A DNA stretch of 64,000 bases from Rugalucina vietnamica (lineage: Eukaryota > Mollusca > Bivalvia > Lucinida > Lucinidae), in NCBI GenBank assembly GCA_964017185.1, contig OZ024879.1:39768383-39832382 (forward strand), read 5' to 3'. The notes beneath the pieces are model-generated. The model made no database searches and was not told where the DNA came from. It saw only the letters and a program-made list of their open reading frames with translations. Of the stretch, positions 1 to 64,000 are shown piece by piece. Numbering within the stretch: position 1 is the first letter of the stretch; each line of letters starts with the position of its first letter. Both the position numbers and the translations under genes were made by a program.

Positions 1-560
1 CCGATTGAAAGACATGTCGATTTTGAACTAAGGCTCGGAACATTAGAAATTCGTCGAATTTCAACACACAACAAGACGATTAAAACACTTCCCGCAAGAT
101 GTTCTGTTAAAAGAAAAAGCGTCCATTATTATAGAAATTCCAAATATTCATTTCGACGCCTTCAAAACGCGTTCATCCATTGTTTTTATGACATTTAAAT
201 TTGGTGACGTCAACGTTTCTTCGAACAGTCAACGTTTCTTCGAAGAAACGTCACGTTATCACGTAACGTCGCGCCAATTTTCAGATAAAAACCGAGTATT
301 CTTACGCACTGCTTTTATCGAAGTATAAAGTCTTGCAAACAACCAATCAGAATGTAGGAAATTAGTGAAGTTGGAATTATAGATTATTTATTTGCGTGAA
401 TTGTTGTTTTACATCACAACCAACAGCTATGGTCATGTCGGTGTGTTGCAGCGTTTTATTGTATCTAACATCTTGAATGCACTAACACTCAAAATATATC
501 ATGAATATAACCACAAAATAAGCAACTGAGGCTTATATGTGTGGTTAGTTTGCCTTTATA
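1..560. other. No recognisable gene
   Basis: No ORF, RNA gene or transposon end is recognisable here. The only structure seen is a short direct repeat, GTCAACGTTTCTTCGAA, present twice near 209-245. The second copy runs on into its own complement (TTCGAAGAAACG), so it can fold back. Confidence 0.5.
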
Positions 561-569
561 CACTTTTCC

Positions 570-690
570 TAATGCAAGCTCAGAAAGTCTGAGCGGTTAG
601 CCGGTAATCAATCAGTAGTTATAACGGTTTTTGGATGCACAAGTAGCCCATCTTTTTCCAACGGCCCCAGTTAGAAGCCATATTCCTTCT
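570..690 (+). repeat. Dispersed repeat H, 5' part
   Basis: This stretch resembles 6840-6980, 16800-16885 and, inverted, 12625-12740. Shared words are 'gagcggttagccggtaat', 'gcacaagcagcccatc' and 'ccagttagaagccatattc'. It looks like part of a dispersed retroelement. The first word is A-box-like, so a SINE origin is possible, but no B box was found. Confidence 0.4.
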
Positions 691-948
691 TGGCCTCCCT
701 AAATGCACGATGCATCATTTGGATTTCATAACTGGTGGGCGATAATGGTGTTATAATATAAACGCGAGTCCAAAATGCTCCGACTGAAGTCAGATGAATT
801 TGCGAAGTGCAACCCTTTGCGAACAGCAACCTTGAACAAGATGACCATGATAAATAATAGTTGCATGACAAACACACCTTAATGTTACAAGTTATAGCTA
901 GAAAGCCATTTCTATTGAAAACAACGCATGAAAGATGTATAAGGAAAT

Positions 949-1182
949 GAGCCGCCCCATGGGAAAACCAACAATCTGCATAGGCAAAAACAAAGGCGCA
1001 GATCAGCTTCGCGGTAACCGCGAAGCTGATCAGCGCCTTTGTTTTCGCTACTCGGATAGTACTGTTCCTCTTCAACTTAAATCCGAAATTTCAAGATTCT
1101 AGCCCTGTTCTGTGCTTGTACAGGCCGGTTTGTGTCGGACCTGTTCGGAAACCACATTGTTGGTTTTCCCACGAGGCGGCTC
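949..1182 (-). mobile_element. Family A MITE, copy 1 (TSD AAAT)
   Basis: A 234-bp element with terminal inverted repeats GAGCCGCCCCATGGGAAAAC and GTTTTCCCACGAGGCGGCTC, flanked by the direct repeat AAAT (945-948 and 1183-1186). Inside is a 30-bp-arm palindrome containing CAAAGGCGCAGATCAGC and its complement, centred on CGCGGTAACCGCG. No coding capacity, so it must be moved by another element's transposase. A 4-bp A/T duplication is compatible with Sola1-, Chapaev- or Ginger-type transposases; I cannot choose among them. Confidence 0.85.
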
Positions 1183-1228
1183 AAATGATAACAATTTCTT
1201 GTCTAGTTCTTGCTCAATGAATCGCGTG

Positions 1229-1290
1229 TCATTTGAGCCGCCTCGTGGGAAAACCAACAATGTGGTTTCCGAACAGGTCCGAAACTTACA
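1229..1290 (+). mobile_element. Family A MITE, terminal fragment
   Basis: A 5' end piece of family A starting at GAGCCGCC (1235) and stopping near 1283. It is an exact inverted copy of the adjacent right end of copy 1 (1135-1188). The two form a perfect 54-bp inverted repeat around a 40-bp spacer. Confidence 0.8.
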
Positions 1291-1504
1291 CATAAAGAGT
1301 CCATAATACAATCACTCTGGATTACGATGTTGCCTTCTGTAATTGCGCGCATGTGGGCCGGTCTTCATTTCTATGATACTTCTTACTCAAAACTATTCAG
1401 TTAAAATGGTTAGTGATCTCTCCCGTATGTTTCTTTGCCCAATTCGGTTCAACTTTTGTCTTGGTTGGAATTTAAGTTTTAGTTGTACATTTTTATGGTT
1501 CTGT

Positions 1505-1700
1505 TCTTACCATTAGTCAAACCATATATACATCTATAAGGCTTAGTTGTTGATTTGTTGGGTTGTATTCTAATGAATAAACCACTTTTTGGATGTGTTA
1601 GGTTGATTTCCTATAATCCGGAGACAACGTCCCGACATAGTCATAGCTTTTGACCAAGGCGCAAAGCATCAATGCAAACAACCAACTTATTGATACATGG
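1505..1700 (+). repeat. Dispersed repeat H, 3' part
   Basis: Contains 'ggagacaacgtcccgacatag', a variant of a phrase (ggaggcaacgtcccgacatgacc) that recurs near 12850, 27130 and 42785, each time followed by 'agcatcaatacaaaca'-like sequence. In two places (near 30.0 and 42.7 kb) an H copy is followed by repeat J, so H and J may belong to one larger element. Function unknown. Confidence 0.4.
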
Positions 1701-3205
1701 TTAATATGAAATCTGAGTGTACACATAACACTCATTTTCCATTTTTCTCTGTTGTGACGTCATGTACGGATAGTTCCTTTACATTTAATATTATGCACTT
1801 ATGCCACCTATGTGTGGTTTGTTTCAATTGTATGAATAAAATTTCTTGTCTTGTCTTGTACGGAGGGGTAAGCCAGATGAGAAGATGCAACAAAATAAAG
1901 AATGATTGGTCTAACAATAATACCTGGTTTCAGTATCGCGAATTTCATTCCATGCCTCTATTCACCGTTCATCCAGATACAACAAACGCGGAAAGGTCTT
2001 CCAAATGCGGATATAAACAATTGTATCTCAGGAATACACAAGGTTAGTAAACATAAACAAATAGATTTAAATTGTTCCTATGTAAAATGTGTTCATGCAG
2101 AGCTGATACGAAATGGTTTATCTTCAGTATGGTACAGTATCATAACAAAAGATTTGTGTAAACTATAGATACAAGCGATATTAATTCTTAAATCATTATT
2201 TTTTCGCCTAGTTCCCGATTCTTTTCATATTTGTAGAATTCATTTGTTTTGTTTCGTGCAAATTTCTCTTCAAAACTAATTTTCGACATCTATGGAATAT
2301 ATTTATACCATGCATCAAACTGGAAAAGTTTGTTTTGGTATCGATATCCATGTTTAAAAATCAGCCTTGTTTACTAAAAGGTACAACTTACCACGGACGT
2401 TGATACTACACAAAGCGGATGGTCCACATAATTTGGGTAAAACAAACACGGAATAGAAAATCCGGTTTTAAGGTCTAAACCACTGCCAGAACGTTTTCTA
2501 ATTAGAATACAATGAATAATCTAGACTTTTTTTTATCAAGTAAACGTGCTATAAATGCATCCAGTTGGCAATTTGGTCGGTTATTCACTTGATATATGGT
2601 CGAATTCGGGGGTGGCATTTTAACATATAAGACCATATTATAATCTATCTGCTAACAGTTATTTTCTATGAATGATTATTTCGTAGACACATATTAACGA
2701 TATATACACCTGTAAAGGTATTTATATGTTTGTGTTGTGAATAAACATCCCGGTTAACGACGTTTCAGCCGTGTCAGGAAGGAGCCGTTGCTTCCTGGGT
2801 GCTAACCAGTTGTAAGGAAATTCAAATGTCTTGCTCAAAAACAAAACCCTGGCGTCAGCGTGCACCCCGCACCCCCCCCCCCTGACCTCGCCGGATAAGG
2901 AGTCAAATATGCCACGTTAACGTTTTAGTTCTTTACTTGCGTACAGGATCAACGTTTACATGGATAAGAACTCTATAAGATCTGCTTTCGCTCTAATCCT
3001 TTTCGTCATGAGCCGTTAGCCAATGTATGTTTATATGTTATTTGTGAATCTGAATTAAATATGTTTAAACTAAAACTACAGGATCAACAGCCAAGGTCAT
3101 ATAGATAAGGTCAGTCATTATTTTCACACCAAAAGCCTTCCAGAGGCATGGTAACGAGTTCTTTCTGCACATTTATTTCACCAATAATAACTGCTTTTCT
3201 TCAAT
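1701..3205. other. No recognisable gene
   Basis: No coding region or transposon end was identified. A cytosine run lies near 2865-2882. Three short overlapping ORFs (1697-2168) show no family signal or splice context and are probably chance. Confidence 0.4.
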
Positions 3206-3207
3206 CT

Positions 3208-3885
3208 ACGTAGTCTACAGACCTCACTACGTCTTCACTGCGTACGCGCTGCGACCATCAGGTTGTTGAAACGACCATTTCACGCTACTCGCACGTCCTA
3301 AACACGCCCTAGAAGACTGGGTGCGTTCATATGGTCGCTGAGAACACTTAAAAAATTAAAAGTTCCGAAGTGTTCTAAAATGTTGACAATAGTTTCAAAG
3401 AAAGAAAATATTGCTAATTAGTGATTAAATTATGCCGCATATGATAAGATATGTGTTAAACATTTTTCTCTAATATGAAAATAGCAACACGCGATTGCCG
3501 AAATTATGTGCAGTACAAACGCGCGCTATGTCGTATGACGTAAACATAAATGATAGCATACACGAACTTTGTTTCCCAACACTGTGTTAGAACGTGCTGA
3601 GAGCGTAGTACGCGCGTGGCGTGAACTGCTTCGTCCTCGTGAGGACGTTGTAAGGAGGTAGTGGAAACGGGATGAGCTTGGTGAGCGCGTGGTGAGACCT
3701 AGTGGAAACGTGAAGGACTAGTAAGGACGTAGTGCAGACGTATTTAAGGACGTGATGAGGACGAAGTATAGACTTAATACCCCCAAATTGTCATTTTTAC
3801 CCCGTCCGCGCCACTTCCTTGAATTGATTAGGACGTAGTAAGGACGTGGCGAGAACGTGGTCCAGTGTAGACGTAATATTAGGCT
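3208..3885. mobile_element. Iteron-rich element (GACGTAGT/GACGTGG)
   Basis: The two sides carry opposite-strand versions of one short word. The left side has 'cctcactacgtcttcactgcgtac'-like sequence. The right side has repeated 'aaggacgtagt', 'gaggacgtggtgagaacg' and 'gtggaaacg'. This subterminal-iteron layout is typical of non-autonomous DNA transposons. Exact ends and target duplication were not found. It abuts repeat D1. Confidence 0.45.
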
Positions 3886-3890
3886 TTTTA

Positions 3891-4316
3891 GATCACCTGA
3901 GCCGAAGGCTCACAGGTGAGCTTATAGTATACCCATTCTCCGTCGTCCGTCGTTGTCGTCGTCGTCGTCCACACTTTTCATACATCTTCTTCTCTGAAAC
4001 CGCTCGGCCAATCAAAGCCAAACTTCATGTGGAGCATCCTTAGGGAGGGGGAACGAAAGTTTGTATAAATGGTCATTGTCACATGACCAAGATGGCCGCC
4101 ATGGCTATAAATAGCAAAAACCTTATAAATCTTTTTTTCAGAGCCGGTCGACCTATGATTTTGAAACTTTGCTTTAAGCATCAGTGAGTGGAGCTCTAAA
4201 AAAGTTTGTAAAAATCATAACTCCGAGATGACCTTGACCTATTTCTATGGCAAGATCAGCTAAAGTCGCATATCCAAGATCTTAGGTGAGCGTTTACAGG
4301 ACCGTTGGTCCTCTAG
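3891..4316 (+). mobile_element. Family D element, copy D1 (single unit)
   Basis: Starts with a hairpin, TCACCTGAGCC-gaa-GGCTCACAGGTGA, followed by a CGTCGTCC microsatellite. It carries one ~400-bp core ('cttcttctctgaaaccgctcggcc', 'gaccaagatggccgcc'). It ends with AGGTGAGCG and a second hairpin, AGGACCGTTGGTCCT. The layout resembles bivalve pearl/Helitron-like elements (core repeat plus GTCC microsatellite). That class assignment is from general knowledge, not shown here. Confidence 0.65.
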
Positions 4317-4319
4317 TAA

Positions 4320-5810
4320 TTGTCAAATTTATAGAAAGGAAACAAAGACACGGACAGCTTCTCGGTTAACATGCAGCTGATATGGGCCTATCATTCTATA
4401 CAACATGTTAACACGGTTTCCTAATGTCGTGGACAAAGCTTAGTCAAAGTGCTCATCCACATTCCTTGTGGTTTGATCACGCCATATTTAACCATAATTG
4501 GTCTTAAACCAACCATCTATGGACTCTAAACCATACCAAAATTGCCTTAAACGAAGACTACAGCCAGTTTTCCCTAAAATAAGACAAGAATTTGGTTTTT
4601 ATTATCCGTGTTTGTTGCACCGAATGATCCGAGTTTGTTTCACCTGCTTGAGAATTTGAACCGTGGTATGTTGCACCATATACCATGAGAGTGCCGAATT
4701 TCAAATAGTTCTTATTCTGTTTCTATAATTTTGTGTGGGTTCTTGTAACGGCAACAGTTGAAGCGATCCCCGATCCTCCGAAAAACATCAATTTTGTCAT
4801 ATTTTCGTGCTTTAATAATGATTTACAGACATTCTTACCAAGATTTTTCTCTTTTCGTGCATCCAAGTCAGATTTAGAAGCCTATATTTCTCCAACTAAT
4901 AGAATTTATGTGACAGAGTTTTAGGTAAACACTTGCAAAGTTGTGTACTTTTTCATAGTTTGTCAAACAAAAATCAACTCAGCCGATATTCTTTATAATT
5001 AAAGATAATTAATACTCCCTCTGTTTCCAGCCGTTCAAAATACTATTGTTTATATCCGCGTTTGGAAGACCTTTCCGCGTTTGTTGTATCTGGAAGAACG
5101 GTGTGCTATTTGATATAGTCTAGCGATACAGATGTGCAGTAATATCCAATACGCGATAACTACGAACCAACCGAGTTTCACAGCCAACGCAGCTTCATTT
5201 TTTCCTCTCAATTTTTTTAAATTATCTGACAACTTTTGTGCCCGATCAGCATCAAAATGACTCAAAAATCTGTTTGTCTTATCAAATTCGAGGTGTTAGT
5301 GCGCATGCGTGGGGACATGCCTTAGGGCTCGAGATTTTTCAAAACATTACAAACATTTAAAATCTTCGAAAATCGCTGAATGAGTAAATGGTAATTTCCA
5401 TGCTGAAACCTACGGCTTAATGCCAGATTTATCGCCATTGATTTCCGGTACCTGTAAATTGGTTGTTTTAGGCGTTCAACGTCACTTAGTCGACGTCACT
5501 GCAAAAGGCAATTGTATGCTTTATTTTGTGCCGGCAACCTAGCTGTTTCAGTGACTAAAGTGTATTGCGTTTATGGGAAATTCGTCTTTCACTGTGTTTC
5601 ACTGCTAACGAATTCGGTAGTCTAGACAGTTTATCAAGAAAGTCATCAAAATCGCTGATGTCCTTCGTTTTTTAAAATGTCCTACGCCATTGTAGCGAAC
5701 GAAAAAAGTCTGACGGCTGATTTTCACAGGTCGTCTCTGAAGATGGTTGGGCTACATGGGGTTGGAATTTCCGATGAATTGACTGACCTACAAAACGTTA
5801 TTCTTTTCTA
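4320..5810. other. No recognisable gene
   Basis: AT-rich sequence with no ORF of interest and no recognised repeat. The small ORFs at 4733-4924 (+) and 5050-5265 (-) have no visible motif. Confidence 0.4.
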
Positions 5811-5816
5811 ATAGCA

Positions 5817-6191
5817 AATTTTTATTTGCTATTACTGCAGCTGGTGTTGTGCCGTGTGGCGGCCCTAAAAAGTCTCCCCGTACATCATCCATAGTGCAGG
5901 TTATATTTTCTTTTTGGTCCTTTGAGATCAGCGAAGATATTGTGAGAACTCAGAAATTTTTTATCGGTTTAGATTCATTTTCTAGCCAATGTTTAATATA
6001 TTTGGCCCCATTTAGATAACACCAGTCTTTGTTGAAAGTTGCAAAATTTCAGTAATTCTCTTTGGCTCCATGTTGCCAAATCTAAAGGGTCACTGACGAG
6101 ACTTCAATAGTCGAAACCGCGGTATGGCCCATCACCTTTTCTCATTAATGTGTTCACTGCTCTTAAAGGATCTCAGTTTTAATTCTTATTT
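5817..6191 (+). mobile_element. Family C hammerhead-bearing repeat, copy C1
   Basis: About 375 bp, matching C2 (16883-17285) along its length ('ctgcagctggtgttgtgccg', 'tctccccgtacatcatcc', 'ctcttaaaggatctcag'). It carries a complete hammerhead ribozyme at 6087-6130 about 60 bp from its right end. It has no ORF. The size, lack of coding capacity and single ribozyme fit the non-autonomous 'retrozyme' class reported from invertebrates, whose transcripts self-cleave and circularise. Mobilisation by LINE or Penelope-like machinery is inference. Confidence 0.75.
6087..6130 (+). ncRNA. Type-I hammerhead ribozyme (in C1)
   Basis: All core parts are in order. Stem I 5' strand is GGGTCA (6087-6092); core CTGACGA (6093-6099, fits CUGANGA); stem II is GACT-tcaat-AGTC (6100-6112); GAAA (6113-6116); stem III is CCGCGG (6117-6122); UA precedes the predicted cleavage site after 6124; stem I 3' strand is TGGCCC (6125-6130). 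Stem I pairs over six positions: five Watson-Crick pairs and one G-U. Stem III is self-complementary and too short to close alone, as in known hammerheads that work best as dimers. Confidence 0.85.
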
Positions 6192-7495
6192 AAACTTTAA
6201 TGAAGAATTTCGTTGGCCGTGGAACTCTTTATATATATATTAAAAGCACAAACGTTTCTGTTCTACTACGCCATCGAGGAAAACAGTTTTCACTTGTATG
6301 GAGGAAAACAGTTTTCACTTGTTTTATTCACTTGCACTTTTGGAATTGTACGGATTTCATTTATCTTCAAAACACATAGGAAGACTTTCAGGAATTGTTT
6401 CGAATTTACCCTGCACTCACAGTGATAGAAAAGTTCCAATCATACTGAAACTTGAAGCCATTTTGCTATTACATTTGTCAGTTTACATTGACTGATGCTT
6501 TTCATATTACACCGATTTTATTGTAATGACGCTTTATCCGTAACAGTATCTGTTCTTGACGTAATAAATGAATGATTTGTCCAAAACACGATTTAGATGA
6601 CTTATTGCACATAACAGCTCCAAATGAAGACAGAGATAAAAGCAAAATGACTGAGACATACCGGATGAAAATCACTCTAACGGTTTTTTTTTCGGTATTA
6701 ACTTCGAACACCGTATTAATTTATTTGAGTTTTGGTTTAGCGCTTTGATCGTTGCCTCCATATCATGGGACCTCTAAGCAAATTAGAATGTCATGGCACT
6801 CCACGTATGCTTGAAAATATAATGGCTGGGTGGACTTGAACCGTTTTTCCTGGACAGGCCCTGACCTTCTTGGCGGTGAACAAGTAATCAGATGGCCAGC
6901 CAGCAGTTTATAAGCTTTGACTGGAGGCAACAGCAGCCCATCTATTTCTCACAGTCCCAAAGTGTGGGACCCATATTCTTACCCGACTATTCTTGAACTT
7001 CGGATCGAGAAGTATGGATTCGAACACTAACGATGGGATTGAACCATTTGAGCAAAACGCATTACACTACCCTGTAGTAATGGTTGATAGCCGGGCTGCT
7101 GTGGTTTCGTGCCGTCATTACTCTACTCCAGGGTCAAGATGGATGAAATACTTTAGCGCTTCATGCATTATGAAACGGACTATTCCTGGTCCAAAATGAT
7201 CAAATGAAACGCGTGGGTTATTTGTTACACAAATGGAATTCTGTGATTGTTAATCTGATGTGTAACTGACATTTGATATGCTTCTCAGACAAACCGTCAG
7301 GAACATAACCGAATTAAATTGTTTGCGAAGTACGGATCACTTCAGAAAGCGAAAACGAAAACGATAATGTCTGTTGTTGGCTGTTGCAATTATTTTGGAT
7401 GACTTCTTCGGACTTACCAATAATACATTAGTTTACAGTCTGTGAACGAGTGTTTTGAATAAGCTGACGGGAATTCAGTTTTATTTATTTTTGCA
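6192..7495. other. No gene; repeat H piece at 6840-6980
   Basis: The stretch 6840-6980 matches the H repeat ('aagctttgactggaggcaacagcagcccatct', a relative of 570-690). No coding region is supported in the remainder. A short direct repeat, GGAAAACAGTTTTCACTTG, occurs twice near 6279 and 6303. Confidence 0.4.
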
Positions 7496-7499
7496 TCGT

Positions 7500-7775
7500 C
7501 AAAATTTTGCGGCGACGGAATTGCGACAGGTTAGCGATGATTTTGCGACGGGTTGTTGAATATTGTGTAACATTTTTGAAATTAAAGGTATGTTTAGCGA
7601 TCTGTTGGCGACAATCTCGCGACACACAAAAAGTCCTTACCCACAATTGTCATATTGTACGACAATTCGTGACTCATTTCCCAAAACTTTCGCGAGTAAT
7701 TTGCATGCCAGTGAGATACTTATCGTTATCCCGAAACAGTCGCCAAATATTCAAGTGTCGGTCGCTTTCCATTGT
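7500..7775. repeat. Iterated GCGAC/GTCGC words
   Basis: The words 'ttgcggcgac', 'ttgcgacagg', 'ttgcgacggg', 'gttggcgaca', 'tctcgcgaca' and 'cagtcgcc' recur within 270 bp in both orientations. This resembles transposon subterminal iterons. Ends were not identified. The ORFs here (7507-7785, 7563-7778) are by-products. Confidence 0.3.
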
Positions 7776-7779
7776 TAAA

Positions 7780-8334
7780 TACTAGCTTAGAAGCAGAAGA
7801 AGCATGAGCGGCACGCCTAAACTATGATGTCTGGGACGTTAAACAGCAACTCTAAACCGATCGTTATCTGCGTTTTATTACAAGTGAGTATTTCTCAACA
7901 TTCACGCGTGCAATACATACTTAAATATGTACGCGTCGACAGCATGTCAGCAAAGTAAAATGCCATGAGAGTAAAATCCTTTGTATTAAAAGTACGAACT
8001 CGATACGTCCCAGCGGTACCATATGTATGAATATATAGCTTTATTTATCGCATGCTGCCTACGCTAATGGTATTGTTGCCGTGACATGTAGAATTAGAGT
8101 CAACCAACGGCGTTTTATTATTCATTATAGTTGTGATTTCAGTCTGAATGTTCTTTTTCTTTGTCATAATTACCATTAAGCTACAAAGACGGACAACATA
8201 CATACAAATTGTTTAGCAAATTGTGTCAATTGTATCTTCACCAAACACATGATTATTGAGTATGCTATTGTAAATAAAAATTGCAATAGTTGTCAAATAT
8301 ACATGGAAAGCAATATGATCTGTTCTTTGAGTCT
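7780..8334. other. No recognisable gene
   Basis: No ORF, repeat family or RNA signal was recognised. Confidence 0.4.
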
Positions 8335-8335
8335 C

Positions 8336-9575
8336 AATGAGGGTCTGGATGGGGGTCCTGGTATTCACTAATCACTAAAAAATTAGCCATTTATTCACTA
8401 TCATTAAAATTTTGGCTTATTCATTTAAATAAGCTCGATTATTCATTAAAGTATGACAATTACTAGTCACGTCTTCTTCACCCAGCTAATATCCATAAGC
8501 AAATAGGTGTTTCCCACCTAAGGCATCCCTTATCTCAAGCCACAAGTTCTATTATATTAAATTGTAGACTGCTGAGTGCAACCATGATATTAATATATTG
8601 AGAGAAGCATAATGATATACTCTGCTAGACCACAAAGCCTTGAATAGAAACTTTCCGAAATAGCAAATCCCCTTTTAAATCTGTTGGGAGTATAATTCCT
8701 TCCACCTTAAATATCTTTCTCTTCAATTATGAACACCAACATGACCAAAGGTTAAAATAAAATGCTGTTGTTTTTATTTAGTTAACTGGTGTACTACATG
8801 TATGAGATGTATGGATTTGTGCTTGTGCCTGATTGTATAAAACATTTTAATAATGTCTTAAATTCGAATATGTAGCACCATATAAATTGCCAGATAGATT
8901 TGCATTAACGTTCTTAGTTCTGCCTTGTTTCTGATTGCAAAAGACACTATAACTATGTTCTGTCATGCAAAAAAGCAAGATGCTGTACATCCACAGAAAA
9001 GATTATCATTATAGGATTGGAAAATACATAATAAGGACAAAGTGGGGTAATAGAATAAAAAGAAAATACATATACATGTACATAAGCAAACACAACATTC
9101 AAATAGTATCTGGCTCAGTAAACATCCAGAATGATTTATTTTTCTCTGCCTTCAAATGACACATTTTTTTACAATAGGTCCGTGATGTGAACTCCTACAT
9201 GCTTGGCTTCCAGACATATGTTTTTTCCAAACATTCAAGGATTTCTGAAATATGAATACAACATATGAACTAAATCGGGTCTGGGGGCGTCCAGACCCCA
9301 GAAAAAAATGAAATTCTGGAATGTCAGGGAGGCCATCTTAGACAATTCCATAGCCAAAATTTAGCATATTCATTATTCTTTAAAATGTTATTATTCACTA
9401 TTCATTATATTACTCTGCTATTCATTAAAACATTACTGTAACATTTATTCATTATTCTTTAGGACCTCATTATTCCACTGATCATTAATTTTTTTTTTGC
9501 TCTTTATTCACTCTCATTAAAAATTTTAGGCCATTAGTCATTCATTATTATACCCCACCCAGACACTCCTCAATT
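8336..9575. mobile_element. Element with ATTCATTA iterons
   Basis: Left end 'gagggtctggatggggg' and right end 'accccacccagacactcctc' are inverted relatives. Both ends carry dense 'attcattatt'/'cactatcatt' iterons (8370-8455 and 9368-9560). A hairpin GGGTCTGG-ggcgt-CCAGACCC sits at 9277-9300. The interior has no convincing ORF. Probably a non-autonomous DNA transposon of about 1.24 kb; no target duplication was found. Confidence 0.5.
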
Positions 9576-9640
9576 CTTCAGTGCTCTCATCTAAAGCCAC
9601 TGAAGAATTCAATGCTCTTGGTCCAGAGGTATGCGTTTAT

Positions 9641-11314
9641 AGCTCACCTGAGCCGAAGGCTCACAAGGTGAGCTAATAGGATAGCCATGATCCGGCGTCC
9701 GTCCGTCCGTCGTCCGTCCGTCGTCGTCCACAATTTCAAAGATCTTCTTCTCTAAAACCGCTTGGCCGATCTAGTTGAAATTTTATGTGGAGCCTCTTTG
9801 GGTAGTGGCATTTCAAGTTTGATCGCGAAATCCAGGTCACATGACCAAGATGGCCGCCACGCCCATATATGGTAAAAACCCTTCAAAAATCTTCTTCTCC
9901 AGAACCGGTGGGCTGATTTCCACGAAACTTGGCATGTAGCATCGGAGACCTCAGCCCATAAAAGTTTGATAAAATGATGACCCTTGGATGACCTTGACCT
10001 ATTTTACGGCAAGGTCAAATTTTGAAACATAGGCTTTTACATAGGAAAAAGTGAAAACTATGGAATTTTTTGAAAACTGTTGCAGCCTGAGGCCTGAAAA
10101 GTGGTAGATGCAAACAACTAATGGAGTAGATGAAGGTATGTGATTAATATAGGTCAAGGTCATCTCTTGACCTTGGCCAGTCTGTTGTCCATAAACAGTT
10201 TTCAAAGATCTTCTTCTCTGAAACTGCGCGGCCAATCAAAGTGAAATTTTATGTGGAGCATCCATGGGTAGGGGAGACGAAAGTTTGATCGCGAAATCCA
10301 GGTCACATGACCAAGATGGCCGCCACGCCCATATATGGTTAAAACCACTCAAAAATCTTCTTCTCCAGAACCGGTGGGCCGATTTCCACGAAACTTTGTA
10401 TGTACTATCGGGGACCTCAGCCCATCATAGTTTGATAAAATGATGACCCTTGGATGACCTTGAATTATTTTACGGCAAGGTCAAATTTGGAAACATAGGC
10501 TTTTACATAGGAAGAAGTGAAAACTATGGATTTTTTGAAAACTATTGCAGCCTGAGGCCTGAAAAGTGGTAGATGCAAACAACTAATGGAGTAGATGAAG
10601 GTATGTGATTAAAATATAGGTCAAGGTCATCTCTTGACCTTGGCCAGTCTGTTGTCCATACACACTTTTCAAAGATCTTCTTCTCTGAAACTGCTTGGCA
10701 AATCAAAGTGAAATTTTATGTGGAGCATCCATGGGTAGGGGAGACGAAAGTTTGATCGCGAAATCCAGGTTACATGACCAAGATGGCCGCCACGCCCATA
10801 TATGGTAAAAACCTTTCAAAAATCTTCTTCTCCAGAACCGGCAGGCCAATTTTCATGAAACTTGGTATGTAGCATTTGAGACTCCAGCCCATCATAGTTT
10901 GTTGAAATGATGACCCTATGATGACCTTGACCTATTTTACGGCAAGGTCAATTTTGGAAACATAGGCTTTCACATGGGAAAAGGTGAAAACAAACTGTTG
11001 CAGCCTGAGACCTGAAAGTTGCTAGATGCAGACAACTAATGGAGTCAATGAAGGTAAGTAATTAATGAAGGCCAAGGTCATGTCTTGACCTTGGCCCAAG
11101 GTCATTTAAATATCAAAATTAAAATTATGGGTTTCTCAGAAATCACTGGGTTTGGAAACTATTGCAGCCTGAGACCTGAAACTTTGCAGATGCAGACAAC
11201 TTATGAAGTCAATAAAGGTATGTGAGTATTCAAGGTCAAGGTCATTTCATTATGACTTAATACTCCAAGATCAGGCTTCAGGTGAGCGTTGTTAGGACCA
11301 ATGGTCCTCTGGTA
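9641..11314 (+). mobile_element. Family D element, copy D2, three 467-bp units
   Basis: Begins with the hairpin GCTCACCTGAGCC-gaa-GGCTCACAAGGTGAGC, then a CGTCC microsatellite (9687-9730). Tandem units follow, starting at 9734, 10201 and 10668 (period 467); each contains 'ttcaaagatcttcttctc' and 'ccaagatggccgccacgccc'. It ends with CAGGTGAGCG and the hairpin AGGACCaATGGTCCT. The 9999-10235 (-) ORF is a by-product of the tandem units. Confidence 0.7.
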
Positions 11315-11704
11315 ATATGCCTCTATTCAGCTTCTTGTAAATAGCTTTAATGTCCTATCCCGAATTTAGCCACAAACCCCACACCTGGGGTAATGATCAG
11401 AAAATAATCGACTCAGTATGTCAAGAACGAAAGAATAAAGAAAGGAAAGAAAGAAACCACGGTATGGGTTCCAATTTCGCAATAAGGTTTTGCTGTTCCA
11501 TTTATATTTTACCATGTCTAGTTAAGTAATAATTTCAAATGACAGAGGTACGAGAGCCGCGTTTAGAATGCCATTCTGAAAAACCAAAAAAAAAAAAAGA
11601 TTTTCTGAAATCGGCAGTGGTGTTCAATACACCACTTTCGGAAAGCTCTCTAGAGTAATGATTAACACACAGAAAGTAGTGGGTGTTCAAAGTTACTATA
11701 AATT

Positions 11705-11939
11705 GAGCCGCATCGTGAGAAAACCGGATTTTTGCCTATGCGAAAACAAAGGCGCAGATCAGCTTCGCGGTAACCGCGAAGCTGATCAGCGCCTTTGTTT
11801 TCGCTACTCGGATAGTACAATTCCTCTTCTACTTAAATCCGAAATTTCAAGCTTCTAGCCATCTTCTGTGACTGTACAGCCCGGTTTGTGTCGGACCTGG
11901 TCGGAAACCCCGAAGACCGGTTTTCTCGCGTCGCGGCTC
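11705..11939 (-). mobile_element. Family A MITE, copy 2 (TSD AATT)
   Basis: 235 bp, ends GAGCCGCATCGTGAGAAAAC and its inverted partner, flanked by AATT on both sides (11701-11704, 11940-11943). Central palindrome intact. The 11658-11858 ORF lies across it and is not a gene. Confidence 0.85.
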
Positions 11940-11943
11940 AATT

Positions 11944-12620
11944 AAGAAATTCCAGGATATGTGGACAACGAACAGGACATTATTACGAAAACACACCAAT
12001 GTAATTTACAGATTTTAACGGCTGTCCAAACTGGAAAATTCCTGTTTTTATTTTTGCTCAAAACCTAGACTGGTGGTAGAACGAAGCAACAGTAAAAAAA
12101 TGTACATGTATATCCCGGTACATTGGAGTTTATTATTCAAAAGTGGGTTGTAATGGTGTTTACATTACATGATGCTATCCTGAAGACGATTTACGTTAAA
12201 GGTTCCCTTACTAATGGTGGCCGCGCGCGTCAGGGCTTCTCAACGAAATTTTCCAAATTATGTCCATCAAAAATGCGTTACTTAGACATTCTAATGCGAA
12301 TTGACAAGGAAAATGGAATAGTATCATGTAATGCATATTTACTGATTCGTAAAGACTACCACTGCATGCAAACTAGAAACATTGTTTTAATCACATTTCA
12401 AGGGGGATTTATCGTGCAGTAATTATGATCAAGTCAATCATGAATTTCGGCATTTTTGAGCAACCAGGAATTATATCTTGAAACGGCATGGGATTGGTTT
12501 GTAATTTTTAACATAGAAGCGACTGAAGCGGATGCATGGCTTCCCAGCGGGCACATGACGTCAGATCATGTGATAGGGTTGGTTTGGAATATGGGCCCCG
12601 TGTTTGGAATATGGGCCCCG
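11944..12620. other. No gene; short tandem duplication
   Basis: No gene is supported. TTTGGAATATGGGCCCCGT occurs twice in tandem near 12583-12621. The 99-residue ORF at 12123-12422 has no motif or splice context. Confidence 0.4.
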
Positions 12621-12624
12621 TCCA

Positions 12625-12905
12625 TTTAAGCCTTGAGAAGTAGATACATGCTCGTGCCTCCAGGCAAAGCTTATATTCTACTGACCGACCATCTGAATAC
12701 TAGTTAATCGCTAAGAAGTTCTGAGTCTGCCGTGGTTAAGTAAAACAATTCATACATATAAGCCTTAGCTGTTTACTTGGTTATATTTTGAAGCACGCTT
12801 TGCTGTCATGGCGTTCTCATTTTAGGTGAAAGTTCCCCAAAAAGGAGGAAGCGTCCCAACATGACCATGACTGTTGACTGTAGAGCATCAGTTCAAACAA
12901 AGACA
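12625..12905. repeat. Repeat H pieces
   Basis: 12625-12740 is an inverted copy of the 570-690 motif. 12750-12905 is a forward copy of the 'ggaggaagcgtcccaacatgacc ... catcagttcaaaca' part. Head-to-head pieces imply rearrangement or two separate insertions. Confidence 0.4.
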
Positions 12906-12908
12906 TGC

Positions 12909-13085
12909 CCGGATCCAGAAATTTTCATGAGAGGGGGTCCAACGAAAATGGTAATTTTTGGTCACAGACGAGGGGGGGGGGGGTCCAACCCAAAAAAAAT
13001 CCCGAAATTACCTTTTTTTTAGTAAATTTTTCGAATTCCAGGGGGGGGGTCCGGACCCCCGGTCCCCCCCCCTCTGGATCCGCGC
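12909..13085. mobile_element. Short G/C-run inverted-repeat element
   Basis: Inverted ends CGGATCCAGA...TCTGGATCCG enclose long G and C runs (GGGGGGTCC / GGACCCCC). CATG lies on both sides and may be the target duplication. The ORFs at 12905-13231 and 12925-13155 are translations of the low-complexity repeat. Confidence 0.5.
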
Positions 13086-13089
13086 ATGA

Positions 13090-13415
13090 AAGAAACAAAA
13101 TAGTAAGGGCATATCCTTCGTCTTCGCTAATGGTTGAAAGGGTAGAAATTACCATTTTTAGACAAAAATTTGGGCCAATCTTTGACCAGTTTCAGTACAC
13201 ATCGACAATGCAACCAACCAATTCACCGTGATATTCTAACTGGGAAATCGCAAAGAAAGTCGTTCTGTGACGAGCAAGTGTACCCAACGTCCAGCCTTGG
13301 TTTATGGCCAAATAAACAATAATTGCGTGCCACTCAGACATTATGTAAGTTATAACAGGAAGGTCAGTTCTATAGCAATCAGTCAGACATTAATAAGAAT
13401 TCCGAAAATAAACAT
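13090..13415. other. No recognisable gene
   Basis: Nothing recognisable between the G/C-run element and the next family A copy. Confidence 0.35.
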
Positions 13416-13419
13416 TATC

Positions 13420-13641
13420 ATGAGAAAGCCAGCTTTTTGTCTGTGCGAAAACAAAGCGGCGGGCCAGCTTTGCAGTAACTGATCAGTGCACTAGTTTACA
13501 CTAGATGGTTAGTATGTTATCACCTCTGACTACATATTTCCAAAATTGCAAGCTCGTAACCTTCGTCTGTGACTGTATAGGCTAGTTTGTTTTGGGCCGA
13601 GTAAGAACCTACGAAGAGAGTTTTCCTGGTGGCGCACCTCA
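13420..13641 (-). mobile_element. Family A MITE, copy 3 (diverged)
   Basis: Starts in 'catgagaaagccagc' and keeps 'gcgaaaacaaagcgg', 'tgactgtataggctagtttg' and a degraded right end, 'ttttcctggtggcgcacctc'. The central palindrome has decayed. An old copy. Confidence 0.6.
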
Positions 13642-13767
13642 AATGATAACAATTAACAGACTAATAATTCTTGTCTTCTTCCTGTTACATAAACCAAGTA
13701 TCATCTATCATATCTAATATTGTATATCGCTATGGTGTTCCTAAGAAACTTCCTTGACAACCTGTAT

Positions 13768-14016
13768 TTTACGAAAACTTGTCCATGCAATATATAGAGA
13801 TTTTTTTCACCTGTAAAAATAGAAAATTTCATCAGAAAAAAAAATGATATTTTTCTTTTTTTTGCTCAAAACCGCCGAGGCGGTTCTAACGAGTACCCAC
13901 AATCTATGTTTTTGAGCAAAAATAAGAAAAATAGGTATACACCTGCAAACCCCAGTTTTACTATATAAAAATGGGGTTTAAGGGGGTATATATTACACGG
14001 ACATGTTTTCCTGATG
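13768..14016 (+). mobile_element. Family B fold-back element, copy 1
   Basis: Left end ttttACGAAAACTTGTCC, right end GGACATGTTTTCCTGATG. Most of the left arm of the central palindrome is deleted: 'gctcaaaaccgccgaggcgg' joins directly into the right arm 'ttctaacgagtacccacaat'. Confidence 0.75.
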
Positions 14017-14407
14017 TTTCTTGTTACGTCAAATATAATTTAATCATGCCTCAATGCCGAGGGCAACAATTTAACTCAGATGACATCACTGCTTTGCGAC
14101 AGAAAATTCGAAACTCGCTACACTCACGCATGTCGATGAATTATAACATGAATTATCACATGAAATATTACTTATATTATTCAAAATGTTCACACGATGT
14201 ATGATATCATGCGTTGCTTAAATTGAATTGCCATGACACAGTATAATAAAAAATCGCAAGTGGTTTGGGTTGTTTCTAAGACTTGATAACTTACGTTAAG
14301 AATGTGTACCCAATATCAAAGCCAATTTACTACATAGCTTATCACAAATACCATATTGCTGAGAATCACGTTGTATACAGACAACCCGATAAATGATCGA
14401 ATTGAGA

Positions 14408-14563
14408 CCGAAGTTGAGGTTAAATTTTCGAGTTTTCTCCTATAGCATTTACACTACTGACTGATAGATAGGTGCAGTCAATGCAGAAATTTATCAGAAA
14501 TTTATGCCTATCTATCAGTCAATAGAGTAAATGGTATACTAGGAGAAAACTCCACTTCGGACA
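14408..14563. repeat. Fold-back repeat with ~45-bp arms
   Basis: 'ccgaagttgag...gttttctcctata...gatagatagg' is matched in reverse by 'cctatctatc...actaggagaaaac...cacttcgg'. It looks like a small inverted-repeat element or foldback. No target duplication was identified and no other copy was seen in the window. Confidence 0.5.
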
Positions 14564-14569
14564 GGATTG

Positions 14570-15100
14570 CATTGTGCGTCACGCATTCCATACCACGTAC
14601 TTATCAGCTGTGTGAATATGTAGGTCAAAAAACACAGGGGTTAAACAGTAATGAAATTTTGTTCGTTTGAATTAAGCTGTATTCATGGTTATTGTACACA
14701 AATTTCTTTGACAGTTTCCACTGTCTTTAATTATGATTGCTCTTCTTATTCCATCTTCAAACAGTACGTCGAACTAAATATGAACAATAAAAGCCGCCAA
14801 ATAACAAATTTGTAGGCGAAATGTCGATGCAATGACTCTTTTTTGTGAGTACCCAAAATTTTGTTCAGTACCCAAAATTGTGCAATATGGTCCATACTAC
14901 CTCCCTTTGAACATTTTCACTGCTTCCAAAGGATTAAGCTTTTATATTTTATTTGTTACTTTCATTTTTCTGCCTACATGATCACGTGGTCAACTGTCTA
15001 CTAATATACCCTTACAATATTAGAGCTATTGCAAAATATTCTAATATGAAAAGCACCTCTTGAAAAATGGACGGGTGATGCTTAGTTTAGAGAATGCGTT
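14570..15100. other. No recognisable gene
   Basis: AT-rich, with no ORF or repeat family recognised. Confidence 0.4.
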
Positions 15101-15103
15101 AAC

Positions 15104-15395
15104 CATTACAAAAACATGCCCATGCAATATACAGAGATATTTAAAGTTGTAAAAAGGAAAATTTTCAGTAGAAAAGTTTTGCTATTTTTCTTATTTTTGC
15201 TCAAACCATAGATTGTGGGTACACGTTAGAACCGCTTCGAAGAACCGCCTCATCGAGGCAGTTCTGACGAGTACCCACAATCTATGTTTTTGGAGCAAAA
15301 ATAAGAAACATAGGTATACCCCTGCATACCCCAGCTTTGCTATATAAAAGTGAGGTTTGAAGGGGTACACATTTCACAGACATGTTTTCCTGATG
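15104..15395 (+). mobile_element. Family B fold-back element, copy 2
   Basis: Ends CATTACAAAAACATGCCC and GACATGTTTTCCTGATG. The central palindrome has a small internal duplication in its apex ('accgcttcgaagaaccgcctc'). Confidence 0.8.
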
Positions 15396-15588
15396 CCAGT
15401 AGAAGCAATGTTCTTGTAAATATTAATATTGAATTCTATGGAATTTTCTTTGTTGTGGAATATCTTTTGACCCTTGGTTGTATATTTTCTGCTTGTTTGT
15501 GAACGGCCATTATTCCCAGAATCTTAATATCTAAATAAAACACGAATATCAATTATTATCCAAAGTCTGTTTTCTGGTTTTTACATTT

Positions 15589-15822
15589 GAGCCGCCTCGT
15601 GGGAAAACCAACAATGTGGTTTCCGAACAGGACCGACACAAACCGGCCTGTACAAGCACAGAAGCAGGCTAGAAGCTTGAAATTTTGAAGTTTGGTAGAG
15701 GAGGCATTGTACTATCCGAGTAAAGAAAACAAAGGCGCTGTTCAGCTTCGCGGTTACCGCGAAGCTGATCTGCGCCTTTGTTTTCGCATATGCAAACTGT
15801 TGGTTTTCCCATGAGGCGGCAT
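15589..15822 (+). mobile_element. Family A MITE, copy 4
   Basis: Starts GAGCCGCCTCGTGGG after ATTT. The right end is slightly eroded ('gaggcggc' then atattt). Central palindrome AGCTTCGCGG/CCGCGAAGCT intact. Confidence 0.8.
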
Positions 15823-16098
15823 ATTTAATATGATGGCTACCATCTAATTTCCCAAAGGCGATAATATTGTCTCATTTTAAACATTGTGATATTATATCAT
15901 CTTTTAAAGTCGACAAAAAGCAAATTCATGTAATAACCTAAAGCCATTAACTTCGAAGAAATTAGTTTTGTAAATGCCAAAGATATTTCAAGAATATCTT
16001 CTTTCCTGCAAAACCAATAGCTCAAAACAAATATTATTGAACTTATGTTGCAAAGATTATTGTCGGAAAAACAAAACAAAACATTAAACGTAATTGTG

Positions 16099-16358
16099 CA
16101 TTAAGAAAACGTGTCGAAAAATATACAGATTTTTCAGGAGCTGTAAAATTATAATTATTATTATTATTATTATGTTTTTCTCGTTTTTCTATATATACGT
16201 CATTGTAGGTAAAGGTTAGAACCGCCTCTAACGAGTATCTACAGTCTTTGTTTTGGACAAAATTAAGAAACAATTTACACCCTTGTACTGTCTGGTTATA
16301 TTAATAAATACAAACGTGGGTGTTAAGGGGTATACATTACATGGGCATGTTATTCTGC
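16099..16358 (+). mobile_element. Family B fold-back element, copy 3 (diverged)
   Basis: Ends CATTAAGAAAACGTGTC and GGGCATGTTATTCTGC. It retains 'ggttagaaccgcctctaacgag' but most of the palindrome apex is lost, and an (ATT)n run has grown at 16150-16172. An old copy. Confidence 0.6.
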
Positions 16359-16359
16359 A

Positions 16360-16795
16360 ACCGTTTGAAATGTAAGGCATAATTACTATTATCATGTAGT
16401 TTCTATGAAATATCATGCAGCACCAACTTTCAGGTTACGCTGATGGCATCTGCGTATATCCCGGTAAGTTAAGAAACATTATTTGGTGTTTAAAAGGGGT
16501 AAAAACAAGGATACATCTTGTGCATTGCCCCCAGGAAATATGTGTCGAAAAACAAAAACGAAAACAAAGAACATCCAAAAGGTTTGGCACCCTGACATAT
16601 AGGAAAAGTGCTTTAAGCAGTCACCCAAATTAGAAGGGGGGGGGGGGGCGGGGGCGGGCTCAAATTATCCTAGATTAAACAAGCCAGTTTAGTTAACAAG
16701 TTATGCCAACACATTTCAGATTCTTTTCCCTTAAACAAATAAGCTTATAAATATGGTTTTAGGTTACTTGATATAATGTATAGATAGTAATATAA
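16360..16795. other. No recognisable gene
   Basis: A G-rich run lies at 16636-16660. The 72-residue ORF at 16415-16633 has no recognisable feature. Confidence 0.35.
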
Positions 16796-16799
16796 ATGG

Positions 16800-16882
16800 T
16801 GGGCAGGCTCAGACTAGAGCGGTTAACCTGTAATGAGTTGATCAGACAGGGGTGTGTAAGCTTTACCCGGAAGCACAAGCAG
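16800..16882 (+). repeat. Repeat H, 5' part
   Basis: 'gagcggttaacctgtaatgag' and 'cccggaagcacaagcag' resemble 570-690. The piece is cut off by the start of hammerhead repeat C2. Confidence 0.35.
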
Positions 16883-17285
16883 TCTCAGTTTTAATTTTTA
16901 TTTGCTATTACTGCAGCTGGTGTTGTGCCGTGTGGCGGCCCTAAAAAGTCTCCCCGTACATCATCCATAGTGCAGGTTATATTTTCTTTTTGGTCCTTTG
17001 AGATCAGCGAGGATATTCTGAGCAATCAGAAACTTATAATCGGTCAAGATTCATTTTCTTACCAATGTTTAATATACTAGTAGTTGGTCCCATTTAGATA
17101 CTACTAGTCTTTGTATCGACTACCCTGTTGAAAGTTACAAAATCAGTAATTCTCTTTGGCTCCATGTTGCCAAATCTAAAGGGTCACTGACGAGACTTTA
17201 ACAGTCGAAACTGCGGTATGGCCCATCCCCTTTCTCATTAAAGTGTTCACTGCTCTTAAAGGATCTCAGTTTTAATATTTATTTT
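16883..17285 (+). mobile_element. Family C hammerhead-bearing repeat, copy C2
   Basis: Matches C1 throughout. Its left edge starts with TCTCAGTTTTAAT (16883-16895), the same word that closes the element (17264-17276; also the right end of C1). C2 therefore begins with the tail of a preceding unit, as in a head-to-tail array with a unit of about 381 bp. C1 lacks this extra word on its left, so it is not simply a target duplication. Confidence 0.75.
17181..17224 (+). ncRNA. Type-I hammerhead ribozyme (in C2)
   Basis: GGGTCA (17181-17186), CTGACGA (17187-17193), stem II GACT-ttaac-AGTC (17194-17206), GAAA (17207-17210), stem III CTGCGG (17211-17216), UA, predicted cut after 17218, TGGCCC (17219-17224). 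Compared with C1 the loop II sequence differs and stem III has one C-to-T change that a U-G pair tolerates. The catalytic core and all stem I/II bases are unchanged. Confidence 0.85.
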
Positions 17286-17294
17286 CTATTTCTT

Positions 17295-17564
17295 TAGGCC
17301 CGAATGGGTGCGGGCCCACGCTATTTCCCGAAATTCGGTTATTTTCCTGTACTTAATGACACCCGCTTAGACAGATGCGTTAATATACCGGGTGGACCTA
17401 GCTCTAGACGAGACCTTGAAATCGAAAAACGCTACTTTACTTTTGTCATGAAAACGATTACAAGTAATCGAATTTCATATAAGACAAATGTGCAATTACT
17501 GCAAACAGCTGTAAGAAGCACTGTTTTAACAAATTCCATTTCTAGACAAAATAAATCGGATTAA
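17295..17564 (+). CDS. Possible terminal exon, unknown protein
   Basis: A pyrimidine-rich acceptor ('ctatttctttag') directly precedes an open frame containing an 86-residue ORF (17304-17564, MGAGPRYFPKFGYFPVLNDT...) ending in TAA. No homology, upstream exon or polyadenylation signal was recognised. It could equally be a chance ORF beside C2. Confidence 0.2.
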
Positions 17565-17735
17565 ATGCGCATTGATATCCCGATAAACAGCCAACAATTA
17601 AGCTGTTCGTCACCAAAATGACATTGTAATCCCATATGAAAACAGTTGAATAAATACAGAATAGCAGCTACGCTACATAGAGTGTCTCAGTGATGCTGAT
17701 GTTAATAACTTATCAGACAATGTCAACTTGAAAAT

Positions 17736-17974
17736 GAGTCTATGCATGAGAAAACCAACAATTTGGGTTCCCGACCAGGTCCGACACAAACTGGCCTGTT
17801 CAGTAAAATAAGCAGGTTAGAAGCTTGAAATTTTGGCTATAAGAAGAAGAGGAATTGTACTATCAGTGTAGCGAAAACAAAGACGCTGATCAGCTGTGCA
17901 GTTAGCACAGCTAATCTGCGTCTGTGTTTTCGCCTAAGCAGATTGTTGTTGTTTTCTTTTTCATGCGAAGGCTC
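17736..17974 (+). mobile_element. Family A MITE, copy 5 (TSD AAAT)
   Basis: 239 bp flanked by AAAT (17732-17735, 17975-17978). It belongs to a subfamily with ends 'gagtctatgcatgagaaaacc' / 'catgcgaaggctc' and an inner palindrome CAGCTGTGCAGTTAGCACAG. Confidence 0.8.
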
Positions 17975-17979
17975 AAATA

Positions 17980-18498
17980 TTGTATTCTTTACCTTAATAT
18001 AATTAATTTTGGTTGACAGAAAGGAATTAGGAATTAATTATTTTCTCTTGGCCGATCTATGCATTCGTATGGTGTATTTTGGTGATACATGTATATCTCC
18101 CGAGCTGGTCAGTTTATGATATTGATAAATAACTCTAGCGGTGGATCGATTGCTAGACACATCGGATTCGTGGCGTAAATTTCCTCGCCCTCCCTCCCGT
18201 ATTTTAAAGTGTTTCAAGTTTTTCTGTTGCCATGCAGAGTTCTAAGAGAGCGATGATAGCTTCTCTTTGCAATTACAGTTTGTTAATGTCCTAGTTTTGT
18301 GACAGTAAGGTTGCAGATGAAGTTTAGTGACGGTGTACAAAGATAACATAAGTAACCTGTTGTTATGTGAATAATCTGGTTTGTAATGGTTGTGATGATT
18401 ATGTTAATAGATCTAGCGTTCGATCCACACGCTCCAAGGCAATATGGTGTTTGTTGTGCTACTGATCATGGGTATCCGAGAAGAATCGATGATGTTTA
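17980..18498. other. No recognisable gene
   Basis: No ORF. 'gttcgatccacacgctcc' near 18419 is B-box-like, but no matching A box was found. Confidence 0.35.
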
Positions 18499-18502
18499 GT
18501 GT

Positions 18503-18720
18503 GCGTCATGAGAAAACCAGATTTTCGCCTATGCGAAAATAAAGGGGCATATAAGCTGTACAGTAACTGCACAACTGATCAGCGCCTTTGTTTTCGCTGT
18601 GCGGATAGTACACTAAGTCATCCTCTTCTACTTATATCCAACCAAACCTGGGTGTAAAGGCCGGTTGTGTTGGACATGGTCGGAAGTCTCGACGACCGGT
18701 TTTCTTGCGTCGCGGCTCAA
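18503..18720 (-). mobile_element. Family A MITE, copy 6 (diverged)
   Basis: Starts 'gtgcgtcatgagaaaacc' and ends 'ttttcttgcgtcgcggctc', followed by AAAT. It shares the 'cggatagtacactaa' and 'ggacatggtcgga' blocks with the family. The left terminus is eroded. Confidence 0.65.
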
Positions 18721-18724
18721 ATAA

Positions 18725-19270
18725 TAGCATTCTATTTTGTGCCCTGTTTGTGTCAGTCGCAACACAAAAAGCGACTATAACGGACACGTAAGGGTGTATA
18801 TTGGCTCCAGTCCTTAAAATATGTTTTTCATCAATGAGTTTTAGTCATATATTTGAGGCTTGTCTTATTATGATTGCTCTTTTGGATCATACGAAGGTAT
18901 TATTTGTCAAAAGAAAAGAATACTATAGATAAACAAGTACAATAATATACTGAGCCAAACTTATAACGCAACGCGTCACACACACACACACATACACTCA
19001 CACACACACACACAAGATATTTTTTTCAACCGAGTGCTTCTAACTCGTATAGTAATCACGATTACAGTAACGGCTTCTTGTTCTTGAGAAATTACAGTTC
19101 AAAATGACCAGGGGCACTGAATGTTTTACAGCCGAACAGAGCGTTTCCGGCATGGTTACCCTGTGCCGTGATTACTGGCAATGAATTTGCACTGCACCTT
19201 GACAAAATGTAATACATAAACACTCCGAGAGAAATAGAGAAATAAACTACCCATTATTTTAAAAGGACGT
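18725..19270. other. No gene; CA microsatellite
   Basis: A (CA)n tract lies at 18976-19012. Nothing else is recognisable. Confidence 0.4.
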
Positions 19271-19272
19271 AC

Positions 19273-19448
19273 CATCAGGAAAACATTTCCGTGAAATGTA
19301 CATCCCCTTATATCCCACTTTTATATAGCAAAACTGGGGTTTGCATTTCCTTATTTTTAATCCAAAACATACATTGTGGGTACACGTTAGAACCGCTTTT
19401 GAGCAAAAATATTAAAAATAACAAACTTGTTTTCGTAAAACTTTCATT
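19273..19448 (-). mobile_element. Family B element, copy 4 (internally deleted)
   Basis: Starts CATCAGGAAAACATTTCC with 'gcaaaactggggtttgca'. Only one palindrome arm remains before 'cttgttttcgtaa'. A separate left-end fragment of the same family lies at 19521-19562 ('ctatgcaatatacagagat'). Confidence 0.55.
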
Positions 19449-19767
19449 TTTTACAGAAAAAGAAAAAAAAAATGCGAACTAGACATGTTACCGATATCGG
19501 ACACGTCTTATTCGTTCAAACATTATTGCCTATGCAATATACAGAGATTTTTTTCAGTTGTCCGCTTTCATTTTTAGGGGTGTTGGGAGTGATTCTTTTT
19601 TTTTTTCCATCTCATTTTTCGATAAAAATTCCCTTAAACAAACAAAATAGCCACAGATGGGACGCCGCGTTCTGTGGCGTCACATCTAGGGCTATACTGT
19701 TTGCCTATGTCCCACAAAAGGGACGCCAGGGTTAAAGCAGTTAAGATACCTGCAATGGAGATTTCAA

Positions 19768-20148
19768 TTAGGGCATCCCAGGAACTTCCGACCTGAATGT
19801 TCCTGGGACGTTTTCTTCGTTATGGGTGCATTTAGCCAGTCCTTCTAGTATGGCGCTCTCGGAAAACTGATTTAATCCGAGAGGTGATAATAGGGTGAAA
19901 AAAGAGTATAAGTGGTCATTGATTAGATTTGTTTTGTCGGTGTTGGATGTAAGGACCTCGTTGGTATGGGGGTCAAAGAGAGGACCGATACCTTGAGAGT
20001 TCTGGCGAGAGTATTTCAAAAAACAAAACAGTTTCTCGGGCGCAAACTTGGTATGACCTGTCTCACCAGCGGATGAGATGTTTTGGTCAGGATTATTACC
20101 AAGCAAATCCTTTAAGTAGCGGTTGTATGCCTTTTTGATTTTAAACAT
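19768..20148 (-). pseudogene. LINE ORF fragment, pre-RT linker
   Basis: A 126-residue frame whose segments 'KFAPEKLFCFLKYSRQNSQG', 'IGPLFDPHTNEVLTS' and 'KTNLINDHLYSFFTLLSPL' fit the linker between the endonuclease and reverse transcriptase domains of non-LTR retrotransposons. The usual feature there is a basic stretch, then 'gvgpL...G.ltsd...KaniLNdhFqsvFt'. It has neither the endonuclease nor RT catalytic motifs, so it is a dead fragment. Repeat F lies immediately upstream in the same orientation. Clade not determined. Confidence 0.65.
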
Positions 20149-20179
20149 GAGTTAGATGTATGTAAGTCCTTGTAAAGAT

Positions 20180-20525
20180 AAAAGTAGGTAATGAGCAGGA
20201 AATGCTGAAATCAGAAAGAAATTCTCACTCCAAATCCGAGGTGGGTAATCACTGAAATAACAATCAGGTACCTATAGTAAGAGATCATATCGTAAGCCGC
20301 GTGAGCAGCTGTTTTCTTAATAGGCGGAAATTAAGTTACCCAGACTTAACTAAAATATGAAAACGTACACAGGTGCAAACAGCACAAAAATGCAACACCA
20401 AGATATAAAACAATAAGAACCACCACAGAAGTATCGCCTTGAACGATCAGTAATATATAATTACTGGCGGGCTAACACTAGTTTTACTGGTACCTAAGCT
20501 CGCCCTCAGCTTCTGCAATAGTTCA
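20180..20525 (-). repeat. Dispersed repeat F, copy 1
   Basis: Carries the F blocks in reverse: 'gtgggtaatcactgaaataacaatcaggtacc', 'gcgtgagcagctg', 'aagaaccaccacagaagtatcgcc' and 'gaacgatcagtaat'. Related copies lie near 24105, 27561, 41471, 45125, 46140, 50680 and 55540. No terminal inverted repeat was found; class unknown. Confidence 0.6.
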
Positions 20526-20792
20526 CAATGATCATATTAAACTGTCGTTTTGTTTGTATAACAAAGTAAAACACTAGATCAACTGTTTCAATGACTTTGC
20601 AGTGTTTCATTACATGTTAGATATTCGTATAACGTTACTTGGATCTTTCATAACTCTATTTTGACCTTAGACGCGTCAAAAGATATACGAGTCCATGAAG
20701 TAGCTCTTGAAAGGTAAATCAGTTCGAAATGCCTCAAAGTTTTCGTTACACTTCGGTTGCACGCAAAGTAAGTATTGTACTGTTACCATCTG

Positions 20793-21073
20793 CATCACGA
20801 AAACATGTCCGTTTAATGTTTACCCCCTTGAACCCAACTTTTATATAGTAAAACTGGGGTTTGCAGGGGTATGTCTATTTTTCTTATTTTTGCTCCAAAA
20901 CATAGATTGTGGGTACTCGTTATAACCGCCTCGCCGAGGCGGTTCTAACGTGTACCCACAATCTGTATTTTGAGCAAAAATAAGAAAAATATCATTTTTT
21001 TTTTCAGCTAAAAATTTTCAATTTTTAAAGCTCAAAAAAATTCTGTATATTGCATGGGCATGTTTTCGTAATG
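20793..21073 (-). mobile_element. Family B fold-back element, copy 5
   Basis: Ends CATCACGAAAACATGTCC and GGGCATGTTTTCGTAATG. The central palindrome is essentially perfect over ~45-bp arms, centred on CCTCGCCGAGG. Confidence 0.85.
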
Positions 21074-21158
21074 GAATATCTTATCTCGAGTTACGAAGTA
21101 GACTCGTCGATATTCTGACGCGTCTGAGGTGAAAATCGAGTTATACATGCTCGCATCT

Positions 21159-21438
21159 CATTACGAAAACTTGCCCATGCAATATATAGAGATTTTTTTC
21201 ACCTGTAAAAATTGAAAATTTCATCAGAAAAAAATTCGATATTTTTCTTATTTTTGCTCAAAACATTGATTGTGGGTACACGTTAGAACCGCCTCGGCGA
21301 GGCGGTTCTAACGAGTACCTACAATCTATGTTTTGGAGCAAAAATAAGAAAAATAGGTATACCCCTGTAAACCCCAAATTTACTATATAAAAGTGGGATT
21401 TAAGGGGGTATTCGATACTCGGACATGTTTTCCTGATG
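21159..21438 (+). mobile_element. Family B fold-back element, copy 6
   Basis: Ends CATTACGAAAACTTGCCC and GGACATGTTTTCCTGATG. It lies 85 bp from copy 5 in the opposite orientation, so the pair forms a larger inverted repeat. The 21258-21446 ORF is within it. Confidence 0.85.
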
Positions 21439-21670
21439 TGTTTCAAATGACAAACCTTTCAAAGTTCATGTAAGGTGGATATTTGCATTTAGCTGAGTGT
21501 GTTTTTTTTTTCATCTTCGTGATTTTATTTGTCTATTTATTTATTTATTTATTTATTCATTTTTTGTTGTAAAATATACACATCGTGACTAAAAGTTACC
21601 GACGTCCTCTCAGAAACCAGGTAAAGATCAGTGGAATTTGTAGTATACTGTGGTGCACGTGATAAAACAT

Positions 21671-21904
21671 GAGCTTTCGCATGAGAAAACCAAAAATTGC
21701 ATATGCGAAAACAAAGACGCAGATCACCTGTGTAGTAACTGCACAGCTGTACAGCGCCTTTGTTTTCGTCACACGGATAGTACTATTCTTCGTCTACTTG
21801 TACCCTAAGTTTCCAGCTTGTAGCTTTATGCTGTGACTGTACAGCCTGGTTTGTGTCGGACCTTGTCGGAAGCCAAAATTGTTGGTTTTCTCATGCACAG
21901 GCTC
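21671..21904 (-). mobile_element. Family A MITE, copy 7
   Basis: Ends 'gagctttcgcatgagaaaacc' and 'ggttttctcatgcacaggctc'. Internal 'gcgaaaacaaagacgcagatcacctg' block. Flanking duplication eroded. An (ATTT)n run lies at 21527-21556 just before it. Confidence 0.75.
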
Positions 21905-21952
21905 AGTCATGTATTGAAATTCGAACTAACGCGCGTAAACGACACCATATAT

Positions 21953-22177
21953 GCGCCGCGACGTGAGAAAACCGATCTGCGGGGTTTCCGCCCAGGTCCG
22001 TCACAGAACGGCCTGTACAGTCACAGAAACAGGCTACTGAGAAGTTGAAATTTCGGATTTAAGAAGTAGAGGAATTGCACTATCCATGTAGCGAAAACAA
22101 AGGCGCTGATCAGCTGTGCAGTAACTGCACCTTTGTTTTCGCATAGTCAAAAATCCGGTTTTCTCATGACGCTGCTC
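21953..22177 (+). mobile_element. Family A MITE, copy 8
   Basis: Opposite orientation to copy 7, 48 bp away. Ends 'gcgccgcgacgtgagaaaacc' and 'ggttttctcatgacgctgctc'. About 25 bp of the central palindrome is deleted at 'gtgcagtaactgcacctttg'. Confidence 0.7.
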
Positions 22178-22179
22178 AA

Positions 22180-22497
22180 ATTTTCCGAACTTTGGTTCAG
22201 GACATTTTGATAAGTGTAATGTTTCCTTTGGTGAGAAAACGAGTATTGTGAAAGTTTGTGTCCAGTAAATACATCACACACGGATTGGTGAATACACTTC
22301 GATAAAACATGAGGTTTGATTAGTCTTATTTGTTATGGAGGTTGTACAACAGAAATCACTAGTTTAAAAAATGGCGACTGATCATCAGAATTTTAGTAGA
22401 CGTAGACACCTCTGGCTCAGAAGATAGAGAAGCATGCTGGAGTAATAGTATGATATTGAGAAAATACTCTGAATCATTTTGTATATTTTATTTACAG
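22180..22497. other. Upstream intron/flank of the secreted-protein gene
   Basis: No ORF. The stretch ends in 'tgtatattttatttacag', a good splice acceptor 4 bases before the ATG at 22502. The first coding exon is therefore probably preceded by a 5' UTR intron. The upstream non-coding exon and promoter could not be placed. Confidence 0.4.
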
Positions 22498-22501
22498 GAA
22501 A

Positions 22502-22610
22502 ATGGATTTTCCATTTATGGCACTGAGCTTATTGTTCGCCATAAGTTATGGGTTCGTCAAAGGCATTGACAATACAGCTACCCTGAAGCAAATTTTGACC
22601 AACTTTAGAG
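22502..22610 (+). CDS. Secreted protein gene, coding exon 1
   Basis: Encodes residues 1-36 of a 197-residue protein. MDFPFMALSLLFAISYGFVK is a typical signal peptide (hydrophobic core residues 5-19), with cleavage likely near residue 20. The exon ends AGAG|gtaaca, leaving one base of the next codon, and joins exon 2 (23485-23969) in frame. The ATG is the first in frame after a strong acceptor. The protein family is not recognised. Confidence 0.6.
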
Positions 22611-23969
22611 GTAACATCCGCTCGCATCTATTGTAAAATGAAAGCGTCAACAAAATACAATATTTGTTTAGATATGAAATTGATGACTTTGTCGACCGAG
22701 GTGCTTTTCTTTTAGAAAAAATCATTTTGTACATAAAATAAAGTTGAATGATGTTTTATTTATTTATTTATTTTTATTCAGTTTTACGTCCCTTTCATGA
22801 TTATTTCAGCTCATATGAAACGGGCCAATCAGTAGGTGGGGCGAAAACGGGAGAATCCCGAGAAAAACACCTGACACACCCGCAAGCAGAACTTGGCTTG
22901 TCTCACATGCGGCGAGAGCGGGGATCGAACCCACACCAGGCACAGCGGTGAGATGAAACAGCGCCCTTAACCGCTCGGCCACGGGGGCCGCCTGAATGAT
23001 TTATAACTGCACGCATTTTTTTTGTTGATTTTACAGATTTGTGTTTATTAATCATTACGAAAACTTGCCCATATACATGATATAGGGAATCTTTAGGGTG
23101 TAAAAATGTAATTCTCAATAGAAAAAAATTAATATTTTTTCTTATTTTTGCTCAAAATATTGACTGAGGGTACATGTTAGAACCGCCTTGGCGAGTACCC
23201 ACAATCTATGCTTTTGAGCAAAAATAAGAATAAAAAGGTATACCCCTGCAAACCCAATTTTTCTATATAAAAATCGGGGTTCAAGGGGGTATGCTTTTCA
23301 TGGACATGTTTTCTTGTTGTATTTACTTACATGTACATGATATATTATATCGACAAAATTCACTGTCGGTACTAGGCTACATGTAAGTTGTCTTGGATGT
23401 AAGTTTCATAGAAATAACTCGCTGCATTTAAGATAAGCTTAACACTTTTAAAAGAGTCCAATTCTAAATCTATTTTTGACACAGCAGATGGCCTCTCAGG
23501 GGTCACCGATCACATGGCTGATCACGTGGTATCCAGAATGGATTCTCGACAGAAGCGTGCTGCAAGAGCTGAATTCACCAAGGCCTGGCTGAAAATAGTG
23601 AAAAAAGCCCAATCCATTGTCTTTGGTGGACCGGACAAAAAAACAAAATACATACTTGTTCGTGGAAACGTTGATGAAGCTCTTGATGATTTTTATTCGT
23701 TGCAGCCAAAGCGAACAGCCCAAAATCCTGCTGATGGATCGCTTGTCGGCGTGTCTGGAAACCAGGTGTTTCAGTTGATATCAATGAAGTCATATCCTTT
23801 CCCAGTGCTTGAAATTTTGAATACAAAGCAAGCACAGAGGTATAGGCTTTTTAGTGTAAACAAACGTTTACGTGGTGTCATTTACCTAGATGGAACGCAC
23901 CAACCACAACACTTAAAGGAACTTGAGGATTTCCTAAGCGACCCAAACAATTTTGATGATGTATACTGA
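22502..23969 (+). CDS. Two-exon gene for a novel secreted ~197-aa protein
   Basis: Joining 22502-22610 to 23485-23969 gives one frame of 197 residues ending in TGA at 23967-23969. After the signal peptide come a short acidic/neutral segment, a furin-type site RQKR (residues 58-61) and a basic, helix-prone stretch (AARAEFTKAWLKIVKKAQ). A ~110-residue mixed domain follows, with a charged C-terminus (LEDFLSDPNNFDDVY). No cysteine is present, so there is no disulfide scaffold. The 874-bp intron has GT..AG ends and has absorbed a SINE and a family B element. The joint conservation of frame and splice sites supports a real gene. Function is not inferable; a secreted effector or hormone-like proprotein is possible. 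Confidence 0.6.
22775..22992 (-). mobile_element. tRNA-headed SINE, copy 1 (in intron)
   Basis: On the minus strand it starts GGCCCCCGTGGCCGAGCGG (A box, Leu/Ser-tRNA type) and has the B box GGGTTCGATCCCCG. It continues into 'gtgtgtcaggtgtttttctc', a conserved tail 'ttcatatgagctgaaataatc' and 'aagggacgtaaaactg'. Copies at 31330, 63131 and 63440 share the tail. Polymerase III-transcribed, LINE-mobilised by class. Confidence 0.8.
23053..23318 (+). mobile_element. Family B fold-back element, copy 7 (in intron)
   Basis: Starts CATTACGAAAACTTGCCC and ends GGACATGTTTTCTTGTTG. The palindrome apex is shortened ('accgccttggcgagtaccc'). Confidence 0.75.
23485..23969 (+). CDS. Secreted protein gene, coding exon 2
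   Basis: The acceptor 'tatttttgacacag' precedes the exon. A second AG three bases on (NAGNAG) would remove one alanine. With the G from exon 1 the frame reads ADGLSGVTDHMADHVV... to ...PNNFDDVY and stop. The exon supplies residues 37-197, including the RQKR site. No AATAAA was seen within 150 bp downstream; 'tatgaaaaatag' near 24090 is the nearest A-rich candidate. Confidence 0.6.
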
Positions 23970-24104
23970 TTCAAATCAGGTGCTCATTTTGACACTAATT
24001 ATGAGAAGACAAACTCTGCCATTTTAAATCAATTAAGGACTGTATGCATGTAGTGTTACCTTGTTAACATGTTTACAGTAACAATTCTTTATGAAAAATA
24101 GATA

Positions 24105-24284
24105 ATACCTAAACCTATTTAAAATATGAAAACGCACATAGGATGCAAACAATACAAAAATTCTACATCAAAACCGAAAACAATAAGAACCACCACAGAA
24201 GTATCGCCTGGAACGATCAGTAATATAAAATTACTGGCTGGCTTAAACTAGTAAGTCACCCTCAGCTTTTGCAGCGGTTTGAGC
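24105..24284 (-). repeat. Dispersed repeat F, copy 2 (partial)
   Basis: Shares 'atatgaaaacgcacatagg', 'aagaaccaccacagaagtatcgcc' and 'gaacgatcagtaatataaaattactgg' with F copy 1. Confidence 0.6.
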
Positions 24285-24478
24285 ATCCATGATGGTTTAA
24301 AGCGTATTTGAGTCCCCAGCTGTGTAACATTGATGACTGTCAAAAGTATCCACTTCTGTTGTGGTTCTATTTGTTTTGATGTTTGTGTTGTTTTCACCTT
24401 TCACATGCGTTTTCATATATGTCATTCTCTTCATTCGCTTAATTTTGGAAATCAATTCATTTTGTATCAGAACCTAAT

Positions 24479-24985
24479 CATTACGAAAACACGCCCATGC
24501 AATATACAGAAATATTTGTTTGTGAAAATGAAAAAAAATTCACTGGAAAATTTTTGATATTTTTGCTCAAAACACAGATTGTGAGTACACGTTAGAACCG
24601 CCTCACCGAGGCGGTTCTAACTAGTACCCACAATCCTCACCGAGGCGGTTCTAACGAGTACCCACAATCTATGTTTTGGAGCAAAAATAAGAAAATAGGT
24701 ACATATATACCCCAGTTTTGATATCGTAACGTGCAGCTAAGCCAAGCCACAGAAAGCCCCGTCGGTGGAAAAGCATGCTCATCCACCAAGGGTGGTTTAC
24801 TGCGCTATATACTCAATACTAACTCGATTCACAAAGTTTCGAGTTTAAAATTTGCATATTGCAAGCACTCAATATGCCGCTAATACGTTGCACCAACGTA
24901 CTTTTTCCAAGGGAAGCTATCCCGTGACACTATGTAAACGTAGTGTTTAAGGGGGTATACATTACACGGACATGTTTTTGTGATG
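24479..24985 (+). mobile_element. Family B element, copy 8, with internal insert
   Basis: Ends CATTACGAAAACACGCCC and GGACATGTTTTTGTGATG. Two oddities: the palindrome apex is tandemly duplicated ('ctcaccgaggcggttctaac' twice, 24600-24655), and ~225 bp of unrelated sequence (about 24722-24945) splits the usual 'ccccagttttgctatataaaagtggggtt' block. Confidence 0.75.
24722..24945. other. Unidentified ~225-bp insert inside family B copy 8
   Basis: GC-richer than its host, with small hairpins such as GGTGG-aaaagcatgctcat-CCACC and 'gtaacgtgcagctaagccaagcc'. It matches none of the other repeats in the window, and I found no tRNA, snRNA or 5S signature. Confidence 0.4.
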
Positions 24986-25335
24986 ATTGTTATTTTTCAA
25001 CTGGGTTTAGGGTGGGTCTCATTTTTCAACTGGGTTTAGGGTGGGTCTTTGGTTCCACTTGTGTCAGATCCTGATTATTGCTTTCTTTATCGTTTGTTGT
25101 AAAGATCATTTTTTTTTCGTCTGTCCTTGCCAAATATGCTTTGACCTTGTGGTAAAAGTCTTGCCAGGTCAATGTGCACATTCAGGCGTTAAAACATGAT
25201 TTTGATACTAGTCGAATGTTGTTTAATTGAAACTTTGTACAAACTTTGCTTTCATTTTCATGCAATTTGGTCAAATGGAAAGTATCATACCAAACCATGT
25301 CAAATAATAAATCTGAACAAAGTAATGACTATAGT
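24986..25335. other. No gene; 31-bp tandem duplication
   Basis: ATTTTTCAACTGGGTTTAGG (plus gtgggtct) occurs twice in tandem at about 24989-25048. Nothing else is recognised. Confidence 0.4.
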
Positions 25336-25442
25336 TAGAGCCGCATCATGTGTTTTGAACCGTATTTTCGCATAGTGAAAACAAAGGCGCTGAATTACTG
25401 CACAGCTGATCAGCGTCTTTGTTCTCGCTTCACGGATAGTAA

Positions 25443-26428
25443 TTTGCTCTGAGCAAATTCAAAGAATTTATGTCCCCCGCCTGTGTTTTTGTTGATATAA
25501 TAGTGCCAATAAAAATGTAATTGCAGGATGTATGTGAAAATAAATTGTTTATTTAATCCTAGATTTACTTTGTTTTAAATCCATCTCAACTGATTGTATG
25601 AGAGGCCTATTGATTATACCGTATTTGCTCTATAAAGTGTACATGCTCCAATACGCACACACCCAGGTTTTTTTCCCCCTGAAAAACATGTTCAAGAGCT
25701 CATTGAATGATTGCTGCAACAGTACAATCTGGAAAAAAGTTGTTTTAGTGAATGATGTCATACAATACTCTATATTATGAGCTGCCTCATATGAAAACCA
25801 ACATTTTGCATATGTGAAAACAATGGCGCAGATCAGCTTTGCAGTAACATTGTTTTTGCTACACTGATAGTATAATTCTTCTTCTTTCTAAATCTAAAAG
25901 TTCCAACCTCTAGCCATCTAATGAAGGATGTACAGCCTGGTATGTGTCAGACCTGATCGAAAATTGTATTGCTGGTTAAAATTGCGAAAAAAGTGTCAAA
26001 AATTTGTCTGAGGATTATATCCAAATCACATGCACATCTTCAAAGCATGGTCAAGACATCTGTAAAGTTTCAAAAGAATCGGAATAAAACTGTAGGAGGA
26101 GTTTCGCCCACAAGGTAGCCACCATCCATTCATTTGCATTGTCAAAATGTCCGAAAAATTGTGAAAAAAGTGTCAAAAATTAATCTGAGGATTATATCCA
26201 CATGCAGATCTTCAAAACATGGTCAAGACATCTGTAAAGTTTCAAAAGAATCGGAATAAAACTGTAGGAGGAGTTGCACCCACAAGGTACATACTCCTAT
26301 AGGGGGACGGAAGGACAGAAGGACGGAAGGACGGACGGAATGACGGAAAGCCAAAAACTATGTCCCTCCGCTTTTCTTCGAAAAGGCGGGGGACAAAAAA
26401 GTGACCCGGAACTGGACAATTTACTGTA
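25443..26428. mobile_element. GTCCCCCGCC-ended insert with direct repeats
   Basis: 'tatgtcccccgcctg' near the left edge is mirrored by 'aggcgggggacaaaaaa' at the right (26382-26398). Near the right are a GGACGGAA microsatellite (26305-26345) and two copies (about 25985-26110 and 26165-26290) of a block starting 'gtgtcaaaaatttgtctgagg' and ending 'ataaaactgtaggaggagtt'. The 60-residue ORF at 25598-25780 is probably chance. Confidence 0.55.
25779..25977 (-). mobile_element. Family A MITE, copy 10 (nested)
   Basis: Starts 'gagctgcctcatatgaaaacc', has 'tgatagtataattcttc', and stops at 'attgctggtt' without its terminal 20 bp. It lies inside the insert that splits copy 9, which orders the events: copy 9 is the oldest. 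Confidence 0.7.
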
Positions 26429-26683
26429 CAATTAATCTACTTTCTAAAATCAAAATGCAAAGCTTCCAGCCATCGTCTGCAGCTACATAGGCCGATTTAT
26501 GTCAAATCTGGTCGGAAACCCCAAAGACCGGTTTCTCTCGGCTCATACGTAACACCTAAATGTCTAAAATAGAATGTCTAAAATACTACCAGCTGACAAA
26601 ATCAATACTTCCGATGAAATCATAATATTGACACAAAGCAATTAATTATGCACGTTCAAGACACCTACATGTACCTATGCTTA

Positions 26684-26963
26684 CATCAGGAAAAAATGTC
26701 CATGCAAAGTTTACCCCCTTGAACCCCACTTTTATATAGTAAAACCGGGGTTTGCAGGGGTATACCAATTTTTTCTTATTTTTGCTCCAAAACATAGATT
26801 GTGGGTACTCGTTAGAACCGCCTTGCCGAGGCGGTTCTAACGAGTACCCACAATCTATGTTTTGGAGCAAAAATAAGAAAAATATTGAACTTTATCTAGT
26901 GAAATTTTCAATTTTAACAACTTAAGAAAAATCTGTATATTACATGGCCAGGTTTTCGTTATG
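26684..26963 (-). mobile_element. Family B fold-back element, copy 9
   Basis: Ends CATCAGGAAAAAATGTCC and GGCCAGGTTTTCGTTATG. The palindrome arms are the most perfect in the window: 'gagcaaaaataag' to 'cgttagaaccgcc' on both sides. Confidence 0.85.
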
Positions 26964-27039
26964 ATATGCCCCTCTGATTACTGGTTCGCGGCTAAAGCTG
27001 AACCTGATAAAAGTGGTTCAAGTCAATCCATCAATACAT

Positions 27040-27318
27040 TATAAATCTTAGTGGCTTACTCGGGCGTGTATATTTTAAACACTTTTTAGATATCATGAAC
27101 TCCTGATTTTGGGTAAAAATCCAATGATAAAATGGAGGTAACGTCCCGACATGACCATAGCTGTTGCTTGGTATGTTAAGCATCAATACAAACATACAAA
27201 CAGAATCTTGATGCTATACAGCACCATCACGATTAAAATCTAGTTCGAGTATCTCAGTGGCCACCCATAGAGATATAGTTGCTTACTCGGCTTACTATAT
27301 GCTCTATATGTATTAAAT
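27040..27318. repeat. Repeat H pieces
   Basis: 'atggaggtaacgtcccgacatgaccatagctgttg ... taagcatcaatacaaacata' is an H copy. 'gtggccacccatagagatatagttgcttactcgg' nearby repeats part of 27045-27070. Confidence 0.4.
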
Positions 27319-27320
27319 AC

Positions 27321-27560
27321 CTGGGCCCAGTTGTTCAAAACTAACGACGTCGTTAGTTAACGTTTCGTTGCAATTTCAAACATTAATATTACAAATACAC
27401 TGTTATTTTTTGTTGAAAAAATGTGAGAATCCTGCAAAGGATTCTCACATTGTTTCAACAAAAATAACAGTGTATTTGTTACTTTAGCTGATATTGGCTT
27501 AACAAATTTAGGTCTTAACGATATCGTTTAGCTAACGATGCTTTGAACAACTGGGTCCTG
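27321..27560. mobile_element. CTGGGCCCAGTTGTTC inverted-repeat element
   Basis: Ends CTGGGCCCAGTTGTTCAAA and TTTGAACAACTGGGTCCTG, with 'actaacgacgtcgttagttaacg' / 'ttaacgatatcgtttagctaacg' inside. A near-perfect inner palindrome (27390-27482; 'acactgttattttttgttg' with its complement) surrounds 'tcctgcaaagga'. A non-coding MITE, 240 bp. Confidence 0.7.
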
Positions 27561-27730
27561 ATTGTCATTCTGTTTTCCCCACCTCGGCTGTTTGGATGGA
27601 ACTTTGATCCTGATTGCACCGGTTCCAGACACTTGGAGTGACAGATTTTCTTGGAGTGGGAGTCTTTTTCTGATTGCGCCTTTTCCTGATCTTTGCCTAC
27701 TTGTACTTCCTCATCATTGCTTAGGTATAC
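27561..27730 (+). repeat. Dispersed repeat F, copy 3 (3' part)
   Basis: 'attgtcattctgttttccccacctcgg ... ttggagtgggagtc ... gattgcgccttttcctgatc'. Immediately follows the previous element. Confidence 0.6.
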
Positions 27731-28004
27731 CTTTTTATGTCAATCTACTAAGTGTGAAACAAAAAACCCATTTTGTGAAGCTGAATGTTTTGTGCTTTAC
27801 TTATTTTATTGCATTTGTTTAATGGTAGTAGTTTATTACATACGTCTTACATCAGAGTTATTGTTTTGTGTTTTCTTGAAGTGGCGATAAAAAGCCAAAT
27901 CGTGTAAAACCTAGAGGTCTTTAATTTCTTAAAAATCAGTTTATAAATCAAGGTCGGCTTTATGTTGTCTGGCAAAAGTTTTGTAGTTGAAGCTTTTCAT
28001 TGTA

Positions 28005-29007
28005 CAGTGGACTCGACAATGGCGAATCACTAACAGGTCAAACGCTATTATTTTAAACATGACCATGGGAATGTTATTCTGTTTGGTACTAAGAACATCT
28101 AACATATCTCAGCTTTACAGGAAAATAATAATTTTGATTCATTAAATTTCCTAATGGGAGATAACTCTGTTGATATGATACCTCCCGCATTAGACAATGG
28201 CGAACCAAACTCGACAATGGCGAATCAAATAGTTTATAGCCCAAAAAGAAACCATTTTAGAAGGGTATTTATGCACACAAATGGTGCCACCATCATGCGA
28301 AGCTAAACGATGTTCGATTATAATGTGTTAATTTGTTTTGGTGCTTTACGTTCACTGTCAACAGCAAATGCCATATGGGAAAGCAAATGCCATATGGGAA
28401 AGGTCAATTATACCGATCCAAGCACGGCTATTGCTTTAACGAATCAATGTAAGCCTGAAAGCAAGAGGGTTGACCCACGACTTGCATCAATATTACTTAC
28501 GCCATTGACCAAACCAAATTGTCCCTGGACGAGCCTTCGAAAGGTAGATTATCAGTACTTTGTGCACACTCTTTTCACCACACAAAGTATGATTCGCTAT
28601 TGTCGAATTACATATACATCTTTACACCCATATATCTACCTTCAATGTCAAAATTGTTATCAAAAACAGGCAGAGTGCATAACCAGGGATATTAGGCATT
28701 AAAGTAATGCAAAAATGGTCATAACCAAATGATAATAAACGAGGTTAGAAACACATTTTATCTGAACAACACTTTTTGCGGAACAATAAACTAGGCATCT
28801 TACTTGAGGGGTCAAGCGTTTCAGCAACCCTGATTTTATTGTCCGGTGGAATTTTTACTCCATCCTTTTACCAACCCTCAAGGCATAGATGAAAGTAAAT
28901 GACAGAGTTATATAATAAATAATATTTTGTCTAAGTTTCAAGAAATTCTGCAACATCTTGAAGCGTGATTCGCCATTGTCGATGATTCTCCATTGTCGAG
29001 TTCATTG
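28005..29007. mobile_element. Mariner-like element (TSD TA), non-autonomous
   Basis: Left CAGTGGACTCGACAATGG and right CCATTGTCGAGTTCATTG are inverted repeats flanked by TA (28003-28004, 29008-29009). Extra copies of CGACAATGGCGAATC sit just inside both ends (28203-28232, 28970-28985). This suits a Tc1/mariner/pogo-type transposase. The internal ORF 28310-28702 (130 aa) shows no DDE motif and is probably not a gene. Confidence 0.7.
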
Positions 29008-29303
29008 TATTTTTCCATCTTCCAGCTTGAGATATTGAATTTAATTTTAATTGTATCAACTCCTAGACTTTCTATTGTTCGTGTTTACTGTGTTTAATTT
29101 CCTTGCAAACCAAATCAATCGCTATTTTGTACACCGACACTCGTATAAAATACGACAACGAAGAATTTAAGAGTTAGCTAAAACAAGCATTTGGCCGACA
29201 GTAACCAACGTACTGCACACCTTGTTAATTATCGTACTTTCTTCTGAATCATCCTTGATTTTACCATTTCCTAGCGTAGTCATCACCATTGCCATCTACT
29301 TAG

Positions 29304-29439
29304 CATTACGAAAACTTGCCCATGTAATATACAGATATTTTTTAGCTTTAAAAATTGAAAATTTTTAGGTGAAAAAAATCGATATTTTTCTTATTTTTGC
29401 TCCAAACATAGATTGTGGGTACACGTTAGAACCGCCTCA
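29304..29439 (+). mobile_element. Family B element, left half only
   Basis: Starts CATTACGAAAACTTGCCC and stops at 'agaaccgcctcag', within a few bases of the palindrome centre. Confidence 0.75.
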
Positions 29440-29479
29440 GACTGTGCAGATAACATCAATGATGTATCAGGATAGAGAT

Positions 29480-30000
29480 CGTTTTGGTTAATTTGCAAGA
29501 CGGCTGAAATGGAATGGTCATTTGAAATAATCAGCGTGTTATTAAGACACGCCGTATCTTTGACGTTATTTTGTCCCAAAGTATTGTACTCACAAATTGT
29601 CACGTATTCCATCTTTTACTCAGCTGATCCGTATTTTCTGAGTCTCTTTAAGTAATCACTAAAATAAATGAGTGCTGTTTTTGACCTGAGATGATCTAAG
29701 ACACTTACATATGTCCTTAATATACATGTAAAGCGGCCAATTATCATAAAACGTAGGCCCAAACTCAGTTCCCTAAAAAAAACGTATCTGTGACATGTTG
29801 TGCTGTCCCAAATGAATGTTCTCACATATTGCCACGTACATGTACAAGATATTTCACCCAGCTGATCCGTATTTTCCTAGTATGTTAAGCAATCACTTAA
29901 ATAAATGATTGCTGTGTTTGACCTGAGATGATCTAAGAAACGGAAGGATGTCCTGAAAGTAGAGCGGTCACTTATCCTAAAAAGTAGGCATAAATTCAAT
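29480..30000. repeat. Diverged tandem duplication, period ~245 bp
   Basis: Two related units, each with 'cagctgatccgtattttc' (about 29621 and 29867), 'aaataaatga' and 'gacctgagatgatctaag'. The three ORFs here (29391-30092, -) are by-products of the repeat. Confidence 0.6.
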
Positions 30001-30429
30001 AATACCATATAAGCCTCGACATGACTGTAGCTATACGGACATGAACCAACCGTAAGGTTAGTATTTTCAGATCCCTGCGGAATAGTAAGCATCAGGTGCC
30101 TTTTATAATAAGCCTGTCATGTCTATATAATGTAGCTAATGAAAGTGTCCGCGAATAAAACTGAAATCACGACAATCATGTCAATCGGATTTGAATTCGG
30201 GAGCTTTACCTGGGTCAGTAATAAGTTCTCTTCTCCAAAGGATGGCCAATCTGCTACGTTATCGTTACCAGGCGAAATTTCACAGACACCAACATGCTTG
30301 GTTGTGCGGGCGCGTTTAATTGATAATTCTCCTTTGATACGGATTTAATGGTGTTTCGTGACTTTTCATTTCCAACTATCGGGTAATCCGCTATGTTCTT
30401 CAAATGAAGATGGCCATAGTTTCGTCATA

Positions 30430-30640
30430 GGTTAATTTATAATCCAGATAAGCAAAAGACTTTCAGAAGTCTTATGCTACTTCTAATTAATATGTCTCGA
30501 TATCAAAACACTTTGACAGTATGCCGTCTGGTATGATGTTTGTTTTTCATTAACTCGTTGGTTGATTTGCCGTCAAACTAGACGAAGATGGTTAAGTTTT
30601 ATTTTGGTCTACTGACAATGTTGTGTGTGTTTAAATTTGT
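30430..30640 (+). repeat. Dispersed repeat J, copy 1
   Basis: 'cagaagtcttatgctac', 'tttgacagtatgccgtctgg' and 'gacaatgttgtgtg' recur at 42960-43180 and 55960-56130. Confidence 0.5.
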
Positions 30641-30726
30641 TATGTTCACAAAATCGAATGTACAGCTATTTATTATATGAAGTGATGAAATATAGAGAAA
30701 TATGTATTAAATATAACCAATATTTG

Positions 30727-31160
30727 AAAAAGTTATATTTTCACATGTGAAAATATAAAAAAGTTATATTTTCACATGTGAAAATATAAGATTTGGGAAT
30801 ACGCAAATTACGATTCCACCGTTTCATTTCTAATTTATACATAACTAAATTTTATAATCTATACTATTGTTGACGCAATGAACGTTCACACACAATAGCG
30901 ACGTAATGACGTGACGTAATGACGTCATTTAAGATTTTAACGTCATATGCTTTAGCGCGCAACGTTACAATGACTACATGCAATATAATAAAAAGAAAAT
31001 TCAAGTTTTTGTCGTGAATATGACTTTTATTTCATCTCGTGAAGTGAAAAATTATATATTTCATTCGTGCCTTCGGCACTCATGAAATATAAAAAATTTT
31101 CACTTCACTCAATGAAATAAAACTCATATTCACTCCAAAAACTTGAATATCCTCTATATA
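30727..31160 (+). repeat. Family K repeat with long 3' hairpin, copy 1
   Basis: Starts with a tandem pair of the palindrome TATATTTTCACATGTGAAAA (30733-30790). Ends in a ~110-bp hairpin (31013-31135; arms from 'gtgaatatgacttttatttc' to 'attcgtgcc', loop 'ttc') followed by 'gaatatcctctatat'. K2 at 54170 shares the same order of parts. Confidence 0.6.
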
Positions 31161-31329
31161 GTACATTTTAAAAACTGACGTTAGCTTCAATGACCTGCGC
31201 CCAGAACAATAAGGATTCCTTAAAGTTTTTTTATTAAGGCTTTACGAAAAACCTTTTCTAAATTTTATCGTAGACATTATGAATTGATTTCCAAATATAA
31301 TGTTGGGTTAAAGACGCTTTTAAGTCTTA

Positions 31330-31530
31330 ATAACTCGGTCATTTCACCGCTGTGACCGGTGTGTATTCGAGCCCCGAACTGGCCACATGTGAGACAGGCC
31401 AAATTCTGCTTGCGGATGCGCTAGGTGTTTTTTTCTCGGGGTTTTTACCGTTTTCGCCCACCTACTGATTTACCCGTCTCATATGAGCTGAAATAATCTT
31501 GAAAGGGACGTAAAACTGAATAAAAATGAA
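31330..31530 (+). mobile_element. tRNA-headed SINE, copy 2
   Basis: B box GTATTCGAGCCCCG (31361-31374), then 'gtttttttctcggggtttt' and the common tail 'ctcatatgagctgaaataatc', 'aagggacgtaaaactg'. The A-box region is degraded. Confidence 0.7.
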
Positions 31531-31559
31531 CAAATATCCAACGCTTAAATTGCTGCCGA

Positions 31560-31900
31560 GAAAAGACCACAATGACAAAAAGGAATTGATGCAATGTAAA
31601 CATACGGTAAGCTGAGCGAACAGATATTTCCCTAAAGGTGATTACTCAGATACGTGAATTTAACACCATTTAGCATAAAAAATGTTATTTCAGTGCAAAA
31701 TGCTATTCAGTCTAAGACACTAGATGGATTCTACATTGTGTGAACATACGGTAAGATGAGCGAGCATTTATTTCCTGAAAGGTGACTTCTAAATACACGA
31801 ATTAACGCCATTTAGCATCAGACAGTTATATCATAACAAAATGATACTCGGTCTAAGACACTAGATGGATTCTACATTGTTAGATCGCAGTCAACAGTAT
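31560..31900. repeat. Diverged tandem duplication
   Basis: Two units of ~150 bp: 'acatacggtaag(c/a)tgagcga', 'ttcc...aaaggtgattact', 'gtctaagacactagatggattctacattg'. No coding signal. Confidence 0.5.
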
Positions 31901-31945
31901 TACATTTTCGCGAAATGTATATATCCGTACACACCAGATTCATAT

Positions 31946-32164
31946 GAGCCGCCTCATGAGAAAACCGGCGATTTGGTTTCTGAACAGGTAAGACACAAAC
32001 CGAGCTGTACAAGCACAATCGCAGGCTAGAGGCTGGAAATTTCGGATCTAGAAAGAAGAGTTACTGCGAAGCTGATCGGCGCCTTTGTTTTCGCATTCTT
32101 GGCGATTTTGTAAACAACGAAATAACACATTATGCAAAATGTTGGTTTTCTCATGAGGCGGCTC
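31946..32164 (+). mobile_element. Family A MITE, copy 11 (TSD ATAT)
   Basis: Ends GAGCCGCCTCATGAGAAAAC and GTTTTCTCATGAGGCGGCTC are a perfect 20-bp inverted repeat, flanked by ATAT (31942-31945, 32165-32168). One arm of the central palindrome is lost. Confidence 0.85.
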
Positions 32165-32192
32165 ATATATTACAAGGGTATAAAAAAAAATA

Positions 32193-32517
32193 GCTCGGCA
32201 AATAGGTCACTGTATGGGCGTTACCTTATGAATACGCTATTGGGTATGGTCTACTTTTGACCTAGGTAAAAGCTAAAGGTATACAGTTGAAAGACTCAAC
32301 TCACATGTTGTCCGTTAGAATGAAAATCCGAGTTTGTCTAGTTTACTGGATTGGACAAAATAGGTAGCTGATCTTTAACGGTAAAATATGTGACAGTGCT
32401 CTAGGCTGACTGAATTCGACTTTTCTATTATCTCCCTACTTGAACAGATTGACTAGTCGACCACGCCCAGATATGAATATTACAGTTGCCGCCCATACAG
32501 TGACCCATTTGCCGAGC
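32193..32517. mobile_element. GCTCGGCAAAT inverted-repeat element (TSD TA)
   Basis: Terminal inverted repeats of about 28 bp (GCTCGGCAAATAGGTCACTG and its partner CAGTGACCCATTTGCCGAGC), flanked by TA. 325 bp, non-coding. Lies 28 bp from family A copy 11. Confidence 0.7.
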
Positions 32518-32525
32518 TATACGTA

Positions 32526-32695
32526 TATGAATATGTATCATTTTGCTTATTTGTGTTCCAAAACAAGCGTTTTGGGTTCTCGTTAGAACTTCATTGATGA
32601 GTGTACCAACAATCCATATTTTTGGAAAATAGTAAAAATATCAAGACTTTTCAACTAAAGATTACTGTGTATAACATGGGCGTGTTTTCGTAATG
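32526..32695 (-). mobile_element. Family B element, old partial copy
   Basis: Keeps 'ttgtgttccaaaacaagcg', a degraded palindrome ('ctcgttagaacttcattgatgag') and the end 'gggcgtgttttcgtaatg'. Confidence 0.55.
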
Positions 32696-33198
32696 AAAAG
32701 CATAGAACATTGGAGAAAACTATTCCCCGGCGGCGTGGCAGATTTTGGTTGCCACGTATAGTCATTTAAAGAACAGTGACACCTTGCATTTGGCCTTATA
32801 ATCGTACATCCCTCGCAGAAATACGTGAAATAGACATCATACGCAATTTGAATAGTTCCTTAGGCATGCACTATCAAACGGTGACATTCTCGATAATAGG
32901 TTTCTAGGAGCAGCGCTTTTCATCGATAGCTGTTATGATGTAGATGAACACTCTCACAAAACATAACGGTTTGATAAAACAATTAGCCCAAGGGCAACGA
33001 TCGCTCACCTAGAGTCAATGAGTGCAGTCACTGCAAAAAAGAAAAGTAGTTGGTGTCTTTACCATATATGGACATGGTGGCCACCTCTATCTTTTCATAT
33101 CCTCATTTAGTCTCATGTACTTCCACTTCAAGCTTAGGTCAGATAATGATGCCTCTGGGGCGAGGCCTGTATGAAGCACAGGGACATAGTTGGCAAGA

Positions 33199-33654
33199 TT
33201 TATAAAGAGGAGAACTATACATTGTTACACATAAAATATGTAAGCTCTGAGAAGATATGAGCCTGTGCGTGAGAAAACCAACAATTTGGGTTCCCACCAG
33301 GTCCGACACAAACCAGCCTGTACAGTCACAGAAGCAGGCTAGAAGCTTGAAATTTCGGATTTAAGAAGAAGAGGGATTGTACTATCCATGTAGCGAAAAC
33401 AAAGGCGCTGATCAGCTTCGCGGTTACCGCGAAGCTGATCTGCGTCTTTGTTTTCGCATTTGCAAATTGTTGGTTTTCTCATGCACAGGCTCATATGTTT
33501 TTCCCACTGTAAGTCTATGGGAGCTATCCAGACGTATGATGCGACTTGGCCGAAAACCCAAACATTTCCCCCACCGCAATGATTTATTATTTGGCTCTAT
33601 TTGGATAATACTAGTCTATGTATTGACTATCCTGTTGAGAGTTGCAAAATTACA
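33199..33654 (+). repeat. Segmental duplication, copy 1
   Basis: Matches 34847-35304 once the family A insert is removed ('tataaagaggagaactatac', 'cccactgtaagtctatggg', 'gttgagagttgcaaaattaca'). It holds family A copy 12 at one site, while the site used by copy 13 in the other duplicate is intact and empty ('aatgatttattatttggctc' at 33579-33598). Confidence 0.8.
33259..33492 (+). mobile_element. Family A MITE, copy 12 (TSD ATAT)
   Basis: 234 bp, 'gagcctgtgcgtgagaaaacc' to 'ggttttctcatgcacaggctc', flanked by ATAT (33255-33258, 33493-33496). The uninserted relative in the other duplicate reads 'gaagatgtatgttttt' (near 34900). Confidence 0.85.
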
Positions 33655-33659
33655 TAGGC

Positions 33660-34845
33660 TAATGGCCAGTAGGGCAAACCCTCCCCCCAGGGAGAATTTT
33701 CTGCACCATGATTTTCTGAAAGTGTAGTGAAAAAGCTATCAAATCATGTTTTCTGCCATCTGGAAGTGGAAGCGTTTGCGTTTTACGCTACGTTTTATTA
33801 TATGACCTGACACCATCTTTTGTATAGAAATAATGGGGGTAGGCGTGGAAAATCGATCATACCTCTGCTGTTACTAATCCTAGACCATTGAGCTTGGTCT
33901 TTTTTTAAGGCTTAGACATAGTCCTTTTATTCTATGATAAGTAATGCAAAATATCTTCTTTGCATATTCATGAATATTAATGAAAACATGAAAATTGTAG
34001 AAAATCATTAAAAACCCATAAATTAACTCATTTCAGGCCTAAACTATAGTTATCACACATTTATATTACACCATTTAGACATATTTCATAAATTTATTGT
34101 TGTCATGAGCCTATGTGAAAATTATCTCATTTGTATATTCATGAATATTAATTAAAAAGTAAAAAATCCTGGGAAAATAGGGTGTTTACAACTATATAGT
34201 ATCATTTGTACCTGGGCTGTTGATAAACATGGAACACTAATGTGGAATCAAATGGATGCTATGGCCATGTTCTATCACCCTAATACATATAATACATGTG
34301 TTTAAGGATATAAAGCTCATCTATTTTTTCAAGAATATTAATGAAAAGTAGAAATCGCAGAGAAATAATGACAAAAATGAACTGGTATACCTACAGAATG
34401 ACGTTTATCTGATTATTTCTGTTATTTTCATATTTTTTGTGTATAGAATATGATACTATCAATCAATTTTTATTATCCTAAAACTATGTATCTATATTAA
34501 TGAAATTCTAAAAATTAAAGATAAAGAGTACAATATATATATATTAGCTCCAATAACGTGAATTGGATTTAGTTTAAACACAACTCCATATAGTTGCATT
34601 GTACATGTAATATGTATGTTTTGTATTGTGGGCCGGTGGCCTTTATTTACTCCATAAAATTCTTGTTCTATTTAACTGATACCAATTTCAGTTCTCTAGA
34701 GCATTTGGTTGCTGAGATACTGTCAATTCTATTGATATATTCCCTTCATCTGTCTATGTTTTTCTCTTATATCTAAAGTTTTTTTTTTAATTTTGGCCAC
34801 AATATAGTCAACTTTTTCCTATATCTTATTATATAATTATAAATA
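33660..34845. other. AT-rich degenerate repeat, no gene
   Basis: 'tattcatgaatattaatgaaaa'-like phrases recur near 33963, 34136 and 34325 (spacing ~175-190 bp), suggesting a decayed tandem array. The ORF 34594-34776 has no motif. Confidence 0.4.
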
Positions 34846-34846
34846 A

Positions 34847-35304
34847 TTTATAAAGAGGAGAACTATACATTGTTACACATAAAATATGAAAGCTCTGAGA
34901 AGATGTATGTTTTTCCCACTGTAAGTCTATGGGAGCTATCCAGACGTCTGATGCGACTTGGCCGAACACCCAAACATTTCCCCCATCGCAATGATTTGAG
35001 CCGCCTCGTGGGAAAACCAACAATGTGGTTTTTGACCAGATCTGACACAAACTGGCCTGTACAGTCACAGAAGCAGGCTAGAAGCTTGAAATTTTGGGGT
35101 TAAGTAGAGGAGGAATTGTAGTATCCTATTAGCGAAAACAAAGGCGCTGATCAGCTTCGCGGTTACCGCGAAGCTGATCTGCGCCTTTGTTTTCGCCTAT
35201 GCAGATTGTTGGTTTTCCCATGGGGCGGCTCATTTATTATTTGGCTCTATTTGGATAATACTAGTCTATGTATCGACTATCCTGTTGAGAGTTGCAAAAT
35301 TACA
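34847..35304 (+). repeat. Segmental duplication, copy 2
   Basis: Partner of 33199-33654; carries family A copy 13 instead. Its right side continues into a decayed family C repeat. Confidence 0.8.
34998..35231 (+). mobile_element. Family A MITE, copy 13 (TSD ATTT, empty site known)
   Basis: 234 bp, GAGCCGCCTCGTGGGAAAAC to GTTTTCCCATGGGGCGGCTC, flanked by ATTT (34994-34997, 35232-35235). The uninterrupted target at 33579-33598 fixes the element ends to the base and shows that ATTT is duplicated on insertion. The ORFs 34829-35103 are by-products. Confidence 0.95.
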
Positions 35305-35412
35305 GTATTTCGCTTTGGCTCCAATTTGTCGAATCGAAAGAGTCATTTAAGAGGCTGAAGTCGCCGAAACCGCGGTATGTCACTGCTCTTAAAGGATCTC
35401 ATTTTTATTTTA
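35236..35412 (+). repeat. Family C repeat, decayed copy C3
   Basis: Contains 'tttggctccaatttgtcg', 'gccgaaaccgcggtatg' and 'ctcttaaaggatctca'. The hammerhead remnant (35338-35380) keeps stem II (GGC/GCC), GAAA, CCGCGG and UA. The CUGANGA core reads TTTAAGA and stem I no longer pairs, so it should be inactive. Confidence 0.65.
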
Positions 35413-35559
35413 TTCAGATCAAACTTAGTTGCAAATGGCCTGCTGGTCACAGAGAAAATCATGTTTGAATGTGTGGACGCACGCATGCACACACGGACGC
35501 CGCCTCGATTATTTTTCTATAGGCCCACCTTGTAAACCTTTGGAACAGGTGAGCTAAAA

Positions 35560-35746
35560 TGGGGTACACAGGGTTATACACTTTTCTTACTTTTGCTTCT
35601 ACGTTGATTGTCTGCACACGTTAGAACCGCCACGTGAACTCGCAAGCTATATTTTGGGCACAAGTAAAAAAGATTAACAACAGTTTTTAACTAGAATTTT
35701 CTCTATATGTTGCTGTAAGAAAAAATAGAGCATGTTTTCGTAAAAC
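35560..35746 (-). mobile_element. Family B element, old diverged copy
   Basis: 'tacacttttcttacttttgc', 'cacgttagaaccgcc' and 'agcatgttttcgtaaa' identify it; the palindrome has decayed. Confidence 0.5.
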
Positions 35747-35782
35747 CATACCCCTGCGAATGTATAAGAAAATTTGGCGAAG

Positions 35783-36052
35783 CATCAGGAAAACATGTCT
35801 GTGAAATGTATACCCCCTTGAACCCCACTACTGGGGTTTGCAGGGGTATACCTATTTTTCTTATTTTTTTTGTTCCAAAACATAGATTGTGGGGGTACTC
35901 GTTAGAACCGCCTCGCCGAGGCGGTACTAACGTGTACCCACAATCTATGTTTTTAGCAAAAATAAGAAAAATATCATAATTTTTCAGCTGAAAATTTTAA
36001 ATTTTTAAAGCTCAAAAATCTCTGTTTATTGCATGGGCAAGTTTTCATAATG
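35783..36052 (-). mobile_element. Family B fold-back element, copy 12
   Basis: Ends CATCAGGAAAACATGTCTG and GGGCAAGTTTTCATAATG. Central palindrome intact apart from an extra GG. Confidence 0.85.
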
Positions 36053-36307
36053 TTATCAACAAGAGAAGAACCACACTGTAAATGTCACCGAAAACAAATC
36101 GGGCTTCAACTAGAAAGTATCATACAGTCAGTTGACGAAAATACTAGTAATTGCACTCGAGATAATGAATACAATCATCTAACGCAAAAAGTAAATTCTC
36201 AGATAAAGCTAAGTAGCTCATCTTTCCAACAAAATGGGTGGTTCTTCCACCCAACACAGTTTGCAACAACACATGGTGCTTTAAGGAAGGTATATCAACC
36301 TGTTTAG
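36053..36307 (+). CDS. Uncertain open frame, possible exon
   Basis: An 85-codon frame directly after family B copy 12 (LSTREEPHCKCHRKQ ... SFQQNGWFFHPTQF...). A donor-like AAG|gtatat lies at about 36291. The sequence is not low-complexity, but no family is recognised and no partner exon was found. Could be chance. Confidence 0.2.
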   Translation, partial: LSTREEPHCKCHRKQIGLQLESIIQSVDENTSNCTRDNEYNHLTQKVNSQIKLSSSSFQQNGWFFHPTQFATTHGALRKVYQPV

Positions 36308-36309
36308 AA

Positions 36310-36905
36310 AGCTACATTGCAAAACCTTCTGATGCGAAATTGCTACATGGCACAGTTTTATTACAGCCGCAATTTAAGAGAATTATCAAGTAATAATGCT
36401 TTCTATAGATTTTTACGAACTAATTCACTAGACCCTTCGAGCTTATAAAGTGGGGCAAATGTATTTAGCCAGATGCGGATCCATTTTCTTTAATTCAAGG
36501 AAACTAATCTGTCTGCAATTAATTCTATTTCTGCATACATGCGGACGTGCACAGACTAATTGAAAGCCAAATTCGTAGAATCAGAAGTGTTTTAAAATCA
36601 TCAAATCGGATAAATTAAATCGCATTATGGTCCAAATTGAGCTGACTTTGCAAACGCTTCAACACTTAAAGGAACACAATTGCAGCTAGAATCGTATTTG
36701 ATATGCACGTCCATGACATTCAGAAATTACATAGCAGCTCATGAAACTTAGACATTGCATCGTTTTCTAAGATACATGTAGCAAACTCCGCATACGCAAT
36801 TAACTATTTTTGCGTGTGTATTAGAAAGTATTTCAGAGCCAAAGTACTGTGACGATCTGAAGTTCTGTGGTGATACACCTTGCTGCTGGCAATTAACTAA
36901 CTTTA
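36310..36905. other. No recognisable gene
   Basis: Nothing recognised before the 3' tail of the LINE fragment. Confidence 0.4.
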
Positions 36906-36908
36906 AGT

Positions 36909-37133
36909 TCATCATCATCAACTTTATTTCCTCCAAAGGAGATTTACATGATAATAATACAATTTGAATATAATACAAACATGTGTACAACATACAAATG
37001 ACAAACAAAACAGTTAATGAAAATACATTTACATATTTCAGAAAATGTTCAAAAATATGTTTAGCAAATCAGAAGAACTGCACTTCGCAGTAAACTACTA
37101 CCCAATCAGGGCATCAAAACTTCAGTCTATCTT
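36909..37133 (-). other. 3' UTR and tail of the LINE fragment
   Basis: On the minus strand, ~200 bp of non-coding sequence after the stop ends in 'ggaaataaagttgatgatgatgaa': an AATAAA (36923-36928, reverse) followed by a (GATGAT) tail, a typical non-LTR 3' terminus. Confidence 0.6.
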
Positions 37134-38519
37134 TTAGTATAGTGAAAGACCATGTGTTAGCTGTTTTAGAAAACGGAAACAAGCAACTCCTAGATGGACC
37201 ATGTCATCCTGGTGAATTACTGTTGTGAATGACAACCCTAAGAGTTTCACAAGAAGGTCCGATATAGGACTGGACGATAATTCGTGTGCTATATCGTAGC
37301 CGAATCTAACAGCAATATAGTTGATGAACAGAAACACCTGTCCCCTAGTGGCTTGACAGTCTGCTAATAAATGAGATAAAATATCCGGTCTGAACGATCC
37401 GCACAAATGACATTCACGAATGAGCGTTGGCTTCATTACCCATAGTTTTGCCACGGTTGCAGTTAAGCGTCTGTCTTTTATCATTGCGTCCATGTTGTAA
37501 ATAGAGGCAGGCGCTATTGACGTATGTAGCCGTCTAAATCGCGTAAAGTCCGGATCTCGGCCTATTCTACTGAGCCATTGTCTACTTTCATATTGTCTTA
37601 TTGCACTATTTACAATACGTTTCCATGAAAACTTTCCTGGAAATTGTAAGGTATGCAGGTATTGGTGTAGATGATTTTCAAGATTATATTTGGATAATAT
37701 AGCCATTATGTCGGAAACAAATCCAGAGTCAATACCATGGTCAAGGAACATGTAAAGTTTAAAGTGAAGTAGTCTATTTGGCACTGAATAATGAGATAGT
37801 CCACATAGAGTTCCTAAGAATAATAACTTTCTTCTTTCTACTTCAAATGAAAGACTACTTGCGCCAACCATGGATTCGCACATGTCTGTACGCACATACT
37901 TATGAAATCCTTGTATCTTTTTAACTGCCATTCTCTGGAATTTATTTATTTCATATACATCACATGTTTTCAATTTATTCCAGACTTCACAGCCGTATAA
38001 TACAGTGGGCATAACGGCTTTCCTGTAAAGATCAATGGAAGTTTTTGGATTAAGCCCACAAGGGCGTACGCCAATATCTGCCATACTGAACAATGAGGAT
38101 GTTCCCTTCGCACACGCGTCCCTAACTCGTGATGATAAGGAGCGATTTGATTCCTGCTTTATTCCTAGATGTACAGTCGCGCTACTTTGCGGGATAAGCT
38201 TCCTGCCAAGGTACACAGATATTGTTTGTTGAATCGTTCTTGTATTTTTTCCAAATATGACGACACATGACTTGTCTGCATGAAACTCATAATGATATTT
38301 ACAAGAATGAGCATATGCGATATTCACAAGAATTTGTAAGTTACGAAGTGAATTAGCCACAAGAACGCCGTCATCCACATAAGTTGGGCAACAGCAATCA
38401 ATGGATCCAATTTTGCACCCTTTGTTACTTCTCTCGAGTTCAGTTAATAAGTCGTCGTTGTAGACTAAATACAAAAACGTTGACAAAACGCCTCCTTGCC
38501 TTACCATAATATAAGTCCT
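37134..38519 (-). pseudogene. LINE reverse transcriptase, C-terminal part
   Basis: A 461-codon intact frame (the two apparent start methionines come from the adjoining family B element). Residues 8-20 (VRQGGVLSTFLYL) and the YVDD box (49-52) are the RT catalytic motifs. The thumb/connection region follows, then a C-terminal zinc knuckle CHLCGSFRPDILSHLLADC (372-390, CX2CX9HX4C) and stop. The fingers domain and endonuclease are missing because family B copy 13 sits exactly at the break. Non-LTR class is clear; clade not assigned. Confidence 0.85.
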
Positions 38520-38800
38520 CATCAAGAAAACATGTCCGTGTAATGTATACCCCCTTTTACCCCCACTTTTATATAGAAAAATTGGGTTTTATAGAGGTAT
38601 ACATTTTTGTTTGTTTTTGCTCCAAAACAAAGATTGTGGGTACTCGTTAGAAACGCTTCGACGAGGTGGTTTTAACGTGTACCCCTAATCAATGTTTTGA
38701 GCAGAAATATAACAAAACATCAATTTGTTTTCCATTGAAATTTTCAATTTTTAAAGCTGAAACAGTTCTCTGTATATTACATGGGCAAGTTTTCATAATG
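38520..38800 (-). mobile_element. Family B fold-back element, copy 13 (in LINE)
   Basis: Ends CATCAAGAAAACATGTCC and GGGCAAGTTTTCATAATG. Joins the RT frame at 38519. The 166 bp beyond it (38801-38966) did not translate into recognisable RT. Confidence 0.85.
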
Positions 38801-38966
38801 TGCTTGGACCTAATAAAGATACTAGACGTTGTCGCATATTGGTTCCAGTGCTGCATTTTATATTCAGATTCATAATTCCATCATTATCTGAATGCTTTAT
38901 ATACACGACAAATTCATACGAAAGACTTCCGTTTTATGACAGCATTGGCAAGTTGAATGACATTTG

Positions 38967-39232
38967 CATTACGAAGAATTGTCCGTGCAATATACAGAGA
39001 TTATACAAGCAAAAATTGAAAATTTTCATTGGAAAAAATGTTGATATTTTTAATACTTTTGCTCAAAAATGATTGTTGGTACTCATTAGAACCGCCTCGC
39101 CGAGGCGGTTCTAATGAGTACCCATAAAATCTGTTTTGGATCAAAAAATATGTATACCCCTGCAAACTCCAGTTTTTCTTCATAAAAGTGGGGTTTAAGG
39201 GGTATACATTTCACGGATATGTTTTCCTGATG
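38967..39232 (+). mobile_element. Family B fold-back element, copy 14
   Basis: Ends CATTACGAAGAATTGTCC and GGATATGTTTTCCTGATG. Apex palindrome CCGCCTCGCCGAGGCGG intact. Only 166 bp from copy 13, in opposite orientation. Confidence 0.8.
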
Positions 39233-39234
39233 AA

Positions 39235-39482
39235 CTGCTCACGTTGAAAAAATCATGCAATATTTTGTTGTTTGCGTTGCATATGAGAATATCTAACTAC
39301 ACTGTAGCTTGAACACTTAATTAACATTTTGAAACATTTTATTAACAGCATTTCCTTGTGACATGTCTCCATACAAGGATGTTCATGATATATAGTAGCT
39401 GTCTCAGAACCCTGGTGTGGTATTGTCAGTTTGACGTTTCACCAGTAAACTATTCTGATTCTGATTCTGAACCAACTAAGAT

Positions 39483-39521
<39 letters not shown>

Positions 39522-39625
39522 TCTATATTTAAGGAGGAAAACGTATATAGCATGAATGTCAGTCTTCCATACGGTCCTCCAGTGAAAACAGACATTGATA
39601 ATTATTATCGGACATTTTTATTACT
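39235..39625. other. No gene; (ATA)n microsatellite
   Basis: (AAT)n at 39486-39520; otherwise nothing recognised. Confidence 0.4.
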
Positions 39626-39627
39626 GT

Positions 39628-39870
39628 TCAAATTTGTTTCATATTCTTTCGTAAGGCATGCGACGTTAGTGATCCTGTATTATTGAGAGAAGAGAAGCCA
39701 GTACTTGCCTTGTAATGCTGAACGAGAAGCAATGTAGCCACTGGTCCCAATTTTAACGTCCTTTGTATGACGCAGCCCGGTATTGAACCCACGACCTCAT
39801 ACCCCCGAAGCGGGCGCTCTAAGCCATTACGCTGTGAGCTTCCGATGACAGCTGGCGTGCTCCGGTTCAT
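39628..39870 (-). mobile_element. tRNA-headed SINE, second family
   Basis: On the minus strand the A box (AGCGTAATGGCTTAGAGCG) and B box (GTGGGTTCAATACCGGG) lie ~40 bp apart within 39770-39842. A distinct tail runs to ~39630. It differs from the SINE at 22775. Not a functional tRNA: the acceptor ends do not pair. Confidence 0.6.
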
Positions 39871-39874
39871 GTAC

Positions 39875-41460
39875 TTTGTTTTCCAGTTTTATTTCAGCTA
39901 ATTATCAGGTCAATTAGCTCGCCCACAGACAGTTATTTGGCAGCGAGTAATTATCTATTTTCCACCAATAGCTGATAACTTAATTATTATCTAATTTGTG
40001 CCTACAATATACTTCATCTTTCTCCAACTACAATTGTTAGAGTTTAATTGTTGGTATAATCAAATACTCAAAAGTTTGCATTTAACGGTAGTCTTTTTAG
40101 ATTGCAATTATGTTTATTTGTAATCGAAACGCATTTGGCAATAAGCAAGTACCATCGTGGTACACAAAGTGTGTTTGCTCTATGAATTTGTACAGTAGTA
40201 GGAAAAAAAACTAAATAATACGAGGGGTGTTCTTTAATTCTTGTCATCGACTCGTTGTACCAGAAGAAAATTACTTGATAGTTATAAATATATTTTTGCG
40301 ATATTGAAACCACCGAAATATTTATAGATGATACAATGATCATTGCAAACTGAGTCTCTAAAGAGGGGCACCTTTATGACACTGCATACACGTACTTCAC
40401 CCAGTCACCAAAGACAGTATATGTTTGAATTATAACTTCCCAAAATCTATTTACTTGATATTTTAGAAGCGTTTTGGTAGACGTTTTCAATCAAAACATT
40501 TGACTGGGTTTCTATTATTGTAGAAAATCTGCGCCTGCTTCACCTTAAACCTGACGTAAATGTTAAATTGTCAAGCGAATATCCATTTAGAACATTTAAG
40601 ATATAATTAAGATAACCATAAATTTGATATATTTAACATATAATCCAATTTGAAAAATCTGAAAATATTGAAAGGCTTAGTCTGAGCATTGGTTTTAAAT
40701 GGCGTATATTCAAAATATTATGACGTCACAAAGCAAGGGAAATAATTCTATAAAGTAAAGGTGAATGCATTCCACAAAAGTGTTTTTTTATGCTTATATG
40801 AATGGCAAGTTTATTTGTAAAATGGAAGCGGGCATGTCTACAGTGTTGCGAATGTTACGGCATTTTCTAGACTTGTCATCGAAATAACTTATTTTAAATT
40901 TACCGGAAAACAAGGCAGTGTCATTACTGTACCCTGCTTTAGAATGCCATTGAGAGAGCAATAATTTTGATACTAATCTGGTCAGAAAAGATTAAGCTTT
41001 AACACATATAAACAACATTCCCATTGCTAGTCCACGGGAAAAGTAATCAAGCAAATGACAAGTACTAAAGTACACCCCTAGTACTTTACACTATGTTGCG
41101 TTTTGACCAAGGCATAACACGTTTTTTCGTTCTGTCAAGGCCACCTACTTTCGAAACGTCGACACCTTGCAATTTAAAGCGTTTTTGTGCCTTTTATATA
41201 AGAATAAGCCCTTTGAAATAATACCAACCGCGCTCCACAACAACCGACTGCAGAGTTGATTCTTCTCCAATGGCATAGTGCTGTGTATGGTCTCAGCTAT
41301 TGTTCACTATAGTGACTGCCCAAATATGAAGGAACTTGTCCCCATGATATGCCATTTTATATCTTTAAACTTCACGCACCGTGATATTCGTAATATAACG
41401 TGACATACGCAGTAGAACGAGGTCAACAACGTCAAAGACCGTAACGCACCGTAACTAACG
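39875..41460. other. No recognisable gene
   Basis: AT-rich; ORFs 40068-40343 (-) and 41307-41552 (-) lack motifs, and the latter overlaps repeat F. No transposon end recognised. Confidence 0.4.
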
Positions 41461-41470
41461 CAACAAAAAA

Positions 41471-41722
41471 GTACAAGTAGGCAAAGATCAGGAAAAGGCG
41501 CAATCAGAAAAAGACTCCCACTCCAAAAACCAAGATGGGAAAATAACAACAACCAACAATCAGGTACTTATACCATGAAAACATTTAGTAAGCCGAATGA
41601 GCAGCTATTTTCCCAATAGGTGGCCACTCAGTTACCTTAACTTAACTAAAAATATGCAAACATACATAAGGCGCCAACAGCACAAAAATATTTTAAACAC
41701 CAAGACATAAAACAAAAAGAAG
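41471..41722 (-). repeat. Dispersed repeat F, copy 4
   Basis: 'aaaggcgcaatcagaaaaagactcccac', 'gagcagctattttcccaataggtggccactc' and 'acataaggcgccaacagcac'. Ends against family A copy 14. Confidence 0.65.
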
Positions 41723-41730
41723 CGTGTTGA

Positions 41731-41943
41731 GTATTTGACTTTCCGACCAGGTCCGACACAAACCAGGCGGTACAGTCACAGAATAAAGCTAGAAGCTTGA
41801 AACTGTGGATATAAGAAGAAGAGGAATTGTGATATCCGTGTGGCGAAAACAAAGGCGCTGATCAGCTGTGCAGTTACTGCACAGCTGATCTGCGTCTTTG
41901 TTTTCGCATATGCAAATTGTTGTTTTTCTCATGCGAAGGCTTA
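41731..41943 (+). mobile_element. Family A MITE, copy 14 (5' truncated)
   Basis: Lacks the first ~20 bp; 'ttccgaccaggtccgacac' to 'ctcatgcgaaggct'. Inner palindrome CAGCTGTGCAGTTACTGCAC of the GAGCCTG subfamily. Confidence 0.75.
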
Positions 41944-42075
41944 TATGCTGATGGCCGAATCAATAACATTTTGGCCAAACTAATCATATAAGGTCACAAT
42001 TCTCATTTCATATTTAAATTCATACATTTTATCACTGAGTCGTAGTTCATATGGACGCAAATATATTCTTAATAA

Positions 42076-42359
42076 CATTACGAAAACACGCTCATGCAAT
42101 ATACAGTGAGAGATTTTTTAAGTTGTAAAAATGGAAAACTTTCATCAGAAAAAAATTTGAGATTTTTCTTATGTTTGCTCAAAACATAGATTGTGGGTTC
42201 ACGTTAGAACCGCCTCGCCGAGGCGGTTCTAACGAGTACCCACAATCTATGTTTTGGAGCAAAAATAAGAAAAATAGGTATACCCCTGTAAACCACAGTT
42301 TTACTATATAAAAGTGGGGTTCAAGGGGGTATATATTACAAGGACATGTTTTCGTGATG
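42076..42359 (+). mobile_element. Family B fold-back element, copy 15
   Basis: Ends CATTACGAAAACACGCTC and GGACATGTTTTCGTGATG. Intact palindrome. Confidence 0.85.
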
Positions 42360-42639
42360 AGTACTTTGATGGAATAAGCGATACTATGGCATTCGCGTAA
42401 CCATTACGCGACCTGTTTTATTAGCAGTATCAGAAAATTAATCTGTCGTACTACAATACTTCAGTTCCAGCTATATAGAAACATATGTGTATGCTTGATT
42501 TCGTGCTGACAGTCCCATGTCAATCATTTCAATTTACGGTCATTGATCCAATTTGCTACCTACACAGTTCCCGAAACGTACGAATAACAGGGGCAAAAGA
42601 AAACCACCAGCGGAACCCTGGTGGGTCAATCAAAACAGA

Positions 42640-43180
42640 TCAGACAGGTTCTGAGCCAGTCCATGGAAAAGCGTTTTGTTAAACCATCCATACATGTTAA
42701 CCTTAATTGTTTACTTAGGAAGGTTATATTGTCAAGAATATTTTGAATGTCATGACATCCGAATATTTGGTAGACGTCACATAAATGGAGGCAACGTCCC
42801 AATATGGCAATACCTGTTTAGTGGGACGTATAGCGACAATGAAACGAACACAACATTCAAACAAGCAATTACATTCTAAGCTTTGGATTTTATTTCAAGT
42901 GGTATTGTTTCATTTACAGCGTTCAATGCTTCTTCGTTTCGTCATACTTATAATTCTTATTCCGACAAACAAACAAAATTTTTCAGAAGTCTTATATTGA
43001 ATTAACATGCCAAACTATCTCGATTCTTTGACAGTATGCTGTCTCTTGTAATGTTTATTTTTCATTTATTTACTGGTTAATCTGCTGTCAAAACAGGATA
43101 ATATGATTTTGTTTTGTCTAGGGACAATGTTGTTTTGTGCAAGAGAGTCCTTTGTTTGTAAAATTGCCACTTAGTTAACT
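42640..43180 (+). repeat. Repeats H and J (copy 2)
   Basis: H: 'aatggaggcaacgtcccaatatgg' (42784). J: 'cagaagtcttatattgaat', 'tttgacagtatgctgtc' and 'gggacaatgttgttttg' (42984-43145). The same order as at 30.0-30.6 kb. The three ORFs here are by-products. Confidence 0.45.
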
Positions 43181-43189
43181 TGGCCTTTC

Positions 43190-43650
43190 GAAGAAAGTTA
43201 CATTTAATAAGTACATTGCTCCATTTTGTGACTAAAATGAACTGTATTGCATCTGATATGTTTTGTCCCGTCGACCGTGTGTATCTTAAAGTATACTAAT
43301 GGGATCGATGCAAATTATAAAACATGCATGCTGTAATTAGTATCTAAAAGACACAGTGTCTTGTTGCTTGAAGCATGCGATACAATGTGGCGCTTTACTC
43401 ATTGTGACAACATAGCACTGGAAAAAAGTGTCAAACAAATATGTGCCCCTTTCTAGTGTTTACAAAACTTTGTCACGTGAGGTCAAACGGCATGGTCAAA
43501 GTATTTGCACAGTGGTTGAAACCCTCTACCGGGGCGTTGATTAACACAGTCATTATATCGATGATTATCATAATTGATGTACGCTTAGGAAGAAGTCATT
43601 GACCGTAGCCTAAGGATTAAAAGAGACTACGTTGGATGAGAAAAAACCCA
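43190..43650. other. No recognisable gene
   Basis: No gene or repeat recognised. Confidence 0.4.
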
Positions 43651-43653
43651 AAC

Positions 43654-43931
43654 CATCAGGAAAACATGTCCGTGCAATGTAAACCCTCTTAAACCCCACT
43701 TTTATATAGAAAAACTGGGGTATGCAGGGGTATACCTAGTTTTCTTATTTTTGCTCCAAAACATAGGTTGTGGATACTCGTTAGAACCGCCTTGGAGAGG
43801 CGGTTCTAACGTGTACCCACAATCTATGTTTTGAGCAAAAATAAGATAAATATAAAAAATTTTCTACTGAAATTTTCAATTGTTACAACTTAAAAAATCT
43901 CCTTATATTGCATGGGCAAGTTTTCGTAATG
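43654..43931 (-). mobile_element. Family B fold-back element, copy 16
   Basis: Ends CATCAGGAAAACATGTCC and GGGCAAGTTTTCGTAATG. Palindrome apex 'ccgccttggagaggcgg' has one mismatch. Confidence 0.85.
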
Positions 43932-43934
43932 ATT

Positions 43935-44390
43935 CATCTCATGGTTCTGTCACACAAGGAGTCAATCATCGGCTTAAAAAAGACGTTTTGCTGTTTCCTG
44001 TTCGGTCAAGTATCGCCATCACTGGATAACGCGTATTTTATTCAAACGGCTCGGTTAAATCAACTACATTTTGACTATAACTTAAAAATAACATCATTTC
44101 CAAGCAACGAAAATAGTAAGTAAGAATGCCATACACAACATCAGTTACGAATCATAAGTTTAGGCTAGGCAAAACAAACGTATAGCATGTCCGACCAAAA
44201 CATCCTAGGCAGAAACTAAGTGTACTATAATACTGTACATCAACGAAAGCGGTGTTGCCACATCATTAGCACTCGCACGCAATCTTCGAAGGCTTGCCAA
44301 AGGGTAATTAAAAAAACAAGACAGTGTTCACGAAAGAGCAGAAAAAATGATAGGAGGCTCGTTAGGTAGAAGCTTCATATAGCCTGGCTT
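43935..44390. other. No recognisable gene
   Basis: Nothing recognised between family B copy 16 and the promoter-like region. Confidence 0.35.
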
Positions 44391-44435
44391 TGAAAACTGG
44401 CCCAAACAAATGTGTTTAGTACACTTCATTAATAT

Positions 44436-44559
44436 TCATTGGCTGAGGGTTGATTGTGATTAGTCAAGGGCAGGTCACGCGGAGGTTTCCCTTTGACGTC
44501 ACATCCGCCTAAAGTGCAGACGCACTTGTAGTCACATGCGTTTGTTTACTACAACAAAG
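44436..44559 (+). promoter_or_regulatory. Promoter-like region of the DUF3504 gene remnant
   Basis: An inverted CCAAT box (ATTGG, 44438-44442) and a full cAMP-response/ATF-type palindrome TGACGTCA (44494-44501) lie within 125 bp upstream of 'acaaagATGG' (44560), a fair Kozak context. No TATA box. Pure motif inference. Confidence 0.3.
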
Positions 44560-44601
44560 ATGGTGGAATCAGTTGCTGTGGAAGCAGAAGAATTTCAAGA
44601 A

Positions 44602-44880
44602 CATTACGAAAACATGCCCATGCAATATACAGAGAATTTTTGAGCTGTAAAAATTGAAAAATTTTTAGCTGAAAATTTTTGATATTTTTCTTATTTTTGC
44701 TCAAAACATAGATTGTGGGTACACGTTAGAACCGCCTCGGCGAGGCGGTTCTAACGAGTACCAACAATCTATGTTTTGAGCAAAAATAAGAAAAATATGT
44801 ATACCCCTGCATACCCCAGTTTTGCTCTATAAAAGTGGGGTTCAAGGGGGTATATATTACACGGACATGTTTTCATGATG
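44602..44880 (+). mobile_element. Family B fold-back element, copy 17 (in reading frame)
   Basis: Ends CATTACGAAAACATGCCC and GGACATGTTTTCATGATG. Removing 44602-44880 joins '...GAA TTT CAA GAA' to 'AAA CGA TTC CAA...' in frame, so the element inserted cleanly without visible loss or a long target duplication. Confidence 0.85.
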
Positions 44881-45124
44881 AAACGATTCCAAATCCCCAC
44901 AGAGGATGACTTACAGACATTGTTGGGAGAAAAGGACTCAAAAACACTAAACGTACAATCGCTGGCGCAGTGAAATGTTTCAGAGATTTTCTAAAGGAGG
45001 CCGGAAAGTCAGAGAATTTCGAATCATTCTAAAAGGAGGAATTAAATGAATGTTTAGATATTTCTATGCAGCTGCTAGAAAATCAAATCGGGAGGTCGGC
45101 AGTACAAAGTTATAGATATGGGTT

Positions 45125-45410
45125 TAGTATGATCGTTCCAAGTCGATACTTCTGTGGTGGTTCATTTTGTTTTATGTCTTGGTGTTTAAAATATTTTGTG
45201 ATGTTGGCGCTTTATGTATGTTTTCATATTTTTAGTTAAGGTAACTGAGTGGCCACCTATTGGTAAAATAGCTGCTCATTCAGCTTACGAAATATTTTAC
45301 GGTATAAGTACCTGATTGTTAGTTTGGTTTTTTCCCACCTCGGTTTTTGGAGTGGGAATCTTTTTTTCTGATTGCGCCTTTTCCTGATCTTTGCCTACTT
45401 GTACCTTTTT
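45125..45410 (+). repeat. Dispersed repeat F, copy 5 (in pseudogene)
   Basis: 'tatgatcgttccaagtcgatacttctgtgg ... ggtaactgagtggccacctattgg ... gattgcgccttttcctgatctttgcctacttg'. Separates two coding pieces of the DUF3504 remnant. Confidence 0.65.
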
Positions 45411-46139
45411 AGAAAGCACATCCTTGAGAAAATGAAACTGGATGTTTTCAACAGCTCCCTCACCAGCAGCGACATTTACAAAGCTGTACTGGTAATTATT
45501 TTAAACACTTTGATCCTCACCCAGTTTCCCATGCTAGAAATACCAGTGTATACCAATAGTGACTATTTCTATATTAGCTGAACGGATCATTAATGTCAGT
45601 TATTTGTAAATTAATGGGCATTTATTTCGGTTAAATTTCCTCCTGTTAAAGAAGGCCAGTAGCGACAGTATAGATCGTATGTATATAGTTTGTGGCTGAC
45701 AAGGCATACTTGACGATTCTAGATTTTCTAACCAAACCTTTAATAAAATGCTTGGAAGTAGTAGTAATGTATTTTGCTTGATTTTCAGGTCAATCTTAAG
45801 CGTGAAGGCCTAGCGTCGGTTGACCACTACCCGCCCATTGCGGATGCAGACGTTGAAAAACTGTATACACAGAAAGCCTTGTATTCTCAACAGAGAAAGC
45901 CTTGTATTCTCAAAAGTGACCCCGACCGGCCTCCAACAGAAGGTGTTCTTTGAAATAATGCTGTAATTATGTAAGATTCAGTTTTGATTTAAAAAATGGA
46001 TTTTACTTAGTGGCTTATTGATAAACTAAGAACCATAACTGCAGTTTGTCATTTTACTTCAAATTACAGAGACATTGGTGCACCACAAACAAAACCGTCA
46101 AAACGTACCCTCCTAAACAGTATAAGACTTTACTTTACA

Positions 46140-46372
46140 CTGCTTGAGCCTTATGTACGTTTTCATATTTTTAGTTCAGTTCGAATGACTGAGTGACCGC
46201 CTATTGGGGAATAGCTGCTCACACGGCTTACGACATGTTTTCATGGTATACATGTAAGTACCTAAGTGTCATTTTAGTTTTTTTCCCACCTCTCGGTTTA
46301 TGGAGTGGGAATATCTTTCTGATTGCGCCATTTCCTGATCATTGCCTATTCGTACGTTTTCCGTCCAATCAC
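46140..46372 (+). repeat. Dispersed repeat F, copy 6 (in pseudogene)
   Basis: 'ttatgtacgttttcatatttttagt ... tgagtgaccgcctattgggg ... gattgcgccatttcctgatc'. Lies in an intron-equivalent position of the remnant. Confidence 0.65.
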
Positions 46373-46559
46373 TTGCAGGTCGAAGAGGTAGAGAAAATTC
46401 AAGTTGAGATCAATGACAAAATCGACCTTCCAAGTGAGCAGGGATGAATGACACTGGGTTGAAATTTATTCATCAAGCCATAGACGAAATGGACAAAAAC
46501 CACAGAGAATCAGCAAATTCCAGTGTGACAGAAGGCATCATATTATTTATTTTATGATT

Positions 46560-46935
46560 TTTGAGATATTAAAATGTATTTCAGAGGAGACAAAAATAAA
46601 AACAAATGTATCTACTACAATCAGTAATGCTTGAACATAATGGAAAGAAAACAAACCTGCTTATAGTGATGTTCAAGGGAGATGATGTATGATTTTCATT
46701 GTTGTACAGGCAAAGTATGTGATCCTGAATATTTCCCTGTTTTTCTGATAACCCGAAGTGTCCGGTGAAATCATCCGAGAAATATCTGTCGAAACTGCCA
46801 GAGACGCGTATGGAACTCTGGCTTAGTCCAGGGGAAAGTTTCATCGCCGATGACAAATATTGGTACACGGAGATACCGGTTGAAAAACAAAACACTTTCC
46901 ACATTCAGTCAACAATCTCTAAGCTTTAGGGGGGG
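46560..46935. other. No recognisable gene
   Basis: The 107-residue minus-strand ORF (46581-46904) has no motif; unsupported. Confidence 0.35.
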
Positions 46936-46939
46936 GGGG

Positions 46940-47435
46940 GCGGCAGGTACTTCATACTCCCGGTCCCGAAATGTATCCAGGCATGTGCACATACTGTTTT
47001 ACTCTGAAGAAAGCACATCTGATTATTTGTCCTGTGTTTATAAGAGCGTCTAATTTCGGGACACGGAGTATGAAGTACGAAGCCAAATAGCAAACATGTA
47101 TTTTGTATGGGCCAAAAATTTCGGGACAATCATAGCTATATAGGGCAGGTATCTTAGGGATTGTGTCATAAACGAAATGTAGATGGAAAAAGCTATAAAT
47201 AACAGAAATTTTTGCGTATTGTCATCATGTTTTAAGGCCTCACGATAGTCCTGAAGCTCTAACTATTCCTTTCCAAGGAAACGGCCGTCAATCATACGTA
47301 TGATAGACCACTATTGTAAGTTATGTTCTGTAAGTTGTCATAGCTGACAGTGATAAAAGCTGAGTTGAGATGTGACACTGTACCTTTCCATTGTGTAGAT
47401 ATTCGGGACCGGGAGTATGAAGTATAAGCCGGGGA
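46940..47435. repeat. TACTTCATACTCCCGGTCCC inverted repeats
   Basis: 'gtacttcatactcccggtcccgaaat' (46947-46970) is matched in reverse by 'aatttcgggacacggagtatgaagtac' (47053-47079), and again at 47401-47430. Probably a small fold-back element plus a partial third end. Confidence 0.5.
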
Positions 47436-47880
47436 GGCTTTCGAGGCGATATACTAAAAATTCAATCAGAGCAACTAGCATCACCATAATGGATAATGCT
47501 GGAGTTAATACAAGACATATCATGAAAGTTTCTAAATTCTATCGTACCCTTTTCGGATCATGTTAGCAATAACAAAAAAACGGGAAATATCTGGCCTATT
47601 CAGCTCAGCCACTGTTCAGTCTGACAGCCGATCAAAAGGCTTGTTTTGGGAAAGAAAATCAGGAAATGGGTAATATCCCTGACATACAGGAACGGGAAGA
47701 TATATTTTTGCTCAGCCGTTTGAAGTGGATCACCTGAAGAATAGCCAAAGGACCTAAGCATCACATCTGTTTAAAGCCAGTCAAATATGAATGTCTCTAT
47801 TCCACAGCAGACAATATTCCCTTTTCAACCAGTATTTCATGTCAACTGTGTCATTTATATTACTTTCCATAATAACTGAG

Positions 47881-48438
47881 CTCGGGTGGGGCGGCGGGGG
47901 AGGGGGGTGGTAACTACCTATATATGACGTAGTAGGGATGTGCCGCCCGAATAGCCCACTTTTTCAGCCTTGCCAATATATGAATAGGCTTCAATTTTCA
48001 AGTAAAAGTATACGAATGGCCCCATTTTTACACAACAGTATATGAATAGCCCTAGAGTTTCCGTGTGGTATGCCAATGGCCCATCTTTTCTGGCATCCCT
48101 GTATATGGTATTTTCAAAGATTTCCTGTCACAAGACTCAGTCACGAGATATACGCCCTCAGTATACGCCCTCAGAATCGAGCTCAGAATCTCTGCGTAGA
48201 TGATACGAAGCAGCAATTAGTGTATGAATGGCATGAATGGGTATAAAAATCAAAGGACAGTATATGAATTGGTATAAAAAATCAAAGGACAGTATATGAA
48301 TGGGTCAATATTTTGATCAATCAAGTATATGAATGGGTCTATTTTTTCAATGACCAGGTGTATGATTGGGGTAGGTTTCAGAAATTTGGGCCACACACCC
48401 GTATCACAATTACCCTTTAGTTACCCCCCTCCCCCGAG
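47881..48438. mobile_element. CTCGGG-ended element, 8-bp TSD (hAT-like)
   Basis: Left CTCGGGTGGGGC and right CCCCCTCCCCCGAG inverted ends, flanked by TAACTGAG (47873-47880, 48439-48446). Both halves carry iterated 'agtatatgaatgggt' words. An 8-bp duplication is typical of hAT (also P and Merlin). 558 bp, non-coding. Confidence 0.75.
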
Positions 48439-48449
48439 TAACTGAGTTT

Positions 48450-48880
48450 CTTATCAAGAAATGAAAGTTGTGACTAATCAATTAGTTGATTTTCTGCGAT
48501 CACCACTGATCACTGACAGAATACTGTACATATAATAAACTTTTCAACAAATAATGTGATTTTTCCACTTCGATTGAAGTTTGTCTCAGTCTCAGTAAAA
48601 AGTCTATTTTTGTTTGTTTTTTTAGCATTGTACCCTTTTTCACATTGTAAAATATTGTTTGTCGAAGACATCTCAGATCATTTTTGACCTGCATCTGGGT
48701 TTTTCCATTATGGAAGATGAAAAAGGCAACAAACTGCATCTCTTTAAAAAGTACTTTAAGATGATGTTTTTACTATACAAGCCATCATTGGTCCTTATTG
48801 TTATTCATTTTAATCGCTTTTTGTGTGACGAAAGCTTTTGCAAATAAAATCTGTGGATTTTGAAATTTTATGATCCATGC
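48450..48880. other. No clear gene
   Basis: Contains short ORFs on both strands (48500-48739, 48659-48847) with no motif. May be intronic to the candidate exon that follows. Confidence 0.3.
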
Positions 48881-48882
48881 AG

Positions 48883-48999
48883 GCCATCGTAGAAAAGATG
48901 CGTTTGGATTTTCTCCATTAAATATAGGCGTGTTCGGATCAAAGGCTCTGCTCAACAGAACGAGTCGTTTCGGTCCAGCGACTCTTAAGGACTCTCGCC
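48883..48999 (+). CDS. Candidate internal exon, unknown protein
   Basis: 117 bp bounded by 'gatccatgcag|' and '|gtaagtac' (consensus donor). Only the third frame is open throughout (HRRKDAFGFSPLNIGVFGSK ... FGPATLKDSR). The length is a multiple of three. The polypyrimidine tract is weak and no neighbouring exon was identified. Confidence 0.3.
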
Positions 49000-49004
49000 G
49001 TAAG

Positions 49005-49085
49005 TACATTTGAAAAGCATTTCCTCTCAGTCATGTCTGGAGTTGGCTCTGCAAGAGTCATACTGTCTGTCTGTCTGTCTGTCTA

Positions 49086-49117
<32 letters not shown>

Positions 49118-50090
49118 CTGCATCCTTTACCCTATTGCAGAACAGTTATTAATCTTCGACAATTATCTTTTTTAAAGATGGTTCTTGTTAAATGTTCATA
49201 CTAGAGTAGAGTATCAGGTAGGGTTTCTCAAGTTGTCTTTCTTACTTTCTGTGCTATTTTGGTGTACTGGTATACTGTTTCACTTTCATTGTGTAAAATA
49301 AATTTGTTCATAAAATTTAATATTTTTTTGTCTTCAAAACTTTATTAAAATGGAACAAATCTTTCCATTGAAGAGGATAATATTGGTGTTCGCTAATTTG
49401 TTTCAAAAGTGTTTCGGTATAATAAAACACTTGTTGCCCTTTAGTGAAGGTGACAATATTACCCTTACTGACTATATTACCTGTCGAGGGTGCACAAATC
49501 GTCATGTCAGCCTCACACAAGGGCAACAATTGTATATTGTTATATAACTATAACCCGGTAAACTCAAAATATAAAACATTTTCCTAATCGAGCGAGACTG
49601 AAATAGGGCATGGCCGAAAAGCGTTGTTGCATAATTATGCAAAACGCAAAAGAAGATTCGTTTAATATGATCCAAACTGTTTCCACATTTTATATAAGTC
49701 ACAAGATAGATTTGCTGTGAGTGGTCGCATTTAAGGCACCGTTACTCACAAACTTGCGGCGACAATTATTCCCTAATTGTCGAAAGATTATTTTGGTTTT
49801 GTTATATAGCCAATTATAGTACATAGGCGCCTTATGCGAGGCTTTCTTTTCCTACACCCCCGTAGAACTACTCGAAATAAACATAGTAATCAAAAGCAAT
49901 TGCCCCTAAAGCATTCACTTTCGCATGCTCATTAAAATGGTGACATTTGCTTGTTTCAGGACTGAGGTTTCCAGAAAGAGTGATTCTCAAACACATACGT
50001 CAGAATGCATCATACTCCTACAAAACGGCCGTTTAATTAAGCTACGATCAGGAACATGTGCAGTCAGAACCAAAGTTCCACACTAACATT
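49005..50090. other. No gene; (GTCT)n microsatellite
   Basis: (CTGT)n at 49062-49112. Small ORFs 49317-49702 are unsupported. No transposon recognised. Confidence 0.4.
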
Positions 50091-50091
50091 C

Positions 50092-50370
50092 CATTACGAA
50101 AACTTGCCCAATGCAATAAACAAAGATTTTTGAGCTTTGAAAATAGATAATGTCCAGCTGAAAAATGTTGATATTTTTCTTATTGTGGCTCAAAACATAG
50201 ATAGTGGGCACACGTTAGAACCGCCTCGACGAGGCGGTTCTAACGAGTACCCTCAATCTATGTTTATTAGCATCAATAATAAAAGTAGGTAAACCCTTAC
50301 ATTACCCAGTTTTGCTATATAAAAGTGGGGTTCAAGGGGGTATACATTACACGGACATGTTTTCGTGATG
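50092..50370 (+). mobile_element. Family B fold-back element, copy 18
   Basis: Ends CATTACGAAAACTTGCCC and GGACATGTTTTCGTGATG. Palindrome CCGCCTCGACGAGGCGG at the centre. Confidence 0.85.
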
Positions 50371-50430
50371 TCCAGGAGAGAAACAACCATAATGACGTAA
50401 GATGCTGATACATATACAACAACAAAACAA

Positions 50431-50502
50431 GCCGCGATAGTCTAATGGGCAGCTTGGTCGTTTTCCAACCTGGAGGTGTGGGTTCGATACTCGGCCGGTA
50501 CA
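50431..50502 (+). mobile_element. tRNA-like SINE head
   Basis: A box 'gatagtctaatgggcag' and B box 'gtgggttcgatactc', 72 bp. The acceptor strands (gccgcga / cggccgg) do not pair, so this is a SINE promoter region rather than a tRNA gene. Confidence 0.5.
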
Positions 50503-50679
50503 TGACATTGTAAGGATTCCTTCTTACCGTTTCGCTGTTGTTGTCGCAGGATAAACGCGATTGTGAAGATACCATTTCTATTGACCATAAAGCGGCAAAA
50601 AAACTGTTAGCCAGTCATTCTCCGATTTTTTATGTTTTGGTTCAAGCAAAATCTTGACTTTTACCTCACTTCAATACAC

Positions 50680-51050
50680 CACAACAGAAGCATTGCCTTG
50701 GAACGATCAGTAATATAAAATCGATAAGGGGAGGGAGGCTTAAACCGGTTTTACTCGGCCCAAACCTCACCTCAATCCCACACAGTGGCTCACAACATTT
50801 AGTCAGCCGTTCGACCCTTGAGTTGAAACTCCGACTAGTTAATGAATCATCAAGGACAAACAAAAAATCATGATAACCACCATGATGAATCAAAACCGAG
50901 GACTTACAAATTCAGTAAGCTGTCCGACGATGGAGATCGATGTGCGCCGTATGGGGCTCGAACCCAAAAACAGACTCAGTGGTGAAATGATCGAATGATT
51001 CAGCGTGTTAATGAATTCAACGCTCCTAACCACTCGGCAAAGGGGTCGCC
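50680..51050 (-). mobile_element. SINE-like head joined to an F-like segment
   Basis: Minus-strand A box GCCGAGTGGTTAGGAGCG (51026-51043 region) and B box GGGTTCGAGCC (50955-50965) lie ~65 bp apart. 50680-50790 resembles repeat F ('ccacaacagaagcattgcc', 'gaacgatcagtaatataaaat'). The association suggests F may be the body of a SINE-type element. Confidence 0.45.
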
Positions 51051-51059
51051 TTCTACCGG

Positions 51060-51980
51060 TTGTGAGCAAGACACATCATTTCCCTATAGTAATAGTAAAG
51101 TACACAAGAAAGAAATATTATAATAAAACCCATTGGTCAGAAAGCATCAGGCTCAAAACGTGCAAAAATAAATCTAGTAAAAGTAATGTGTCTATTATAT
51201 GGAACACTCTTGGGAGTATAGCTTGGAATATTGCATGCCAACATTTATTAGTGTCTACATAAAACATTATAATAACGAGATATAATGTCTAAAATACTTC
51301 CACCTTACAAAATTATCATTTCCATTGAAATTATGACAGATATAATGCAGTTAGTTATACAATATTGTGACAGGTATATGATGATATCTTATTCATTGCA
51401 CGTGATGTAACTTGAAAACAAAATCTGGCTTTGTAATCCCTATGTAAACATAGCTTTGTCCAAAAGTCACGCGGTGAGTATTGAATGTCATAAGCAATAC
51501 TAAACTGCAAGTGACGCAAATAACCAACATTTCAAAAAGCGGGTCCCTCAAAATACTTTTTATTCTCGTTTTTGCATATAACATTATTTTAACCGACGTA
51601 TGATTTATCATCATCACTTTATTAAGTACAAAACGCCCTGGTATCATTCTTCTTACTCTCATATTGTAAATTTTGATAGTCATTTGTGTTTCCCTATCCG
51701 TTGATTGCTTTTAGTTTAATGGGAGAATTTTATTTTCCAATAAAACCACATCCGTCTGACATCAGAAACATTTTATTGGATTTTAAGCGTAAACCCTGAT
51801 GGTCTTTGTTTCTTCAAAATAAGTTCAAACACTGAAATCAAGGCCGTCACGGTACTGTGTCTTACAACGGTTATAGATTGGCAATTAAAAACCTCCGAGC
51901 AATACAAAAAATAAAACATAAATAAAAGTTAACAATGCTCATGAACTTGTGCAATCTGCAATCGGCACCAAAGTCCCAAC
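51060..51980. other. No recognisable gene
   Basis: AT-rich; ORFs 51005-51262 and 51393-51683 unsupported. Confidence 0.4.
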
Positions 51981-52652
51981 CTAATAGCTCTGTCACACAT
52001 TCACGTATCAGCGGCGTATCGCTCACGTACCTATGAAAATTTCGATACGCCGAGGTCTGAGCCGTATTTTGCTCGAGCGACGTATGTACCACGTACGTGT
52101 GGGTTACCGGACGTTTCGCGCAAAAACCAGTTCCTCCCTGGGACGATTCGACCGGGACGATTCGCGCAAAAAATCGAACGGGACGGTTCGCGCAAAAAAA
52201 CTGGGACGATTCGCTCAAAATCAAATTTAGAGGTCGATTCACCCATTTTTATTAATATATTTATATAATAAGTATTTTGCTATGCAAATGAACATGATTC
52301 CAGTCTCTCTCTTAGCTTGTGAATGTGGGAAGCGATTCATCACCGTGCCACATTTTTGTTGAACATTACACCATATAGACTCACGCCAAGAGTTTGCAAA
52401 AGTGGGCGGGATTTTCCCTATACTTCATGTTGTAATTTTACTAGATGCTAGTAACTGATAAGCCGTGAGTCCTATAGGTATTACCGTAATTATATAAATT
52501 TGTTATGAAAGGTGCGTGAGCAAAAATCATGCATGCACACATTACAACCTGCAAAATGATAGGTCATTTTAATAGTTGCTGTCGCATTGTTGGAGTTAAG
52601 TTTTTAAGTTTTATCTTTTAGTATATGTTTTAATTTTTATCATATTGTCGGC

Positions 52653-52738
52653 ATGTCGACAGTAGTGTGTTCAGAAAGATGCAAAAGACCACAGCAGGTC
52701 CGAAGTTGTGATTCGTGTGGGAGATGGCAACACCGTGG
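52653..52738 (+). CDS. Candidate exon, Cys-rich zinc-finger-like N-terminus
   Basis: An open frame MSTVVCSERCKRPQQVRSCD... of 28-29 residues with C6, C10, C19, C22 and H27 (C-x3-C-x8-C-x2-C-x4-H), followed by a donor GG|gtatat. 'CDSCGRWQH' resembles the N-terminal treble-clef-like motif of some FLYWCH/MULE-type transposon proteins in invertebrates; this is a loose match. A second C-x2-C piece (CDLCNTDAENETYIS) is at 53200-53280. Probably remnants of the element's own gene. Confidence 0.3.
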
Positions 52739-53111
52739 GTATATTCAATTTCAATTTTCGACTTAAGAGGGGTCGAACCCGCTGGGTAGCCATGTTGTGT
52801 CTTTGAGCAAGCAAATTACATTTAAAATGTTGACTGGGATGTTACACAAACAAATTAGTCGACGTTAGTAGTGAGTGCTTTAATTTGACGTTTAATGTCA
52901 TAATGTGAGCTTTTATTGGCATCATTAAAAATAAACATTTCAGATGTTTGATGTTCTCTTCGTTAAGTTAGGTTGTTTTGCTCATTATCGTGATATGCGT
53001 TAACATCTAATTTTGTTTACTCGTTTGATCAGAAAACAACTTTTGTGGCCAATTCAAAATTAACGACGTTATAATTACTGCAATTGTTGTAATCATAGTA
53101 CACACATTTTA

Positions 53112-53152
53112 ACAAATATTTATTTATTTATTTATTTATTTATTTATTAATC
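53112..53152. repeat. (TTTA)n microsatellite
   Basis: About eight units of TATT/TTTA. Confidence 0.8.
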
Positions 53153-54169
53153 CAGGAATCACAAACTACAGATACATGTATATAAAAAAGACAGTTTGTG
53201 TGTGATTTATGCAATACGGATGCCGAGAATGAAACATACATTAGTGCTGTCCCACAGACAGTGCATGTGTGTTTCATTTTTATTTCTATTAAAATTATTT
53301 GTAAGTTTCATATTTTTACCTATCTTCAATTTCGAAACATCAGAGCCACGACTTGTTATTTTATACACGGGTACTATAATTTATGTATTATATGTACATA
53401 CATGTTCATTGTTTAATGGCTAGCCTTGATAAATTCTTGACCCCCCCCCCCCACTCCTGTGTAATATTATTTAAATATATAATAAAAGATAAATCTTTTA
53501 ATAATATGCCTTTTTTGGTCCTTCCTTTTAAGAAAACGTTGAAATTATAACTGAAAAATACATTTGCGCGAACAGTCCCGTGGGTGAATCGTCCCCTTAA
53601 TTTTGGAAAAAAGAAGAACAAAACATATTGCTCAGAAAAATCAAAGATAAAAAATACATTTCCAATAAGTCCATAATTAGGTTTACATACACATTGCATT
53701 TAATTGATAACTTTTGATAAATAAAACCTTGAAATCAATTTTTGAAAAAATGCGCGAACCGTCCCGGGAGAAAACGTCCCGTTCGAAAAATAATTTTTGC
53801 GCGAACCGTCCCGGGAGGAACTGGTTTTTGCGCGAAACGTCCCGGAGCCGTACGTGTGACGTTCCTGCTACGTTCCCGTGGCGTATCCGTGACGTATCTG
53901 CATTCGTATTGAATTTCACTTTCGTATGTACGGCGTATCAAGGCGTATGTGCTACGTACGTGTGACATATGTATGGCGTATGAAGTGTACGCATGACGTA
54001 TCTCCGGCGTATGTACTACGTTCCATTCTTATCTGCGGCGTATCTGTTCTGTACCAATTGCTTTTTAATACCTTTGAGAACAAACGGCTGTGTTCACTTT
54101 GTTCATGCAATTCGCACATTACAGTTTTATTTTATACTTAGCAGTGAAATTAATGTATATCAAAAATGG

Positions 54170-54720
54170 ATAAAAGTGATATTTTCACTGCAGAATTGAT
54201 ATTGATATTTTCACTAGTGATTGATATCAGCCGATATTTTCACCGTAGAGTTTGGATTACTTCTGACGTTTCCATTCACTAGACGTCATTAAATGTGCCT
54301 CACTTCAGAAATTCAAATGCCTATAACTCCGTTATTTACGAAAGGAAACATAAAGTGTGGGTATTCATTTTCTTAGTTAGAATGTTAGGAACAATGTGGT
54401 ACCAAAATTATTTGTGTTTTCAAAAATTTGTGGTTTTTGCATTTTCACCGCCTGCTTTGTGAATAGGAAAATGCCGGCGTATTGTATAAAATAAAAAGAA
54501 AATTTACTTTTTATCGGTAAATACCAAATATATTTCATCTCGAGACTTGAAAACATCTAAATTTTCACTCGTGCTACGCACTCGTGAAAATTTTGATGTT
54601 TTCAACTCACTCCATGAAATATATTTGGTATTCACCTCAAAAAAGTAAATATCCTCTATATCAATTATAGCAATTTCAGAGGTCGAAGACGCCACCGGAG
54701 AAATCAAGATAATCTAAATT
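54170..54720 (+). repeat. Family K repeat with long 3' hairpin, copy 2
   Basis: Starts with iterated TGATATTTTCAC words (54177-54245). Ends with a ~106-bp hairpin (54533-54638): arms 'taccaaatatatttcat' ... 'ttcactcgtg', loop 'ctacg', then 'aaatatcctctatatc'. Same plan as K1 at 30727. Confidence 0.6.
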
Positions 54721-55539
54721 AACACCGAAAAAAAAAATCCCGAAGTGGTGATGATGGTGCGGGGGGGGGACATCTCCAAGCTCCCCATCCTGGTCGTAAG
54801 ACGACATGAACAAAGACAGAGGCTACACCAAGCGTAGCCCTGAAAGAACCCTGCACGGCACCCCAAACCTTGAGAAACACGGAAAAACAAAACATGTATA
54901 TAGAAGCATTAAGGTTATCTTGGAACGCCACAAAATATTTCTCATACTCCGAATATGTCACACATACTTCACAGCAGCGAAACGAACGTAGCATATACGT
55001 AGCACATATGCCATTGATACGCGAGATACGCCACACGTACGTCAATGATACGCCGCACTGATACGCCGTAGATACGAAAAGAGAGTCGCGGATACGCCAC
55101 ACATACGTCACACATACGTAGCAGATACGAAAGGTACGCTGTACATACGTCACGATTACGTAGCATGTTAACCGAGAAGTACGTGTGGCGTATGAGGAGT
55201 ATGAGCCACGTATCTACGGCGTACCTGCCACGTTCCTTTCGTATGTACCACGTATGTGTGACGTATGTACGGCGTATCGGACCTGCCACGTACGTGCTAC
55301 GAATTTTTAAGTGCACACATAAAAAAACGTAGCACCTCGGCGTATGAGCTACGTATCGAGGAGTATGAGCTACGTATGCTCCCGTATGTACGACGTACGC
55401 GTGACGTACCTTTCGTATCTCGATACGCCGTAGATACGTGAGTCGATACGCGATAGTGTGACATCGGTTTAAACATTTTGGTGGACAAACCAAATTGAAA
55501 GAAACCCGGTACCGATAAAACCCGGTACTTGAGAACCCA

Positions 55540-55770
55540 GTACTGATAAAAAGAAAACATTTATGAGCAGCTATTTCTCTAAAGATAGCCACTCATGTAC
55601 ATGCAAGCGCAAACAGCGCAAGAAATCGACATCAAAACATGAAACACTAAAAAAGAACAAAGAGATCCACAACCTTGGACCGGCCAGTAACGTAAAGTTC
55701 CTTGGGTCCAAAACCGGTTTTCCGGTTTTCCAGGCGCATTACCCCGCCCTCAACGTCTGCTTCTGAAGCA
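55540..55770 (-). repeat. Dispersed repeat F, copy 7 (diverged)
   Basis: 'acatttatgagcagctatttctctaaagatagccactc', 'gcgcaaacagcgcaagaaatcgacatcaaaacatg' and 'ccggccagtaacgtaaag' align loosely to F. Confidence 0.45.
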
Positions 55771-55774
55771 CACT

Positions 55775-56890
55775 TTTAAAGTGCCGACAAACCGAACATA
55801 ACGTCGTGTTGCAAAATGTATAATACAAAACAAATACTAACAACAGGTTATGTGCCGTAACCCCATCATGATCTAATTCTGCCAGCATTTTAGTAGTTCC
55901 AATCCACGAACAACTTTATAAATTGATTGTCTTCTAATTGCAATTATCAAAAGGTGGTACAAAATATAGTTTGTCGTCTGGTATGCTATGATGTTATTCT
56001 TTATTTACTGATTGAAAATCTAATTTCAAAACAGGCCAAAATGACTTTGTTTTGTTTGGGGACAATTCTATATTGTGTTGATATTTGTTATTAAGAGAAT
56101 CTTTATTTGTTTGCAAAATTGCCACACATCTACTGGTAAAGTACATGTATCTACTCGGAATTCGCCCAGTTTCTACGGGAGTAATGATAGTGTGGCATTT
56201 ATATCAAATCATAAGAGTTGAAAATATTTAATCATTTAAAAAAACACGCTTTGTTCACGTAGATTTTAATATGAAATAGGCACACCTAATGGGCAACCAA
56301 CCAATCTATCAGGATACCGCACGCTTGAATTCATGATTTTTGTGTGTACATTAGTTTGTTTTGTTGCTTAACCAAATGAACAACTTTGGCCAATGGTCAT
56401 ATCTGTGCATCAAATTTCCTTTTGTAAACATAACTTAGATACCTTTACTTACAAAAACGTATGGCTCTCATCATTGAACTGTATGCAAAATGGACTTTCA
56501 AACTGGTTTACATGACCAGATTACGGATATGCATCATATGCACCACAAGTTTTCAACAAGGCATCAATAAATGTATTATTAAATTAAATAACCAGTCTGC
56601 AATTCTATAGCTTTTCTGCTCCAAGACACTTATAGATCTCTTAAAAAGTTGTAAATTGAGCCTATACGCCACCAGGCCTCCCATTTATTTTACTTCCCAT
56701 TTTAAATTCGTCATCAGTGTTCACAGAAGCCATGTTTCAGTTTTGTTTGCATTCAGGCTGAACAGTACAGTCAACCATTTTTCATTATTACAAGACAGGC
56801 CACATTTTTTGGATACTTGATGGTTACAGAAGGTTATTCAACAACACATCCTAGTACTTTGTCTGAACTACAACCTTTCTATCGAGCTAA
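55775..56890. other. No gene; repeat J copy 3 at 55960-56130
   Basis: 'tagtttgtcgtctggtatgc', 'ggggacaattctatattgtg' and 'tttgcaaaattgccacac' match J. The rest is unrecognised. Confidence 0.4.
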
Positions 56891-56901
56891 GCTACATGTA
56901 C

Positions 56902-57564
56902 GAATCCGGGTCAACTCGGCCTCGGGTCAAGTCGGCCCGGGTCAGCTCGGCCGGGTCAACTCGGCCGGGTCAAGTCGGCCTTATATTAAGAGTTATGGCT
57001 AAAGCAAGTGGAACAGAAATGAGACAATGCTTGTATATCAATCTCATTTTAACCAGTTATTTTCGTCTGTCTCTTCCAAAACATAAATGAGAATTAAAAT
57101 ATGTTAAAACATACCATTGAGTATACATGTAGGCCTAATGCTGCAACTGGGTGTAACCAAAAGTAACCACACTTTATTTACTTGTGGTACTGTTTTACAT
57201 GTAGATGTGAAAACTTAACTATAATACACAGATACGTCAATGCCTCAAATTAAAACTGACTAACTTGCATGCATGCTATTCACCTTACAGACAGTTGACA
57301 TCCCATGGGTATTTTGCATTTGCTCAATACGGAGATTGTTGAACTGTTTGTAATACTAAAAATAATGCCATCCTATATTTTCTGCGTACGTATCCAGAAT
57401 ATATCAACCTAAAAATCATTATTAACATCTAAAAGCATCATGTACTTATAAAATACACCTCTTGAAATAGGAAAAATAACAGGCCGAGTTGACCCGGCCG
57501 AGTTGACCCGAGGCCGAGTTGTCTCACGGGCCGAGTTGGTATCAGGCCGAGTTGACCCGCTTCC
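56902..57564. mobile_element. GGCCGAGTTGACCCG iteron element, 8-bp TSD
   Basis: The left end carries five forward CGGGTCAA(C/G)TCGGCC words (56907-56975). The right end carries their complements, GGCCGAGTTGACCCG (57482-57558). Flanked by ACATGTAC on both sides (56894-56901, 57565-57572), though ACATGTAC is also a common local microsatellite word. hAT-like by duplication length. Confidence 0.6.
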
Positions 57565-57705
57565 ACATGTACATGTATGTCAACATAATGGAAATGATTT
57601 TGGGTTAAATATCTGGCACAGAGTCACATGTACAAACTGTATATAAACACAGCAAGTATATGGGTGTGTAGAATTTATTCTTTTAAAATGTAACATTTAT
57701 AATTT

Positions 57706-57940
57706 GAGCCACATGAGAAAAACAGGATTTTTGCAAATGTGAAAACAAAGCCGCAGATCAGCTGAGTAGTAACTGTACATCTGATTAGCGCCCTTGTTTT
57801 CGCTACACTGTAACACATATAGTACAATCCCTTTTCTACTTAAACTTTCTAGCTTCTTTCCTTTTCCTGTGACTCAACAGACTGGTTTGTGTAAGACCTG
57901 GTCGGAAACCCTGAAGACCAATTTTCTGGTGTCATGGCTC
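57706..57940 (-). mobile_element. Family A MITE, copy 15 (TSD ATTT)
   Basis: 'gagccacatgagaaaaacag' to 'attttctggtgtcatggctc', 235 bp, flanked by ATTT (57702-57705, 57941-57944). Confidence 0.8.
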
Positions 57941-57944
57941 ATTT

Positions 57945-59395
57945 AATAGTCTATTACATTTCTGAAATATTTTATTTAACAGAACTCCTATATGGAAAAT
58001 GTTGCCAAGCATTTTTCAGTTATAATGTCTCACTTTTCTAACTAAGATTCTTGAAGTTAAGTTTTAATATTTAAGTGACACCTTCACAGGTCTGTCTATT
58101 TAATAAATAAAGTGCATTTTCTTATTAAAGCTAAAACAGACAACTTTCACATGAAAAAGAAGATGGTATTTGCTAACTTTTACTAAGAATATTTGAAAAA
58201 CAGTAAAGTAGTTTGATGATTCAACTGTAGTAATTGCGCTTTGACAAGACAGAATCCTGAATGAATGAACTTCTGGCAAGATGGGGAGTCTCAGAATTGA
58301 ATCTAAATCAGTCCATAATGTTTATGCCTACTGGGCATAAATTTCTCTGGTAATGTTCCAGTTTCCATGGTCAATGATGCATTTGACACTGGTCAATACT
58401 GTATTCCCACTTAAAAGATCAAACCATAAATAAATCTGAAACAGATTTAAACACCTCTAATAAATAAACACCTCTAATAAATTAGATGAAACCTTATCAA
58501 GGAAAATGCATCAACTTCTATAAGAGTAAAGTGCCTATAAATTCAATCTATATTCATAATAATTAATTCTGTAAAAGATTTCATATTTTAGCAATTAAGA
58601 TGGATATTCCAAAACTTTATACTTATGATTAAGTTTTAAATCATAGATGTATAAGTACACATTTATTAGATGCATATTTGCTTGACTTAATGTTTTACAT
58701 TCGCAGACAATTGCTGTGTTATTAGGATGGTCAGATATATACAAATCAATCTGAGGCAGTTATTACCATCCTGTATACCTGTGATTCTTACAGTGCAGAC
58801 TGATGCAGCATTTCACGACACATGACACGCAGTCCAGTGATTGGAAGCTAAATGATCCATTGGGATTCAACCTACAGCAAAGAGGTCATTGTCTCTCTGT
58901 AGGTATATGCCTCACGGTAAGTTGCACTCAAATCAATCTGGCTTCCAAACACTACACTCCATTTTGTCATGATGGAATTTTGCATCAATCTGTGCTTAAG
59001 AAATTTGGTTGCATCACGGATATACAGGGCTTTACCAGTATATTTTACTGAGATCTGTTCTTGGATCAAGGGAAGCAGAATATGAGGAAAGAAGTATAAA
59101 TATCTTCATGACCAAATCTTCATGAATAACCATACTGTACTTCAACCAAGCATTCTTAAAACCTACCTTTTTAGCTATTCACCTAGTTCAAAAATGTAAC
59201 TGATATTGTTTTCCCATTGCATTCCTCGATCCCTAAAAAGTTCAACACAAATTTTGAAAATCAGTTGACAAAATCATAACATTATAGTACTGAATAGCAG
59301 TGTTAACCTTGCATTTTACATGCACTGGTGGGAGGTACTTCAAAAATTTAACAAGAACGCCGCGTAGGTCCATATCGCACCTGCACTGGGCAAAA
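57945..59395. other. No recognisable gene
   Basis: AT-rich. 'gaaacagatttaaacacctctaataaataaacacctctaataaa' (58440-58480) is a short tandem duplication. ORFs 58803-59069 unsupported. Confidence 0.4.
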
Positions 59396-59404
59396 TAACT
59401 AAAA

Positions 59405-60880
59405 ACCTGAAATATAGGTCGAGGGGACCAGGTCAAGGTATGTTCTGAAAGGGTATGTCAAGGACATTTACTATGCAAGATTTCACACTCACAGCTATCA
59501 CAGGTGCAGAGAAAACCAAAGTTTGACATAAAAATTAACAAGTCAATGGACCATGAAATATAGGTCAAGGTCAGCGGGTCAAGGTGCATGCTTGACGGGT
59601 ATGTCAAGGACAATTACTATGTAAGGTTTCACACTCGCAGCTATCACAGGTGCAGAGAAAACCAAAGTTTGACACAAAAATTAACAAGTCAATGGACCAT
59701 GAAATATAGGTCAAGGTCAGCGGGTCAAGGTGCATGCGTGAAGGGTATGTCAAGGACAATTACTATGCAAGGTTTCACACTTGCAGCTATCACTGATGCA
59801 GAGAAAATCAAACTTCGACATAAAAATGAACAAAGTCAATGGACCTTGAAATATAGGTCAAGGGCACTGGGTCAAGGGGCGTGCTTGAAGGGTATGTCAA
59901 GGACAATTACTATGCAAGGTTTCACACTCGCAGGTATCACTGATGCAGAGAAAACCAAACTTCGACGTAAAAATTAACAAAGTCAATGGACCGTAAAATA
60001 AAGGTCAAGGGCACCGGGTCAAGGTGCATGCTTGAAGGGTATGTCAAAGGGTATGTCAAGGACAATTACTTTGCAAGGTTTCACACTCGCAGGTATCACT
60101 GATGCAGAGAAAACCAAACTTCGACATAAAAATGAACAAAGTCAATGGACCGTAAAATATAGGTCAAGGGCACCGGGTCAAGGTGCGTGCTTGAAGGGTA
60201 TGTCAAGGACAATTACTATGTAAGGTTTCACACTCGCAGCTATCACAGATGCAGAGAAAACCAAAGTTTGACACAAAAATTAACAAGTCAATGGACCATG
60301 AAATATAGGTCAAGGTCAGCGGGTCAAGGTGCATGCGCGAAGGGTATGTCAAGGACAATTACTATGCAAGGTTTCACACTTGCAGCTATCACTGATGCAG
60401 AGAAAATCAAACTTCGACATAAAAATGAACAAAGTCAGTGGACCTTGAAATATAGGTCAAGGGCACTGGGTCAAGAGGCGTGCTTGAAGGGTATGTCATG
60501 GACAATTACTATGCAAGGTTTCACACTCGCAGGTATCACTGATGCAGAGAAAACCAAACTTCGACGTAAAAATTAACAAAGTCAATGGACCGTAAAATAA
60601 AGGTCAAGGGCACCGGGTCAAGGTGCATGCTTGAAGGGTATGTCAAAGGGTATGTCAAGGACAATTACTTTGCAAAGTTTCACACTCGCAGGTATCACTG
60701 ATGCAGAGAAAACCAAACTTCGACATAAAAATGAACAAAGTCAATGGACCGTAAAATATAGGTCAAGGGCACCTGGTCAAGGTGCGTGCTTGAAGGGTAT
60801 GTCAAGGACAATTACTTTGCAAGGTTTCACGTTCCTAGCTCTCACTAATGTAGAGAAAACCAAACTTCAACGTAAATGTT
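59405..60880. repeat. Family E tandem array, 146/147-bp units
   Basis: About ten units marked by 'gggtatgtcaaggacaatta' at 59451, 59597, 59743, 59890, 60037/60049, 60196, 60342, 60489, 60636/60648 and 60795. Units also share 'ggtttcacactcgcag', 'gatgcagagaaaaccaaact' and 'atataggtcaagg'. The ORFs inside are repeat translations, since 147 is a multiple of three. Confidence 0.9.
59597..60794. repeat. 599-bp higher-order repeat, two copies
   Basis: 59597-60195 and 60196-60794 are near-identical blocks of four units. Each ends with a unit carrying the private 12-bp duplication 'gggtatgtcaaagggtatgtc' (60037 and 60636, exactly 599 apart). Confidence 0.85.
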
Positions 60881-60881
60881 G

Positions 60882-60925
60882 ACGGACGGACAGACGAACG
60901 GACGGACGGACGGACAGACGGAAAT
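60882..60925. repeat. GGAC microsatellite closing the E array
   Basis: 'gacggacggacagacgaacgg' continuing to 60922, then 'aatttggactcctatatcgcaccctgct'. 'ggtccatatcgcacctgc' near 59370 before the array resembles this closing text. Confidence 0.75.
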
Positions 60926-60954
60926 TTGGACTCCTATATCGCACCCTGCTATAA

Positions 60955-62292
60955 CACGGCTAACAAACCTTTAAATGCGTAACCGCGGTTAAGAAAAGAA
61001 ATCCGATTCACGTCCTTCCGGTTTCGCATCAGATAACCAACAAAAGGTAAACAAACTTTTGCAGCTCGTGTTTCCGAGTAAAATATTTCGATTCGAAGAC
61101 AGATATTATAATTCTCTCAATGCTATTTTATCAGTTAGACATTATTAAATTTGGACCCCAAAGGATTTCCAGGAACTTTTCTTTATAATCATGATTTTTA
61201 TTCCCTTCCCCCAAAACACGTGTTGGGATTGCATTGTACACGATGAAAATGTGGGTCAGTCGCAGGGATATTTTTAGATATCCGCTCATTACGCCCATAT
61301 TAACGGAAAGCAATACCGCGCGGAGATGATTTTAGCATTGTGTGAGGTCTGTTTACAGTTTCGTTGCCTCTGGCCACTGCATTCTATGCATATGTGGTTA
61401 AAACTGTGTCAACATTTCGGTTACGAATTTAATCATTAGAATGATAGCAATATAATCAACATAAAACACATGTATTGAAGTTTTTGTTTTTGTTAATGGT
61501 TTTATGCTGAAGTTTTAATTGTCACATTCTCTCGTCCTCTCTTAATAGGTGCTAACTCAAATTGGTGTGTTTGTGATATTTGCAGTGAAAATATTTGATA
61601 TAAAATAATACAAACTGTCTATGCAATACATGTAATACAATAATTCACATGCATGATATTCCTGTTCATGAAGACGATTTTACAGCATTCTGTATACTTT
61701 AATTTGCCTGTTTCCTGCTTTTATGTCATTCAAAACGCTTTGCAGAGAAAATTAAATACCACAACTTGAACCGGCTTAGGTTTTCAAACGTATCTTGAAA
61801 TATAGCCTTCATAGTTTAATGATTAAATGCGTAACCATCTTTTCCTTCCCTTCAAATCGGTAATTCCAGGCACTAACACAACGAAATACTGGCACAGACA
61901 TCAGTTGCCATTTATTTAATATATATTTGTAAATTTGTCGTGGAACAATCACAAAAATTTGACATTTACCAGCAAATTGTCCAATTTTTAGTTGTATTTC
62001 GCCGACTTTGGTCGTGTTGTAACACCAGGTTCGAAGAAGGGAATAAATAATTCAAAGACCATCAAATTATTTTTGCGAGCTACTTCGGTGTTGACTTACA
62101 ATAGTAAATAAGTGACAAAATAGCATTCATAGATAATCGATATATTTCTGTACTAAAATATAATCATCAATCGATCCTAGTAGTGTATGTTTTGTTTACA
62201 TTTTCTTGGTCTTCATATGCGGAACCGGAAGGGCGTGAATCGGATTTTCTTTCTTAACCGGCGGTTACGCATTTAAAGGTTTGTTAGCCGTG
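60955..62292. mobile_element. CACGGC-ended element, 5-bp TSD TATAA
   Basis: ~75-bp terminal inverted repeats: CACGGCTAACAAACCTTTAA onward from 60955, and its complement ending GTTTGTTAGCCGTG at 62292. TATAA flanks both sides (60950-60954, 62293-62297). 1338 bp with no significant ORF. CAC termini plus a 5-bp duplication recall Transib/RAG-like transposons, but TATAA is not their usual GC-rich target, so the class is uncertain. Confidence 0.75.
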
Positions 62293-62299
62293 TATAACG

Positions 62300-63125
62300 A
62301 TAAAAATCAATTATTTCAGCACAGGACTTCTGTTGTGAGAAACATTCCATCTAATTTTCAGGATGGAGCCTAATTCAAGAATGTTTTTGGAAATAAAATT
62401 AATTTGTGAACACAGTTTGAAAACTTTTGCATGTCAAAACATTTGGAAAGCAAATTTTATGCATGTCAATCACTAAATTTTATTCTACTCTGAAAAAATG
62501 TTACGGTGGTTTCCAGAGGAGGGTTTAGGGAAAGAGTAAATCTTGGGTCATATAACTTGAGGAGCACTTACCTATGAAATTATGACATGTACAATAACAG
62601 AAATTAATCATATGCCCCTCCTGGTCCAAAAGTCACAGTCCAGGACAGCACCATGAATATCTACAGTTGCTGAAAATAATAATATCAACTTATTATGATC
62701 TACATATTGAATTTCTACATCAAGTTTGCTTATCCTAGTTACTGTACTTCAGTTTTGTGTTCATAAGGACAAGCAACAGGTGAAAGAATGTTTGTGTTCA
62801 TTGTAGTTTGGCATTTTATAAACCTGTTTTTCAAAATTTCCTGATTTTGGCTTAAATTGAAAAATTCCCTGACTGATGTCAAAAATCCCTGACAATTCCT
62901 TGGCTTTGAAAAAAGTGATTTCTCTCTGACTTTTTCCCTGACCATGGACACCCTGAATAAGTATTTGCAAGAAAGACAGAAACTTTATTTGTCTTACCCA
63001 AGGCTAATTTAGAACACCTCAATGACCATGGATTCATGACCACACTGCTGGTTTTTTACCTGAAAATAAAACAGTACATGTATACAGTTCAAAGAAACAG
63101 TAAAACTTATTCAAATGAAAGTGTT
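62300..63125. other. No recognisable gene
   Basis: Two overlapping short minus ORFs (62739-62970) cover a translated low-information stretch with 'ccctgac' words repeated. No gene supported. Confidence 0.4.
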
Positions 63126-63130
63126 TTTTT

Positions 63131-63335
63131 TTTTCTAATTCAGTTTAACGTCCCTTTCAAGATTATTTCAGCTCATATGAGACGGGCCAATCAATAGGTG
63201 GGGCGAAAACGGGAGAACCGCGAGAAAAACCACCTGGCACACCCGCAAGCAGACACATGTGGCCAGTGCGGGATTCGAACCCACACCAGACACAGCGGTG
63301 AAATGATCGAGTGATTAAGAAACACGGAGCCACCT
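63131..63335 (-). mobile_element. tRNA-headed SINE, copy 3
   Basis: Minus-strand B box TGGGTTCGAATCCCGC (63268-63283), 'gtttttctcgcggttctcc', then the common tail 'ctcatatgagctgaaataatc' and 'gaaagggacgttaaactg'. Confidence 0.75.
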
Positions 63336-63439
63336 CAAATGAAATTGACCATAGTGTCAGACAATAGAATATTGGCAGAACAATTTCATATGAAAAGCGG
63401 TTCATATTCATCTTGTCAACTTTTTTTCCATTTATACTG

Positions 63440-63620
63440 CTCATAATCATTCCTTTGTCTCACCACTGTGTCCAGTGTATGTGGGTTCAAGCCCCCTTTG
63501 CCTTGGGTAGTGTGCTTATGGGTGTACAAAGTATTTTGTCTTAGAGTACTTCAGTTTTCGCCCCGCCTACTGATATACCCATCTCATATGAGCTGAAAGA
63601 ATCTTGTAAGGGCGTAAAAA
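63440..63620 (+). mobile_element. tRNA-headed SINE, copy 4
   Basis: B box GTGGGTTCAAGCCCCC (63480-63495), 'tcagttttcgccccgcctactga', tail 'ctcatatgagctgaaagaatc'. It faces copy 3 head-to-head about 105 bp away. Confidence 0.7.
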
Positions 63621-63689
63621 GTAGGTTTAGAAAAAGAGAACAAGTTTCACTATCCATGATGTTCTTGAGACTTGAACATTTCCCTTATG

Positions 63690-64000
63690 AAAAAAACAGG
63701 CCTCCTGCAAACATAACTGCAAAGCTACCATAATGTAGTGGCAGGCTAGCCGCAAACATTGCTGCAAGGCTACCGCAATGTTTTTACCATGCAAATGAAG
63801 ATTGCTGTAAGGTTGCCGCAATCTAATTAATTCACAAAAAATCTGTGGTGATGTTCTGGTGATGCACTAGATTCCAAATATGGAAAGATGTAACTCTGCA
63901 GCAACTTCACCAGAAGTTTTTCATGGTTAATGAATATTCATAGGGCCACCGGCAATGCTGCAGCGAACTTTGCCGCAGCATTGCCACATCTTATTTAGGG
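63690..64000. repeat. Iterated GC(A/T)GCAANGNT words at window edge
   Basis: 'cctcctgcaaacat', 'gctagccgcaaacattgctgcaaggctaccgcaatg', 'attgctgtaaggttgccgcaatc' and 'aatgctgcagcgaactttgccgcagcattgcc'. Words recur in both orientations and run off the window, likely one end of another element. Confidence 0.4.

Follow-up and report, generated by a model that had tools for sequence, protein, structure and literature searches.

A Complete Type I Hammerhead Motif in a Short Dispersed Repeat of a Bivalve-Like Genome, Probably a Non-LTR Retrozyme

Introduction

The known retrozyme cycle comprises the cutting of multimeric RNAs, the closure of the resulting units by a host ligase, and their copying by a borrowed reverse transcriptase (PMC7229834). 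In Mytilus galloprovincialis, non-LTR retrozymes occur as repeats of 350–390 bp (Cervera and de la Pena 2020, PMC7229834), and the mussel ribozymes are described as being without most of the usual loop contact bases (PMC7229834); circles cloned from the mussel have the GenBank accessions MN642551–MN642576 (PMC7229834). A palindromic stem III was noted earlier in mosquito and other hammerheads (PMC3088659), and in newt and axolotl, dimers cut far better than monomers (PMC7229834); the dimer-type stem III is described as less usual among invertebrates (PMC7761336).

Here, we describe a dispersed repeat embedding a hammerhead motif in a stretch of 64 kb (37.55% GC, with many dispersed repeats), which is referred to as the window. 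The repeat shares with the Mytilus retrozymes the type I hammerhead, a short, non-coding, low-GC unit, the size (364–381 vs. 350–390 bp), and, probably, the mollusc host, a likeness that concerns description, size and features rather than compared sequences (PMC7229834).

Results

The Hammerhead Motif

An earlier sequence-only reading had proposed a complete type I hammerhead in this repeat, and the window sequence agrees with that proposal letter for letter. Every constant position is present at 6087–6130 (+), in the order GGGTCA / CUGACGA / GACU-UCAAU-AGUC / GAAA / CCGCGG / UA / UGGCCC; the core is intact, stem II has 4 bp, the cleavage triplet is GUA, and stem I consists, as had been claimed, of six pairs including one G-U. 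A second complete motif and a decayed one lie in two further copies of the repeat (C2 and C3; the first copy is C1):

6087..6130 (+): C1 hammerhead, type I, complete (sequence and descriptor; Rfam RF00163 match at 6090–6127)
6087..6092 (+): 5' strand of stem I, GGGUCA, pairing with 6125–6130
6093..6099 (+): core CUGACGA, fitting CUGANGA in the sequence
6100..6112 (+): stem II (4 bp) with loop UCAAU (descriptor and pairing check)
6113..6124 (+): GAAA, palindromic stem III CCGCGG and UA, with predicted cleavage 3' of 6124 (sequence and dimer fold)
6125..6130 (+): 3' strand of stem I, UGGCCC, pairing with 6087–6092
17181..17224 (+): C2 hammerhead, type I, complete (descriptor and alignment)
35340..35383 (+): C3 hammerhead, decayed, core UUUAAGA (two constant positions changed; 4/6 stem I pairs)

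The constant core CUGANGA...GAAA...UH, together with stems I, II, and III and an open stem I, is found in C1 and C2, and C3 lacks it.

To these motifs, we applied a loose descriptor (CUGANGA, stem II of 3–6 bp with a loop of 3–15, GAAA, stem III of at least 2 bp, U-H, and stem I of at least 4 bp), which, with both strands of the 64-kb window searched, matched exactly two sites, 6093 and 17187. A further descriptor search, extended to the minimal Penelope-type without stem III, revealed no hammerheads in the window beyond the two intact ones. Moreover, the pattern of core plus stem II, with up to three mismatches, gave two matches against 0.03 expected, a number that none of 100 shuffles reached.

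The structural covariance search that had been asked for lent no support at the curated level: the Rfam hammerhead I model aligned the whole C1 core with 15.6 bits (E 2.6), under the cut-off of 34 bits, which is a curation threshold and not a structural feature; the C2 hammerhead was absent from the matches at E up to 10, and the scan of the whole window at gathering thresholds returned zero matches.

The low Rfam score would be compatible with a chance resemblance within an ordinary repeat. Nevertheless, the same loose descriptor gave a single match among 300 random 64-kb sequences (single strands, first-order Markov), yet two homologous intact copies stand here. Public sequences were probed as well. 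The family pattern had no matches in viral_contigs, and the head-block pattern had none there either; plasmids gave zero matches, and the loose core pattern occurred at 97 places in viral_contigs and at least 119 in genome_contigs. Among these, the 216 listed loci with the core spacing are taken as chance because none of them folds as a complete hammerhead at the site by a descriptor whose spacer range is narrower at both ends than that of the loose core pattern (one weak match lay elsewhere). On the random-strand, shuffle, and public-locus controls, a chance origin was rejected, its probability being negligible, and 6087–6130 is a genuine hammerhead motif.

Copies and Boundaries of the Repeat

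According to BLAST, C1 (5817–6191) and C2 (16893–17284) are 88.1% alike over 395 columns. The two intact hammerhead copies are about 11 kb apart and carry one hammerhead each, and the claim of a non-coding host repeat of about 375 bp, present more than once, holds within this window. The copies and fragments are as follows:

5817..6191 (+): copy C1, non-coding, roughly a single unit of 364 nt with 11 nt of overlap (BLAST to C2, end analysis)
16883..17290 (+): copy C2, a single unit of 381 nt with 27 nt of terminal redundancy (BLAST, end analysis)
16883..16909 (+): 5' copy of the C2 terminal redundancy, 25/27 identical to 17264–17290
17264..17290 (+): 3' copy of the C2 terminal redundancy, 25/27 identical to 16883–16909
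35283..35410 (+): fragment C3 (BLAST, 80.4% over 97 and 93.5% over 31)
33577..33654 (+): fragment C4 (BLAST), inside a block duplicated with the C3 locus

The units of 364 and 381 nt have a GC content of 39.0% and 39.4%, respectively, and both are non-coding, the longest stop-free stretch being 66 codons in C1 and 61 in C2. In the retrozyme class, the unit is non-coding, of about 150–450 bp, with a GC content below 50% and a type I hammerhead, and both copies have these features. C3 and C4 are counted once because they belong to one duplicated block of the window: the block 33198–33654 / 34846–35304 holds C4 and part of C3, and each of its copies is interrupted at a different point by one repeat family of about 245 bp.

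The window contains other repeats as well. A family of about 280 bp occurs in both orientations, with some close inverted pairs (20793–21073, 21159–21441, 26684–26965, 42071–42360, 43654–43931, 44597–44881, 50092–50370, and others). There are tandem arrays of a 147-bp unit (59408–60876, about 10 copies, accompanied by a 12-bp short repeat at two places) and of a 467-bp unit (9734–11096, three copies), and the segments 3885–4258 and 9636–10017 are 74.5% alike.

No tandem array of the hammerhead-bearing unit was found in the 64-kb window, where both intact copies are solo; the published animal retrozymes are, by contrast, tandem (PMC7229834). Nor did C1 and C2 have a convincing target-site duplication, the best candidates scoring no higher than 1823 and 1342 of the 2000 shuffles.

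None of 2000 shuffles attained the score of the 27-nt redundancy of C2, which 14 of 2000 random window pairs with comparable spacing did. The C1 overlap (10/11; 5817–5827 / 6181–6191) lies at a place matching that of C2 and is not significant alone, since 434 of the shuffles and 198 of the random pairs (2000 each) scored as well. The sequence is unbroken across the cleavage site in both C1 and C2. Because the two copies are continuous through the cut site and C2 exceeds one unit, the template should have been a circle or an uncut multimer; the RNA template was thus probably circular or uncut, and a cut linear monomer would be excluded in this role.

The ends of C1, C2, and C3 cluster in a single AT-rich stretch, one end of C3 being near the end stretch of the other two. 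If junctions fell at random on a circle of 372 nt, the grouping of three of them within 27 nt would have p = 0.016, a value framed post hoc and including C3, which is only a fragment. Such grouped ends, which resemble a fixed 3' tail, and the solo, dispersed copies might also be read as those of SINE-like or other linear non-LTR elements incidentally holding a hammerhead, in which the ribozyme would trim RNA ends and no circle would form. We regard this as unlikely, since the terminal redundancy of C2 requires a template longer than one unit and the ribozyme is internal to the copy and not terminal. Moreover, an ARAGORN scan of the window gave no tRNA, and neither the A-box nor the B-box had a match in C1 (generic box consensus) that was better than shuffles, the best ones being reached by 480 and 672 of 1000, respectively; a SINE promoter or tRNA origin was rejected on these results.

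Divergence among the Copies

The substitutions between C1 and C2 are unevenly distributed, the head block being nearly identical and the middle strongly diverged:

5817..5946 (+): head block, 128/130 identical to C2 16893–17022 (alignment; Fisher test)

The head block has 2 substitutions in 130 positions, and the middle has 15 in 102 plus 22 gap columns (head vs. middle, Fisher test, p = 1.6e-4); there are 0/36 before the ribozyme, 3/44 within it, and 4/55, with a single gap column, behind it. Any of three processes could account for this pattern: selection acting on the outer blocks, gene conversion, or template switching.

The three differences between the C1 and C2 ribozymes all fall in loop II or inner stem III, none of them at constant positions; with 10 of the 44 positions deemed free, a choice made post hoc, their confinement to free positions has p = 0.009. 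In C3, two constant core positions are altered and a deletion after UAUG leaves 4/6 of the stem I pairs, so the C3 ribozyme is most likely dead. The sequence-only reading had named random decay of core and stem positions in copies across the genome as evidence against the ribozyme: one of the three copies (C3) is decayed and the cores of C1 and C2 are intact, a sample of three being too few to decide. Stem II of C3 has one compensatory change, from A-U to G-C; covariation was discarded as support, since 186 of 500 shuffles perform equally well for a set of three sequences.

The decayed C3 copy speaks for another possible origin of the repeats, i.e., scattered monomers of a DNA satellite that spread by excision as DNA circles and re-insertion, the ribozyme being an old remnant. 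The unit size and the partial redundancy would be equally expected of a DNA circle; the unit, though, is not in a tandem array in the window, and no constant core position has been lost from the two intact ribozymes, against 15/102 substitutions in the middle block. A satellite origin therefore appears quite improbable.

Folding of Stem III, Dimers, and Circles

Stem III reads CCGCGG in C1 and CUGCGG in C2. In the C1 monomer, apart from the constant A-U, stem III could comprise only a single C-G pair, which closes a loop of CGCG; when paired, two C1 copies have a stem III of 8 bp (A-CCGCGG-U). In the cofolds, the double hammerhead is the minimum-energy structure for both C1 (−35.1 kcal/mol vs. 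2 × −12.5 for the monomers) and C2 (−29.1 vs. 2 × −11.5 kcal/mol), these energies leaving out RNA concentration and tertiary contacts. The C-to-U change in stem III of C2 keeps the pairing in the dimer as G-U. In the ensemble predicted for pieces of 58 nt, the monomer hammerhead has a share of about 0.1%, a value possibly too low as it is computed without tertiary terms.

Stem III is thus predicted to favour the two-ribozyme dimer. The earlier suggestion that its self-complementarity points to dimeric cleavage stands insofar as the double hammerhead is the predicted minimum-energy form for both copies, this being the outcome of folding models. The closest parallel in form is the newt and axolotl HHR_Amex1, whose stem III of one bp, capped by a palindromic tetraloop, favours dimer cleavage and to which C1 (C-CGCG-G) is alike (PMC7229834). 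The amphibian hammerhead repeats are tandem and of 330–350 bp, whereas C1 and C2 are solo, and the likeness is one of form and not of compared sequences (PMC7229834). Most invertebrate retrozymes, on the other hand, are reported to have hammerheads with efficient self-cleavage (PMC7229834), whereas the element described here is predicted to favour the dimer.

The predicted C1 and C2 circles are more stable than their dinucleotide shuffles (z = −2.71 and −3.45, respectively; 100 shuffles each, 39% GC), with a predicted pairing of 60% vs. more than 70% quoted for the class in PMC4918200. The predicted C1 circle contains 9/12 hammerhead pairs (stem I 5/6, stem II 4/4, stem III none) and that of C2 0/12; blocking of the ribozyme by the circle fold was set aside, as these two values give no common picture.

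Coding Context of the Window

Of the 22 ORFs of at least 100 aa in the window, 15 were scanned in Pfam, and the single match above the curated cut-off was RVT_1. This reverse-transcriptase domain (E 3.6e-7) is in a 484-aa frame at 37137–38588 (minus), whose closest protein is 80% identical over 77% of the frame. Eight of its 30 relatives carry an organism name, and all eight are from a bivalve or bivalve-symbiont assembly (Mytilus galloprovincialis, Mytilus edulis, Magallana gigas, Pinctada imbricata, and a Solemya gill symbiont assembly). The host is therefore likely to be a bivalve. Nothing links this reverse transcriptase to the retrozyme.

The same scan bears on the possibility that the repeat is the non-coding part (pseudo-LTR) of a Penelope-like element and not a separate retrozyme. 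Such elements have type I hammerheads, tandem or partial-tandem copies and, in some cases, short tails (PMC11167929). Their ribozymes, however, are described as minimal, without helix III or the usual loop contacts (PMC7761336), C1 and C2 both end at about unit length without coding sequence, and the sole curated Pfam match, RVT_1, lies at a distance of about 20 kb (C2) and 31 kb (C1); no GIY-YIG was listed in the 15 of 22 ORFs of at least 100 aa that were scanned. In more general terms, Penelope-like elements are protein-coding and have minimal hammerheads, whereas the unit described here has no coding sequence and combines complete stems I and II with a stem III that is palindromic (PMC11167929, PMC7761336). 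We consider the pseudo-LTR origin very improbable.

Discussion

The body of data presented here makes it likely that a non-autonomous non-LTR retrozyme gave rise to C1 and C2 by insertion into the genome of a bivalve-like animal. The assignment to the invertebrate retrozyme class made in the sequence-only reading is partly sustained, namely by the complete type I hammerhead, by its host repeat, which is dispersed, short, non-coding, low in GC, and of a size usual for retrozymes, and by the redundancy of C2, which fits a circular or multimeric template; the solo state of the copies in the window speaks against it. The element would most likely add a further family to the retrozymes, which are already on record from molluscs as well, and its palindromic stem III is not a new feature. 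A text search, without sequence comparison, of open-licence PubMed Central found no publications on this element among the titles and opening parts of abstracts that were listed.

In principle, the life cycle of the retrozyme might be depicted as follows:

i. Tandem source copies would be transcribed.

ii. Two hammerheads, either in one multimeric RNA or in two RNAs, would join via the palindromic stem III to form the double hammerhead.

iii. The double hammerhead is predicted, from the folding and from known newt-type ribozymes, to cut after position 6124.

iv. A host RNA ligase would close the unit of 364–381 nt into a circle, a closure by ligase that has been demonstrated in vitro with other retrozymes of this class (PMC7229834).

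v. A reverse transcriptase from an autonomous element would start in the AT-rich stretch, away from the ribozyme, as the ends of the copies suggest.

vi. Reverse transcription would proceed for about one lap plus an overrun of 11–27 nt, after which the cDNA would be inserted, as the same ends suggest.

Steps v and vi lead to a more specific scenario, which we put forward as a tentative and rather doubtful one: bivalve retrozyme copies would start and end, with an overrun of 11–27 nt, in one fixed AT-rich stretch of 27 nt of the circle, away from the ribozyme, and this pattern would have been left by a reverse transcriptase of the Penelope type that starts inside the circular RNA and copies one lap. 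Together with a mainly-dimer hammerhead, cutting mainly while the RNA is multimeric, the finished circle would be protected. The cluster of ends recalls two features of Penelope-like elements, that is, the short extensions at copy ends and the internal start of reverse transcription (PMC11167929).

The enzyme moving animal retrozymes and the way in which the circles escape self-cutting are both left open in the excerpts of PMC7229834 and PMC7761336. If neither the fixed ends nor the dimer idea holds, the element is one more family of the known retrozyme class. If true, the fixed-end footprint would link retrozymes to a proposed but unproven helper. As for self-cutting, a dimer-type ribozyme offers a simple answer, a lone circle being half of an active pair; a mainly-dimer hammerhead, if true, would protect the finished circle against re-cutting, and cleavage would take place mostly while the RNA is multimeric.
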